Below the pieces are notes generated by a model that searched no databases, was not told the origin of the DNA, and worked only from the letters and a program-made list of their open reading frames with translations. Positions 1 through 43,616 of a stretch of DNA of 43,616 bases are shown here, in pieces. The DNA comes from a virus. A program made the position numbers and the translations under genes. Position 1 is the stretch's first letter. Each line of letters starts with the position of its first letter. Location of the stretch: IMG/VR virus record IMGVR_UViG_3300026557_000082, positions 1-43,616 of that record. The stretch is one strand, 5' to 3'.

Positions 1-201
1 ATGAAAAGAAATGGCATGAAAACAGACATCAGTGATGGCAGTAACCCGTCATGGTGTATCTATCGCCGCTATGGGAATTACATAGTAGCTGCTATACAAG
101 CTAGGGTAGATAATGAAGTCTTGGTATATGTTGAGCCAAGTCATGGCCCATTTAAGAAGATTAGCGATGCAAGGAAATGCTATAGCGAGGTAAAGGAATG
201 A
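1..201 (+). CDS. Hypothetical small protein, possibly 5' partial
   Basis: An open frame of 66 residues starts with ATG at the first base of the window, so no ribosome site can be seen and the true start may lie upstream. A second ATG lies at 16. The protein is rich in aromatic residues (WCIYRRYGNYIVAA) and resembles no family I recognise. It ends in a four-base ATGA overlap with the next gene, so the two are probably translated together as the first visible members of the early rightward operon. Confidence 0.5.
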   Translation: MKRNGMKTDISDGSNPSWCIYRRYGNYIVAAIQARVDNEVLVYVEPSHGPFKKISDARKCYSEVKE

Positions 202-488
202 ACACAACACAGTCCCCGCCTAGTCCTCATAAGCGCCATGACCTCGGCGTGATAATTAGGTGGGAAATCCACTACCAGAACAATATTTTTGTAGCAGAGC
301 AGTTCAGAGGCTATTTCAAGTGCTGCTCTTGCTCTAGTCGGATATGTACGCACACCAAGCTAGCTGAACAATTAGAGCAAGCTTGGCAACTGAACAATTC
401 ACCAGAACAGCCTGGAAGGTGCTTTTTCTGTGGATGTTTGTGTCGTTCCCGTAATGGATTAGCAATATGCGCTCGTTGCGCTCTTTAG
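198..488 (+). CDS. Small SWIM-like / zinc-ribbon protein
   Basis: This 96-residue protein has two cysteine clusters. The first, near residues 41-52 (CSCSSRICTH), fits the SWIM zinc-finger pattern CxCx(n)CxH. The second, in the C-terminal part, has CFFCG and CARC pairs about 15 residues apart, like a zinc ribbon. SWIM domains bind DNA or protein partners in many contexts, so a nucleic-acid or adaptor role is likely, but no catalytic domain is visible. It overlaps the preceding gene by ATGA. The function remains inferred from the metal motifs alone. Confidence 0.6.
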   Translation: MNTTQSPPSPHKRHDLGVIIRWEIHYQNNIFVAEQFRGYFKCCSCSSRICTHTKLAEQLEQAWQLNNSPEQPGRCFFCGCLCRSRNGLAICARCAL

Positions 489-502
489 AAAGGATAAGAG
501 AC

Positions 503-703
503 ATGAAAAGCGAGAGAAGGTATAAAGTTACTCAGTTATACGCAACTGTGTATAACGTTCACAGGAATAGAAAACTTGTATATCCAGAGGACTTGGGAAT
601 ACATGAAGCAAATAGCGCTTTAAAAGCTCTTCAAATGGTTGCTAAGGCTACTGGCATAGCTGAAATATGTCTGCATGCAGACAGGATACAGGAGTCAAGA
701 TAA
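503..703 (+). CDS. Hypothetical small protein, paralogue A
   Basis: The start is placed at ATG 503 because AGAAAGGA lies just upstream; a longer frame begins at 467 without a ribosome site. The 66-residue product shares a pattern with the next gene: (S/T)ER(R/K)YKV near the N-terminus, then RKL about 20 residues later, then an EA.S...A segment. They look like a tandem duplication. Its stop overlaps the next start as TAATG, implying translational coupling. I recognise no known domain; it may be a small alpha/beta accessory protein of the early region. Confidence 0.6.
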   Translation: MKSERRYKVTQLYATVYNVHRNRKLVYPEDLGIHEANSALKALQMVAKATGIAEICLHADRIQESR

Positions 704-909
704 TGCTTACAGAGAGAAAATACAAAGTCTTACAGATTTACAGAAATCTAGATGATATGTACGAAGGGCGCAAGCTTCCAAATCCCAGATGGTTAAGCAC
801 GTATGAAGCACATAGCGATGTTCGTGCAATTTATGAAGCGGTTGTGGAGTTTGGCGATAGCCTTGATGTCACCTATGCTTTGTTGACTACTGAATTAGTA
901 GAGGAGTAA
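703..909 (+). CDS. Hypothetical small protein, paralogue B
   Basis: The start is ATG 703, coupled to the preceding stop as TAATG and preceded by GGAG at 691. The 68-residue product is a diverged copy of its upstream neighbour (TERKYKV against SERRYKV, GRKLPNP against NRKLVYP, YEAHSDVRAI against HEANSALKAL). The acidic C-terminus ends LVEE. No catalytic motif can be seen. Retaining two coupled copies suggests a heterodimer or two targets, but that is inference. Confidence 0.6.
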   Translation: MLTERKYKVLQIYRNLDDMYEGRKLPNPRWLSTYEAHSDVRAIYEAVVEFGDSLDVTYALLTTELVEE

Positions 910-912
910 CCC

Positions 913-987
913 ATGCCCACACGAGCTAAACCCAAGCTATCCCCCTTGCAAGGGGTAGCGTGGCGAAAGGAGAAGGTATATGAGTAA
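913..987 (+). CDS. Possible 24-residue ORF built around a palindrome
   Basis: A very short frame starts at ATG 913 after GAGGAG and ends at 987, overlapping the ATG of the next gene at 980. Its middle is made by the CCCCTTGCAAGGGG palindrome, read as SPLQG. It may be a coupling peptide that carries ribosomes to the DUF1064 gene, or merely an accidental frame created by the palindrome. Lysine and arginine are frequent. There is no family evidence. Confidence 0.25.
   Translation: MPTRAKPKLSPLQGVAWRKEKVYE
941..955. repeat. Dispersed CCTTGCAAGG palindrome
   Basis: CCCCCTTGCAAGGGG lies between paralogue B and the DUF1064 gene. It is read as SPLQG if the 24-residue frame at 913 is translated. Confidence 0.75.
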
Positions 988-1291
988 ATACTACAATAAA
1001 AAGACTGAGTTGCATGGTATCTCTTTTGACAGTAAAAAGGAATCTGTACGCTATCAAGAGCTTTTGTTGTTAGAGCGTGCCCGTAAAATCACAGATTTGG
1101 AATTGCAGCCTCGTTTTGATTTGATAGTAAATAATCAGAAGATTGGCTTTTATAAAGCCGATTTTCGTTATACAGATATCAGAACAGGCAATAGCATAAT
1201 TGAAGATGTAAAAGGCATGAAAACACCTGTGTACAATTTAAAGCGTAAGCTTGTAAAAGCTTTGTATGGAATAGATATTGTTGAGGTGTAA
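980..1291 (+). CDS. DUF1064 family nuclease-like protein
   Basis: The 103-residue protein matches the phage DUF1064 pattern closely. It has an N-terminal KYYNKKTELHGISFDSKKE with RYQEL, then LELQPRF, a central YKADFRY, and a late IIEDVKG..T..Y..KRKL. The acidic residues of DFRY and EDVKG resemble the D...ExK core of the PD-(D/E)XK nuclease fold, and relatives are often called Holliday-junction-resolvase-like. That activity is established for the fold, not shown here. AAAGGAG lies upstream of ATG 980. It sits just before a helicase, fitting a role in DNA recombination or repair. Confidence 0.75.
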   Translation: MSKYYNKKTELHGISFDSKKESVRYQELLLLERARKITDLELQPRFDLIVNNQKIGFYKADFRYTDIRTGNSIIEDVKGMKTPVYNLKRKLVKALYGIDIVEV

Positions 1292-1292
1292 C

Positions 1293-2684
1293 GTGTTAGA
1301 CTATCAAATATTCCTCCAGTCTAAGAAAGCAATCGCCCAAACGAGCGGGATTGAAGTCCCCTTGGATGCTATCCATCCACAACTTTTCCCGTTTCAAAAA
1401 GTCCTGGTCCAATGGGCATTGCGCAAGGGTCGAGCTGCTTTGTTTTGTGATTGTGGAATGGGTAAAACATTTATGCAGCTTAGCTGGGCAAGTTTCGTGT
1501 ATTTCCATACGAATAAAGATATATTGATTTTAGCCCCACTAGGTGTTCTTGCCCAAACAGTAGCAGAAGGACAAAAACTTGGAATCACTGTTCATCCATG
1601 CCGATCACAGATTGATGTCCGGCCAGGACTCAATATCACAAATTATGAGATGCTCCAACACTTTGATGCTAGTCATTTTACGGGCGTGGTATGCGATGAG
1701 AGTAGTATACTCAAATCCTATATGGGCAAAACCAAACGAGCATTAGTAGACTCTTTCGCCCAAACTCCTTATCGATTAGCCTGTACTGCTACTCCTTCTC
1801 CAAATGATGTGATGGAGTTGGGCAATCACTCCGAATTCCTAGGCATTATGCCGTCAGGTGAGATGCTTATGCGCTGGTTTATTAACGATACGATGGCCAA
1901 TGGAAAATACAGGCTTAAAGGCCACGCTGCCAAGGATTTTTGGGAATGGGTAGCCTCGTGGGCGGTATCACTCCGGCATCCTTCCGATCTTGGATTTAGC
2001 GATGATGGATTTGTCCTCCCTGAATTGCGGATCCTCCACCAGTACGTAGCTACTGACATTACTCAGGATGTGCCAGATGGCCAGTTATTCCGTGCTCCAA
2101 CCATGTCAGCGACTAGTTTGCACAAAGAAATGAGAATAACCGCTGCTGATAGAGCACAAGCGGTTGCAGACCTCGTAACCAATTCAGATGAGACTTGGAC
2201 AGTATGGTGTAACACAAATTACGAAGCAGATGAACTGACAAAGCGCATACCGGACGCGGTGGAAGTACGCGGTTCAGAGTCTATAGCTGCCAAGGAAAAG
2301 AAACTCACTGATTTTACACAAGGTAAAATTCGTATTCTGATTACCAAGGCTGGACTCGCTGGCTTCGGACTCAATTGGCAACATTGCCATAATGTGGCAT
2401 TTGTTGGACTCTCTTACTCGTTTGAAGATGTCTATCAAGCCATCAGGCGCTCGTATCGATTTGGTCAAACGATGCCAGTTGATGTCTACATCATAGCTGC
2501 CGACACTGAAGGCCCTCTTGTTGCGTCTCTGGAGCGCAAAATGAAAGCACATATGGAGCTTGCTAATGCAATGAATGTTAATTCTCTCTCTCTAAGAGAC
2601 GACTTGACACTTACTGCCTACAATCCACAGGTCCCGATGATTTTACCAACGTGGTTACATACACAGAAAGAGAGAGCGTCATGA
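1293..2684 (+). CDS. SNF2-like SF2 DNA helicase/translocase
   Basis: The protein has the full superfamily 2 motif set: a Q-motif-like LFPFQ, Walker A CGMGKT near residue 55, the Walker B variant CDESS, CTATPSP as motif III, and QAIRRSYRFGQ as motif VI. The RSYRFGQ ending is typical of SNF2-type translocases encoded by phages. GTG 1293 is preferred because GAGGTG lies just upstream; an in-frame TTG at 1278 would overlap the previous gene. It ends in an ATGA overlap with a DNA methyltransferase. Helicase-methyltransferase pairs occur in many phages; the translocase may expose or scan DNA for modification, which is inference. Confidence 0.85.
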   Translation: MLDYQIFLQSKKAIAQTSGIEVPLDAIHPQLFPFQKVLVQWALRKGRAALFCDCGMGKTFMQLSWASFVYFHTNKDILILAPLGVLAQTVAEGQKLGITVHPCRSQIDVRPGLNITNYEMLQHFDASHFTGVVCDESSILKSYMGKTKRALVDSFAQTPYRLACTATPSPNDVMELGNHSEFLGIMPSGEMLMRWFINDTMANGKYRLKGHAAKDFWEWVASWAVSLRHPSDLGFSDDGFVLPELRILHQYVATDITQDVPDGQLFRAPTMSATSLHKEMRITAADRAQAVADLVTNSDETWTVWCNTNYEADELTKRIPDAVEVRGSESIAAKEKKLTDFTQGKIRILITKAGLAGFGLNWQHCHNVAFVGLSYSFEDVYQAIRRSYRFGQTMPVDVYIIAADTEGPLVASLERKMKAHMELANAMNVNSLSLRDDLTLTAYNPQVPMILPTWLHTQKERAS

Positions 2685-3601
2685 ACGTACTAAATCAATT
2701 CTTAGGTGAAGATTATGCCCTTTACCATGGGGATTGCAATGAGGTAGTTAAAGGTTTCCCTGATGCATCTATTCATTTTAGTATCTTCAGTCCTCCATTT
2801 AGCAATCTGTATGTATATTCCCCATCTGAGAATGATATGGGCAATTGCGTCAATGATGACGAATTCTTCAAACATTTTGATTTTTTAATCCCTGAACTTC
2901 TCAGGGTAACGGTTCCAGGTCGGTTATGCGCTGTCCATTGTAAGCAATTGGTCAACTACAAGGGACGTGACGGCGCGGCCGGGTTGCGAGATTTCAGAGG
3001 GGAAATCATCAGGCACTTCATTCAATCAGGTTGGGCGTATCACTCCGAGGTCTGCATCTGGAAAGACCCCGTTATTGAGATGCAACGGACTAAAGCCCAT
3101 GGCTTGCTCTACAAGCAACTGAGAGCTGATTCCAGCTTCTCTCGTATGGGTCTGCCTGACTACCTTCTTATGTTTCGCAAATGGCCCCGATCTGAAGCTG
3201 AAGAAGAAAAGATTGAGCCAGTTACGCACACCAAGGAAAATTTCCCTCTCGACATTTGGCAAAACTACGCCTCTCCTGTTTGGATGGATATTCAGCAGAC
3301 AAACGTGCTAAACATTCAACAGGCACGTGAAAGCCAAGATGAAAAGCATATCTGCCCTCTTCAGTTAGGTGTCATTTCACGGGCATTAGAGTTGTGGACA
3401 AATAAGGGTGATACCGTCTTTTCGCCATTTACAGGCATCGGCAGCGAAGGACATGAAGCTTTGAGAATGGGAAGGAAGTTTGTAGGATGTGAGTTAAAAG
3501 AGGCGTACATTCAGATAGCGCGTAAAAATCTTGAAAATATTATTAATGCAAGATCTCAGAAGTCACTTTGGGATTTTGCAGAAGTAGCAGAGGCGGTGTA
3601 A
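2681..3601 (+). CDS. DNA amino-methyltransferase (N4-cytosine/N6-adenine, beta class)
   Basis: Motif IV (SPPF, residues 37-40) is near the N-terminus and motif I (FSPFTGIGSEG) near the C-terminus, the permuted order of beta-class enzymes; the region between would hold the target-recognition part. SPPF rather than DPPY leans toward N4-cytosine, but the target base cannot be settled by eye. ATG 2681 overlaps the helicase stop by four bases; a GTG frame at 2651 lacks a ribosome site. No restriction endonuclease is next to it, so it is best seen as an orphan, protective or regulatory phage methylase. Confidence 0.85.
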   Translation: MNVLNQFLGEDYALYHGDCNEVVKGFPDASIHFSIFSPPFSNLYVYSPSENDMGNCVNDDEFFKHFDFLIPELLRVTVPGRLCAVHCKQLVNYKGRDGAAGLRDFRGEIIRHFIQSGWAYHSEVCIWKDPVIEMQRTKAHGLLYKQLRADSSFSRMGLPDYLLMFRKWPRSEAEEEKIEPVTHTKENFPLDIWQNYASPVWMDIQQTNVLNIQQARESQDEKHICPLQLGVISRALELWTNKGDTVFSPFTGIGSEGHEALRMGRKFVGCELKEAYIQIARKNLENIINARSQKSLWDFAEVAEAV

Positions 3602-3603
3602 CG

Positions 3604-4293
3604 ATGCTTGTTTTGCTCGATTTGTTTTGTGGAGCCGGTGGGGTAGCTCGTGGATATGCTGATGCTGGATTCGAGGTTGTAGGCGTTGACATTGCGCCGC
3701 AAAAGAATTATCCCTACGAATTCCACCAGGGCGATGCTTTGGAGTATCTCGACTCTGTAGACCTCTCTCAATTCAGTGTAATTCACGCCAGCCCTCCCTG
3801 TCAGCGATACACGACGATGTTAGGGAATAATTTAAAAGCTCGGAATGAGCATCCTGATTTTTTGCCTATAACACGTGTTGCATTGCAGAAAACTGGACTT
3901 CCATATATTATTGAAAACGTAGCAGGATCACCTCTCATTAGGGCTATTATGCTTTGCGGTGGAATGTTTGAAGGTTTGCGAGTTTATAGGCATCGATACT
4001 TTGAAAGCAACATTTTTCTCTTTCAGCCACATCACTTTGTTCACAAAGTAAAAGCAGCTCATTCTAGCGCTATTCCGAAAAATGGAGAATTCTGGTCTAT
4101 CGCTGGTCACTTTGGGCAAAAAGATGATGCTCAAAAGGCAATGGGTATAAATTGGATGAAAACTGCAAAAGAGATAGCAAATGCTATCCCGCCCGCTTAT
4201 ACCCATTTTATCGGCTTGCAATTGATAAATTTCTTGGAAGTGGAAAGAGCAGATTGGCAAGCTGAAAACGCCGTGATTATACAGAAAGGATAA
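3604..4293 (+). CDS. Small C5-cytosine DNA methyltransferase
   Basis: The N-terminus has motif I DLFCGAGG, then ASPPCQRYT with catalytic Cys66, and IIENVAGSP with the ENV motif at 104-106. The RHRYFES segment and the C-terminal AIPPAYTHFIG are typical of short phage C5 enzymes. At 229 residues it lacks the long target-recognition domain of bacterial enzymes, so its specificity may be relaxed or set by loops. ATG 3604 lies three bases after the previous stop (TAACGATG). It would transfer methyl from SAM to cytosine in phage DNA, probably against restriction. Confidence 0.88.
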   Translation: MLVLLDLFCGAGGVARGYADAGFEVVGVDIAPQKNYPYEFHQGDALEYLDSVDLSQFSVIHASPPCQRYTTMLGNNLKARNEHPDFLPITRVALQKTGLPYIIENVAGSPLIRAIMLCGGMFEGLRVYRHRYFESNIFLFQPHHFVHKVKAAHSSAIPKNGEFWSIAGHFGQKDDAQKAMGINWMKTAKEIANAIPPAYTHFIGLQLINFLEVERADWQAENAVIIQKG

Positions 4294-4302
4294 CCTGACA
4301 TC

Positions 4303-5763
4303 ATGCCCACATTATCAGCATTATGGGATATAAAATCCCTGATCGAGCACCATGCTAGCATTCAATATGCTAATAAAGGACGCCCGTCAACATCCAATGG
4401 TGTGCAGGAATGGCACTCCAATTGCCCATTCTGCGGGGGAACTGATCGGTTTATCATGCGTCCTGAACTTGGGGATTATTCTTGCGCTATCCGGTCATCG
4501 GGTTGCGGACGCCATGGCGATTGTATTGATTTTTTGAAAGAGTATTGCAGCATGTCACACGCGGAAGCTTGCGAGATACTCCAGATTGAACACAATGCTG
4601 ACTTTGTTCCCTCCAGTCCTCCAGAAACGCGCTACACAGGCAGTGAGCAACCACCAAATGCAAGGTGGATAGAGACAGGCTTTCTACTTGTAGAGCGTGC
4701 GCAAGCTGCACTCTGGAATACTTCAGAGGGACGCGTGATGCTTGACTACCTGCATGGTAGGGGATTGGGCAACGATATTATCAAGAAAAAGAAGATTGGA
4801 TTTATCCCACTCCGATCTGATGGATACTTTTATGAGGACACATTGGAGAATTGGGGACTTGATCCAGATAAGGAAGTAAAGAAATCTGTCAAGGTTGCAA
4901 ATGGCATTTTAATCCCCTGGTTTGAAGGTTCAACACTTTGGAGATTAGGTATAAAGCGTCCTAGTGAAACGCAATCATACGGACAGGTGCTAGGGTCCGG
5001 TGAGGGCCTTTTCAACGTTGGGGAAATCCAATATGATTTTCCGGCCATGATAGTGGAAGGGGAGATTTGCGCAATGTCTGTTGAGCAAGAGGCGGGGGAC
5101 CTGATAGCATGTGTCGCAACAGGATCAACAACAAGAGGACGCTTGAATAAATGGATAGCAGAGTTGGGGCTACCTGTAGCGGAGAAGAATGGATTTGTTC
5201 TCCAAAGTTTTGATGAGGACGACTCGGGCGACGTTGGATCGGAATACTGGATACAAAATCTTAAGCGGTGTATACGCTGGAGTCCGCTCGTTGCCAAGGA
5301 CCCAAACGATATCCTGAGAGGGAAGTTTCTACCAGATACAGAAGAACGTCATTATTCAGGTTATACTCTAAGAGAGTGGGTAGAAGCTGGTATTCATATT
5401 GCCAAGGTGGAGTTTGGGCTATCCCGCCCTTTTGTCCTTCCCCCGCAAGTCGGGGGAATTGAAAGCGTGCCCACTATCCCCCTTGCAAGGGGAAAGACTC
5501 TTGACGAACTAGTGCAAGAGCGACGGAAAGAAAAAGGGCTTCCTCCAATATCCATTCCTCCTTGGTCACAAAAAGATTTGGTAGATTTGGAGAAAGCTTT
5601 TTCAAAAGTTCAAATAGTAGGGCCGGATGTAGATATGAAAGCTTTAGCCATTCGAGAGTATGAGAAATATCATTTAGCTCCTGACATATGCCTCAATAAA
5701 GACTGTCCCTGTCAGGAAGTATGGGGAGATGTGGTATTGAAAAGAACGTTTAAAAAGAAATAA
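4303..5763 (+). CDS. DNA primase with zinc finger and Toprim domain
   Basis: Residues 41-75 hold a CHC2-like zinc finger (CPFCGGTDRF, then YSC and GCGRHGDCIDF). The middle has Toprim features: IVEGEICAM, with the catalytic glutamate, and FDEDDSGD, with paired acidic residues. No Walker A is present, so this is a stand-alone primase rather than a primase-helicase. It would lay RNA primers at the phage fork. The C-terminal third carries two palindromic insertions, at 5438-5458 and 5478-5492, read as LPPQVGG and PLARGK; the region around them is proline-rich and probably a flexible linker. A perfect palindrome follows the stop. Confidence 0.82.
   Translation: MPTLSALWDIKSLIEHHASIQYANKGRPSTSNGVQEWHSNCPFCGGTDRFIMRPELGDYSCAIRSSGCGRHGDCIDFLKEYCSMSHAEACEILQIEHNADFVPSSPPETRYTGSEQPPNARWIETGFLLVERAQAALWNTSEGRVMLDYLHGRGLGNDIIKKKKIGFIPLRSDGYFYEDTLENWGLDPDKEVKKSVKVANGILIPWFEGSTLWRLGIKRPSETQSYGQVLGSGEGLFNVGEIQYDFPAMIVEGEICAMSVEQEAGDLIACVATGSTTRGRLNKWIAELGLPVAEKNGFVLQSFDEDDSGDVGSEYWIQNLKRCIRWSPLVAKDPNDILRGKFLPDTEERHYSGYTLREWVEAGIHIAKVEFGLSRPFVLPPQVGGIESVPTIPLARGKTLDELVQERRKEKGLPPISIPPWSQKDLVDLEKAFSKVQIVGPDVDMKALAIREYEKYHLAPDICLNKDCPCQEVWGDVVLKRTFKKK
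5438..5458. repeat. Dispersed palindrome variant in primase gene
   Basis: TTCCCCC and GGGGGAA arms of seven bases flank GCAAGTC. This is a variant of the dispersed family, read in frame as LPPQVGG. It lies 40 bases before a standard copy. Confidence 0.6.
5478..5492. repeat. Dispersed CCTTGCAAGG palindrome
   Basis: The sequence CCCCCTTGCAAGGGG lies in the 3' part of the primase gene, read as PLARGK, a different frame from most other copies. Confidence 0.75.
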
Positions 5764-5785
5764 CAAGGGCAAGCTTGCCCTTGTT
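5762..5785. terminator. Perfect 24-base palindrome after primase
   Basis: A perfect 24-base self-complementary sequence begins one base inside the primase stop codon (arms AACAAGGGCAAG and CTTGCCCTTGTT). As RNA it would form a long stem without a proper loop. No T-run follows, so it may be a terminator-like RNA stabiliser or a protein-binding site rather than a classical terminator. Confidence 0.55.
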
Positions 5786-5816
5786 GGGATGGAATGTAAA
5801 GAAAGTATAAAGATAT

Positions 5817-5852
5817 AACGCTCAGTATGGTACTTTCGCTATACTGAGCGTT
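5817..5852. promoter_or_regulatory. 12-base inverted repeat, possible operator or hairpin
   Basis: Arms AACGCTCAGTAT (5817-5828) and ATACTGAGCGTT (5841-5852) are perfect and enclose 12 bases. No T-run follows. It lies between the early operon and the next HTH gene, so an operator, an origin element or an RNA hairpin are all possible. Confidence 0.55.
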
Positions 5853-5900
5853 ACTGCTATGCTTGTTTAACGACTAACATATGTGAACGATAGTATTTTG

Positions 5901-5958
5901 TCCCTCTTTCCGACTAGTGAAAGTGAAACATAGTGCCGTATAATTTAGGAAAGAGGGA
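5901..5958 (+). promoter_or_regulatory. Putative operator-promoter of the HTH gene
   Basis: Arms TCCCTCTTTCC (5901-5911) and GGAAAGAGGGA (5948-5958) are perfect 11-base inverted repeats. A consensus -10 TATAAT sits at 5939-5944 between them, but no good -35 is seen at the right distance. This fits a promoter regulated by an activator or repressor bound to the repeats, possibly the product of the gene it precedes. Confidence 0.5.
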
Positions 5959-6006
5959 TTATTGTTCCATCTTATTTGTGTGCAGTTCAGAAAGGTTGAA
6001 TCTCCC

Positions 6007-6306
6007 ATGCCAGAAGATGATAGGGGAATTGAGTACGCTATCCATAACGATCATGAGTATTATAACTGGACAAACGCGTCCCGCTATGTAGAAATGACGG
6101 ATAGCGGTTTTCGTAGGAAAGTAGATAGAGTAAAGAAAGAGAATGGAATTATTGTTCCTTTGATTAGGCTTCCTTTCTCTCAGCAAAACGTTTACCATGA
6201 TAGAAGAGTGCTAGATGTTTTTCGTAAAAGTGTAAAGGTTGGAAAAGAACAAGAATGGGTTGATGATTTAAGGCGTGTTGTGGATGAAGTAAATAACGAG
6301 GAATAA
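6007..6306 (+). CDS. Putative HTH regulator
   Basis: The start is placed at ATG 6007, about 11 bases after AGAAAGG. The 99-residue product has a segment resembling an excisionase/MerR-like winged helix: NWTNASRYVEMTDSGFRRKV, a turn, then IRLP and YHDRRVLDVFRKS. It ends in an acidic helix. The upstream inverted repeats around a -10 box suggest self-regulation. It stands alone between a terminator-like region and a bidirectional terminator, as expected of a control gene. The precise role (repressor, Cro-like or activator) cannot be told. Confidence 0.6.
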   Translation: MPEDDRGIEYAIHNDHEYYNWTNASRYVEMTDSGFRRKVDRVKKENGIIVPLIRLPFSQQNVYHDRRVLDVFRKSVKVGKEQEWVDDLRRVVDEVNNEE

Positions 6307-6312
6307 AAAGTT

Positions 6313-6336
6313 AGGGCACCTAAGATTAGGTGCCCT
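6313..6336. terminator. Bidirectional intrinsic terminator
   Basis: AGGGCACCTA and TAGGTGCCCT form a ten-base stem, followed by TTT on the plus strand and by AACTTTTTATTC on the minus strand. It separates the convergent genes ending at 6306 and 6344. Confidence 0.8.
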
Positions 6337-6343
6337 TTCAAGT

Positions 6344-6589
6344 TCAGATGAATTTGGATCGGGTGAGTAGCTCTAGTAAAAGTTTTTTTCCTTCTGAATC
6401 GATATGTATTTTTTCGTCCTTGAGTGGTTCGTCAACACCGTCTTTCCATTGAGAATGGCAGATACACTCGGGGTCATCACCTGATGCAGATAGGAGTGAC
6501 AAGTTGTTGCGGCTTCCATCTTCCATGTAGCTGAAAGACTGTTCAGTGTCATTTGTAATATACTGAACATCTGAGGGCAATTGGTCCAT
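6344..6589 (-). CDS. Hypothetical acidic protein
   Basis: The start at 6589 is chosen because AAGAGG lies six bases upstream; the frame is open to 6628 without a ribosome site. The 81-residue product is acidic and hydrophilic, has one CxC pair (ECICHS), and ends with a basic LLLELLTRSKF segment. I recognise no family. Its promoter region contains two inverted repeats, so it is probably a regulated single gene of the control region. Confidence 0.55.
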   Translation of the reverse strand: MDQLPSDVQYITNDTEQSFSYMEDGSRNNLSLLSASGDDPECICHSQWKDGVDEPLKDEKIHIDSEGKKLLLELLTRSKFI

Positions 6590-6648
6590 AGTGAACCTCT
6601 TTTTTGCTATATGTAAAACGTTATACAAGGCGAACGTGTAGTAGTAGT

Positions 6649-6724
6649 TTCCTCAAATAGTATAAGTGAGGAACTAGAGATTTGTCAACATTGTAAATAA
6701 CAAGTTGCATACAATGTTGACAAA
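6649..6724 (-). promoter_or_regulatory. Leftward promoter with two nested operators
   Basis: On the minus strand TTGACA (6689-6684) is followed 19 bases later by TATACT (6664-6659). The -35 lies in a perfect 15-base inverted repeat (6681-6695 and 6710-6724). The -10 lies in the 11-base spacer of a second repeat, TTCCTCA (6649-6655) and TGAGGAA (6667-6673). The layout suggests two different regulators of the gene starting at 6589. The larger repeat lacks a T-run, so I do not call it the helicase terminator. Confidence 0.5.
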
Positions 6725-6737
6725 TGGAAGAGCTTTG

Positions 6738-8402
6738 TCACGCCTCTTGCTTTGCCCTCTTACGAGCTTCTTTTTCGGCTTTCTCTTTCGCTTTTCTGGC
6801 CATATGAGCTTCAATTAAATCGCTAGCTTCTCCTTTGGTCATTTGGTCATGATATTCAATTTTCTTCCATGTCATCATTTTCTTTTGAGACTCTGTAATC
6901 ATGTCAAGACGCCTTGGACTTGGATTTACCTTGTCCATCCAATAAACCGATTTAGGTTCAGCTATAATCTTCCTTGCTTCCTTCTCTGCAAGCTGTTGAG
7001 CCCAGTCAATCGGTTGTGGGTTTTCTCCTGTCAGGTTCGTTGCCTTGTCATGAGGGCCATTCAATGGCCCTCTCTTGAATTGAACATAATATAGTTCTGG
7101 ATTGCTCCTGGAAGGCGTGAGAGCAATCTTGTGCTTTTGAGGACCAATCTCCAGAACGAACACGCCGCTTGGAAGCTCTTTCCATTCCAAGGTTTCAAAC
7201 AGGTCAATGTGAATATCTGCAAGCCTCTTCTCTTTTAGCTTACGGACCTGGATTTGTCTTTCCTCGTTTTCGATCTTCTCTCTTTCGAGAGCTTCTAGTA
7301 GGCTTTCTCCATCGTTGAGATGCTTGACAATGACTTTCTTGAGATTTTGAGGTGATAATCGATGATTAAGACAGTTGTCAGTGATGTCAAGTAGGACGCA
7401 CTCTTTTTTACCAGGTGCCAACCGGAGCCCGCGTCCAAACATCTGTTTGAAAAGTCCTGCACTCTGAGTTGGGCGTGCTCCAATGATGACCTCCACGAGC
7501 GGTTCGTCCCACCCTTCCGTGCATACCATGACGGTACAAAGAACCTTGATTTTTCCTAGACGGAAGTCGTGATAGATGCGTTTCCGTTCTTCTATAGGCG
7601 TTGTACCCTTGATCACAGAGGCGGGGATTCCAGCCTCATTGAATGCGGCGCACAGACACTCTGCATGGTCAACGGTTACACAGAAAGCCGCCGCTCGTTT
7701 CCCATTTGCATGTTCTCGATATTTGCGGACAATGAGTTTATTCCTGCGAGGTGTGTTAACGGCAGTGTTTAATTCCCCCTCGTTAAAATCTCCCATTGAT
7801 GTTTCCACTCCATCAAGAGATTCTTCAGTTTGACAGGCAATTGCTCTGAAGTTGCACAAATACCCTTCTTTTACCATTTCAATGATGTTTTTGCTAAAGA
7901 GTGGTTGTTTACCTTTGAAAATGTCTTTCTTGTCTAATCGCTCAGGAGTAGCGGTTACTCCTAGTACAAAAGCTTCTGGTAGAGCTTCAAGCACGTTTTG
8001 ATAGCTTCTTGCCATGATATGATGTGCCTCATCCACAATGATGAGAGTGATTTTCATAGCTTGCAGCTTTTTGAGATGTTCCGGTCTGCTAATGGTTTGG
8101 ATGGAGGCTACTGTTATCTCGCATCCGTATTCATGTACGCCTGAGCCAACTTTTCCAATGATAGCGCTTGGGCAAATCATCCGGTATTTATCAGCAGCTT
8201 GTGAAATCAGTTCATCGCGATGGGCAATAATAAGAGTATTGCCCGTATGCTTCTTTTGTATTTTATGGATAGCAGAGCTAAACACGAGAGTTTTCCCTGC
8301 ACCCGTGGGAAGCACTATTATCTCATATCCTTGTTTGTTTTCTTCATAAGCGGAAAGAACTTTATTGATACATTCCTCTTGGTATGGCCTTAGCTCAATC
8401 AT
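6738..8402 (-). CDS. SF2 DEAH-box helicase
   Basis: A 554-residue superfamily 2 helicase: LRPYQ near the start, Walker A PTGAGKT (32-38), DEAH (124-127), TATP (150-153), and motif VI QMFGRGLR (320-327). The arrangement resembles Rad25/UvsW-like and type III restriction-type helicases, but no nuclease domain follows; the last 150 residues are highly charged and lysine-rich. It would unwind or anneal branched DNA during phage replication or recombination. ATG 8402 overlaps the upstream gene by ATGA. With that gene and the HTH gene it forms a leftward operon from the divergent promoter at 8892-8920. Confidence 0.85.
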   Translation of the reverse strand: MIELRPYQEECINKVLSAYEENKQGYEIIVLPTGAGKTLVFSSAIHKIQKKHTGNTLIIAHRDELISQAADKYRMICPSAIIGKVGSGVHEYGCEITVASIQTISRPEHLKKLQAMKITLIIVDEAHHIMARSYQNVLEALPEAFVLGVTATPERLDKKDIFKGKQPLFSKNIIEMVKEGYLCNFRAIACQTEESLDGVETSMGDFNEGELNTAVNTPRRNKLIVRKYREHANGKRAAAFCVTVDHAECLCAAFNEAGIPASVIKGTTPIEERKRIYHDFRLGKIKVLCTVMVCTEGWDEPLVEVIIGARPTQSAGLFKQMFGRGLRLAPGKKECVLLDITDNCLNHRLSPQNLKKVIVKHLNDGESLLEALEREKIENEERQIQVRKLKEKRLADIHIDLFETLEWKELPSGVFVLEIGPQKHKIALTPSRSNPELYYVQFKRGPLNGPHDKATNLTGENPQPIDWAQQLAEKEARKIIAEPKSVYWMDKVNPSPRRLDMITESQKKMMTWKKIEYHDQMTKGEASDLIEAHMARKAKEKAEKEARKRAKQEA

Positions 8403-8593
8403 TTTCTCCCTCCCTTTCGCATTTCCTCTTCCTTGGTTTCCTCAGCATCTTCTATCAGCTTTTCTAGGATTTCTCGTATTTCATGCAATCCATCACGGCT
8501 CATGATGTGACCACTAAAAGAGCCTCCATCATGCTTCACGATCTCATAGATTGAGTCTATGTCTCGATTTAGTCGGTTTAACCAATTAGCCAC
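8399..8593 (-). CDS. Hypothetical small acidic protein
   Basis: GTG 8593 is preferred because AAAGGAG lies exactly seven bases upstream. The frame is open up to 8683, but a start there would overlap the HTH gene and has no ribosome site. The 64-residue protein begins MANWLNRLNRD and becomes a charged helix (EILEKLIEDAEETKEEE). It overlaps the helicase start by ATGA, so the two are coupled. It may be a helicase partner, but no family is recognised. Confidence 0.55.
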   Translation of the reverse strand: MANWLNRLNRDIDSIYEIVKHDGGSFSGHIMSRDGLHEIREILEKLIEDAEETKEEEMRKGGRK

Positions 8594-8645
8594 TTCCGCA
8601 CTCCTTTCAAACAAAATCATCAGATCTGCTTTCTTTTGATTTTTA

Positions 8646-8852
8646 CTATTCACTAATAACAGGTTGTACTTTTCTTGCTTCAAGGTATGTATCTAAGGTT
8701 GATCGACGTACTCTATAGCCTCCAGCTACAAAATATGCCTCTAAATTCCCTTCTTTGATTTCTTGGATAATAAACATTTTGTTGACATTTAACTCCTTTG
8801 CAACCTGTTTGATTGGGATGTATGTGTCAACAACTTCTTTGAGATCTTTCAA
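8646..8852 (-). CDS. Excisionase-like HTH protein
   Basis: The start is TTG 8852, with AAAGGAGAGA upstream. The 68-residue product has a MerR/excisionase-type helix-turn-helix: YIPIKQVAKELNVNKMFIIQ, then EGNLEAYFVAGGYRVRRSTLDTYL. It is the first gene of the leftward operon transcribed from the divergent promoter pair and is a natural candidate to bind the inverted repeats there. Excisionase and repressor roles cannot be told apart; no integrase is in view. Confidence 0.75.
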   Translation of the reverse strand: MKDLKEVVDTYIPIKQVAKELNVNKMFIIQEIKEGNLEAYFVAGGYRVRRSTLDTYLEARKVQPVISE

Positions 8853-8891
8853 GGTCTCTCTCCTTTCAGGATAGGTTGGTTTACTAACAAG

Positions 8892-8920
8892 AGTATACGA
8901 TACTGGTCTATACTTGTCAA
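8892..8920 (-). promoter_or_regulatory. Leftward sigma-70-type promoter
   Basis: On the minus strand TTGACA (8920-8915) is followed, after exactly 17 bases, by TATACT (8897-8892). It reads into the HTH gene starting at 8852. Its -35 box is part of the TTGTCAATA arm of a nine-base inverted repeat shared with the rightward promoter. Confidence 0.75.
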
Positions 8921-8945
8921 TAATTTATGAGAATGAACAATACTA

Positions 8946-8974
8946 TTGACAAATTATCACGAATGGTCTATACT
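8946..8974 (+). promoter_or_regulatory. Rightward sigma-70-type promoter
   Basis: TTGACA (8946-8951) is followed after exactly 17 bases by TATACT (8969-8974). It drives the SSB/nuclease operon. The arms TTGTCAATA (8914-8922) and TATTGACAA (8944-8952) make the two -35 boxes mirror images, and TGGTCTATACT is repeated at 8904-8914 and 8964-8974. A single bound protein could therefore control both directions. Confidence 0.8.
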
Positions 8975-8980
8975 GTTCAT

Positions 8981-9107
8981 CAGAAGGTTGTGCGATGACA
9001 AATTGTGAATACCAAGCCTTACTCCTTGTTACACTGCACTGCACCGCACAACCACCAATTAAATGAGAAGCCCTAGCCATGTCTAGGCAGAAAGAAAGAG
9101 GTTTTAC
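8981..9107 (+). promoter_or_regulatory. Structured leader with possible peptide ORF
   Basis: The expected leader of the SSB mRNA contains perfect nine-base arms GGTTGTGCG (8986-8994) and CGCACAACC (9045-9053). It also holds a 23-residue frame starting at ATG 8995 after GAAGG and ending at 9066, which spans the right arm. An attenuation-like or mRNA-protecting role is possible. The SSB ribosome site AAAGAGG lies after these elements. Confidence 0.4.
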
Positions 9108-9851
9108 ATGAACGCACTTGATCTAATGGATGAACAAATTCAGAAGGCTGCTACTCCCAAGTCCACAGGAAAACCAATATTCCTGTTCCTCAAACCAGAT
9201 GAGAAGTTTCTTATTCGTCCCCTTTTTGATCTTAAGGACTCAGTTGTGCTGATGAAGCATAATTTCTGGAGTGAGGACCCAAACAAGCGGGTTAATGCCA
9301 TTTGCGCAAAAGAGGAAGGTAAATCTTGTCTCTATTGTCAGCAAGCGCAAGATAACAAAAAGCTGACAGCTCAGTTGCATTTTTACCTTCCGGTTTATGT
9401 CTATCAAGGCGTAAATCAGAAAACACAGGAACCTGTAACTTATGAGGAAACTCAGGAAGATGGTTCCAAGGTAAAAAAGCCTGTCAAAGGAATCCGGCTG
9501 CTAGAGCTTATGGCATTTGGTAAAGCTGGTGATGTTTTGAAATGGCTTCGTGAGTTTGTGAAGGATGAGGATAATTGCAAGCTTACAGAGTGCGATTTCA
9601 ATTATTCTCAGAGTGGGACAGGGCAAACAAAGTCTCTGATTATGCAAAACAAAAACCCCAAACCAATGAGTGAACAGCTTGCAAAGGTTGCTGCTACTGT
9701 CAATCTTGAAAATGTGAAGTCTCGTGTACTAGAGGCGCGTGCTCCATTCATCGCTGAGTCTTCCCACCCTGCAAGGGGGAATGACACTGATCCGGCTGTT
9801 GAGGCCGTGAAAGTGGAAGAAGAGTTAGACGACACAATCACGACTTGGTAG
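9108..9851 (+). CDS. Probable single-stranded DNA-binding protein
   Basis: The 247-residue protein has a compact N-terminal domain rich in aromatic and basic residues. A likely zinc site is formed by His51, Cys66, Cys74 and Cys77 (ICAKEEGKSCLYCQ). The C-terminus is acidic (VKVEEELDD), as in phage SSBs such as gp32. The assignment rests on this architecture and on its place as first gene of a replication operon, not on a clear OB-fold signature. The linker before the tail carries a degenerate palindrome copy read as SHPARGN. AAAGAGG is six bases before ATG, and a terminator follows the stop. Confidence 0.6.
   Translation: MNALDLMDEQIQKAATPKSTGKPIFLFLKPDEKFLIRPLFDLKDSVVLMKHNFWSEDPNKRVNAICAKEEGKSCLYCQQAQDNKKLTAQLHFYLPVYVYQGVNQKTQEPVTYEETQEDGSKVKKPVKGIRLLELMAFGKAGDVLKWLREFVKDEDNCKLTECDFNYSQSGTGQTKSLIMQNKNPKPMSEQLAKVAATVNLENVKSRVLEARAPFIAESSHPARGNDTDPAVEAVKVEEELDDTITTW
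9761..9780. repeat. Degenerate copy of dispersed palindrome
   Basis: TCCCACCCTGCAAGGGGGA has one centre mismatch relative to the family. It lies in the linker before the acidic tail of the SSB-like protein and is read as SHPARGN. Confidence 0.55.
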
Positions 9852-9858
9852 TTTGTTT

Positions 9859-9897
9859 GGGCATGAGCAATAAACACGCTTCATGCCCTTTCTTTTT
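9859..9897 (+). terminator. Intrinsic terminator
   Basis: GGGCATGA (9859-9866) and TCATGCCC (9881-9888) form an eight-base stem followed by TTTCTTTTT. It lies directly after the SSB gene, so downstream genes may be expressed at a lower level by read-through. Confidence 0.8.
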
Positions 9898-9914
9898 GCG
9901 AAAGGATAGAGAAA

Positions 9915-10301
9915 GTGTTAGCAGCAAATCAAGCCTATTTGATATCTATAGGTGTACCACAAGAAAAACAACAGAAATGCTTAGATGCTATGGATAAGTA
10001 TGGAGATGATCAATGGTGGTTATCTGATGATCCTAAAGCAAGAGCGTATCGTCAGATGAAAGCGCCTTTCTTGCTCATGCCCTTTTCTCAGTTTCACGAG
10101 GATATGGAGATCTTGCTTAATCGTCCAGTCTGGACACATGAATTTGTTTCTCCTAAGTTTAAACAAGAAGTAGAGCGATCTTGGACATATGGAGTAGGTG
10201 TTACTTCAGATAAAGAACGCCAAGAACGTTTTGAAGAGTCTATGCAGGATTTAAAGAATATGGGCAAAGAAGTTATTATCGTTGAACTGGAGGGAGAATG
10301 A
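9915..10301 (+). CDS. Hypothetical protein
   Basis: The start is GTG 9915, nine bases after AAAGGATAG. The 128-residue product has tryptophans at DDQWWLSDD and in the C-terminal half (RSWTYGVGV), and a charged C-terminus. It overlaps the nuclease gene by ATGA and is probably co-translated with it. It is not recognised; context suggests a role in DNA processing. Confidence 0.65.
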   Translation: MLAANQAYLISIGVPQEKQQKCLDAMDKYGDDQWWLSDDPKARAYRQMKAPFLLMPFSQFHEDMEILLNRPVWTHEFVSPKFKQEVERSWTYGVGVTSDKERQERFEESMQDLKNMGKEVIIVELEGE

Positions 10302-11044
10302 ACCTACGCACCGTCGCCGCTCTCTTCAAGCAAGATGTTTTAGAAATGTTCAATTCTTGGAATGAGGATAAGCCTCTCAGAACTGGTTTTCCACACGCTA
10401 GTAATATATTAGCTCCTGATCACTCATTCTGTATGAGGCAGTTAGTGTTAGCTGCCTTGTATCCAGAACTTGCAGAGCGTCCAGAAACCAAGCCGTGGGA
10501 CACGCTTACCAATGCACGTTTCAAAAGCGGATGGAAACTGCATGAAAAGTACCAAGAACTATTCTTGAAGTATGGAAAAGTTGTGTACTTCAATGATAAT
10601 CTAACGACTCCTGAATTGGACTATTCTCATTTTGATGACACAAGGCTGTTGTGGTTTTCCCCCGACGCAATATTGGAAGTTGAGGGGGAGAGAATGGTCA
10701 TTGAGATCAAGGGATATAAGGCTGAGTCCTTTGACAAGATGGATGAAAATGGTCCCGCTCCAGCCGACGCGCATAAGCAAGTCAACTTCTACATGCATCT
10801 CTTAGAACTGAAGCACGGCTTGATTTTAGTTGAAAACAAGAACACCCAGGAGTTGAAAGTCTGGTGTGTTGAGTACGATAAGGAAATGGTTCAACCATAC
10901 TTAGACCGGATTTATCACTTCAGAACAGCCTTACACAAAGCTGAGAATGATCTAGGTCTACCCAGTCGGATATGCAGTTCTGCCAAGGATAGGAACGCGG
11001 AAAAGTGCTTGTGCTGTAACGTGTGCTTTCAGAAGAAAGGATAA
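10298..11044 (+). CDS. Cas4/RecB-like exonuclease, probably Fe-S
   Basis: The 248-residue protein shows RecB-family PD-(D/E)XK nuclease residues: His82, Asp123 (SPDAIL), Glu136-x-Lys138 (EIKG), and Gln161...Tyr165. Cys45 (FCMRQL) and a C-terminal cluster (Cys226, 237, 239, 240, 243) fit the iron-sulfur cluster of Cas4-type and AddB-type nucleases. It would resect DNA ends for recombination with the adjacent SSB-like protein. No Cas1 or CRISPR array is nearby. The start overlaps the previous gene by ATGA, preceded by GGAGGG. Confidence 0.8.
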   Translation: MNLRTVAALFKQDVLEMFNSWNEDKPLRTGFPHASNILAPDHSFCMRQLVLAALYPELAERPETKPWDTLTNARFKSGWKLHEKYQELFLKYGKVVYFNDNLTTPELDYSHFDDTRLLWFSPDAILEVEGERMVIEIKGYKAESFDKMDENGPAPADAHKQVNFYMHLLELKHGLILVENKNTQELKVWCVEYDKEMVQPYLDRIYHFRTALHKAENDLGLPSRICSSAKDRNAEKCLCCNVCFQKKG

Positions 11045-11048
11045 TGGT

Positions 11049-11249
11049 ATGTTTCAAACCAAACGAACAAAAGCTATTAATGATTGCATACAAGGGATTG
11101 TTGGTGATCCTCCCATGGCATGGATGCTTATGCGCCCTAGTATCGGTCATGTAGCGTTAACGCTTCAAAAGAGACTGAGACAATATTATGAAATTGATAT
11201 CTCTTTTGATGAAGCATGTAGAAGAGTTAGAAAGTTTAAGAAAGGATAA
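11049..11249 (+). CDS. Hypothetical basic small protein
   Basis: The 66-residue product starts at ATG 11049, eight bases after AGAAAGGA. It is basic (QKRLRQYY, CRRVRKFKKG) and has a helical pattern. It may bind nucleic acid, but there is no recognisable motif. It sits between the nuclease and another unknown gene, with gaps of only four bases on each side, inside the early operon. Confidence 0.6.
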   Translation: MFQTKRTKAINDCIQGIVGDPPMAWMLMRPSIGHVALTLQKRLRQYYEIDISFDEACRRVRKFKKG

Positions 11250-11253
11250 AGAT

Positions 11254-11688
11254 ATGGGACGTTCATTTGTCATGAGGAACGGTAAGCCTCAAATTAAAGA
11301 GGAAGAAACTGAACAAGAGAATTATGCTATTGTGCCTATCGGATCAAAACAAGATCTCATTTTCAGAGCTGATAAAATGGGATTTATTGAACGGAGATCA
11401 TGCGCATTCATCCGTGACTATATCCCTGGTGAATTTGACGGCCATGATCTCCTCAAAGATCTCGACTTGTCCGAAATAACCCACACCTTTGTGATCATCG
11501 CACAAAATACGGGTGTGAGGAAAAACGACGGGGAAGAGCATGTAGTGGAACATTTGAAACCGCTCGGAGAAACCTATAAAGCAGTCATTTTTGATATGGA
11601 GGGGAATAGAGCGATGAACGCCCGCGTCCCGCTCCTTCCAGAACAAGCTGAAATCATCAGGCTGGATTTAGAGAAAGAGGCAAGGTAA
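11254..11688 (+). CDS. Hypothetical protein
   Basis: ATG 11254 is chosen because GAAAGGA precedes it and the previous gene stops at 11249; the open frame extends to 11188. The 144-residue product mixes alpha and beta segments (THTFVIIAQNTGV, YKAVIFDMEGN) and ends in an acidic helix. I recognise no domain. It abuts the next gene directly, the stop and following ATG being adjacent. Confidence 0.65.
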   Translation: MGRSFVMRNGKPQIKEEETEQENYAIVPIGSKQDLIFRADKMGFIERRSCAFIRDYIPGEFDGHDLLKDLDLSEITHTFVIIAQNTGVRKNDGEEHVVEHLKPLGETYKAVIFDMEGNRAMNARVPLLPEQAEIIRLDLEKEAR

Positions 11689-12228
11689 ATGGAGATTAAG
11701 AAAAAAGAGACGCCTTTAGAATATCTAGTCCTTGAATTCGCTGACACTTTAGATACGTTATGTAGATTGTGGGTATTGAAGAGTACTCATCATTTACGTT
11801 TTGATCTTGACTTTGCTTTTGCCCAATTCTCGCAAGAGGACATCAAAACCCTTCTTCCCTACTTGCAAGCGTTTGCAGAAACGGGCCAATTAGAACCTCC
11901 TAGCGTGACGTCGGCAAAAGAGCATGGTAGTGCACTTCTTCAGAGGTATAGTGAGGCGCAAGAGCCCACCTTGCAAGGGGGAAGCTTGCTAGAAGAGTCG
12001 ATCAAAAAAACAGCTTCCTTAATTCGTCAAGCTAGCGAGCAAGAAAAACGCATTGATGACTTAGTTGAAACAACTGCACGCCAGAACTTCAACAACTACG
12101 AGCAAGAGAAACGTATCCAAGCTCTTGAGCAACTGGTGAAAGAGTGGAGTAGTTGCAATTGGTCTGTTGCATCTGCACGTGATCTTAAAAAGCTTCAAGA
12201 AAAGACCTCTCAACTCTTAGGAGAATGA
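11689..12228 (+). CDS. Hypothetical coiled-coil protein
   Basis: The 179-residue product has a globular N-terminal half (LEYLVLEFADTLDTLCRLW) and a long heptad-rich C-terminal half (repeated EQEKRI and LEQLV). The two are joined by a linker containing a palindrome copy read as EPTLQGGS. GAGGCAAGG lies before ATG. The repeated phrases QEKRI.DLVE and QEKRIQALEQ suggest a duplicated coiled-coil segment. The function is unknown; oligomerisation is likely. Confidence 0.65.
   Translation: MEIKKKETPLEYLVLEFADTLDTLCRLWVLKSTHHLRFDLDFAFAQFSQEDIKTLLPYLQAFAETGQLEPPSVTSAKEHGSALLQRYSEAQEPTLQGGSLLEESIKKTASLIRQASEQEKRIDDLVETTARQNFNNYEQEKRIQALEQLVKEWSSCNWSVASARDLKKLQEKTSQLLGE
11965..11981. repeat. Dispersed CCTTGCAAGG palindrome
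   Basis: CCCACCTTGCAAGGGGG marks the linker between the N-terminal and coiled-coil halves of the surrounding gene. It is read as EPTLQGGS. Confidence 0.75.
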
Positions 12229-12231
12229 GCC

Positions 12232-12690
12232 ATGAATCCACAAGATCTCTTTCAAGAAGTGCGAGCAGGTGGAGACATCAAATCCTTCCTGCTCTCTCTT
12301 CATCGGAGAAACACAGGAGAGTTGGAAGCGATTGATCCAATCGATACAGACAAGCTAGCCGCTATGCCAACCGTGCTCGTCCCTTCTATTGCTCCCTCTC
12401 GATCTATTGCTACCATTCTCCCTCATCAGCTCTACATTGATGAGGGAGCCTATCATCTCAAGATGGATCATCTGACGGCAGACACCATCGATTTGGTATC
12501 TGAGGCTGTAACGCGCTTCCGTCGTGCTACAGGCTACTATCCTGATGAAATTATCCCATGTCCATCTCGCTACATTCTTCTCAAGTTTGGGCACTTCTGC
12601 CCATGTATTGGAGTGCTCATCCCATTCTCAAGAGATTTTGTGTTCCCTGTGGATTATGATGTTGTTGTCAGGAGAAGGATGCATGGATAA
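12232..12690 (+). CDS. Hypothetical protein
   Basis: The 152-residue product follows its neighbour by three bases and begins MNPQDLFQEV after TAGGAG. The middle is proline- and isoleucine-rich, and the C-terminal part (FGHFCPCIGVLIP, VDYDVVVRRRM) looks like a beta-rich domain. It is not recognised. The last eight bases overlap the start of the membrane-protein gene at 12683. Confidence 0.65.
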   Translation: MNPQDLFQEVRAGGDIKSFLLSLHRRNTGELEAIDPIDTDKLAAMPTVLVPSIAPSRSIATILPHQLYIDEGAYHLKMDHLTADTIDLVSEAVTRFRRATGYYPDEIIPCPSRYILLKFGHFCPCIGVLIPFSRDFVFPVDYDVVVRRRMHG

Positions 12691-12802
12691 TAATGCTGTT
12701 ACCTTCTTCACTGGTTTTGCTGTTGTTCTTGGTATGTTGGTTGTTTTGATTGAACTAGTTGTCATGTGTTTTATTGGATTGTTTTCTCGAAAGGAGAAAT
12801 AA
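12683..12802 (+). CDS. Single-span membrane peptide
   Basis: A 39-residue protein starts at ATG 12683 after GGAGAAGG. Residues 6-33 form one hydrophobic helix (FFTGFAVVLGMLVVLIELVV, then MCFIG) followed by a basic SRKEK tail, giving an N-out/C-in orientation by the positive-inside rule. Small early membrane peptides in phages can act in exclusion or modulate the host envelope, but nothing specific can be claimed. The next ATG follows the stop directly. Confidence 0.55.
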   Translation: MDNNAVTFFTGFAVVLGMLVVLIELVVMCFIGLFSRKEK

Positions 12803-13186
12803 ATGTCTCAACAAATTAAAGAACGTATTGAACGGGGTGCTGCCCTACTTGATGATAAAATCCCCACTTGGATAGATAAGCAAGATCTTATCTTACTTAG
12901 TCTCATGAGTGCATACTGTTGTGTTTTGGGACAGGCTGAAGAAGAGGGAGAGTACTGGGAAACGCTAGGAAAATTGTTCCCTGGAAAGACTGAAGAAGAG
13001 TTGAATACCCTTGCGTATGAGCACGGCTTTAATATACAGCTTCCCACGTGTCGTGATCTCTCAGAGAAAGAATATCAGGACTATACAGACCTGACAAACG
13101 CATGGAAGATCTTCATTGCAGAGCGACGTAGGGCTCTAGGGAAAGCTCAATACCTAATGGAGGATAGAGCAAGTACCACGAGTTGA
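12803..13186 (+). CDS. Hypothetical protein
   Basis: The 127-residue product starts immediately after the previous stop, with GAAAGGAG upstream. It is mainly helical and acidic, with an ARG/LYS-rich C-terminus (AERRRALGKAQ). No known domain is seen. It is the last gene before the excisionase-like HTH gene. Confidence 0.65.
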   Translation: MSQQIKERIERGAALLDDKIPTWIDKQDLILLSLMSAYCCVLGQAEEEGEYWETLGKLFPGKTEEELNTLAYEHGFNIQLPTCRDLSEKEYQDYTDLTNAWKIFIAERRRALGKAQYLMEDRASTTS

Positions 13187-13259
13187 CACTCGTAAATGTA
13201 CTATGATACACTTCCACCATTCGTTGTAACCATATCTTTTCTCGAAAGGAGAGAGAATT

Positions 13260-13445
13260 ATGACAGATGAATTGTTAACCGTGCGAGAAGTGGCGAAAGC
13301 GCTTCGTGTAGATGATACGACCACTCGGAGGTGGATTAAGAATGGCAGTCTAGAAGCCGTCAGCTTGCCTCATGTGGGCAAAAGACAAGCTTATCGGATT
13401 AGGCGTGAAACTTTAGATAAGCTTTTGAATTCTGTACCTGCTTAA
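13260..13445 (+). CDS. Excisionase-family HTH protein
   Basis: At 61 residues it is essentially just a MerR-like HTH_17 domain: LLTVREVAKALRVDDTTTRRWIKNGSLEAV, then KRQAYRIRRETLDKLL. AAAGGAGAGAG lies upstream of ATG 13260. It closes the rightward operon, directly before a strong terminator. It could be an excisionase, or a transcriptional regulator of the neighbouring control regions. Its domain is of the same type as the product of 8646-8852. Confidence 0.8.
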   Translation: MTDELLTVREVAKALRVDDTTTRRWIKNGSLEAVSLPHVGKRQAYRIRRETLDKLLNSVPA

Positions 13446-13467
13446 TTACCACATCACCTAGAAAAGT

Positions 13468-13500
13468 ATGGAGACTACCTCAAAAGTAGTCTCCATTTTT
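13468..13500 (+). terminator. Intrinsic terminator of the rightward operon
   Basis: ATGGAGACTAC (13468-13478) and GTAGTCTCCAT (13486-13496) form an 11-base stem with a CTCAAAA loop, followed by TTTT. It comes 22 bases after the HTH stop. Confidence 0.9.
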
Positions 13501-13764
13501 ATGTCCTCCAAGCCCATTTCTCAGATTTGCTTCTCAGGGCGATTTGAGCGATTTGAAGATAGGTATATGATTTATCGTCTGACTCCAGACAGGCCACTTC
13601 TCGCCTCTCTCAGACGTAAGGCATATGGTTGTAGCGATGTGGAGTATGGAGTAGATTGCAAAGTGTTGGAGTATGCGTTATACTGCACATGATCTACAAA
13701 AACTGGGTAGGGAAAAAGAGCTTACCTTTCCTCTGCCTTTTTGTTTAGGGCTTCTTTTTTTTGT

Positions 13765-13795
13765 GGGCACTCTGAAAAATGAGTGCCCTATTTTT
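13765..13795 (+). terminator. Second terminator-like hairpin
   Basis: GGGCACTC (13765-13772) and GAGTGCCC (13781-13788) pair around TGAAAAAT and are followed by TATTTTT. It provides back-up termination, or ends an unidentified short transcript. Confidence 0.75.
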
Positions 13796-13890
13796 AATCC
13801 TCCCTTTTGAAATAGCTTATATCCTAGCTCTATAGCCTGAGACTGCCATAAATTAATATTAGTTGAATAAAGAATACCTCTGGTGTGCCT

Positions 13891-13914
13891 AGATGCATTC
13901 TATTGCATCTTTTT
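13891..13914 (+). terminator. Third terminator-like hairpin
   Basis: AGATGCA and TGCATCT (13891-13897 and 13904-13910) pair around TTCTAT, followed by TTTT. With no gene upstream since the previous terminator, it may end a small RNA, but no promoter for one is evident. Confidence 0.45.
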
Positions 13915-14040
13915 AAATTTGTCCGTACAGGAGACTTGTATAGAAAGTGCCCATTTTAGTACTTGTCTAGTCTTGTATTGTTGTCCTATTCTTACTAGTC
14001 ATCCGTACAAATATTGACGAAAAATTACACAAGATTTGAG

Positions 14041-14073
14041 CAAAAAGAAAGAAGGACCTTTTTACAGCCCTTC
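14041..14073 (-). terminator. Terminator of protease gene
   Basis: On the minus strand GAAGGG (from 14073) pairs with TCCTTC (to 14051), with one G-U pair. It is followed by TTTCTTTTTG just after the protease stop at 14082. Confidence 0.6.
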
Positions 14074-14081
14074 CCCTTAAA

Positions 14082-14930
14082 CTACTTTCCTACCGTCTGG
14101 ATAACCCAAAAATCACTTGACAATCCGCTATCTAGTAAGTACGCATAGGGCAAGTACACATATCCTCCATCGCCAAATCCGCTTCCCCACGAATTCCTCA
14201 CGATGAATTGTAAATCACTATCTTGATAGCCCAAACAGAGTAAAGCGTGTCCTCCCAACAATTGCTCATTATTCTTTGGTAGTGGTACCATGCCTGTATC
14301 TGCTACTGCTTGACTCTCAAAGCTCTGATAGACGCTAATGCCTATAACGAACGGTAAATTTTGAGCCAAGCAGTTCTTCATGACAGTGAGATTTTGAGCA
14401 ACACTTTGGTACTTGAGTGCTCGATCCGTCTTTGCATCCACATAGGCTTGGGCAGTCGGTTTGGATGCGAACTGAGAGATGTCATAGGGCCATTCGCTTT
14501 CAGGACAATCTCCCTGTTTAGCAGCTGCCTTGATAGAGTCCCTGATCGTCGCGCCGGAGTCCACTCCCTTTTGCATCCATGATCGGCTGTTGTAGTAGAG
14601 GAAGAGGTGCGACGTGACAAAATCTTGCAGTCCTTCTTTCCTGCGTCCAAAGCGAATGGCCGCGCCTGTGGCAAAAGCCGTGCAGGAGCCCAAATTCAAC
14701 TGGTCTTCAATTGGTGAGTCCTGCAGACGCAGATCAACTGCAGATGGTAGCGTTAGTCCCTCACGTACAGCAAACGCATGATCTCGATGGTCGGGTAACT
14801 GTGGCATCCAGCCATATGCATGTGTAGCACTCAAATCCTTATTCCTCTTTCTTCCAGAGTCAGCGCGTTTCTTGCGCCATCTGCCATTGCGGTTTCTAGC
14901 GCGTTCACGCTTTCTGACATGCGGTGTCAA
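14082..14930 (-). CDS. Papain-family (C1) cysteine protease
   Basis: The classic C1 residues are visible: the oxyanion Gln and nucleophile Cys in DQLNLGSCTAF, the His in GGHALLCLGY, and the Asn in IVRNSWGSGFGDGGYVYLP. A lysine/arginine-rich stretch of about 30 residues precedes the domain, as in a basic propeptide or targeting region; there is no signal peptide. TTG 14930 is preferred because AAGGAG lies six bases upstream. In-frame ATGs at 14978 and 15062 lack ribosome sites, and the longer frame would cross the divergent promoter and the palindrome at 14943. Possible roles are host takeover, head maturation or lysis; its isolated position favours an accessory cargo gene. Confidence 0.8.
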   Translation of the reverse strand: MTPHVRKRERARNRNGRWRKKRADSGRKRNKDLSATHAYGWMPQLPDHRDHAFAVREGLTLPSAVDLRLQDSPIEDQLNLGSCTAFATGAAIRFGRRKEGLQDFVTSHLFLYYNSRSWMQKGVDSGATIRDSIKAAAKQGDCPESEWPYDISQFASKPTAQAYVDAKTDRALKYQSVAQNLTVMKNCLAQNLPFVIGISVYQSFESQAVADTGMVPLPKNNEQLLGGHALLCLGYQDSDLQFIVRNSWGSGFGDGGYVYLPYAYLLDSGLSSDFWVIQTVGK

Positions 14931-14942
14931 ATTTCTCTCCTT

Positions 14943-14958
14943 CCACCTTGCAGGGTGG
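14943..14958. repeat. Near-perfect copy of dispersed palindrome
   Basis: CCACCTTGCAGGGTGG lies just upstream of the preferred protease start; AAGGAG follows it on the minus strand. If a longer protease frame is used, it is read as HPARW. Confidence 0.65.
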
Positions 14959-15009
14959 TATCTCTCAGTATAGAGCATGTTGCTGTGTGCGTGAATACTC
15001 TCGGGACTA

Positions 15010-15038
15010 TTGACAAGTGAACTGTAGTAGTCTATAAT
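15010..15038 (+). promoter_or_regulatory. Perfect sigma-70 consensus promoter
   Basis: TTGACA (15010-15015), a spacer of exactly 17 bases, then TATAAT (15033-15038). Transcription would begin near 15045, and the ribosome site AAAGGAGGTG follows at 15047, giving a very short leader. It drives the RHH and ORF6N genes. Confidence 0.85.
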
Positions 15039-15060
15039 AATTTCAGAAAGGAGGTGCTTC

Positions 15061-15243
15061 ATGAAAAAAGGAAGCGGAAAGGACTACTACCAGATCTCCA
15101 TTCGCTTTTTGCCCGACGAGGGTAAACAGATACAGCAATTAGCAACGGTCAACGGGAGATCTTTTAGTAAGGAAGTTCTTCGTTTAGTAAAAGCGCAATT
15201 AGCGCTTGAACAACAAAAGGGAGCCGACGAAAACGGCTCCTAA
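15061..15243 (+). CDS. Ribbon-helix-helix DNA-binding protein
   Basis: The 60-residue protein has the Arc/MetJ-like layout: a short beta strand (YYQISIRF), helix A (PDEGKQIQQLATVNG), and helix B (SFSKEVLRLVKAQLAL). Such proteins bind operators as dimers through the strand. ATG 15061 is preceded by a near-perfect AAAGGAGGTG and a consensus promoter, so expression should be high unless it represses itself. It is followed by the ORF6N gene 11 bases later. Candidate repressor of this two-gene operon. Confidence 0.8.
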   Translation: MKKGSGKDYYQISIRFLPDEGKQIQQLATVNGRSFSKEVLRLVKAQLALEQQKGADENGS

Positions 15244-15254
15244 GAAAGGTAAAC

Positions 15255-15911
15255 ATGTTAGATCGACTTTCACCAGTAGTATACAGTGATCAGAGAATTC
15301 TGACAACAGCACAAATTGCTGAGTCGTATGGGACTGATGAGAAAATCATCAGAAAGAATTTTGAACGTAACCAGGACCATTACACATTAGGGAAACATTA
15401 CTTCGTCTTAGAAGGAGAGGAATTAAAGAAGTTCAAAGAGGCAACGCGTCAAATTGACGTGACCCTTAAATTTGCTTCTATCCTTTACTTGTGGACAAAG
15501 AAGGGAGCATTCTTGCATGCCAAGTCACTTAATACTGACAAAGCTTGGGAATTGTATGAACAGTTAACGGACTTTTACTTTGATCAGCAAGAGTCCACTC
15601 AGCTAGTTCAACAGCCCGCCCGCTATTCTCAAACACTGCAAGGGCTAGCTCTTTACCAATTGCTAGGCAATCCTGCTGATCTTCGGGACACTATTATTGT
15701 TCTGGAGAGTGAAATGAGTAGTCTGGAGGAAAATCTTGCATACTTGCGGGAAAACGAGCGTCGGCTTTATCCTGATCAGAAGAGACAAAGAAAAACGCAT
15801 TGCGTTCACGGCCATCCATACGATGGAGGAAATGCTTACGTTGATGCTGATGGATATCGAGAATGTAGGATATGCAGAAGTATGATGGTAAATCGACATC
15901 GTGAGAAATAG
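15255..15911 (+). CDS. ORF6N-domain protein with C-terminal zinc knuckle
   Basis: Residues 8-90 match the ORF6N domain of phage antirepressor-type proteins (VVYSDQRILTTAQIAESYG, then NFERNQDHYTLGKHYF and LKFASILYLWTKKG). A coiled-coil segment (residues 145-170) leads to a zinc site of CVHGHPY (183-189) and CRIC (204-207), resembling the HNH-like knuckle seen in phage proteins but without a clear catalytic pair. DNA binding and regulation are the likely role. It shares the strong promoter with the RHH gene and ends in a terminator. Confidence 0.78.
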   Translation: MLDRLSPVVYSDQRILTTAQIAESYGTDEKIIRKNFERNQDHYTLGKHYFVLEGEELKKFKEATRQIDVTLKFASILYLWTKKGAFLHAKSLNTDKAWELYEQLTDFYFDQQESTQLVQQPARYSQTLQGLALYQLLGNPADLRDTIIVLESEMSSLEENLAYLRENERRLYPDQKRQRKTHCVHGHPYDGGNAYVDADGYRECRICRSMMVNRHREK

Positions 15912-15927
15912 TCAATTGCGGTGTGTT

Positions 15928-15958
15928 AAGGACCTGGAAACATATCCAGGTCCTTTTT
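15928..15958 (+). terminator. Intrinsic terminator between convergent units
   Basis: AAGGACCTGGA (15928-15938) and TCCAGGTCCTT (15945-15955) form an 11-base stem followed by TTT on the plus strand. It also lies at the end of the leftward late operon, but the minus strand has only a weak T-run. Confidence 0.85.
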
Positions 15959-16204
15959 CTATTTCACAATAATAATCTGATGCACCAGCATTAACGCGAC
16001 ATTTCCGATCGTGCACGAAGCCAGCGCTAGGAATATTCCAATGCCGAGCGCTATGCTTCCAGGTTTTTCTATGCGGATTTCTACCGGAATGTAAACGAGT
16101 GGCGATTTTCGTTCTGTCCCTGGAAGCTTGATCTTCTTGACATTTGGATGCGTGTCAATGGATTCAATACTTGGCATCGTGGTTATTTTATCAATGTCCA
16201 TCAT
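15959..16204 (-). CDS. Membrane-anchored protein of lysis cassette
   Basis: The start at 16204 has AGGAG seven bases upstream; a second ATG follows at once. The 81-residue product has a soluble N-terminal half and one hydrophobic C-terminal helix (SIALGIGIFLALASCTIGN). It is the last gene of the late operon, overlapping the gene before it by ATGA. It may be an antiholin or envelope accessory protein, but no family is recognised. Confidence 0.6.
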   Translation of the reverse strand: MMDIDKITTMPSIESIDTHPNVKKIKLPGTERKSPLVYIPVEIRIEKPGSIALGIGIFLALASCTIGNVALMLVHQIIIVK

Positions 16205-16557
16205 CCACTTGCTCCTGAACTCATGGGTGGAATATTATCCACAATTGTTTTCACCGTTGTGTACGTTTTCTCCAATGTTTGCGTTTGCGTTGCGATGTAC
16301 TCCGCGTACGTTCTCAGAAATTGAGAAATCAGCACAACCTTGTCCGATCCGGCTTGTGCTGAGTTCACTTGCCCGATCAGATTGAACGCATCAGGATAAA
16401 ATTGGTTCTTCTGGATCTTTGCAATATCATCCTGAGCATTGCGGCGTTTGCGTAGGAGCACTAACGCCTGATCGAAGTTTGCCGACGTAAGAGGACCCAA
16501 CGCTGTGAGAGCCGTCTCTGCATCAATAATGTCCTGTTGGTCTGACGCAAGAGTCAC
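16201..16557 (-). CDS. Hypothetical helical protein of lysis cassette
   Basis: This 118-residue, mostly helical protein (LLRKRRNAQDDIAKIQ, FLRTYAEYIATQTQTLEKTY) lacks a membrane span. It overlaps both neighbours by ATGA, between a holin and a membrane protein. It could be a cytoplasmic partner of the holin; function unknown. Confidence 0.6.
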   Translation of the reverse strand: MTLASDQQDIIDAETALTALGPLTSANFDQALVLLRKRRNAQDDIAKIQKNQFYPDAFNLIGQVNSAQAGSDKVVLISQFLRTYAEYIATQTQTLEKTYTTVKTIVDNIPPMSSGASG

Positions 16558-16883
16558 GCTGACTTACCCCCTTGCAAGGTGGACTTGGGCAATGCTTGTA
16601 CAGCGGCCTCTATAAATGCTGAGATAACAGCATCGGAAGGAAGAGGCAAATTAAATGCCTTAAAAAAGCCTTTCACTGCCTCCATGGCAAACGCTTTCTT
16701 CTGCTCATCTGTTTGGCCTGCAAATTTCTGCTCTACCATGGCAACCGCTTTTTCGGCAAAGACCGTGATGTATGCTCTCTGCTGTCCTGGAATATGGACA
16801 GAGAAAAGATGCCAGAAGTATCCAATGATAATCAAGACAGTTGGCACAACGTATGGAGCAATAGATGTAACAAGTGCGTTCAT
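16554..16883 (-). CDS. LL-H-type holin, copy 1
   Basis: The 109-residue protein has one N-terminal membrane span (APYVVPTVLIIIGYFWHLF) followed by an amphipathic helical region (FAEKAVAMVEQKF, ...EAVKGFFKAFNLPLPSDAVISAFIEAAV). This matches the phage holin LL-H family layout. The very C-terminus is a palindrome copy read as KSTLQGGKSA. Holins make the lesion that releases or activates the lysin. A second member lies at 17689-18018. Confidence 0.78.
   Translation of the reverse strand: MNALVTSIAPYVVPTVLIIIGYFWHLFSVHIPGQQRAYITVFAEKAVAMVEQKFAGQTDEQKKAFAMEAVKGFFKAFNLPLPSDAVISAFIEAAVQALPKSTLQGGKSA
16567..16582. repeat. Dispersed CCTTGCAAGG palindrome
   Basis: CCCCCTTGCAAGGTGG encodes the last residues of the first holin (STLQGG on the minus strand), where an added tail is least harmful. 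Confidence 0.75.
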
Positions 16884-17329
16884 GATAGGTTTCCTTTCTG
16901 AATAAGCTCTATGAGCATGTTGGTTTGTTTCAGCAATTCAGCATCTTGCTCATATAAATGCTGAATAAGCTGTCGTGTTTCTTCCTCTCCTTTTAGATTG
17001 ATTTGGTAATCGTGCTCTGCTGCTAGTCGATCCTTTGATGCTTGACGATTTTGCGACATCAGAATGATAGGAGTAGCAAATGCAGCTTGAAATGATAAGG
17101 CAAGATTGAGAAGAATATAAGGATATCCATCCCAATGAACAATAAGAGCAATGGAATTAAGAATAATCCACAAAACAAGAAGGACGCCTTGCGTAATAAT
17201 AAATGCCCACGATCCCATGGTTGACGCAACTTTGTCGGATACTTTATCGCCCAATCCCATTTGATCATCATGCTCCGTGTTGATATTCTTTATCCTGTAT
17301 CGATGGGTAGTATGTTCAAAAAGTTTCAT
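16880..17329 (-). CDS. DUF1003 membrane protein
   Basis: The 149-residue protein closely fits DUF1003: GLGDKVSDKVASTMGSW, a first span (FIITQGVLLVLWIILNS), WDGYPYILLNLALSFQAAF as the second span, and SQNRQASKDRLAAEHDYQ after it. Bacterial relatives are integral membrane proteins of unclear function. Finding one inside a phage lysis cassette, coupled by ATGA overlaps to genes on both sides, suggests a holin-like or envelope-modifying role, but that is inference. Confidence 0.85.
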   Translation of the reverse strand: MKLFEHTTHRYRIKNINTEHDDQMGLGDKVSDKVASTMGSWAFIITQGVLLVLWIILNSIALIVHWDGYPYILLNLALSFQAAFATPIILMSQNRQASKDRLAAEHDYQINLKGEEETRQLIQHLYEQDAELLKQTNMLIELIQKGNLS

Positions 17330-17679
17330 ATTTCGTTCTCCTCGTTATGAATACGAATAGTCGTACTTCTCTTGTTGTCGTTGATGTCAATTGCATCGTC
17401 TGAAATGGTGATGAGAAGACCTCTTCTCTCTAATGCAATGCGGATTGTCTCTATAGTTCTCTTCAATCTCGTATTGTCTTTTGTGATGTCCTCTGTCTTT
17501 CTGCGCAGTGACTCTATTTCTTGTTGCATTGCGAGTATTGCATCATTTTGTGCTTTATTTGTATCATCTCCAACCTTGCTTTTTGCCATTGATCGAGATG
17601 CCATATAAGCAACAAAAATAGAAATAACAAAGCTGACAAGTCCAACGTTTGCATTCAATCCTTGAATAATTGCGTTCAC
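17326..17679 (-). CDS. Membrane-anchored coiled-coil protein
   Basis: Residues 12-30 form one membrane span (VGLVSFVISIFVAYMASR), followed by a long coiled coil (MQQEIESLRRKTEDITKDN...) and a short beta-rich end (GLLITISDDAIDI). The shape resembles spanin- or haemolysin XhlA-like envelope accessories, though I cannot assign it. It overlaps the DUF1003 gene by ATGA. Confidence 0.6.
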   Translation of the reverse strand: MNAIIQGLNANVGLVSFVISIFVAYMASRSMAKSKVGDDTNKAQNDAILAMQQEIESLRRKTEDITKDNTRLKRTIETIRIALERRGLLITISDDAIDINDNKRSTTIRIHNEENEI

Positions 17680-17688
17680 AGTATCCCC

Positions 17689-18018
17689 CTAAGATGTAGG
17701 AGAATTATCCTTTGGAAGTAGAAACATTGCTGATTCTATCGCTGTATCCACTGCTCCATACGTTGGAGCAGGCAACTTGAAATATTGAAAAAGCTTCATT
17801 GCCTCAGTTATTGCAAGTTGCTTTTTTGCAGCATCACTCAAATCTTTGTTTTGCTGTTCTACCTTCCCTACAGCCATATGGGCGAACTGCTCTAATCTTG
17901 CCGCAATTTGATCGGGCATTTTCTGCTTTTGCAAGTTCGCAAGGTGTATAGAACCAAACACACCAAATGCAGTTCCAAACACGAATATAAGTGTGTTGAT
18001 TGTTTGTGCCCAATTCAT
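17689..18018 (-). CDS. LL-H-type holin, copy 2
   Basis: The 109-residue product has an N-terminal span (INTLIFVFGTAFGVFGS) and a helical tail with AHMAVGKVEQQNKDLSDAAKKQLAITEAMKLFQYFKLPAPTYGAVD split over two helices. It aligns along its length with the holin at 16554-16883 (shared VEQ, ...A..A...F..F.LP.P, A.E.A...LPK). The copies are diverged, so the duplication is old. Dual holins or a holin/antiholin pair would tune lysis timing. Confidence 0.75.
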   Translation of the reverse strand: MNWAQTINTLIFVFGTAFGVFGSIHLANLQKQKMPDQIAARLEQFAHMAVGKVEQQNKDLSDAAKKQLAITEAMKLFQYFKLPAPTYGAVDTAIESAMFLLPKDNSPTS

Positions 18019-18200
18019 ATTCTTGCTCCCAAGTCAACAAGCCATGCAAAAAAGAAAAACAAGGCAACAATGACGCAAAGTGCAAAGAAAAGCCATCGAT
18101 ACATTGTTGAAGGTCGGTAATTGCTATCTGCATAAATGGCAAAAATCACAAAAAAGGCAAAATCAACTAATGGGATTCCAAATCCATGCGGTAAGCTCAT
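18015..18200 (-). CDS. Two-span small membrane protein
   Basis: ATG 18200 is chosen because AAGGAG lies six bases upstream. The 61-residue product has two spans, LVDFAFFVIFAIYA and WLFFALCVIVALFFFFAWLV, separated by a short polar loop. It could be an additional holin of the two-span class. It overlaps the second holin by ATGA and is directly downstream of the lysin. Confidence 0.65.
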   Translation of the reverse strand: MSLPHGFGIPLVDFAFFVIFAIYADSNYRPSTMYRWLFFALCVIVALFFFFAWLVDLGARI

Positions 18201-18210
18201 TTCAATCTCC

Positions 18211-19458
18211 TTATTGAATTTGGGCAAGCCTCATAATGGTGTCAACATCATCTTTGATCGTTTGCCCTACGGTCTGAATTTGAGTAAGATTTGTCACGAT
18301 TGGGAGCGCTTTGAGTGCTGTTACCTCCCCTTGCAAGGCGGATACCTGATTGGTCAGTTGGGCGTTCTGGGTACTGAGTTGACCAATACGAGGGTCCATT
18401 CCTAGACCTTTGTCGATATGGAGCATGTACACGCGCCCACTACCAGGTGGGTTATCGATAATGTGATTAGGATCGAATATCAGCACGCCTCTCTCAAATG
18501 CCTGATAGACAATTCCAGGGCGATTTGGTACAGGAGTCTCTCCTGACAAGGGCAATCCTAGGTATGTCAATCCACAGAGCGCATTCCCGCCGTAGGATTG
18601 GTAGAAGGCAAGTATTTCCCCATGCAGAGTGAACTTGGTTTCTTTGCATGTCCATTGGCTAGAGTCGCCTGTGAAATGGCTAGCAACGGTACTATTAGTA
18701 AGATCTATCACGATAGGTTGGTCCTCCGATGGTTGAATAGTCTTGGGGAAAGCGGCTAGGATTTGGTCTAAGAGCGCCGAATTCTGTACAGCGGTTCCAT
18801 AGTGCCAAATCGATATAGCGGTATGGCCCTGGTCATGCGCCGCTTTAGCAATGCCCACAACATTGTTGGGTCCGACGCCCTGTGTCATTTCTAGCGTCGG
18901 CTGTAAGCACGCGGCTCCCGCAAACTGTACCCAACAACTTGCAAGAAAATCATCGTATTGTTGGGGCATGTAGGCATCCACACAGGGATTTAAGGCTTGG
19001 AGCACGCCTTGCCAATTCTGTTGTGTCGGATCAGCCCACGTACTTACCAAGAACACGCCTGGATACCCTTGCATCTGAGAACATAAGCGTTGTGCCCACG
19101 CGACTTGACTATTCCATTCCGTTTCAGCATCCATGCACACCACGCCGCTGTCATCCATAAGTAGCTTCAGCATGGTAATTTCACCATCCAAGAAGTTGTA
19201 AGTATCCCCATAGCTGTACGTGTAAGGGATGCAGCCAACACCCGATGTTTGCAGGACATTTTTGATTTGTCGGTAGCCATTCAACCCGCCATACCACCAA
19301 TTCCCACCGTCCGCCACTTTGAGCAAAAGCGACTGTATATCATGCGCCCGTGCAAATTGCGCCGCTTGTGTGAACTGTGAGAATGACCAATTGGCTGTTT
19401 CCGTGCCAAGAAATAGGATATGCTGACCCGTGACTTTTGCCACATCGGTACATGTCAT
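18211..19458 (-). CDS. Putative lysin / glycoside-hydrolase-like protein
   Basis: The N-terminal 230 residues look like a TIM-barrel hydrolase of the GH25-related kind: FLGTETANW at the start, an acidic DAE pair at 110-112 (VVCMDAETEW), YMPQQY, and ISIWHYG near the end. A second module (residues 250-350) with GLTYLGLPLSGE and YQAFERGVLIFDP resembles LGFP-like wall-binding repeats. The last 60 residues are a coiled coil carrying a palindrome copy read as SALQGEV. There is no signal peptide, so release would depend on the adjacent holins. Peptidoglycan hydrolysis is inferred. Confidence 0.68.
   Translation of the reverse strand: MTCTDVAKVTGQHILFLGTETANWSFSQFTQAAQFARAHDIQSLLLKVADGGNWWYGGLNGYRQIKNVLQTSGVGCIPYTYSYGDTYNFLDGEITMLKLLMDDSGVVCMDAETEWNSQVAWAQRLCSQMQGYPGVFLVSTWADPTQQNWQGVLQALNPCVDAYMPQQYDDFLASCWVQFAGAACLQPTLEMTQGVGPNNVVGIAKAAHDQGHTAISIWHYGTAVQNSALLDQILAAFPKTIQPSEDQPIVIDLTNSTVASHFTGDSSQWTCKETKFTLHGEILAFYQSYGGNALCGLTYLGLPLSGETPVPNRPGIVYQAFERGVLIFDPNHIIDNPPGSGRVYMLHIDKGLGMDPRIGQLSTQNAQLTNQVSALQGEVTALKALPIVTNLTQIQTVGQTIKDDVDTIMRLAQIQ
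18324..18342. repeat. Dispersed CCTTGCAAGG palindrome
   Basis: CTCCCCTTGCAAGGCGG lies in the coiled-coil coding part of the lysin gene, read as SALQGEV on the minus strand. Confidence 0.65.
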
Positions 19459-19787
19459 AATTCATTTTCCTCCATTTTTTCAATGTAGATTAAGGCTTGT
19501 CGTACTTTTTCAACAGCCTCATTGTGCAATGCTGCTCTTTCTTCTAAGCTTAAATCAAAAGGAACACAAATCTGAAAAGATGTTGAGAATTCGCCATTTG
19601 ACACATCTACCAATGACACATCTACTATTTCTAAATGCTTATCGGGATAATATTCTTCAAGTAAAGCTTGTGCAAGGGGAAGTTGAGAACTTATTATGCT
19701 ATTGCAAGCCTTGCCTAATATCTCCTTAGCATTTTCTAACTCTTGGTTTGATTTCCTGTAAGCCTTGATCAAACTTTTCTCTATCAC
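19455..19787 (-). CDS. Hypothetical protein
   Basis: GTG 19787 is preferred because AAAGGAG lies eight bases upstream; an open frame continues to 19832 without a ribosome site. The 110-residue product has a helical N-terminus (AYRKSNQELENAKEILG), a central beta segment (LEIVDVSLVDVSNGEFSTSF), and an acidic C-terminus. A TATACT box lies about 25 bases upstream, but its -35 is poor. It overlaps the lysin by ATGA. The function is unknown. Confidence 0.55.
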   Translation of the reverse strand: MIEKSLIKAYRKSNQELENAKEILGKACNSIISSQLPLAQALLEEYYPDKHLEIVDVSLVDVSNGEFSTSFQICVPFDLSLEERAALHNEAVEKVRQALIYIEKMEENEL

Positions 19788-19850
19788 TTTAGTTTCTCCT
19801 TTTATGGAACAGTATAGAGCACTATCGTGCAAATTGGAATATGGTCAGTA

Positions 19851-20207
19851 CTACACACCTGATGGTAAGGGCAAAATCACCAGTATCTTGGCGTTGCCAC
19901 TCCCATCATCTACATGGATAGGCAAGCCGCCCTTGGTTATGGTGATCCAAATCTGCCAACTCCCGGCGGTATCCACATCTCCAGCCTGAAACGTGTAACT
20001 TGCTTTGCCTGTATCATTGCTGTCTATGTTCCAAGCGCCTGTACACGTCTTAATAACATTTGTAGCTGCATTAAACAGCTTCATGGTGATAGTGGCACCT
20101 AAAATACTCATAAATCCATTTTTATGTGCCACATAGATACTAAATGGATTTCCAGTATCATTTTGGAAGATCGGGCTATAATCATCAACTGGAATTACTG
20201 TTGCCAT
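19851..20207 (-). CDS. BppU-like baseplate protein
   Basis: The 118-residue protein resembles the N-terminal domain of BppU upper-baseplate proteins: an opening strand pair, ATITMKLFNAATNVIKT, GKASYTFQAGDVDTAGSWQIWITIT, and a terminal ILVILPLPSGV strand. In lactococcal phages BppU connects receptor-binding proteins to the tail. Only the attachment domain is present, so it may act as an adaptor for the neighbouring fibre. GAGGAG lies upstream of ATG 20207. Confidence 0.65.
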   Translation of the reverse strand: MATVIPVDDYSPIFQNDTGNPFSIYVAHKNGFMSILGATITMKLFNAATNVIKTCTGAWNIDSNDTGKASYTFQAGDVDTAGSWQIWITITKGGLPIHVDDGSGNAKILVILPLPSGV

Positions 20208-20211
20208 AACA

Positions 20212-22458
20212 CTACTCCTCGTTTAGCGTGATATTGCCTGAACGCGTATTCACTGTAAAATTGCCTTGTCTACTGTTTTCTTTAATATCACCACTTCGTA
20301 CATAGACATCAGTTTGCCCTTGCCGTGTAAAGACCGTAGCATTCCCGCCTCGTGCGTAAAAGATAAGGTTGGTAGCAGGAAAGATTGACGCAACTCCTGA
20401 GTCCGATGGGAGCACGCTTTCAACAATCTTGATACTGCCAACCATGGAGAGAGATTCCGACAATCGCACGCTATCAGGCGGTGCGATAAAGATTGCAGTC
20501 CCGCCGGATAAGATCACAGGGATAAGTTCAGAAAGTTGCACAAGGTCAGTTGCTTGGATGCTCCCAAGCAGGCTGTACTGCTCGGAGAGTTGGGCGTTCT
20601 CAGTTTGTTGAACCGCGCCCATTAGTTGGAGCAGTTCGGAAAGTGACACCTGCTCAGAGACAATCACCAGTCCCCCTTGCAAGGTGGATAGGTCTGAGAT
20701 TTGGGCGTTTTCTGTTTGCTGAGTAGCACTCAGTAGGGAGTATTGTTCTGAGAGAGAAACACTTTCAGGAGGTGCGATGAAAACGGTAGCAGTGAAGTAA
20801 GAGACTGTTTCCCCTAAGCTAACGGAGTCAGTAGAATTAATGAGTCCTAGCAGATTGAGCAGTTCTGATAGTGATGCGTATTCTGTAGATTGAGTAGAGC
20901 CCAAGAGAGAATAGTTTTCCCCGAGCGATACTATCTCAACTATTTGAGATTGGCTTGTCAGTTGTGAAATCTCCGATGGCTGTACGTTTTCAGAAGCTAT
21001 CTGAGTAGATCCTGAAAGGGCATTCAAATCTGAAAGCAAAGCACTTTCGAAGTTTTGGGATTGCCCTGTCTGAGAATTGATATCTAAAGGCGATACATTC
21101 TCAGGAGCAATCTGAGTTGAGCCTTGCAGAGTAGATTGATCAGATATCGGATCGGTTTCTGTAGATTGGAGAGCGCCCGCGCTAGATACGCTGTCCCCTA
21201 GCAAGGTGTTCTCAGATGCTATTGAATTTGTCCCCATAAGGTTCGATTGGTCTGAGATTGGGGCGCTATCAATATTTGACAGAGCGCCCACAAGCGACGG
21301 GCCTGACTCCCCTGGTTGAGCGCTATCGATTGTGGATGGCTTGCCTGTCAACAATGTCAACTCGCCCAACTGAGCGCTCTCAGAGACAATCACCAGTCCC
21401 CCTTGCAAGGTGGATAGGTCTGCAAGAGAAACATTTTCCGTGGGCGACGGTTGCCCTGTAAGTGCAGGTGTGTTCTCTCCTGGCATGGCATTCTCAGATG
21501 CAATCTGTGTCACTCCTGTCTGGTTCGATTGGTCCGACAAGCCCGCGCTATCAGTATTTTGAAAAGTTCCCAATACAGAATTGAGCACTTCTGCAAGTGC
21601 TACATTTTCGCTAGGCATGGGCACGCCCGCCAATAGCGTGCTTTCTCCCAAGTTCACACTTTCAGATGCAAGCGTCGTCGCACCAGATAGCGTATTCAAG
21701 TCTGCAAGAGAAACTGCGTCCGTTACTGATGATTTCCCCACCGTTGATGTCACTTCTCCGAGAGTCACATTTTCAGTGTTGGCAGGTAACCCTGATACTG
21801 CTGTTGTCATCTCTAAAAGTGACCCTGACTCACTCCCAGACCATAAATTCACGATTGAAAAGACTTCCAAGACAGACACAGACTCAACTGGAGCGGTAAA
21901 TGTATTTGTAACTGCAAACGAGCTTGTTGTTACTTGCATATCTGAAGCCACTCCAGCAGTCGCACTATTTGACACCCAAATAATAGGTAATACACTTTGA
22001 ACAGTATCTGCTAGCCAAAGATCAGTATACAATAAATCAGATGATGCAAATGTAATTGTTGCCATACTGGTTGCTGAAAAACTATACGTTGTTTTGCTAT
22101 TGCTTGTGACACTAGAATTTATAGTTCCAATAGAGGTATAGGTTCCACTTGAATAACGAAAAAATCGTATGGTAAGTGTTGATGTATTATCGCCCGTAAA
22201 CGTAACACTTGCAGACCAGTTGCCTGTTGCGAACGTGCCCACGCCTGGAGCCGCTGTAGCCCATCCCTTCCCTGTAGGAGTGGAAGGGATGGATGTTACC
22301 GTCGCGACACTTCCACCTTGTGAAAGAATCTCGTTATAGGTACTTGACCCTGAAGGTGTCGTTGTTTTTGACGTTTCAGTACCGCCTGTAGCTGAAGACA
22401 TTGTACAGGCGGTAGAAATTGTACCATTGGCGACGCTACTTCCGTAATAAATAGTCAA
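20212..22458 (-). CDS. Repeat-rich tail fibre protein
   Basis: The first 190 residues are Ser/Thr-rich and beta-like. Residues about 195-690 consist of roughly two dozen imperfect 17-19-residue units built on (S/T)E.(V/A)SLSEL..L.G.., for example YASLSELLNLLGL. The last 60 residues end in short regular strands (NATVFTRQGQTDVYVRSGD). Such arrays suggest an extended fibrous shaft. The start TTG 22458 follows the previous stop at 22460. Two repeat units carry an identical 44-base stretch with the dispersed palindrome, a sign of recent unit duplication. Receptor binding is inferred from position. Confidence 0.65.
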   Translation of the reverse strand: MTIYYGSSVANGTISTACTMSSATGGTETSKTTTPSGSSTYNEILSQGGSVATVTSIPSTPTGKGWATAAPGVGTFATGNWSASVTFTGDNTSTLTIRFFRYSSGTYTSIGTINSSVTSNSKTTYSFSATSMATITFASSDLLYTDLWLADTVQSVLPIIWVSNSATAGVASDMQVTTSSFAVTNTFTAPVESVSVLEVFSIVNLWSGSESGSLLEMTTAVSGLPANTENVTLGEVTSTVGKSSVTDAVSLADLNTLSGATTLASESVNLGESTLLAGVPMPSENVALAEVLNSVLGTFQNTDSAGLSDQSNQTGVTQIASENAMPGENTPALTGQPSPTENVSLADLSTLQGGLVIVSESAQLGELTLLTGKPSTIDSAQPGESGPSLVGALSNIDSAPISDQSNLMGTNSIASENTLLGDSVSSAGALQSTETDPISDQSTLQGSTQIAPENVSPLDINSQTGQSQNFESALLSDLNALSGSTQIASENVQPSEISQLTSQSQIVEIVSLGENYSLLGSTQSTEYASLSELLNLLGLINSTDSVSLGETVSYFTATVFIAPPESVSLSEQYSLLSATQQTENAQISDLSTLQGGLVIVSEQVSLSELLQLMGAVQQTENAQLSEQYSLLGSIQATDLVQLSELIPVILSGGTAIFIAPPDSVRLSESLSMVGSIKIVESVLPSDSGVASIFPATNLIFYARGGNATVFTRQGQTDVYVRSGDIKENSRQGNFTVNTRSGNITLNEE
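20653..20696. repeat. Exact 44-base direct repeat, copy 1
   Basis: This is identical to 21379-21422 and includes a palindrome copy. The surrounding units of the fibre gene are much more diverged at the DNA level, so it marks a recent duplication or gene-conversion patch. Confidence 0.75.
20672..20687. repeat. Dispersed palindrome, copy in fibre repeat
   Basis: CCCCCTTGCAAGGTGG, read as STLQGG on the minus strand. It lies inside a 44-base stretch (20653-20696) that is repeated exactly at 21379-21422. Confidence 0.75.
21379..21422. repeat. Exact 44-base direct repeat, copy 2
   Basis: Second copy of the 20653-20696 segment in the fibre gene, in the same reading frame. Confidence 0.75.
21398..21413. 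repeat. Dispersed palindrome, second fibre copy
   Basis: The same CCCCCTTGCAAGGTGG and flanks as at 20672, 726 bases away in another repeat unit, read again as STLQGG. Confidence 0.75.
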
Positions 22459-22459
22459 A

Positions 22460-22744
22460 TCACGTTACCCCAAGCACGTTCTGAATATTTGTCACCATAT
22501 CAGAAGCATCAGCGGGAAGTGTTCCATTTGCTAATTGAACAAATCGATGCAAATCTGCGACAAATGCCTGAATAAACGCTTGATCTGCTGGCGATATGGC
22601 AAGGCCCGTCATAACTGCGGGCGTGAGCTGTTGATTATACACTTGATAGCGTGACCTCGCCCATTGGATCGTTGTCCGCCATTGCTGCAAGTCATTTTGC
22701 AACGAAACGGTCAAATGGGTTGAGTCAATTGGAATAAAAGCCAT
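22460..22744 (-). CDS. Hypothetical tail-associated protein
   Basis: This 94-residue, mainly helical protein (LQNDLQQWRTTIQWARSR, ISPADQAFIQAFVADLHRFV) starts at ATG 22744, with AGGAG nine bases upstream. It lies between two tail-fibre-type genes. It may be a fibre chaperone or a small tail component; there is no family signature. Confidence 0.65.
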   Translation of the reverse strand: MAFIPIDSTHLTVSLQNDLQQWRTTIQWARSRYQVYNQQLTPAVMTGLAISPADQAFIQAFVADLHRFVQLANGTLPADASDMVTNIQNVLGVT

Positions 22745-22756
22745 GGTTATTATCTC

Positions 22757-23632
22757 CTAACACTTCTCGGTCAATGTAAGCGTTTCGTTAGTTGAGCTGT
22801 TTAAAACGAAACCAGGAATGACAATATGCGATGCGGTTGTACCCGTGCCAATTGTCGCATTGTTTGATGTATATGCTTCTGTGTATGTACCTGCATTTCC
22901 GCTTGTACCCGTGATAGTGCCCACTATGACAACATTGCGGTTACCGAGTCCAGTTGTTGCATTGTAGGTGAAAGCACCTGCAGACAGAGCGCCACTATCC
23001 ACAGAACTGCTAACTGAACTGGGATTGTCCGTCACGCTAGGTATAGCACAGATGTCGGTACCGATGGGGAAGTTGACAGCGGGGGTAAAGCTCACAACCG
23101 TCAAGGTTGTGTTTCCTGCACTAGCAGTAGCATTCAATGTGATTGTCGTTGGATTAGCGCCATTGTAGCCAAGGGTCATTGTTGATCCATTGGCAAGGCC
23201 ATTGACAAGCGCCTGTACAGAAAGAGAGGTAGTTGCACTTGTGCCTGATGCAACAGAAAGTTTCGCCGCAAATCCATTCGGACTTACCACAATGTGGCTC
23301 ATGATGGCGACTGCTGAACCTGTGCTGTTCCATAGGTTCTTGAGCATTGAAATGCCGCCATTGTCGGTTATGACGTTGTGATGGCATGAACGCTCGTAAA
23401 GTTCACCAGTATCCGCGTCCCAGTTCTCAAGTTGCCAAACGCACTGATGTCTTGCAGACCTCGCTATCACTTCCTCATAGGTATCTGGTTTGAAACCTTT
23501 TCTCCAATATCCAGGGACAGCGAGATATTTATAGGAAGGCAAGTGAAAACCTAAGCGAAGCCTTTTCGCCTTCCACTCTTCTAATTTTCTCCTGTCATCA
23601 GGGATAGCGCTTGGTAAGATAATATTTGTCAT
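22757..23632 (-). CDS. Tail fibre / minor tail protein
   Basis: ATG 23632 is chosen because AAAGAGG lies four bases upstream; the frame starting at 23656 would begin within a palindrome. The 291-residue product has a charged N-terminal part (residues 1-70) and then NTGGIS-like and MSHIVVSPNG segments typical of phage tail fibre-like proteins. After residue 120 it is a Ser/Thr/Gly-rich beta domain (NATASAGNTTLTVVSF). It follows the tail hub gene, fitting an adsorption role. Confidence 0.6.
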   Translation of the reverse strand: MTNIILPSAIPDDRRKLEEWKAKRLRLGFHLPSYKYLAVPGYWRKGFKPDTYEEVIARSARHQCVWQLENWDADTGELYERSCHHNVITDNGGISMLKNLWNSTGSAVAIMSHIVVSPNGFAAKLSVASGTSATTSLSVQALVNGLANGSTMTLGYNGANPTTITLNATASAGNTTLTVVSFTPAVNFPIGTDICAIPSVTDNPSSVSSSVDSGALSAGAFTYNATTGLGNRNVVIVGTITGTSGNAGTYTEAYTSNNATIGTGTTASHIVIPGFVLNSSTNETLTLTEKC

Positions 23633-23645
23633 AATGCCTCTTTCT

Positions 23646-23661
23646 CCACCTTGCAAGGTGG
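23646..23661. repeat. Perfect 16-base dispersed palindrome
   Basis: CCACCTTGCAAGGTGG lies between the tail hub stop (23666) and the ribosome site of the next gene. It is one of two copies with perfect 16-base symmetry. Confidence 0.8.
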
Positions 23662-23665
23662 TACG

Positions 23666-26600
23666 CTAGTATGATTTACTGCTTGGATTGTACCCAAGTA
23701 TTTTAGTAAGCGTCTTTTGCCAGTTCCCTAAGTTAGGACCTGAGATAGCTGTTATACTCCAATAATAGAGCATGGACACTTGATTGCCTACGAGCGTGAT
23801 TTCAGGCTTCAAATCCATCGCTGTGATCAACATAGCCACATCGTTCAAGCCAAGCTCAGGAATGACGACGGAGAGGTATTGGCCGACGGAGAGTCCAGTG
23901 CGATTGGTTTGACAGAGCAACGTCTGGCCTATCACGCCATAGCGTTGGAGCAGTCCGTCCCCGTAAGCTTGTGCCGCCGCTACGGTGAGTTGCTGAGCAG
24001 ACACGTCCTCTACCACTTCCACAATTCCCGCGCCGCCTGTAAGGGCCGCGTATTGCGCTTGAGTGGTGGTATTGGGAAAACCTCCCGTGTTGTCACGCAC
24101 GACTTCCGTTGTGTCCTGGCCTGTGTAAGAGATGGTGAAGCTATCACGATTGGGCTGTAGGATTGTCCCAGCCGCATCTTGGGCAAGAGAAGTTGAACCT
24201 AGGGCATAGTAGAAGTCTTTGCCGCTGTCGATCCCCTTTAGTCCGATAGTTTTCGACTGGCCATTCACGGAAATAGTTGGAGCGTTTCCAACAACTGGAA
24301 ATTGAAGTACCCAACTGGTAGAAGACCCATCGCCTGGGTGTGTTTCTACGACAGATTGCGTTGTGAGAACACCTTGCAAGATCATCCTATTGCGGTACAA
24401 ATCCCCTGAATTCTCGACTGAAAGCGTATTCGGGCTTGCGTCGTCAGGGAAGAGCACATCATTGGATGTGAGTATCCATGGTGCGGGCTGTTCTATCCTC
24501 GGGTTGAAAATTGCGGCTTTGGTTGGCAGGATCTGCCAATAATAATCTGATTTCTTGCTCAAATCATCCGCGTTGGCCGAGACAAACGTCCGCTTGTAGT
24601 TGGCAGTCGCAATCAACGCTCCAAGTCCGATGTTTGGATGGAGTGCCGCTAGCACAAGATCTGTCAACTGCGGGGTAGCAGTTGGATCTGTTGACGTGAG
24701 TGTGACACGCGTGTACGCATTGATGCCGCTGAGTGATTGCCCTTGCGGCTGTATGCGGAAATTACGGTAAGAGTCCCCGTTCGATCCCGCCCCCGACACA
24801 TGGATCATTCCTGCCAGCCCTGGACCCGCCAGCGATGCGTCCGTCGTTGAGATCAATTGCACGCCATCCATATACACCGTGATGGCAGTGCCAACCATCA
24901 GCACATGAAATCTCTTGTAGGTTCCTCTCGTAAATGAAATAGCTATATTTGAGCCTAATTGCGTTTTAACATTTGCAACTACTTTAAACAATTGAACTAT
25001 ATTGGTATTTCCTGCATTTGAAGCACTATCAAAAATATCTAACTCATAAAAATTACTTACAGATGTCTCGCGCCATACTAGTCCGCCTTGGTTGATAGCA
25101 TCGGCATCTAAGATAAGATCAACGTCACTGACAGAAATGGCAGTCCACAGAAGTAGAGCGGACGCGCCACTATTTATGGTTACCCGACTGTTCGACGTAT
25201 CAAAGTTCCAAGTCCCGGATGATCCTCCAGTACGGAAAGTATTTGTGTACGAGGTGTGATCATCGACGGCAAACGTGTCGAGCGTCGGAGCTGGCTGTGT
25301 CGTGATGCCAGTAATCGGCCCACCATTGGAAACATTCGTCCAAGATCCGGTACCCGTAGGCGACGTGGCAACAACCACTGACGTATTTGGAGGTGTAACT
25401 GCTGTCCAATTCACCACAGTTGATCCCGCTATCAGAGCAGGAGTGAGGGACAGTACTGGAGATATTCTAGTGCCTGAGCTGTTGAAACTTCCAAGTACCC
25501 ATGCCACAAGATTCTGAAGCTGTGGCATGCACGATGCACTAGCTGTTGTGAGAGTGACGGAAAACTGAACAGAAATACCTGACAGCGATTGACCTGCTGT
25601 CAAATTCGGAATAGGACCGCCATTGGTGATCGTTTGAAATGTGCTTCCGCCATCAACAGAAGATTGCACAATCAGACTGGTAGATTGACTTCCAATCGAA
25701 ACATCTTGCCACGACACCACACTTGAAAAATAAGATCCCGATGATGACAAATCAATAAATGGAGAATACCATGAGCCTGTCAAGCCAACAACAGTTACGC
25801 CAAAGTTGTTGAATTGCGCTTGATATCCTTGAGACACACTGGTATTTGAAGCACGAAGGCCTATGTACCCCTGTGCTGTATAGGTACCATCTGTGACATT
25901 TACATACAAAACACCATCAACATAAATTTTATGACTAGAACCTTGAAATACAATAGTCACGTGATGCCAAGACGCAGTAGATATACTAATAGCAACTGAT
26001 GCAATTTGTGTCCGTGTTCCATTTGACGATGCATTTGTATTTGAACCTCTTTGCAGATTGACAAAGTTCAGATTAAATTCAGCTGCGTAAGCATAGTCTG
26101 CGTCGTAGTTACTCCATCCCGTAGAACGATAGATGATTGAAGGACGCCATGAGGTACCGTCAATGTAAACATCGCATTCTATGACGCCATCAGCCCACTG
26201 CCCTGCAAAATCGAGACGTGCATCTCCCTGCATATTAATACCTGTTTGTATCCAGAGTGTTTTCAGATTGCAATGCATGCTAATTGTTGTCGCGGATGGT
26301 CCCGTTGCTCCGTCTCCAAAGATTGTCATGCCTGAAAGATTTGCCGCGCTCCATTCCCTGATAGCCTGATAAAGCGTCAAAGTCGTTGCCTGTACCTGCG
26401 TATTATTGAAAGTCATTCCAGGAGCATTCCACTGGGCATTCGTTGTGAATTCGCTCTGGATATCTGTTTTTGAAGCTGTGTAAGATGGAACAAGTGTGCA
26501 AATCACGCTCGTCAATGCTGGGTTGGACTCAGGAGAAGCTCCTGCCAACTGCTGAAACGTCTCTCGAAACTGGATAGACATTCCCGACACAGACAATCCA

Positions 26601-27958
26601 ACCGGAAAGTTTGGCAATGGAGCATTATTTTTACAAACAGTGTAACTATTCCCGCCATCAAGAGAGTACTCAAGTTGCACGTTCATATTGGTAATTTGAG
26701 ATGCAATCCATGATATATACGAACTTTTTAATATTCCAACAGAGCTAATACTATAAGAAGAACTGACACGATTAGAAGTAGTGCAATCATACGTATTGAC
26801 AATAGTGCAAGAGACACTTCTATACCCACTATTCTGCATTGGTTTAGGCGGATTCACATTAAACGTTCCATTAAAAAAGGTATTAATAATTGTTCCACTT
26901 GAATTGACTTCATAAATATTCTTAAAGTAGGCAGTATAGGTACCAGACGCATCACCTTCAAACACGACAGTGATATACGAGATGGTTTTTCCTGAAAAAT
27001 TGTCAAGCAGGAAGCTCCGATGATACCAATTGCCAACGGCAAATCCTGCAAGATTATGATTTGGATGCGGTGGAATGTTTTGCGCATCAAAATATGGAAA
27101 TGTTTGTGATGCATCCCGAAGTGATGTACCATCCGTAAATACCATATCCACGCCACATTCACCATTTGGAGAAGCAGGATCAATCCAAATATCGTACACA
27201 AGATAGCGCCCTGAAACAATAGAAATAGAACCTGATGAAAAGATTTGCATGTAAAAATAGGCATTGCCGTCTTGAGTAAGTGATTCTGTCCCTTGGAATT
27301 TAATGGTTGGAGTTGGAGTGCTCGTAAGTGAATTGCTTGCCGCAGTTACATTGGTAAGTGTCCCTGTACCGAAATTTGAAGTCGTAGATTCAACAATTTG
27401 GACTTGAGATCCAGCTAATGCAAGCTCAAGATCGCCTCCGAGATTAGACGTTGCAGCCGTTCCTGAAAGCGTCCCCTGACCAAATTCAGCCTGAGTATTA
27501 TCCTCTCTGATCGCATAATTGGCAGTGATCCCGTCTCCTGACAGCACATCATTGGTCATTCCTGCAAAAATCACGCCTGCGTACTGGTTTGTATAGATCC
27601 GGTTCGTTGTCCGTTCATCGGCCACCTGGTGCAAATCATTGCAGTCAATATCATGCTGACGTAAATTCCCATCTCCTACTTTATATTTGATAGAAGTGTG
27701 TACTGTTCCTGTGAACTGGATAGTGCTTGCAGAGTCAGTGAGAGTTATAACTTGACCTTTGACAAAATTAAACGCGTTATTTGGGTCTAATACGGTAAAA
27801 GTAAGCTTAGATCTTTGCTCGATTATAGGATTGAAGTCAAATGAACCTTCTTTGATATCATAGGTGACAGAAGCTATCTGAATTGTGAAGGTGAGAGGTG
27901 TCCCTGCTGACCCATAAAGACCTAATCCGTAAGGTCCTGACCCATAAAGACTTGGCAT
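23666..27958 (-). CDS. Large tail tip/hub protein with LamG-like domains
   Basis: At 1430 residues this is the largest gene. The N-terminus (about 1-150) resembles a siphophage tail-hub module (FTVLDPNNAFNFVKGQVITL, IDCNDLHQVADERT). The middle has beta-sandwich sugar-binding-like domains; one near residues 590-720 has YAAEFNLNF, SWHHVTIVF and HKIYVDGVLY, typical of LamG/concanavalin folds. A related domain occurs near 950-1050 (YKRFHVLMVGTAITVYMDGV). The C-terminus returns to hub-like sequence (QLTVAAAQAYGDGLLQRYG, LSVGQYLSVVIPEL). It probably closes the tail tube and binds surface glycans. AGGAG precedes ATG. Confidence 0.72.
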   Translation of the reverse strand: MPSLYGSGPYGLGLYGSAGTPLTFTIQIASVTYDIKEGSFDFNPIIEQRSKLTFTVLDPNNAFNFVKGQVITLTDSASTIQFTGTVHTSIKYKVGDGNLRQHDIDCNDLHQVADERTTNRIYTNQYAGVIFAGMTNDVLSGDGITANYAIREDNTQAEFGQGTLSGTAATSNLGGDLELALAGSQVQIVESTTSNFGTGTLTNVTAASNSLTSTPTPTIKFQGTESLTQDGNAYFYMQIFSSGSISIVSGRYLVYDIWIDPASPNGECGVDMVFTDGTSLRDASQTFPYFDAQNIPPHPNHNLAGFAVGNWYHRSFLLDNFSGKTISYITVVFEGDASGTYTAYFKNIYEVNSSGTIINTFFNGTFNVNPPKPMQNSGYRSVSCTIVNTYDCTTSNRVSSSYSISSVGILKSSYISWIASQITNMNVQLEYSLDGGNSYTVCKNNAPLPNFPVGLSVSGMSIQFRETFQQLAGASPESNPALTSVICTLVPSYTASKTDIQSEFTTNAQWNAPGMTFNNTQVQATTLTLYQAIREWSAANLSGMTIFGDGATGPSATTISMHCNLKTLWIQTGINMQGDARLDFAGQWADGVIECDVYIDGTSWRPSIIYRSTGWSNYDADYAYAAEFNLNFVNLQRGSNTNASSNGTRTQIASVAISISTASWHHVTIVFQGSSHKIYVDGVLYVNVTDGTYTAQGYIGLRASNTSVSQGYQAQFNNFGVTVVGLTGSWYSPFIDLSSSGSYFSSVVSWQDVSIGSQSTSLIVQSSVDGGSTFQTITNGGPIPNLTAGQSLSGISVQFSVTLTTASASCMPQLQNLVAWVLGSFNSSGTRISPVLSLTPALIAGSTVVNWTAVTPPNTSVVVATSPTGTGSWTNVSNGGPITGITTQPAPTLDTFAVDDHTSYTNTFRTGGSSGTWNFDTSNSRVTINSGASALLLWTAISVSDVDLILDADAINQGGLVWRETSVSNFYELDIFDSASNAGNTNIVQLFKVVANVKTQLGSNIAISFTRGTYKRFHVLMVGTAITVYMDGVQLISTTDASLAGPGLAGMIHVSGAGSNGDSYRNFRIQPQGQSLSGINAYTRVTLTSTDPTATPQLTDLVLAALHPNIGLGALIATANYKRTFVSANADDLSKKSDYYWQILPTKAAIFNPRIEQPAPWILTSNDVLFPDDASPNTLSVENSGDLYRNRMILQGVLTTQSVVETHPGDGSSTSWVLQFPVVGNAPTISVNGQSKTIGLKGIDSGKDFYYALGSTSLAQDAAGTILQPNRDSFTISYTGQDTTEVVRDNTGGFPNTTTQAQYAALTGGAGIVEVVEDVSAQQLTVAAAQAYGDGLLQRYGVIGQTLLCQTNRTGLSVGQYLSVVIPELGLNDVAMLITAMDLKPEITLVGNQVSMLYYWSITAISGPNLGNWQKTLTKILGYNPSSKSY

Positions 27959-27967
27959 TCTTAACTC

Positions 27968-29494
27968 CTATTCCCCAAACCAAGTCCACGATGTGGGCAC
28001 AACACTATACGTGAGTTTTATCCATTGACCTGCTTTTAGTAGAATAGTCACTCCTGACGCGTTTGATGTAATCCCAGTGTTAACAGTAGTTCCCGATGTG
28101 TTTCCTATTGCTATTGACGTTACCGTTCCCGCAATGATAGAAACCATACAATCAAAACCTTTTACATTTTGTATTGCTGTTCCTGATGCCGGAATACTAG
28201 GAGGAGTAACTGACCCAATTGGATTAAATCCATTATTTCCATCTGCTCTTGTATTAGTCCCAACCATAACAATACTTCCAGCACCAGGATACAACGTATT
28301 ATTATGAATCTGATTATAATTAGCACCCGATTGTTCTCGTATTGTTCCAAGTGAAACGATATTATCATGTATATCATGATAAGTACTATCAACCTGTATA
28401 GCATCTACTGATGACTCAAAATAACAATCATGCACGTTAATTCTCGTACACCCTGATATTTGCAAATTTGTTGAATTTGCATCAATAAAGACGCTATCTG
28501 ATACAATACCTTTATCTGTTGAGAATATTCCCATATTCTTATCAAATGTTGCACTAATACATTGCGCCGCATGTACAACAAACTTTGGTGTGCTTACAAG
28601 CACGATATCTTTCGCGGTATTCGCAAAACATGATACATCGTCAATAATAATGTTTGATGTATTTTGGATATTAATACCATTTCCAGCATTTGTCTCCCAC
28701 TCCCCGCCAACGATTTGCGTATTTGCACCGCCTTGCTGATTAAATCCATCCCCGGAACAGAAGTAAGCATGGCAATCAACAAATTTCTGCTGATATCCTA
28801 GACAATTGAATCCGTGCCGTGTTGTATTTTTTGCCACATTCCCAAAGGAAATGATCCGGTGATATTCACAGTCTCCCGTGTTACCTGTGATAACAAGATT
28901 GTCACCAGGAGTACCTGCATTCATACCGTTTGACTGTAAAGTAATGTTTTCAAAATAACATTGATCTGACGCCCCAGATACCGCATCTAGTTTTAAGCCC
29001 GATCCTCCAAATTGAGTAATACAACAATTCATAATATCGCATTCCGCCCCACGGACTAGGACCGCGCCTCCTGTGGATGTTGTGCTATTTTTCCCTTGAA
29101 ACGATATTCCCTGAATTACACAATTATTTGACTGTTGTGTATTCCCAATTATAATTGCCCATGCAGGATCTGAAGATCCTGCAATAGTGATAAGTGTTGT
29201 ACCAATTTCTCCCCAAGCAAGAAGAGTAATATACGGTTTGTCAATTATTATTGAAGAAGAGATAATATAATTTCCAAATGGTAAACAGATAACTCCTCTT
29301 GTTATTGAGTTAATAGCTGCTTGAATCGCCAATGTATCATCAGTAACACCATCACCCATTGCACCCCATTTTGAATCCTTAACATTAATAAAGCTTTTTA
29401 ATGTGCCATCAGCATTATGAGTAACAGCTAAAAAATCATTAAGAACGGCACCCCATGTATTACTATCCGAATTAATTACAGGAAATCTCGACAC
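27968..29494 (-). CDS. Pectate-lyase-like tailspike (beta-helix)
   Basis: The 508-residue protein starts at GTG 29494 with AAAGGAG seven bases upstream. Residues 38-70 have KWGAMGDGVTDDTLAIQAAIN, in pieces typical of the pectate-lyase-3 domain of phage tailspikes. A right-handed beta-helix follows, with repeated short N-rich turns (GNTGDCEYHRIISFGN, INVHDCYFESS). The last 90 residues form a distinct knob-like domain. Such spikes bind and often cleave capsule or teichoic polysaccharide; the enzyme activity is not proved here. Confidence 0.78.
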   Translation of the reverse strand: MSRFPVINSDSNTWGAVLNDFLAVTHNADGTLKSFINVKDSKWGAMGDGVTDDTLAIQAAINSITRGVICLPFGNYIISSSIIIDKPYITLLAWGEIGTTLITIAGSSDPAWAIIIGNTQQSNNCVIQGISFQGKNSTTSTGGAVLVRGAECDIMNCCITQFGGSGLKLDAVSGASDQCYFENITLQSNGMNAGTPGDNLVITGNTGDCEYHRIISFGNVAKNTTRHGFNCLGYQQKFVDCHAYFCSGDGFNQQGGANTQIVGGEWETNAGNGINIQNTSNIIIDDVSCFANTAKDIVLVSTPKFVVHAAQCISATFDKNMGIFSTDKGIVSDSVFIDANSTNLQISGCTRINVHDCYFESSVDAIQVDSTYHDIHDNIVSLGTIREQSGANYNQIHNNTLYPGAGSIVMVGTNTRADGNNGFNPIGSVTPPSIPASGTAIQNVKGFDCMVSIIAGTVTSIAIGNTSGTTVNTGITSNASGVTILLKAGQWIKLTYSVVPTSWTWFGE

Positions 29495-29516
29495 TAGATT
29501 GCTCCTTTCTGTAAAC

Positions 29517-32006
29517 TCATTTCTTTAGCCCATGCCCTCTCAACTCTCTCTGAACGCGCTTCATTGTGCTATTTGTGATGTCTTTCCCGTCAAGCGTGAT
29601 TTGAATATAGGTGTCTCCCTGATTTCCACCTTGCAAGGGGGTAGATGAGGCGCTAGCTACTCCCTTCAATCCAACGGTAACGGGCTTGGCTAGATTGTTC
29701 ATGGCAGAAGTGATGAGGGGCACGCCGTTTACCATTCCTTGGGCGATTTGGTTGGATATCTCCATGCCTTGATTTTCTAGACCCATCAGAGGACCTACCT
29801 TAGCAGGAGAGTGAGGCAAGTGATCTGATATCCACTGAGTGACATTATGAATTGCATCAGTTACCCAATGTATGGCACCTGTTATACCGTCTGCAAGTTT
29901 CTTAATAATAGCCCCACCTGCATTTAATGCATCTGTTTTTATTGTTTCCCACGTATCAGAGAACCATTTGCCTATATTGCCAAATGCTTTTATTGTTCCA
30001 TCGTATGCTTCTGTCCAACGATCATGAAACCAACCTCCAATATTGCCAAAGAGCGCCACTATTCCCGCCCAAAACCCCTTGAACCAAGTAGCTACGTTAT
30101 TCCATACCCCTGTTAACCATTTGGATATTTCTCCCCAATGCTGAATAGCTAGTATGATGCCAATGACCACAGCGGCTACAACAAGAGCTATGAGCAGGAA
30201 GGGCCATGTGGCAGCTATGGTAGCAGCTGCCACAGCCAAGAGTGGAGGGACAAGCCCAATGAGGAAAGCAATACCAGCAGTTACGGCCTCAATGCCCGCT
30301 GTGATCAAGGCTGTTACAAAAGTCCCAACAATTATTGCAGCCGTTGTAGCAGCTTCTATCCCTGCTGAAATTAATCCTGCAATAAATGATCCGACAATTT
30401 GAGCACCTGATATCAATGATTGCACGCCTGACGCAATCATTGAACCAATGAATGCCCCAATACTAGCTACAGCCGCCCACCCTTCCATAGCTGTCGTGAT
30501 AAGAGAGGCAACAAAACCACCCGCCATTTGAGCACTTGCTATAACAGAAGCTATCCCCGTTGCAGCAAGATCCACTGCAAGAGTGCCAAGCGCTATCAAC
30601 AATGCAGGCAACGAAAAAACGGCAATAGCCAAAAACACAGCTTTTAAAGCATCAGCAGCAACTTTATTGTGTTCAAAAAAAGATGTGACATTTGCAATAC
30701 TATTAATTAAAAATGTTAAAACAGTAACTAGAGCACCAATTGCAAACACTATAGACACACCTAATACTTGACCTAATAGTATAGCTACTGGAAGAAATGG
30801 CTTTACAGCATTATTAAGATTAACGACCGACTGCCCTAAATTTACAAAAATAGGACCTAAAAATGCAATGACAGGATGCAATGCTTTCATCACATCAGAT
30901 AATGCATGTCCACTTGAGATCCAATTCCCAAATGCCGTAATAGCTGGTGTAACCGCACCTAATATTTGACCTAAGACAGGCAAGAGAGCAGTCCCTATAT
31001 CAATGGCAAGAACCGAAACAGAAGCTTTCGCCCTATCCATTTGATTATTGAAAGTCCCTTGAACCGTACTCCACCCTTCTACCGATGTACCGCCTGCTTT
31101 TAATGCTCCCGTAACGTTATTAACATCTTTTTCATAATCTTGTAAATTTTTACCACCAAGATTTAATGCAACGTTTAAACCTGCTTTTCCGCCCATGATA
31201 TTCTTCATCGCCGTTGTCCATTCAACAGAAGAAGCAGGAAATTTTTGCCCAACATGGTCCTCAATAAGCTGTAAGGCCGCTGGTAGACCTTGGTTTCTGA
31301 GTGTGTCTGCAACATCTTGCGCTTTGAGCCCTACCGCAGTTAAGGACTTCACAGCAACACCAGAAGGGGCATCCAAAGACCGGATGGCAAAAGCAAGATT
31401 TTGCGAGGCTTGCAGAGCAGGAGTTTGAGCATTGGTCATCATCGCAATAGCCGCGCCCACATCTGAAAATTTCAAACCAGCATTTTCCGCAACAGGCAAA
31501 ACTGCCCCGAGTGAACTAGCAAGATCTTCCATATGCATCTTGCCCTCTTTTGCCGATGCAATAATCTCATTCATTGCGCCAGCGGCATCAGAAGCAGGAA
31601 GGTGAAAATCATGCATTACACCAGTTAATGCCATGGTAGTTGCAGTTAAATCAGCATTGTCAGTTTTTGCGCCTTGAGCAGCAATAGTCATCTCATTTAG
31701 ACCAGCAGCGCCATGTTGCCCACTGCTTTCAATCATAAACATTGCTGACTCTATATCTTTTGTTGATGTTCCCGTATCAACCGCAATCTTCTTCATGCCA
31801 TCGCCCACCATTTGAAGATTGCTTGCAGTTTCACCAGCGCCCGTCTCAAGAGCAACCAGTCCTTTTTGAAAATCACCTGCCATTTTGACTGAAGCAACCG
31901 TAGCAGCAACCGCCGCGCCTGCTACAAGCATGCCAACGTCAGCAACGCCTTTAGCTAAACCCGTTGTATCTGCTACGTATTCAACAACCATTTGTGCTAG
32001 AAGCAA
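29517..32006 (-). CDS. Tail tape measure protein
   Basis: The 829-residue protein has the PhageMin_Tail domain in its N-terminal third (MAGDFQKGLVALETGAGE, MHDFHLPASDAAGAMNEII, FSDVGAAIAMMTNAQTP). A long alanine/isoleucine-rich hydrophobic region (about 390-630) follows, then repeated W-rich GNIG.WF segments. The C-terminus has PHSPAKVGPL, common in tape measures. Tail length should scale with this protein. The start is TTG 32006 after AGGGGA, or ATG 31991. A palindrome copy near the C-terminus is read as STPLQGGNQ. Confidence 0.88.
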   Translation of the reverse strand: MLLAQMVVEYVADTTGLAKGVADVGMLVAGAAVAATVASVKMAGDFQKGLVALETGAGETASNLQMVGDGMKKIAVDTGTSTKDIESAMFMIESSGQHGAAGLNEMTIAAQGAKTDNADLTATTMALTGVMHDFHLPASDAAGAMNEIIASAKEGKMHMEDLASSLGAVLPVAENAGLKFSDVGAAIAMMTNAQTPALQASQNLAFAIRSLDAPSGVAVKSLTAVGLKAQDVADTLRNQGLPAALQLIEDHVGQKFPASSVEWTTAMKNIMGGKAGLNVALNLGGKNLQDYEKDVNNVTGALKAGGTSVEGWSTVQGTFNNQMDRAKASVSVLAIDIGTALLPVLGQILGAVTPAITAFGNWISSGHALSDVMKALHPVIAFLGPIFVNLGQSVVNLNNAVKPFLPVAILLGQVLGVSIVFAIGALVTVLTFLINSIANVTSFFEHNKVAADALKAVFLAIAVFSLPALLIALGTLAVDLAATGIASVIASAQMAGGFVASLITTAMEGWAAVASIGAFIGSMIASGVQSLISGAQIVGSFIAGLISAGIEAATTAAIIVGTFVTALITAGIEAVTAGIAFLIGLVPPLLAVAAATIAATWPFLLIALVVAAVVIGIILAIQHWGEISKWLTGVWNNVATWFKGFWAGIVALFGNIGGWFHDRWTEAYDGTIKAFGNIGKWFSDTWETIKTDALNAGGAIIKKLADGITGAIHWVTDAIHNVTQWISDHLPHSPAKVGPLMGLENQGMEISNQIAQGMVNGVPLITSAMNNLAKPVTVGLKGVASASSTPLQGGNQGDTYIQITLDGKDITNSTMKRVQRELRGHGLKK
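29626..29641. repeat. Dispersed CCTTGCAAGG palindrome
   Basis: CCACCTTGCAAGGGGG lies near the C-terminal coding end of the tape measure gene, read as STPLQGG on the minus strand. Confidence 0.75.
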
Positions 32007-32276
32007 CTAATTCCCCTGTTCTGCTTTATCGGCTTCAATAGCTGCAATGAGTGCATCAGTTATATCCTCATCATCATCATCCGTTTGACCATCTTTTATC
32101 TTTTTATTCTGTTTCTCCATTTCCTCATCTTCTATCGAAAAAATAGCAGCCCAATCTGTTATTTCTGAGCTGCCTATATCCCTCATCAACTGCTTAACGC
32201 CTCTAGGAGCACCTATTTCACGTGCTATTCTATGGTATAACTTTCGCTCTCCACTACTCGCGGATCTGAAGTATCT
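32007..32276 (-). CDS. Tail assembly chaperone, frameshift extension (T part)
   Basis: This frame is open without an in-frame stop from about 32327 to 32007 and overlaps the end of the upstream chaperone ORF. It encodes HRIAREIGAPRGVKQLM and then SSEITDWAAIFSIEDEE, typical of the T domain of siphophage tail chaperones. A -1 shift at the A8 run (32276-32283) joins it exactly to the upstream ORF, giving a product of about 258 residues. A stand-alone start near TTG 32189/ATG 32186 lacks a ribosome site. The fusion protein would load the tape measure, whose gene follows. Confidence 0.72.
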   Translation of the reverse strand, partial: RYFRSASSGERKLYHRIAREIGAPRGVKQLMRDIGSSEITDWAAIFSIEDEEMEKQNKKIKDGQTDDDDEDITDALIAAIEADKAEQGN

Positions 32277-32782
32277 TTTTTTTCCTCAATATCTTCCTCT
32301 CTCAATCCTGACATCTCTGCTACGGGCTTATTGAGAAGCTCTTGAACACCGCCAGATTTCTGATTGAGCAGACCGATATCACGCATGGAAAAGATCAACT
32401 GACCAGCTTTAGGATGCTTAGGTTTCCCATTTGCGCCTGGATATTCATGAAAATGGGGATGATCCACCGGAGGAAGGCAAACAGAATCGGGATAGCGAAC
32501 TGACAAAATCACCATCATGGGATAGAGCTTTTTAATATTAACTTTTGCCTTTTTCCCTTCTATTTCCGTGCATTTGTCAAGCAAATCTCCTCTTTCTTCT
32601 CCTGTTAGCTCACGAAGCATCACCCATCTATTCCACTTTTCAACCCAAAATGGCCTTTGCTCTAAAGGCGTTTCAAGTGCTAATTGTCGATAATCTTCAA
32701 AGTCTTCATGCATGTCAATAAACTTTCTGACTACTAAAGTAACAAGTACAGTTAAAATAACTGTTATGAATGCGTAAAACAT
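32225..32782 (-). CDS. Tail assembly chaperone (G part)
   Basis: From residue 36 on the protein resembles siphophage tail chaperones: WNRWVMLRELTGEERGDLLDK, KLYPMMVILSVRYPD, LIFSMRDIGLLNQKSGGVQELL, MSGLREEDIEEKK. The normal stop is at 32225. The first 23 residues form an unexpected hydrophobic helix (FITVILTVLVTLVV). The start at 32782 is coupled to the previous stop as TAATG but lacks a ribosome site; ATG 32713 would give a conventional soluble chaperone. Ribosomes slipping at the A8 run make the longer GT form. Confidence 0.75.
   Translation of the reverse strand: MFYAFITVILTVLVTLVVRKFIDMHEDFEDYRQLALETPLEQRPFWVEKWNRWVMLRELTGEERGDLLDKCTEIEGKKAKVNIKKLYPMMVILSVRYPDSVCLPPVDHPHFHEYPGANGKPKHPKAGQLIFSMRDIGLLNQKSGGVQELLNKPVAEMSGLREEDIEEKKDTSDPRVVESESYTIE
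32276..32284 (-). promoter_or_regulatory. Programmed -1 ribosomal frameshift site
   Basis: On the minus strand the message reads GAG GAA AAA AAA GAT. The heptamer A AAA AAA (32282-32276) is a canonical X XXY YYZ slippery site, in frame with the upstream chaperone ORF. Slipping back one base enters the open T frame. I have not identified a stimulatory structure downstream. Confidence 0.7.
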
Positions 32783-33744
32783 TAACTTGTCGTGAGGACC
32801 ATTTGACCATCTATCTGAAAGTCCAAGTCCTCCATCTCCAAGTCTTTCAAGGGAACCTTCATCCCATCCTTCATGAGCTTGCCGTACGCCTCAAGTCTTG
32901 GAAGTCCGGTTGTGGCATCCATGACCAATGAGAGAATAAGCGTGTCATCGGTAAAAACTGTGAATAGACCAACGTAGGTGTTATCTACCAAGAACCGATT
33001 AATCTTGACCGATCCTCCAGCCAACCCTGGCAAAAACGTTTCCCACCGTGTCGGAACGTTATTTGTAGTCATACAGGTAGTTGGGTGCGTTTTTCGGCTA
33101 ATGTCAGGGGCCCACTCCAGAACATCTCCAATCGCCGTAAAATTAAAGTACGCGCCCGTCACACGACAACCAACCGATGTTCCCAAGAATGCATTGTTGA
33201 AAATGACCTTCCCGCCAACGTACTGGATTGCATAGATTGAGCTTGCCTGTGTTATCCAAGTAGCGCCTGTTTGCACCCGCGTGATTGAAACGCTTGGGCT
33301 AGAGCCACCTGTTAAGCTGTTTGTGCCAAGAGTGATAAGAGCTTGTGAAGCAAAACCCAATGAAGCAGCAAATTCTACTGTCCAAGGGCCGCCCGCGCTA
33401 CCAGTTACTAGCGCGTTACTAGCTCCAACACTTGAAAGCGCTTGCAGAGCTGTTTGGACTTGAGCAGCAGTTGCATTGTAGGCAATAGCCGATGTTGTTT
33501 GGGCACCAAACGTCAACGTAAACGTGCCGCCAGTCGGAGCGCCCGTGATTGTGACCGTTTGAACCTCATCGACTTCAGCTTGCACTGTCCAAATCGCCGT
33601 ACGGTCCCAATAACGTTTCGTTAGAATGGCCGAGCTGTTGAACGTCTTGTGATCTCCGCTATCAGTAAGTGCCTGATTCGTCAATGCGACGTTGGGTGTA
33701 CTGGTGAGTAGCAATTGCGCTCGATTTCCATGAGTACTCGTCAC
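32782..33744 (-). CDS. Major tail (tube) protein, paralogue with Ig-like insert
   Basis: Start GTG 33744 after CGGAG. The 320-residue protein has tail-tube features at both ends: LEWAPDISRKTHPTT, PTRWETFLPGLAGGSVKI, MKVPLKDLEMEDLDFQIDG. Residues about 62-160 form an inserted repeat-type domain (TVTITGAPTGGTFTLTF, IAYNATAAQVQTALQAL) often found on phage tail and capsid proteins. Its core aligns with the shorter protein encoded just upstream, so the tail tube gene is duplicated. The insert may decorate the tail surface. Confidence 0.75.
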   Translation of the reverse strand: MTSTHGNRAQLLLTSTPNVALTNQALTDSGDHKTFNSSAILTKRYWDRTAIWTVQAEVDEVQTVTITGAPTGGTFTLTFGAQTTSAIAYNATAAQVQTALQALSSVGASNALVTGSAGGPWTVEFAASLGFASQALITLGTNSLTGGSSPSVSITRVQTGATWITQASSIYAIQYVGGKVIFNNAFLGTSVGCRVTGAYFNFTAIGDVLEWAPDISRKTHPTTCMTTNNVPTRWETFLPGLAGGSVKINRFLVDNTYVGLFTVFTDDTLILSLVMDATTGLPRLEAYGKLMKDGMKVPLKDLEMEDLDFQIDGQMVLTTS

Positions 33745-33759
33745 AAGCTTAAGCTCCGA

Positions 33760-34152
33760 TCATGTATAGGTAACCGCGCCTGTTACAATCATGTCCCATG
33801 ATACAGTTTCCATATCTTTCAATGGTGCTTTAGCTGCAAATTTCTCAACAAACGCATTAAATGCAAAATTGTGTGTTGCACTTAAATTCAGCACCATTGC
33901 AATTGCAGTGTCGGTTGTAAGACTGTTGAACAAGACAACTTGACCGTTCGTATCAGTCATGTCGAGACGCCCCTGGAATTTCACCTTTGCACCAACAAGA
34001 CCAACTGCAAACGTTTCCCAAGGCAGTCCCGCTAGTCCAAACTTGGTCGTAGCGTGAGACTTGCGGTCAACGTCTAGTGTCCATTCGTCAATTTCCGCAA
34101 CGGTTGCAGCAACGACTAGGACATTCCCGCCCTTGCCATGGATAGCTGCCAT
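33760..34152 (-). CDS. Major tail (tube) protein, short paralogue
   Basis: ATG 34152 is chosen because CGGAGGC lies six bases upstream and it overlaps the previous stop as TAATG; the open frame runs to 34197. The 130-residue product has DEWTLDVDRKSHATT, PWETFAVGLVGAKVKF, and APLKDMETVSWDMIVTG, each with a counterpart in the next gene (DISRKTHPTT, RWETFLPGLAGGSVKI, VPLKDLEMEDLDFQIDG). It is probably the bulk tube subunit. Confidence 0.75.
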   Translation of the reverse strand: MAAIHGKGGNVLVVAATVAEIDEWTLDVDRKSHATTKFGLAGLPWETFAVGLVGAKVKFQGRLDMTDTNGQVVLFNSLTTDTAIAMVLNLSATHNFAFNAFVEKFAAKAPLKDMETVSWDMIVTGAVTYT

Positions 34153-34604
34153 TAGATTGCCTCCGTTAAGATTCTGTACCTGTCTGTCAAATGCCACTTT
34201 AAGATGTTCGTCGTGTCATCTATAATAATTTGACCATTATCGAATAAACAAGCAATAGACCTATACAAACCTCCAAGAAGTGTTAATGTCGGAGTGCCAT
34301 TTTGTGCATCATCTAGCGCATTAAATATGGTATCTCGCATTTTTAGTATCTCTTGCTTCCCTTTGTATTCACTCCAACCATGCAATGTTGTTACTACCTC
34401 TTGGCCCTTCTTTGAAAATACATTCTTTATTGTTGTAACTGACTCTCCTAATACCACATAAGGCGGTGTTAAGTTGCTAGGTACATTATTCTCATCAAAT
34501 ACCGCCGCTTTTCCATCTGAGTAGGGAAAAGATGCAATCATTCCCGCGTCAGTTCGCAGTGCAAGATAGATAGCATCCCATACGAACCCTTCAGACGTTA
34601 TCAT
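34152..34604 (-). CDS. DUF3168-like tail completion protein
   Basis: The 150-residue protein has the DUF3168 pattern: TPPYVVLGES, a central TTLHGWSEYKGKQEILKMRDTIFNAL, and a C-terminal strand series (NILKWHLTDRYRI). Such proteins sit at the head-proximal end of the tail as terminator subunits. It lies between the gp10-like gene and the tail tube genes, the standard place. Its stop is part of the TAATG coupling with the tube gene. Confidence 0.8.
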   Translation of the reverse strand: MITSEGFVWDAIYLALRTDAGMIASFPYSDGKAAVFDENNVPSNLTPPYVVLGESVTTIKNVFSKKGQEVVTTLHGWSEYKGKQEILKMRDTIFNALDDAQNGTPTLTLLGGLYRSIACLFDNGQIIIDDTTNILKWHLTDRYRILTEAI

Positions 34605-34605
34605 T

Positions 34606-34956
34606 TCATATACCTGGATGAGCTAATATAATAGATATCCATTTGCTCTTATTTGCTTCAGATGCATTAAATAAATACGGCCTTGCTTTCATCTTCCATG
34701 TCCCATTATGGACATATATTGCATACGATATATCCATATTGCCTATATCACGTTTTCCCCCATCAGCATACACTTGAATATCATCTCGCAAAGCGCCTGT
34801 TGCTACCGGGCAGTTGTCTTTAGCGTCCGCTTGGATGAGAGCTGCTATCCTATCCAAGTCCTCTTCAGCAGCGGCAACAATTTTTGCATTAACCATCGTT
34901 GCCAACATAGCAAGATCAGGGCCTATGATTCGTACGGTGATGCCGTCTGCCATCAT
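34606..34956 (-). CDS. HK97 gp10-like head-tail protein
   Basis: The 116-residue product has LIQADAKDNCPVATGALRDDI near its centre and IYVHNGTWKMKARPYLFNA near the end, both diagnostic of the HK97 gp10 family. It takes part in the head-tail connection. The start overlaps the preceding 58-residue gene by ATGA; a second ATG follows directly. Confidence 0.87.
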   Translation of the reverse strand: MMADGITVRIIGPDLAMLATMVNAKIVAAAEEDLDRIAALIQADAKDNCPVATGALRDDIQVYADGGKRDIGNMDISYAIYVHNGTWKMKARPYLFNASEANKSKWISIILAHPGI

Positions 34957-35129
34957 TCCCTCGTTTCGTATTGCTTGACAATCTGATCCGTCAAAACTTG
35001 AACAGATTCAGATGAAAGATGAGCAAGCTCCTGTTTGATCAATTCCCTAAGCAAATTTTGAAGCTCAGGACTATCCTGCACTGCCTTTAAATGAACTTCC
35101 ACATCAACCGATGCCGTTAAATTTGCCAT
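34953..35129 (-). CDS. Hypothetical 58-residue protein
   Basis: A short gene between the head-tail joining and gp10-like genes. It is read as MANLTASVDVEVHLKAVQ and continues in a helical, leucine-rich segment to KQYETRE. It overlaps the gp10-like gene by ATGA. The ribosome site (AAGGTGAG) is formed by the arm of a dispersed palindrome immediately upstream. The function is unknown; head-tail morphogenesis is suggested by position only. Confidence 0.7.
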   Translation of the reverse strand: MANLTASVDVEVHLKAVQDSPELQNLLRELIKQELAHLSSESVQVLTDQIVKQYETRE

Positions 35130-35132
35130 ATC

Positions 35133-35149
35133 TCACCTTGCAAGGGGGA
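35133..35149. repeat. Dispersed palindrome overlapping a ribosome site
   Basis: TCACCTTGCAAGGGGGA lies directly upstream of ATG 35129. On the minus strand its end gives AAGGTGAG, the only ribosome-site-like sequence for that gene. Confidence 0.7.
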
Positions 35150-35194
35150 ATGTGAGCTTCTGTGTTCATATCGCCCATAATCCCCCTCATTTTT

Positions 35195-35566
35195 CTAAAG
35201 TGGCGTTTTTCGAAGTATCACCACACTCGTAAACACCTGGATAGTCTTCTCTCCATAGGGAGACAGGACCTTGTAGTCGATGCCATCAATCGTGATCATG
35301 TCGTCTGTCTTAATATCCGTTCCAAACGGCGCGTGAAGCGTTCTGGAGTCAACACCTACATCTTGCCCTGCTAACAACTGTTGATTTGGCATTGACAAAC
35401 CAACCATGGCGCACGGAATATTGTCCGCAATGTCGATAAGATTGTCAGCACTACCACCTTTTGTATCAAACGTCTGACTATTGCGCCGTATTGTGCATAC
35501 CTTATCGAATATTTTGTAGGCATCTGCCCTGATTTTTGCAAGCTCAATAGTCGAGATTGGATTCAT
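35195..35566 (-). CDS. Head-tail joining protein (SPP1 gp16-like)
   Basis: The 123-residue protein has an N-terminal helix (LAKIRADAYKIFDKVCTIRR) then a small beta-barrel (IPCAMVGLS, DVGVDSRTLHAPFGTDIKTDDMITIDG, KTIQVFTSVVILRK in sections). This fits the SPP1 gp16/phage head-tail joining family: the DIKTDDMITIDGIDY phrase is typical. It overlaps the upstream gene by ATGA. Confidence 0.75.
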   Translation of the reverse strand: MNPISTIELAKIRADAYKIFDKVCTIRRNSQTFDTKGGSADNLIDIADNIPCAMVGLSMPNQQLLAGQDVGVDSRTLHAPFGTDIKTDDMITIDGIDYKVLSPYGEKTIQVFTSVVILRKTPL

Positions 35567-35835
35567 GCAATTGACCCATAAAAGTCAGGATGATTGTGCA
35601 GTTCAACCTCTTCTTTAGATCTTGGATGGTTCCAAGAATGCGCCTCTGGACTGGTGTTGTGAGGCACGTCAGTCACATTTGAGTGCTGACCATCTCGATT
35701 GACTTTCAGCTCTGCAAAGTGATTGCCGTCTTTTTCGTAAATGCTTTTGATGACCGCATCATAGATTTGTTTGTCGTCATCAACGTAAAAGACGCTATCA
35801 CCTTCATTTGTTTCTTGGTTATTTACTACTGTCAT
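35563..35835 (-). CDS. Hypothetical protein of connector region
   Basis: This 90-residue, acidic, hydrophilic product has an SH3-like strand pattern in the first half (DSVFYVDDDKQIYDAVIKSIYEKDGNHFAELKV, in sections) and a His/Asn-rich tail (HNTSPEAHSWNHP). It is coupled by ATGA to the joining protein. The family is not recognised; a small head-accessory role is inferred. Confidence 0.65.
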   Translation of the reverse strand: MTVVNNQETNEGDSVFYVDDDKQIYDAVIKSIYEKDGNHFAELKVNRDGQHSNVTDVPHNTSPEAHSWNHPRSKEEVELHNHPDFYGSIA

Positions 35836-35840
35836 ATCCT

Positions 35841-36464
35841 TTATCCTTGTGGGGAACCGCTTGCGTAGTAGTCGATATTTCTCGGCGCTAACGACAAAGC
35901 ATCATCCTCACCGCCTGATCCTGCAAAGTCGCCGCGCTTCACTGTGATAGTACGAGGTCTCTGCTTGCGTCGGTATTCCTTTGCTAGTAGCAATATTGAT
36001 CGTGTTGCTTGATTGCGCTGTAAGCTTTGACCGTCAACGGTTATCGAATACGAAAGGACCCATTGAGCTGCTAGCCGTTCAAGCAAGTCCGCAGCTGCTC
36101 GATATCTGTCGTGGCGAAGGCCAGTAATAAAACACGGGGGAAAGACATTTGCTGCAAACTGGAAATGCCCTGCAATAGGTTCTAACACTGAAGGCGTGAC
36201 TAAAACAGTAAGATATTGCTTTATGATATAGCCATCCTCCCATCCACCACCTCCCTCACTGTAGTAGTCCAAGTACTGGATAGTAGAACCCGAGAACGTC
36301 GGACGTGGTGTAAGCGACTTATTTGTCACATCTTCACGTCCTTCGTCTAAGACATCCTGGATTTGCTGATCGGTAAAGATCTGACCACTCCCAATAGGTA
36401 GGGTATCGTTTATTAGCACTCTGACAGATGAAATCAGAGATGCTAACGTCGCACGAGCTGTCAT
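35841..36464 (-). CDS. Putative head-tail connector/adaptor
   Basis: The 207-residue protein starts at ATG 36464 after GAGGT. It has an N-terminal helical segment (LASLISSVRVLINDTL, FTDQQIQDVLDEGRED), then RYRAAADLLERLAAQW in the middle, which is the pattern of gp6/gp15-like connector proteins that bind under the portal. Its position after the capsid genes supports this. The Gly/Ser-rich tail is probably disordered. Confidence 0.65.
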   Translation of the reverse strand: MTARATLASLISSVRVLINDTLPIGSGQIFTDQQIQDVLDEGREDVTNKSLTPRPTFSGSTIQYLDYYSEGGGGWEDGYIIKQYLTVLVTPSVLEPIAGHFQFAANVFPPCFITGLRHDRYRAAADLLERLAAQWVLSYSITVDGQSLQRNQATRSILLLAKEYRRKQRPRTITVKRGDFAGSGGEDDALSLAPRNIDYYASGSPQG

Positions 36465-36496
36465 AAACGATACCTCACTTTCTTACTATTCATGCA

Positions 36497-36892
36497 TTAA
36501 GGACGAGACGGGACAATATCCGCTTGGTAAGTTATGGTAGGTGTAGTCGGTGAACCGCTTAGCGTAGCTGAACAGCGGATCTGCGTTCCGTTTGCTACTG
36601 AAGTAGGACTGATAGAAAAAGGTATAAAAACCTCTCCCGCTTGAGCAGAAGCAGTAAGGGTAATTGGCGGAGCAAGGAAATCAACATTCCAAACTGTAGG
36701 GACCCCATCATAGCATATGTCTATAGAAAAGGTCCAAACTCCGCTTCCACTAGCTTGCTGAGCTGCTGAGTACAAAATTCGCGCATTTAATCCGCGTCTT
36801 GGAGTCCCCCCAGGCAAAATGAATGCGGCGCCATTGAAAGTAGCCGTCTTAGTTGTTGAAGCTTGCAAAACAAGCAGGGCATCTGATGGCAT
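36497..36892 (-). CDS. Hypothetical beta-rich virion protein (decoration?)
   Basis: The 131-residue product is almost entirely beta-strand-like with Ser/Thr/Ala-rich turns (VWTFSIDICYDG, EVFIPFSISPTSV, TPTITYQADIVPS). It follows the major capsid gene by fewer than 20 bases. This place and composition fit a head decoration protein or a capsid-stabilising Ig-like subunit, but no family motif is certain. ATG 36892 is preceded by AAAGGAG. Confidence 0.6.
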   Translation of the reverse strand: MPSDALLVLQASTTKTATFNGAAFILPGGTPRRGLNARILYSAAQQASGSGVWTFSIDICYDGVPTVWNVDFLAPPITLTASAQAGEVFIPFSISPTSVANGTQIRCSATLSGSPTTPTITYQADIVPSRP

Positions 36893-36910
36893 GTATTTAC
36901 TCCTTTCAGG

Positions 36911-37924
36911 CTAGGACATCTTTAGTCCATATAAACGCCCGATAGAGCGTGTTGACGCATTCATAACCCCAACGGCCCATGAGAGGCTAGTTCTATAGAT
37001 CACATCATTATTGAGCAATCCGAGATCACGCGCCTGAATATCCTCAAACTGCCAACCATAAAAGTGATCTGTACCAAAGTTCACAGCATAGATGCTAGTG
37101 TAAGTGGAAGATCCGGCGGTCCCATCAGAGTTCTCGGTATTAGGAACAATCCTCGTGGTTTGATCGGCTTTGTATCCAGGATCCCTAATCACGGCCCCTT
37201 TGTACATATCAATCGTGCGATCAAACTGGTCTTTGTCCTGACTCCAACCACCTTGTACGCCTAACTGACGAATGGCAAAAGCAACACGTCTTTGCAGCAA
37301 TTCATTCATGAAAAGCGTGACGCCTGTTCCTGTTGGAGAGTCTACCGCCCATAGGAGCTGATCAAGAAACTCAAGGAGCTTATTGCCGTTGCCTGGAGTT
37401 GTAAGTAGCGTTGCTTGTGTAAGGTCTAATGATGAAGATGTAATGATATTCTCAGGACGTACACCAAACGTACCGCCATTATTTATCCGATACCTAAGGC
37501 CTACTGGGGCATTTTTGTTCCCTGTAACATGATCGTTGTTAAAAAACTTATCATTCATGTCATAGGTAACGGCCTTCATGTACGCACCGACTTGAGATGC
37601 ACGTGGATCAGTTATGGAGTTGACATCCTCAACAAACACCTTGTCTACATCAATATAGTTTCTGATGAGAAAAAGTTGTTCTGCGTAGGGAGTTGGAGTG
37701 CCACGAGTGGTAACGCCTTCAGCGTTGATTTGCGACCAGTTAACTGTTGGAAGGTTGCCTTCAAATCTAACACCGTTAGCAACCATCGTTTTTTGATTGA
37801 GAATTGGACAATCTTGAAGGACATTCCCCGCCTCAATCATGGAGTAAGTAATAGCTTTCACCATTGGTGAATTGCTATTTAATGCATAATCAGCTAGTGA
37901 ATAAGCATTAGAGTCAATTGCCAT
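36911..37924 (-). CDS. Major capsid protein
   Basis: ATG 37924 is preferred because GGGAG lies upstream; an ATG at 37939 lacks a ribosome site. The 337-residue protein has a capsid pattern: an N-terminal arm (SMIEAGNVLQDCPILNQK), E-loop-like PTVNWSQINAEGVTTRGTP, YIDVDKVFVEDVN, a central ELLQRRVAFAIRQL spine region, and a C-terminal FYGWQFEDIQARDLG. It follows the scaffold gene and precedes a decoration-like gene. An HK97 fold is inferred. It has its own scaffold rather than a fused delta domain. Confidence 0.82.
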   Translation of the reverse strand: MAIDSNAYSLADYALNSNSPMVKAITYSMIEAGNVLQDCPILNQKTMVANGVRFEGNLPTVNWSQINAEGVTTRGTPTPYAEQLFLIRNYIDVDKVFVEDVNSITDPRASQVGAYMKAVTYDMNDKFFNNDHVTGNKNAPVGLRYRINNGGTFGVRPENIITSSSLDLTQATLLTTPGNGNKLLEFLDQLLWAVDSPTGTGVTLFMNELLQRRVAFAIRQLGVQGGWSQDKDQFDRTIDMYKGAVIRDPGYKADQTTRIVPNTENSDGTAGSSTYTSIYAVNFGTDHFYGWQFEDIQARDLGLLNNDVIYRTSLSWAVGVMNASTRSIGRLYGLKMS

Positions 37925-38037
37925 AGCGACGGCTCCCATTATTTCAGTAGAACGGCTTCTGGAAGCATCGCGCTACCTGAAGTTAATGAGTGCCTATCGC
38001 AGGCTATCCACTAAATCTCGTCGCAAGACCTAATGAA

Positions 38038-38721
38038 TTATGAACGTCTAAACACGTCATTTAATCTTACAATTTGACCTGGAACAGTTTGATTGGGTTG
38101 AGAAATTGATGACCGACCTGGATTCATTGCAGGTGTTGCAGGCGGTCTCTGATTGTTTGCAGTTTGAGCAGGTGTTGTTTGTTCTTGAGACGGTTCAGCA
38201 GGCTTCGGAGCAAGGTAGGGCTTGTTTTTGATGAGATCATCAAGGGCTTTATCAACGTTCGTTGGCATGCCATCGTCCCCTAATTCAAGCTTTCCCTGGA
38301 TAGCCAGTGCAGCAAGCTCTGTATCAATGATGCCTTTTTCTTTTGCTGTCAACTGAACCATTTTCGAGATAAGCTCCTGTTTCAATTGCTGAATTTGCGC
38401 TTCTGCTTGTGCTCTTGCTGCTTTTTCTGCTTCAACAACTTTCTTTGATTTCTCAATCTCAGAAAGATTTGCCTCTTGCGCTAATCTCTCTTTTTCTTCG
38501 TATTCTGCAAGCTTCTTTTGAGCTTCGGAGAGATTTTTGCCATGGCGTGAAGCTTCTTCTGTCTTGTTGGTCGAGTGCCGCTCTAACTCTGCAATACGTA
38601 CTTGTAACTCTTCAACTGATGGCGTCTTAGGTGTCGCGCCTGATGATGCCGTGGGTGTGCCCGTCGCAGGCTGTCCATTTGGAAGCGTCGCGCCCCCTGG
38701 TGGAGTTTCTTGTTCTGCCAT
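38038..38721 (-). CDS. Capsid scaffolding protein
   Basis: The 227-residue protein is proline/alanine-rich at both ends with a long charged coiled coil between (ELQVRIAELERHSTNKTEEA..., RAQAEAQIQQLKQELISKM). This fits the DUF4355-like scaffold proteins of siphophages. It lies immediately upstream of the major capsid gene. The C-terminal RLNDVFRR may contact capsid subunits. The ribosome site GAAAGG is rather far from ATG. Confidence 0.82.
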   Translation of the reverse strand: MAEQETPPGGATLPNGQPATGTPTASSGATPKTPSVEELQVRIAELERHSTNKTEEASRHGKNLSEAQKKLAEYEEKERLAQEANLSEIEKSKKVVEAEKAARAQAEAQIQQLKQELISKMVQLTAKEKGIIDTELAALAIQGKLELGDDGMPTNVDKALDDLIKNKPYLAPKPAEPSQEQTTPAQTANNQRPPATPAMNPGRSSISQPNQTVPGQIVRLNDVFRRS

Positions 38722-38774
38722 TAGTGTAAACTACCTTTCTATAAAAAGTCAAGCTATTGTCAAGATATCAGTAT

Positions 38775-38788
38775 CCCCTTGCAAGGGG
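38775..38788. repeat. Perfect 14-base dispersed palindrome
   Basis: CCCCTTGCAAGGGG lies in the 69-base gap between the 39018-38791 gene and the scaffold gene. Confidence 0.78.
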
Positions 38789-38790
38789 GA

Positions 38791-39018
38791 TTATGCTTTG
38801 TGTGATTTTGTCTGCATTTCCTGCACAAGCTTTTGCTTGGCAAGTTCGGCTTTCTCCTTAGCGCACTGCTCACATGGGCCTTTGATTGCCTCTTGCAGTT
38901 CAGGAACAAGTCTCTGGCTGTAGTCTGACAAGTTGAGAGAGGGACGGGCCATGATCGTCTGCATGTGGTGACAATCAGGCCGCTCTACAAGATTGGGCTT
39001 TAATTCATCATTGGGCAT
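38791..39018 (-). CDS. Hypothetical small CxxC protein
   Basis: ATG 39018 is preferred, though a GTG at 39027 overlaps the previous stop. The 75-residue product has ERPDCHHMQTI and GPCEQCAKEKAEL, so a metal site of Cys/His residues is possible, then a lysine-rich helix. No known family. It precedes the scaffold, with a palindrome between them. Confidence 0.55.
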   Translation of the reverse strand: MPNDELKPNLVERPDCHHMQTIMARPSLNLSDYSQRLVPELQEAIKGPCEQCAKEKAELAKQKLVQEMQTKSHKA

Positions 39019-39023
39019 GCTAA

Positions 39024-39761
39024 TCACATTCTCACTTTCTCAGGTGTCCAATTTTCACCACCGTATTTCAAGCGTGTACTGTTGACGCTCTTCACAAATT
39101 TCTCTACAGCCTCATCAACATTTGTAGCAGGAGTGGTAAGAGAAAATACCGCGTCCTCATCACAATCCCAACTGTTTTCTCCTTTTCCAGGAATGGGCAC
39201 GCCACTCTTTACGTCTACCTCAGCACGCTCTATTGTTCTTGCCCAATGCCACCTAGGACGTTTCCAAGTGGAAGTAAAAAGCCTTACCTTGGCTGTATAC
39301 GTGCCCTCTGAAAAGAGGATTTCTCTTCCTCCTTTCCCGTTATCCTGAGTGCTGTATTTTTCCCTCCCAAGAAGAAAGTCAACAGGACGAAAAGTGCCTC
39401 GTCGCCACTTGGAATCGGTGCTTTTCCATTCGTCTGGATCTTGCCATATGTGCCACCACATCGCACCATCAAAGAATCGGAGACTAATCTCACGTGATTT
39501 ATTTATGCGCTTATACAGCCAACGTACACCCTCAATACTCCAATAGAACGCAAATAATCCGCATAGGATGTTGCCTGATAGCTGATCCTCACCGTCTCCA
39601 ATGTTGAAACTGAAACCAATCCTGTTCGTAGGTAGAACCCACTGGCAACCAAGTACAGCGTTTCCGATATGTAACCAACCACGCCCATTCAACCATTCCC
39701 TAGTGCGATCTTCTTTTTTCAAATTTTGCCAATGCCACCATATGCGACGTTCTCTAGGCAT
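39024..39761 (-). CDS. Hypothetical tryptophan-rich phage protein
   Basis: The 245-residue product starts MPRERRIWWHWQ and has unusually many tryptophans (WLHIGNAVLGCQW, DGAMWWHIWQDPDEW, STWKRPRWHWAR). A segment near residue 195 reads VPIPGKGENSWDCDEDA and looks conserved. The middle has a single mildly hydrophobic stretch (NILCGLFAFYW). It lies among small genes between portal and scaffold, where a MuF-type protein would be usual but this shows no such motif. Confidence 0.65.
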   Translation of the reverse strand: MPRERRIWWHWQNLKKEDRTREWLNGRGWLHIGNAVLGCQWVLPTNRIGFSFNIGDGEDQLSGNILCGLFAFYWSIEGVRWLYKRINKSREISLRFFDGAMWWHIWQDPDEWKSTDSKWRRGTFRPVDFLLGREKYSTQDNGKGGREILFSEGTYTAKVRLFTSTWKRPRWHWARTIERAEVDVKSGVPIPGKGENSWDCDEDAVFSLTTPATNVDEAVEKFVKSVNSTRLKYGGENWTPEKVRM

Positions 39762-39990
39762 GCTGCTTTACCTCTCTCCAAAGATCTCCCAGATGATTCG
39801 CCCAATGAGCAAATCTTTGATGATGTTCGTTAGCAGGTTGGCCTTCAAACGGAATGGATTGCTGTACAGCCTCGTTCATGAGGTCCTCAATCTTGTTTGC
39901 GAACCATGGGATAGCCAATTCAGGACTTTCTACTCTCTCAGAAGGTTTGACTGCTGGTAACTGCTGAGTGTCTTCGTCTTTCTTTGCCAT
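39754..39990 (-). CDS. Hypothetical acidic protein
   Basis: The 78-residue protein has a disordered N-terminus (KKDEDTQQLPAVK) and a helical C-terminal half (HHQRFAHWANHLGDLWREV). It overlaps the next gene by eight bases. No family is recognised; it is one of a string of small genes between portal and scaffold. Confidence 0.6.
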   Translation of the reverse strand: MAKKDEDTQQLPAVKPSERVESPELAIPWFANKIEDLMNEAVQQSIPFEGQPANEHHQRFAHWANHLGDLWREVKQHA

Positions 39991-39993
39991 GTG

Positions 39994-40164
39994 CTATTTA
40001 CCTTTCTTGGCTTTTGCAACTCTGTTGAGACGCGGATTAGCTTTCTTGGCTTTTGCCGATGCTTTACGCGTGCTGCTTGCGAGAATAGCGCTTGCAGCAC
40101 CTTTTGAGATGCCTTGCTTAGCTGCAATACTAGACGCGGCTTTGTTGAACCCGGGATGCTTCAT
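39994..40164 (-). CDS. Small basic Lys/Ala-rich protein
   Basis: This 56-residue gene begins MKHPGFNKAASSIAAKQG and continues with AILASSTRKASAKAKK and ANPRLNRV. The strong positive charge and Ala/Ser/Lys composition suggest binding to DNA or RNA, perhaps in the capsid. AAGGTG lies five bases upstream of ATG 40164, which overlaps the previous stop as TAATG. Similar short KHPGF-type proteins occur in phages; function unknown. Confidence 0.7.
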   Translation of the reverse strand: MKHPGFNKAASSIAAKQGISKGAASAILASSTRKASAKAKKANPRLNRVAKAKKGK

Positions 40165-40346
40165 TATTTCACCTTCTTTGCTCTAGGGCCATGATGATGT
40201 CTGCCATGACCACGGCCTACGCCTTTCGGTTTAGGTGCTACAGGTTTAGCTACAGCACCAGGAACGCTAGGTTTCTTTGCACGAGGTCCTAGAGGACCAT
40301 GATGGTGTCTCCCATGGCCGCGCCCAACTCCTGTTGATACTGACAT
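40164..40346 (-). CDS. His/Gly/Arg-rich protein with internal duplication
   Basis: ATG 40346 is chosen because AAAGAGGTGA lies upstream. The 60-residue product contains GVGRGHGRHHHGP twice, separated by about 20 Ala/Pro/Lys residues, and each copy is followed by RAKK. The clustered histidines would bind metal ions; the basic tails may bind nucleic acid. It is coupled to the basic protein downstream by TAATG. No family recognised. Confidence 0.65.
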   Translation of the reverse strand: MSVSTGVGRGHGRHHHGPLGPRAKKPSVPGAVAKPVAPKPKGVGRGHGRHHHGPRAKKVK

Positions 40347-40350
40347 ATCG

Positions 40351-40641
40351 TCACCTCTTTCTATCCACTCTTGACCTATCAACAGTTCGGATGATATCTA
40401 GCTCTGCACTTTTTTTCCTCTCAATTGCTTGCATAATCTGATCTGTTTCAACAGGATTCTCCTGAATCCACAGCGCGATTATCTGAATCATCAATTCATG
40501 AGGAATTGCAACCGTTTTAATGGTAAGAGGATCTTTTTGCAGTCTAAGATGTACACCTCCCTTGTTTTTCAACACTTCAGCATTCATTGACGGTTGAAAC
40601 TGCTGATTTGGTTGTTGTGCTAAATTTGGAATTGTTGCCAT
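40351..40641 (-). CDS. Hypothetical protein
   Basis: The 96-residue product starts at ATG 40641 with AAGGAGGG upstream. The N-terminus is Gln/Pro/Asn-rich (NLAQQPNQQFQPS) and the rest helical (PHELMIQIIALWIQENP, IMQAIERKKSAELDIIR). It overlaps the gene upstream by 22 bases. Not recognised. Confidence 0.6.
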   Translation of the reverse strand: MATIPNLAQQPNQQFQPSMNAEVLKNKGGVHLRLQKDPLTIKTVAIPHELMIQIIALWIQENPVETDQIMQAIERKKSAELDIIRTVDRSRVDRKR

Positions 40642-40874
40642 ATTCCCTCCTTACAAATAAAACTTTGTGTATATTGACGACTTTCATGAAATACGGTTAC
40701 TATACGTCTTGTAATTGGTTTCCATGTTACCCAAGACTCTACATTCTCAACTAGGACCTCATTCTTAATCCAAATGTCCAAAATTTCTTCCACAGGTCCT
40801 AGACTTGCAATCCAAAGATGAATGCACTCTGGATAGACTGACAAGCTCCTTTCGATGATTTTGACTTCTGACAT
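40620..40874 (-). CDS. Hypothetical protein, family member 1 of 3
   Basis: ATG 40874 is preferred (GGAAG upstream) over an open frame to 40895. The 84-residue product has LWIASLGPVEEILDIWIKNEVL, strand-like RRIVTVFHES, and a final CKEGIWQQF. The same order (W-I-x-S/K-L, ...DI, V-strands, F...G.W) is found in the next two genes upstream, so the three appear to be a tandem family. Function unknown; a small virion or chaperone protein is possible. Confidence 0.55.
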   Translation of the reverse strand: MSEVKIIERSLSVYPECIHLWIASLGPVEEILDIWIKNEVLVENVESWVTWKPITRRIVTVFHESRQYTQSFICKEGIWQQFQI

Positions 40875-40878
40875 AAAG

Positions 40879-41229
40879 TCACTTCCACAATTCATCTCGA
40901 ATACTATCCATCAAATCAAATGCATCATTATCATCTAGTTCTTTATTTTCTACAACTGTTTCATGTTTGCCTGTATACGCTATATCAGTATTTTCACCAG
41001 CTTTCATCCATTCGCCTTTAAATTGCACAAACCTACAACAATGCTCAAGTGGTGGAATAATAACTTTTACATCTAAATAATTAGTTGAGACAAAGGATTT
41101 ACGCTCTCCATATGACACATAAGGAACAGCTTCTCTCTCTACTGAAAGATCTTGAATATCCTTTACAAGACCTAAACTTTCTATCCACTCTTGCATAAAT
41201 TGAGGCAACACTCTAAGATCAATTGCCAT
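40879..41229 (-). CDS. Hypothetical protein, family member 2 of 3
   Basis: The 116-residue product shows the pattern MQEWIESLGLVKDIQDL, YLDVKVIIPPLEHCCRFVQF, then KGEWMKAG, matching the flanking genes. An acidic tail (ELDDNDAFDLMDSI) is added. It follows its upstream neighbour by one base. There is no known domain. Confidence 0.6.
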   Translation of the reverse strand: MAIDLRVLPQFMQEWIESLGLVKDIQDLSVEREAVPYVSYGERKSFVSTNYLDVKVIIPPLEHCCRFVQFKGEWMKAGENTDIAYTGKHETVVENKELDDNDAFDLMDSIRDELWK

Positions 41230-41230
41230 A

Positions 41231-41575
41231 TTATTTCCTCTCCTTTCGCCCTATCGGAGATACATCATATTCATCTTTCTTTTTCCAACTTCCATCATTT
41301 AGTCGTTCAAAACGAGCAAGATGCTTCTCTAGCTGAATATTAGCGACTGTAACATCTGCATGTTTGCCATATCTCCATTTTGCATATTTCTTCCCGTCCT
41401 CACCTATTGTATATCCATCTTTAAGTGTTTCATATCGTATATGAAAACTAATAATATCCTCTCGTTTCCACTTTAAATCCTTCTCTATCCAAGTCTTAAA
41501 TCCTAGAGGAAATGACTCATATGCCTCTTCTGATATTGGAGCTTTCTGATTATCTACAATTGGATTATCACTCAC
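41231..41575 (-). CDS. Hypothetical protein, family member 3 of 3
   Basis: The 114-residue product has FKTWIEKDLKWKREDIISFHIRYE, VTVANIQLEKHLARFERL, then DGSWKKK, the same arrangement as the next two genes. The C-terminus is basic. ATG 41575 overlaps the portal C-terminal ORF stop by ATGA. The placement of three copies next to the portal suggests virion association. Confidence 0.6.
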   Translation of the reverse strand: MSDNPIVDNQKAPISEEAYESFPLGFKTWIEKDLKWKREDIISFHIRYETLKDGYTIGEDGKKYAKWRYGKHADVTVANIQLEKHLARFERLNDGSWKKKDEYDVSPIGRKERK

Positions 41576-41895
41576 TGTTGTCCTCCCTGTGGGATTCCAC
41601 CTTGCAAGGTGGATTGTTGTGTTCCAGGCGGTTGTCCTGGAAGCGGTGCAACTCCTGGTTCAGAAGGTGGGAGCACGCCCTGTTGCATGAGTGGGTTATT
41701 TGCTATCATTTGAGCATCTTCCGCATTGCTTAAAGCCATTTCTTCATCGGGATCATAGCCCAGTTTACGCATGATTGAGTTGTTCGATACTCCAATGCTT
41801 TTGAGCAAGATATATGCCTGTACTGTTGGTAAATCATCAACTGGGAGCGGACTTTCCCATGTTACCGTTATATCGATATCGCTACTATCACTCAT
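41572..41895 (-). CDS. Portal protein C-terminal fragment as separate ORF
   Basis: The 107-residue product begins with DIDITVTWESPLPVDDL, then VQAYILLKSIGVSNNSIMRKLGYDPDEE. This is the pattern of the C-terminal end of SPP1-like portal proteins, normally fused to the wing/stem domain. It has its own ribosome site (AAGGAG before ATG 41895), so it is translated separately. The Pro/Gln/Gly-rich tail contains a palindrome read as STLQGG. The rest of the portal lies at 42528 and beyond, with two small genes between. Confidence 0.7.
   Translation of the reverse strand: MSDSSDIDITVTWESPLPVDDLPTVQAYILLKSIGVSNNSIMRKLGYDPDEEMALSNAEDAQMIANNPLMQQGVLPPSEPGVAPLPGQPPGTQQSTLQGGIPQGGQQ
41597..41612. repeat. 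Perfect 16-base dispersed palindrome
   Basis: CCACCTTGCAAGGTGG lies near the 3' end of the portal C-terminal ORF, read as STLQGG on the minus strand. Confidence 0.8.
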
Positions 41896-42155
41896 GACGA
41901 CTCCTTATATTTCTCATGCTCAATAATCATTTCAGCAGGCATAACAGGAGAATGAATACTTAAATGAATCAAAAAAAAGTCATAATCAAGTGTAGTATTT
42001 GGAACTTCATCCGATCTCACGCGTAAAATAGAATCCTTAATCTCTTCTACTTTACCAAGTACCTTATAAGAACGATATGAAGGTCCTCCTTCCATATAAT
42101 CACAATAAACTCTCCTGCCAACAGGAAAGTACCGCTCTACCTCATCTTTTTCCAT
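41892..42155 (-). CDS. Hypothetical protein inserted between portal parts
   Basis: The 87-residue product has an SH3-like strand pattern (GRRVYCDYMEGGPSYRSYKVLGKVEEI in pieces, then SILRVRSDEV). AAAGGAG lies seven bases upstream of ATG 42155. It overlaps the portal C-terminal ORF by ATGA, so all are co-translated. Not recognised. Confidence 0.6.
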   Translation of the reverse strand: MEKDEVERYFPVGRRVYCDYMEGGPSYRSYKVLGKVEEIKDSILRVRSDEVPNTTLDYDFFLIHLSIHSPVMPAEMIIEHEKYKESS

Positions 42156-42159
42156 ATTA

Positions 42160-42531
42160 TTACTCCTTTGGCAATTCGGTCATATCAGGAATACGTCCTA
42201 TAGCTTCTTCAAAACCTAACACATCTAAATCTTTAGGATCAGCTTGCGCATGTTTTACTAAGTCGTATGCCCGACGTGCTATAATATCTTGCCATGCCTC
42301 ACGCCAATGCTCAAGATATGTATCAATATATATCCCATCTACATTATCCATCTCATCTAACAACAACTTAGCAAAACCTTGAAATTGTGTATCTCTTGTG
42401 TTGTCACTCATTACATTCTCTCTTTCCTCTGAGCACTTACACCATTGATGAGCAAAAAGAAGTGCAGACCCATTGTCTATACCAACCATTGTAAACTTAT
42501 TGCATCTATCACAACGCTCTACATTTCTCAT
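42160..42531 (-). CDS. Hypothetical zinc-binding protein inserted between portal parts
   Basis: The 123-residue frame starts at ATG 42531, overlapping the portal stop by ATGA. The N-terminus has CDRCNKF and, 24 residues on, CKC, a probable zinc site. A helical domain follows (FAKLLLDEMDNVDGIYIDTYL, EEAIGRIPDM). An internal ATG at 42411 has a good GAAAGAGAG site, so a second, shorter product without the zinc site is possible. Function unknown. Confidence 0.6.
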   Translation of the reverse strand: MRNVERCDRCNKFTMVGIDNGSALLFAHQWCKCSEERENVMSDNTRDTQFQGFAKLLLDEMDNVDGIYIDTYLEHWREAWQDIIARRAYDLVKHAQADPKDLDVLGFEEAIGRIPDMTELPKE

Positions 42532-43616
42532 GCTGCACTCTCGCTTGCACTGCTTTTCATGTTATTCAATACCAATAACGCTTTACTTACTTCGATTATC
42601 AACTCTCCATATGTGCAACGTTTCTTGTCAGTCTTTTTGAGCAATGGCCCGTAGAGCATTTCGATTGCTATGCCAGTGATGCCACGAGGAAGAATATCAA
42701 CGCGTCCGGTAGCCACACCAGGCACACCCGCTTGCTCATCCATATCAGATCGGAGATTTGCTGCAAAGGCAAGCAAAGCGGTTATATTGCTCTGCATAGC
42801 TACTGACATGATTTTCTGGTCAGGCAGTGGCAACTGGATAATCTTGCCGGGATCGACGTGTAACGTGCCCTCACCAGTGCCTGGTGCGTAGAGGATGCGC
42901 CCAATCTTCTCAGTGACGTTGATGTTGCTTTGCACAAAATTGAGGCTATTATTCAATCCGATCAAGTCATCGGTCACATCGGGATATCCCCAGAAGCTAT
43001 TCGGCCTCGGCAAGTTCTGACACGAAAATATTGGCGAGAATGGATATGGCCATATGTATGGATCGCCTGAAGGTACCCAACTGCCATTCTTCGGTTGCAT
43101 GCCAGCTTGTGCAACTTGCGTCCAGTGTTGTATCTGCCAAGTAACATCAGAGTCCAGCCCGTCCGCATCCTCATCTTCATAGCTGAAAGGATCTTCATCG
43201 ATTGGATCTACGCGTGAGATCTCCTCACGATAGTACACACGTTGTGGCTTGCCAGCCGCGTCCTTCTCATCACATGAATACTCCAAGCAATACAAGAGAA
43301 TCGTCTGGACGTCTTGTGGGGCTGTTTTGACACTCACAATGGCCGGATCTATCTCGATTAAACGAAACTTGCCTTGCTTGCGACCTGGAACTATTCGGAG
43401 GAACGCGTTGCCAGCCATCGCCCCATTTAACCCAAGACGGAGCAGGAATGGAATGCGCGTCTCTTTACGTCCCCAGCAATCATCCAAGAAAGTTTGCGCC
43501 TCGTCGGGGGAACCTTCTGCAACGGTGATTTGAAGCTCTTTCCCAAATAAAAATTCATTTGATGTATTGACAACTTCAACGACACGATTAGAAATAACAT
43601 TAAAATCGGGCTCATT
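42528..43616 (-). CDS. Portal protein, main part (5' end beyond window)
   Basis: The frame is open to the right edge of the window, so the N-terminus is missing. The visible 362 residues include RLGLNGAMAGNAFLRIVP, YPFSPIFSCQNLPRPNSFWGYPDVTDDLIGLN in sections, EQAGVPGVATGR, and LPRGITGIAIEMLYGPLLKKTDKK, matching SPP1-like (Gp6) portal proteins. It stops after KALLVLNNM, just where the usual wing/crown segment would follow; that segment appears in the ORF at 41572-41895. Portal forms the DNA gate of the head. Confidence 0.85.
   Translation of the reverse strand, partial: NEPDFNVISNRVVEVVNTSNEFLFGKELQITVAEGSPDEAQTFLDDCWGRKETRIPFLLRLGLNGAMAGNAFLRIVPGRKQGKFRLIEIDPAIVSVKTAPQDVQTILLYCLEYSCDEKDAAGKPQRVYYREEISRVDPIDEDPFSYEDEDADGLDSDVTWQIQHWTQVAQAGMQPKNGSWVPSGDPYIWPYPFSPIFSCQNLPRPNSFWGYPDVTDDLIGLNNSLNFVQSNINVTEKIGRILYAPGTGEGTLHVDPGKIIQLPLPDQKIMSVAMQSNITALLAFAANLRSDMDEQAGVPGVATGRVDILPRGITGIAIEMLYGPLLKKTDKKRCTYGELIIEVSKALLVLNNMKSSASESAA

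Follow-up and report, generated by a model that had tools for sequence, protein, structure and literature searches.

The question raised by this locus is whether the portal, the ring for DNA entry into and exit from the virus head, which is treated as a single-protein ring, can be supplied as two polypeptides. In the window, which is the whole stretch of viral DNA analyzed here (43,616 nucleotides, IMG/VR record IMGVR_UViG_3300026557_000082), the portal gene is observed as two ORFs on the minus strand. ORF1 (42528-43616), identified by phrog_64, by an N-part profile described below and by its relatives in other contigs, encodes the portal body with wing, stem, clip and long wing helix, and it lacks ~46 residues at the N-terminus because the contig end cuts the gene. 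Its protein ends in KALLVLNNMKSSASESAA, and related portals continue past that point. ORF2 (41572-41895), supported by profiles, pN/pS and tree, encodes a protein of 107 aa that starts with MSDSSDIDITVTWESPLP and is predicted to hold the last wing strand, a three-helix crown and a disordered tail. The ORF1 stop and the ORF2 start are 632 nt apart, in agreement with the original prediction of a segment ORF about 630 bases downstream, and two small genes on the same strand are present between them, as had also been predicted. Inserted gene 1 (42160-42531, 123 aa), which has homologues in relatives, carries the predicted zinc motif (CxxC...CxC), and inserted gene 2 (41892-42155, 87 aa), of no recognized family, is supported by its open frame and a strong Shine-Dalgarno site. 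The junctions of ORF1 with the 123-aa gene, of the 87-aa gene with ORF2 and of ORF2 with the next gene are 4-nt overlaps (ATGA or GTGA). Genes for scaffold and major capsid protein lie downstream of the portal in the window, and terminase genes, whose region is absent from the window itself, lie upstream of the portal in two relatives (L071 and L072), in line with the SPP1-like order of terminase, portal, scaffold and capsid. Genes for tape-measure, capsid and scaffold proteins mark the contig as siphovirus-type, and two scans of bacterial genomes for a host found no relative.

Both ORFs matched portal families in the profile search that had been proposed to check the split. Among the PHROGs, ORF1 matched portal phrog_64 (profile positions 119-424 of 547, E 5e-8) and ORF2 matched portal phrog_104 (positions 412-500 of 550, E 4e-5), and Pfam SPP1_portal (PF05133) matched both below its cut-off, with ORF2 at the C-terminal end of that profile (356-411 of 416, E 0.003). 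As controls, an N-part and a C-part profile were built from 42 intact relatives only, cut at the junction. Of the 769 ORFs in the six frames of the window, the C-part profile matched only ORF2 (positions 2-96 of 99, E 1.2e-32), and the N-part profile matched only ORF1 (E 6e-150), reaching its last position (388 of 388), while the intact-portal profiles gave 0 matches in 15,380 shuffled ORFs. These controls, together with the PHROGs calls on both ORFs, indicate that the split is real and far beyond chance. On an intact relative of 515 residues, the two halves map to residues 53-412 and 406-512, being complementary and barely overlapping, and the coverage by the two pieces is similarly complementary in six other split contigs. 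ORF2 was confirmed to be the C-terminal piece absent from ORF1; neither a lack of portal similarity in the 107-residue ORF nor a complete C-terminal domain in the main ORF, either of which would have refuted the prediction, was found. The rule of one polypeptide per ring subunit is broken at the gene level in the window and the six other contigs, each of which has two ORFs. A sequence search of solved structures gave no useful match, and Tblastn of ORF2 across phage records gave none.

Searches of viral contigs brought the number of split phages to seven including the window, the others being 3300005534_000027 (L004/L071), 3300027986_000051 (L007/L075), 3300012208_000004 (L022/L072), 3300027512_000008 (L006/L073), 3300007788_000014 (L023/L035) and 3300023213_000085 (L005/L074), among which L071 and L075, and likewise L073 and L035, are near-copies. 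An uninterrupted single portal ORF spans the same region in ~75 related contigs. All contigs are metagenomic and possibly incomplete, and the reliance on metagenomic data alone is the point in favor of an artefact of sequencing or assembly, or of a pseudogene in decay; such an origin is very unlikely, given that the split recurs in seven contigs, which come from several separate metagenomes and have differing insert sets as well as an insert-free form, and that, as described below, purifying selection acts on both halves and new ribosome sites are present at ORF2. The label "soil-type" for these phages is a reading of metagenome numbers only and is untested.

In the tree of the N part (ORF1), the split phages form a clade with support of 100/100, which also takes in a truncated contig (L076) of undetermined split state, and the insert-free L074 is nested in this clade as the sister to the window (100/94). 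In the tree of the C part (ORF2), which was built on few columns, the split ORF2s also form one clade (99/95), and the closest intact relatives (L082, L089 and L101/L062) are identical in both trees. Because both half-trees give the split phages the same intact sister group, a single fission that was then co-inherited by the split phages is likely. No second or intact portal copy was found in the nine contigs searched, including split contigs, which are, however, fragments. The alternatives that ORF2 is a paralogue or an exchangeable crown, both raised in the original prediction, were rejected, the former by the trees and the absence of an intact copy from any of the split contigs, within the limits of such fragments, and the latter, a crown imported from elsewhere, by the agreement of the ORF2 tree with the ORF1 tree.

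To locate the cut in the fold, we used an AlphaFold2 model of an intact relative, L078 (pLDDT 84, pTM 0.78), on which the split halves were positioned by alignment, without a fold prediction of ORF1 itself. This model shows the wing, stem, clip and crown of a portal fold, and among solved structures it is closest to the SaPI1/80alpha portal (Z 27.6) and SPP1 gp6 (Z 26.9). The junction, Met408, is inside a loop (406-413) that is preceded by a long helix (378-405) and followed by a strand (414-417), crown helices (426-438, 443-449 and 454-473) and a disordered tail. In the 80alpha portal, the wing extends up to residue 431 and the crown consists of three helices at 432-480 (PMC10541612). From the model and these domain borders, ORF2 is predicted to represent the last wing strand, the entire crown and the tail, and the model places the cut in the loop that separates the last long wing helix from the final wing strand and the three-helix crown. 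When modeled alone, ORF2 was predicted with low confidence (pLDDT 60) as three helices with the strand missing, which is as expected for a partner-dependent piece. This is only weak evidence, and isolated ORF2 may fail to fold without its partner.

The pN/pS values were 0.19-0.31 for ORF1 and 0.23-0.33 for ORF2 among the split phages, similar to those of the scaffold gene (0.23-0.29), and the values for inserted gene 1 (0.46-0.71) were above those of the portal halves. For ORF2 of the window compared with the other split phages, the range was 0.23-0.30. All are rough, with synonymous sites near saturation. Judging from these ratios, both ORF1 and ORF2 are under purifying selection. The main rival explanation to be weighed here is that ORF1 works as a portal without a crown and that ORF2 has been re-used as a separate head or assembly protein, not as a crown on the portal. 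Crownless portals do exist in phi29 and Andhra (PMC10541612), and ORF2 is equipped with a start and a ribosome site of its own. We nevertheless consider this unlikely, since the constraint on ORF2 equals that on ORF1 and since ORF2 retains both the stretch modeled as the final wing strand in the intact relative and the residues that do not vary among the aligned intact portals, such as W13, P16, P18, D21, L22 and Q26 and, further on, G46, D48, P49, E51 and E52.

The translation start of ORF2 was examined by comparison with intact relatives. The window has a Shine-Dalgarno site, AAGGAG, at 41901-41906 (minus strand; anti-SD duplex -8.8 kcal/mol), consistent with the ribosome site originally ascribed to this ORF, and such sites were observed at all of the split ORF2 starts tested (5/5; -7.4 to -8.9 kcal/mol), whereas no comparable site was present at the same position in 43 distinct intact relatives (mean -1.8, best -6.0). 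Met is found at the ORF2-start codon in 22 of the 43 intact portals (LNxM|SxDIDI), but without a ribosome site, and an internal start already in use in intact relatives was therefore rejected. The in-frame Met and the acquired ribosome site together suggest a plausible route of fission, in which a pre-existing in-frame Met codon was used and a ribosome site was gained, the order of events being inferred.

It could also be that splicing, of RNA or of protein, or a frameshift or hop of the ribosome joins the halves into one chain ahead of assembly. Phage genes do get fragmented by introns, the portal genes of Jug phages being described as fragmented (PMC12363816), and the two ORFs of L005/L074, which are in different frames, share 8 nt. 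This same overlap leaves an intron no space in L005/L074, and in the other split phages, the halves are separated by 370-630 nt with coding genes. A group I or II intron was rejected, as no Rfam match was obtained at gathering or relaxed thresholds in the window and five split-phage loci, and a homing endonuclease split was rejected, as no Pfam endonuclease was found in any inserted gene; both absences count against rejoining as well. In addition, ~10 residues of ORF1 and ~5 residues of ORF2 past the junction are too few for split inteins, and ORF2 has its own ribosome site. Rejoining is, thus, highly improbable.

As for the inserted genes, no significant Pfam or PHROG family was found for either. 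Inserted gene 1, the start of which overlaps the ORF1 stop (ATGA), belongs to a cargo family characterized by 'RDTQFQGFA...ARRAYD...PDMTELPKE', and carries its CxxC...CxC motif in an N-terminal extension of 40 aa missing from aligned relatives; inserted gene 2 has no counterpart at this site in relatives. The RDTQFQGFA family provides the first insert in the window, L004/L071 and L022/L072 and is also found downstream of the intact portals of L085, L087, L088, L112 and L037. Similarly, a small zinc-type family (CxCG...WCQxC) is located inside the split in L035/L073 (L035 510-695) and downstream of ORF2 in L071 (8179-8397), and its gene begins at the intact portal stop codon in L061, L111, L123, L080, L098 and L134. 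These positions in intact relatives indicate that a cargo zone normally begins at the portal stop and here begins at the ORF1 stop, with the crown gene inside it. The cargo was observed to turn over: L074 has no insert, L071 has a single one, and the window, L072 and L035/L073 each have a pair, the pairs being three different sets. Because L074 is split without any insert, the inserts are not required for the split, and the original idea that the two inserted genes simply caused it does not hold. The nested position of L074 in the split clade implies either that the insert was lost in L074 or that the others gained theirs separately. The suggestion that the inserts are morons is supported in part by their presence and absence among split relatives. 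It remains unproven in the strict sense, since promoter-like and terminator-like sites at the locus were no more frequent than by chance, the host promoter type being unknown and most junctions being 4-nt overlaps.

After ORF2, the cargo zone continues with three paralogous small genes (40620-41575, minus strand), recognized by family clustering and profile search. These 'WIxxLG' paralogues (41231-41575, 40879-41229 and 40620-40895, minus strand; 114, 116 and 91 aa) belong to a family present in one to three copies per phage directly after the crown or portal gene.

The explanation that we consider probable, for which transcript, protein and structure data are lacking, is that ORF1 and ORF2 are made separately and reassemble into the ring. 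The portal gene of this clade would have been cut by a fixed fission in the loop between wing helix and wing strand, leaving ORF1 as the portal body and ORF2 as the strand, three-helix crown and tail. Translation of each half would begin at its own start within a single densely packed run of genes, and the resulting chains would join non-covalently into an ordinary portal ring, the wing sheet of which is completed by the ORF2 strand. The gap between the halves would have joined the cargo zone, where small genes now arrive and leave. The split, its conservation and tree position, the ribosome sites and the cargo turnover are established from the sequences, and the production of both proteins and their joint assembly in the virion are inferred. 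The division of the portal into two ORFs, as put forward in the original prediction, is well supported: the halves complement each other, have no second copy in the contig, evolve under purifying selection and take the same place in the trees. It is a more speculative possibility, to which we give little weight, that the crown is an independently supplied portal part, possibly sub-stoichiometric or added late, with an occupancy tunable by separate translation. If so, DNA-fill sensing or scaffold contact could be tuned with crown occupancy, and the packaging motor as a whole would consist of modules that are each made separately, the terminase being split too.

The profiles of both halves and the predicted fold of intact relatives resemble SPP1 gp6 and the 80alpha/SaPI1 portal (PF05133, phrog_64 and phrog_104), as does the position close to the scaffold and major capsid genes. 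SPP1 gp6-type portals are, however, a single chain with wing, stem, clip and crown, whereas here the last wing strand and the crown have their own gene, with cargo between. Genes in pieces are known in T4-like phages, such as Aeh1 nrdA split by mobE, the T4 topoisomerase split by mobA and gene 43 of phage 25/44RR, and fission is well described for phage enzymes, the halves of which are still functional (PMC2988022). Our locus resembles these in that one gene is kept as two, the products being known (nrdA and gene 43) or thought to reassemble. It differs in that those are enzymes split mostly by homing endonucleases, whereas the product here is a structural protein that forms a ring, no endonuclease was seen and one relative is insert-free. 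Jug phages, whose genomes are rich in introns (PMC12363816), and crAss-like phages (PMC7886860) likewise have essential genes as separate ORFs; there, the fragmentation is usually due to group I introns or inteins and one chain is restored by splicing, whereas no intron or intein was seen here. The likeness to phi29 and Andhra (PMC10541612) is that the crown is a variable portal end, although it is absent from them and is here kept under selection as a separate gene. Among the open-access papers searched, subscription papers being outside the search, none was found to describe a portal whose crown has a gene of its own. In this clade, the gene in pieces encodes a structural protein that forms a ring, neither an endonuclease nor an intron was seen and an insert-free relative is known, and cargo genes fill the newly formed gap. 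Furthermore, the removal or swapping of one small gene would test crown function with the body untouched.

The terminase large subunit of these phages is also encoded by two ORFs, an ATPase (phrog_7579; Pfam Terminase_6N) and a nuclease (Terminase_6C, above the cut-off in L085 and weak in L071). The pair lies at 4064-5631 in L071 (ATPase ORF 4064-4855, nuclease ORF ending at 5631) and at 1413-3016 in L072, with an ATGA overlap in both, and, among others, at 3901-5354 in L085 and 3658-5207 in L101. The halves usually overlap, with a gap of 150-265 nt in L096, L018 and L120, and this split is wider than that of the portal, being common to many relatives with intact portals.

Two small genes in the window were also observed. 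One (40164-40382, minus strand) encodes a His/Gly-rich protein with repeated 'GVGRGHGRHHHGP' units, which is conserved in L071, L035 and L074 and is possibly a metal binder. The other (39994-40164, minus strand), near the scaffold gene, encodes a Lys-rich 56-aa protein (KHPGFNKAASSIAAKQGISKGAASAILASSTRKAS...) that is conserved in most of the split phages and in the distant L127.
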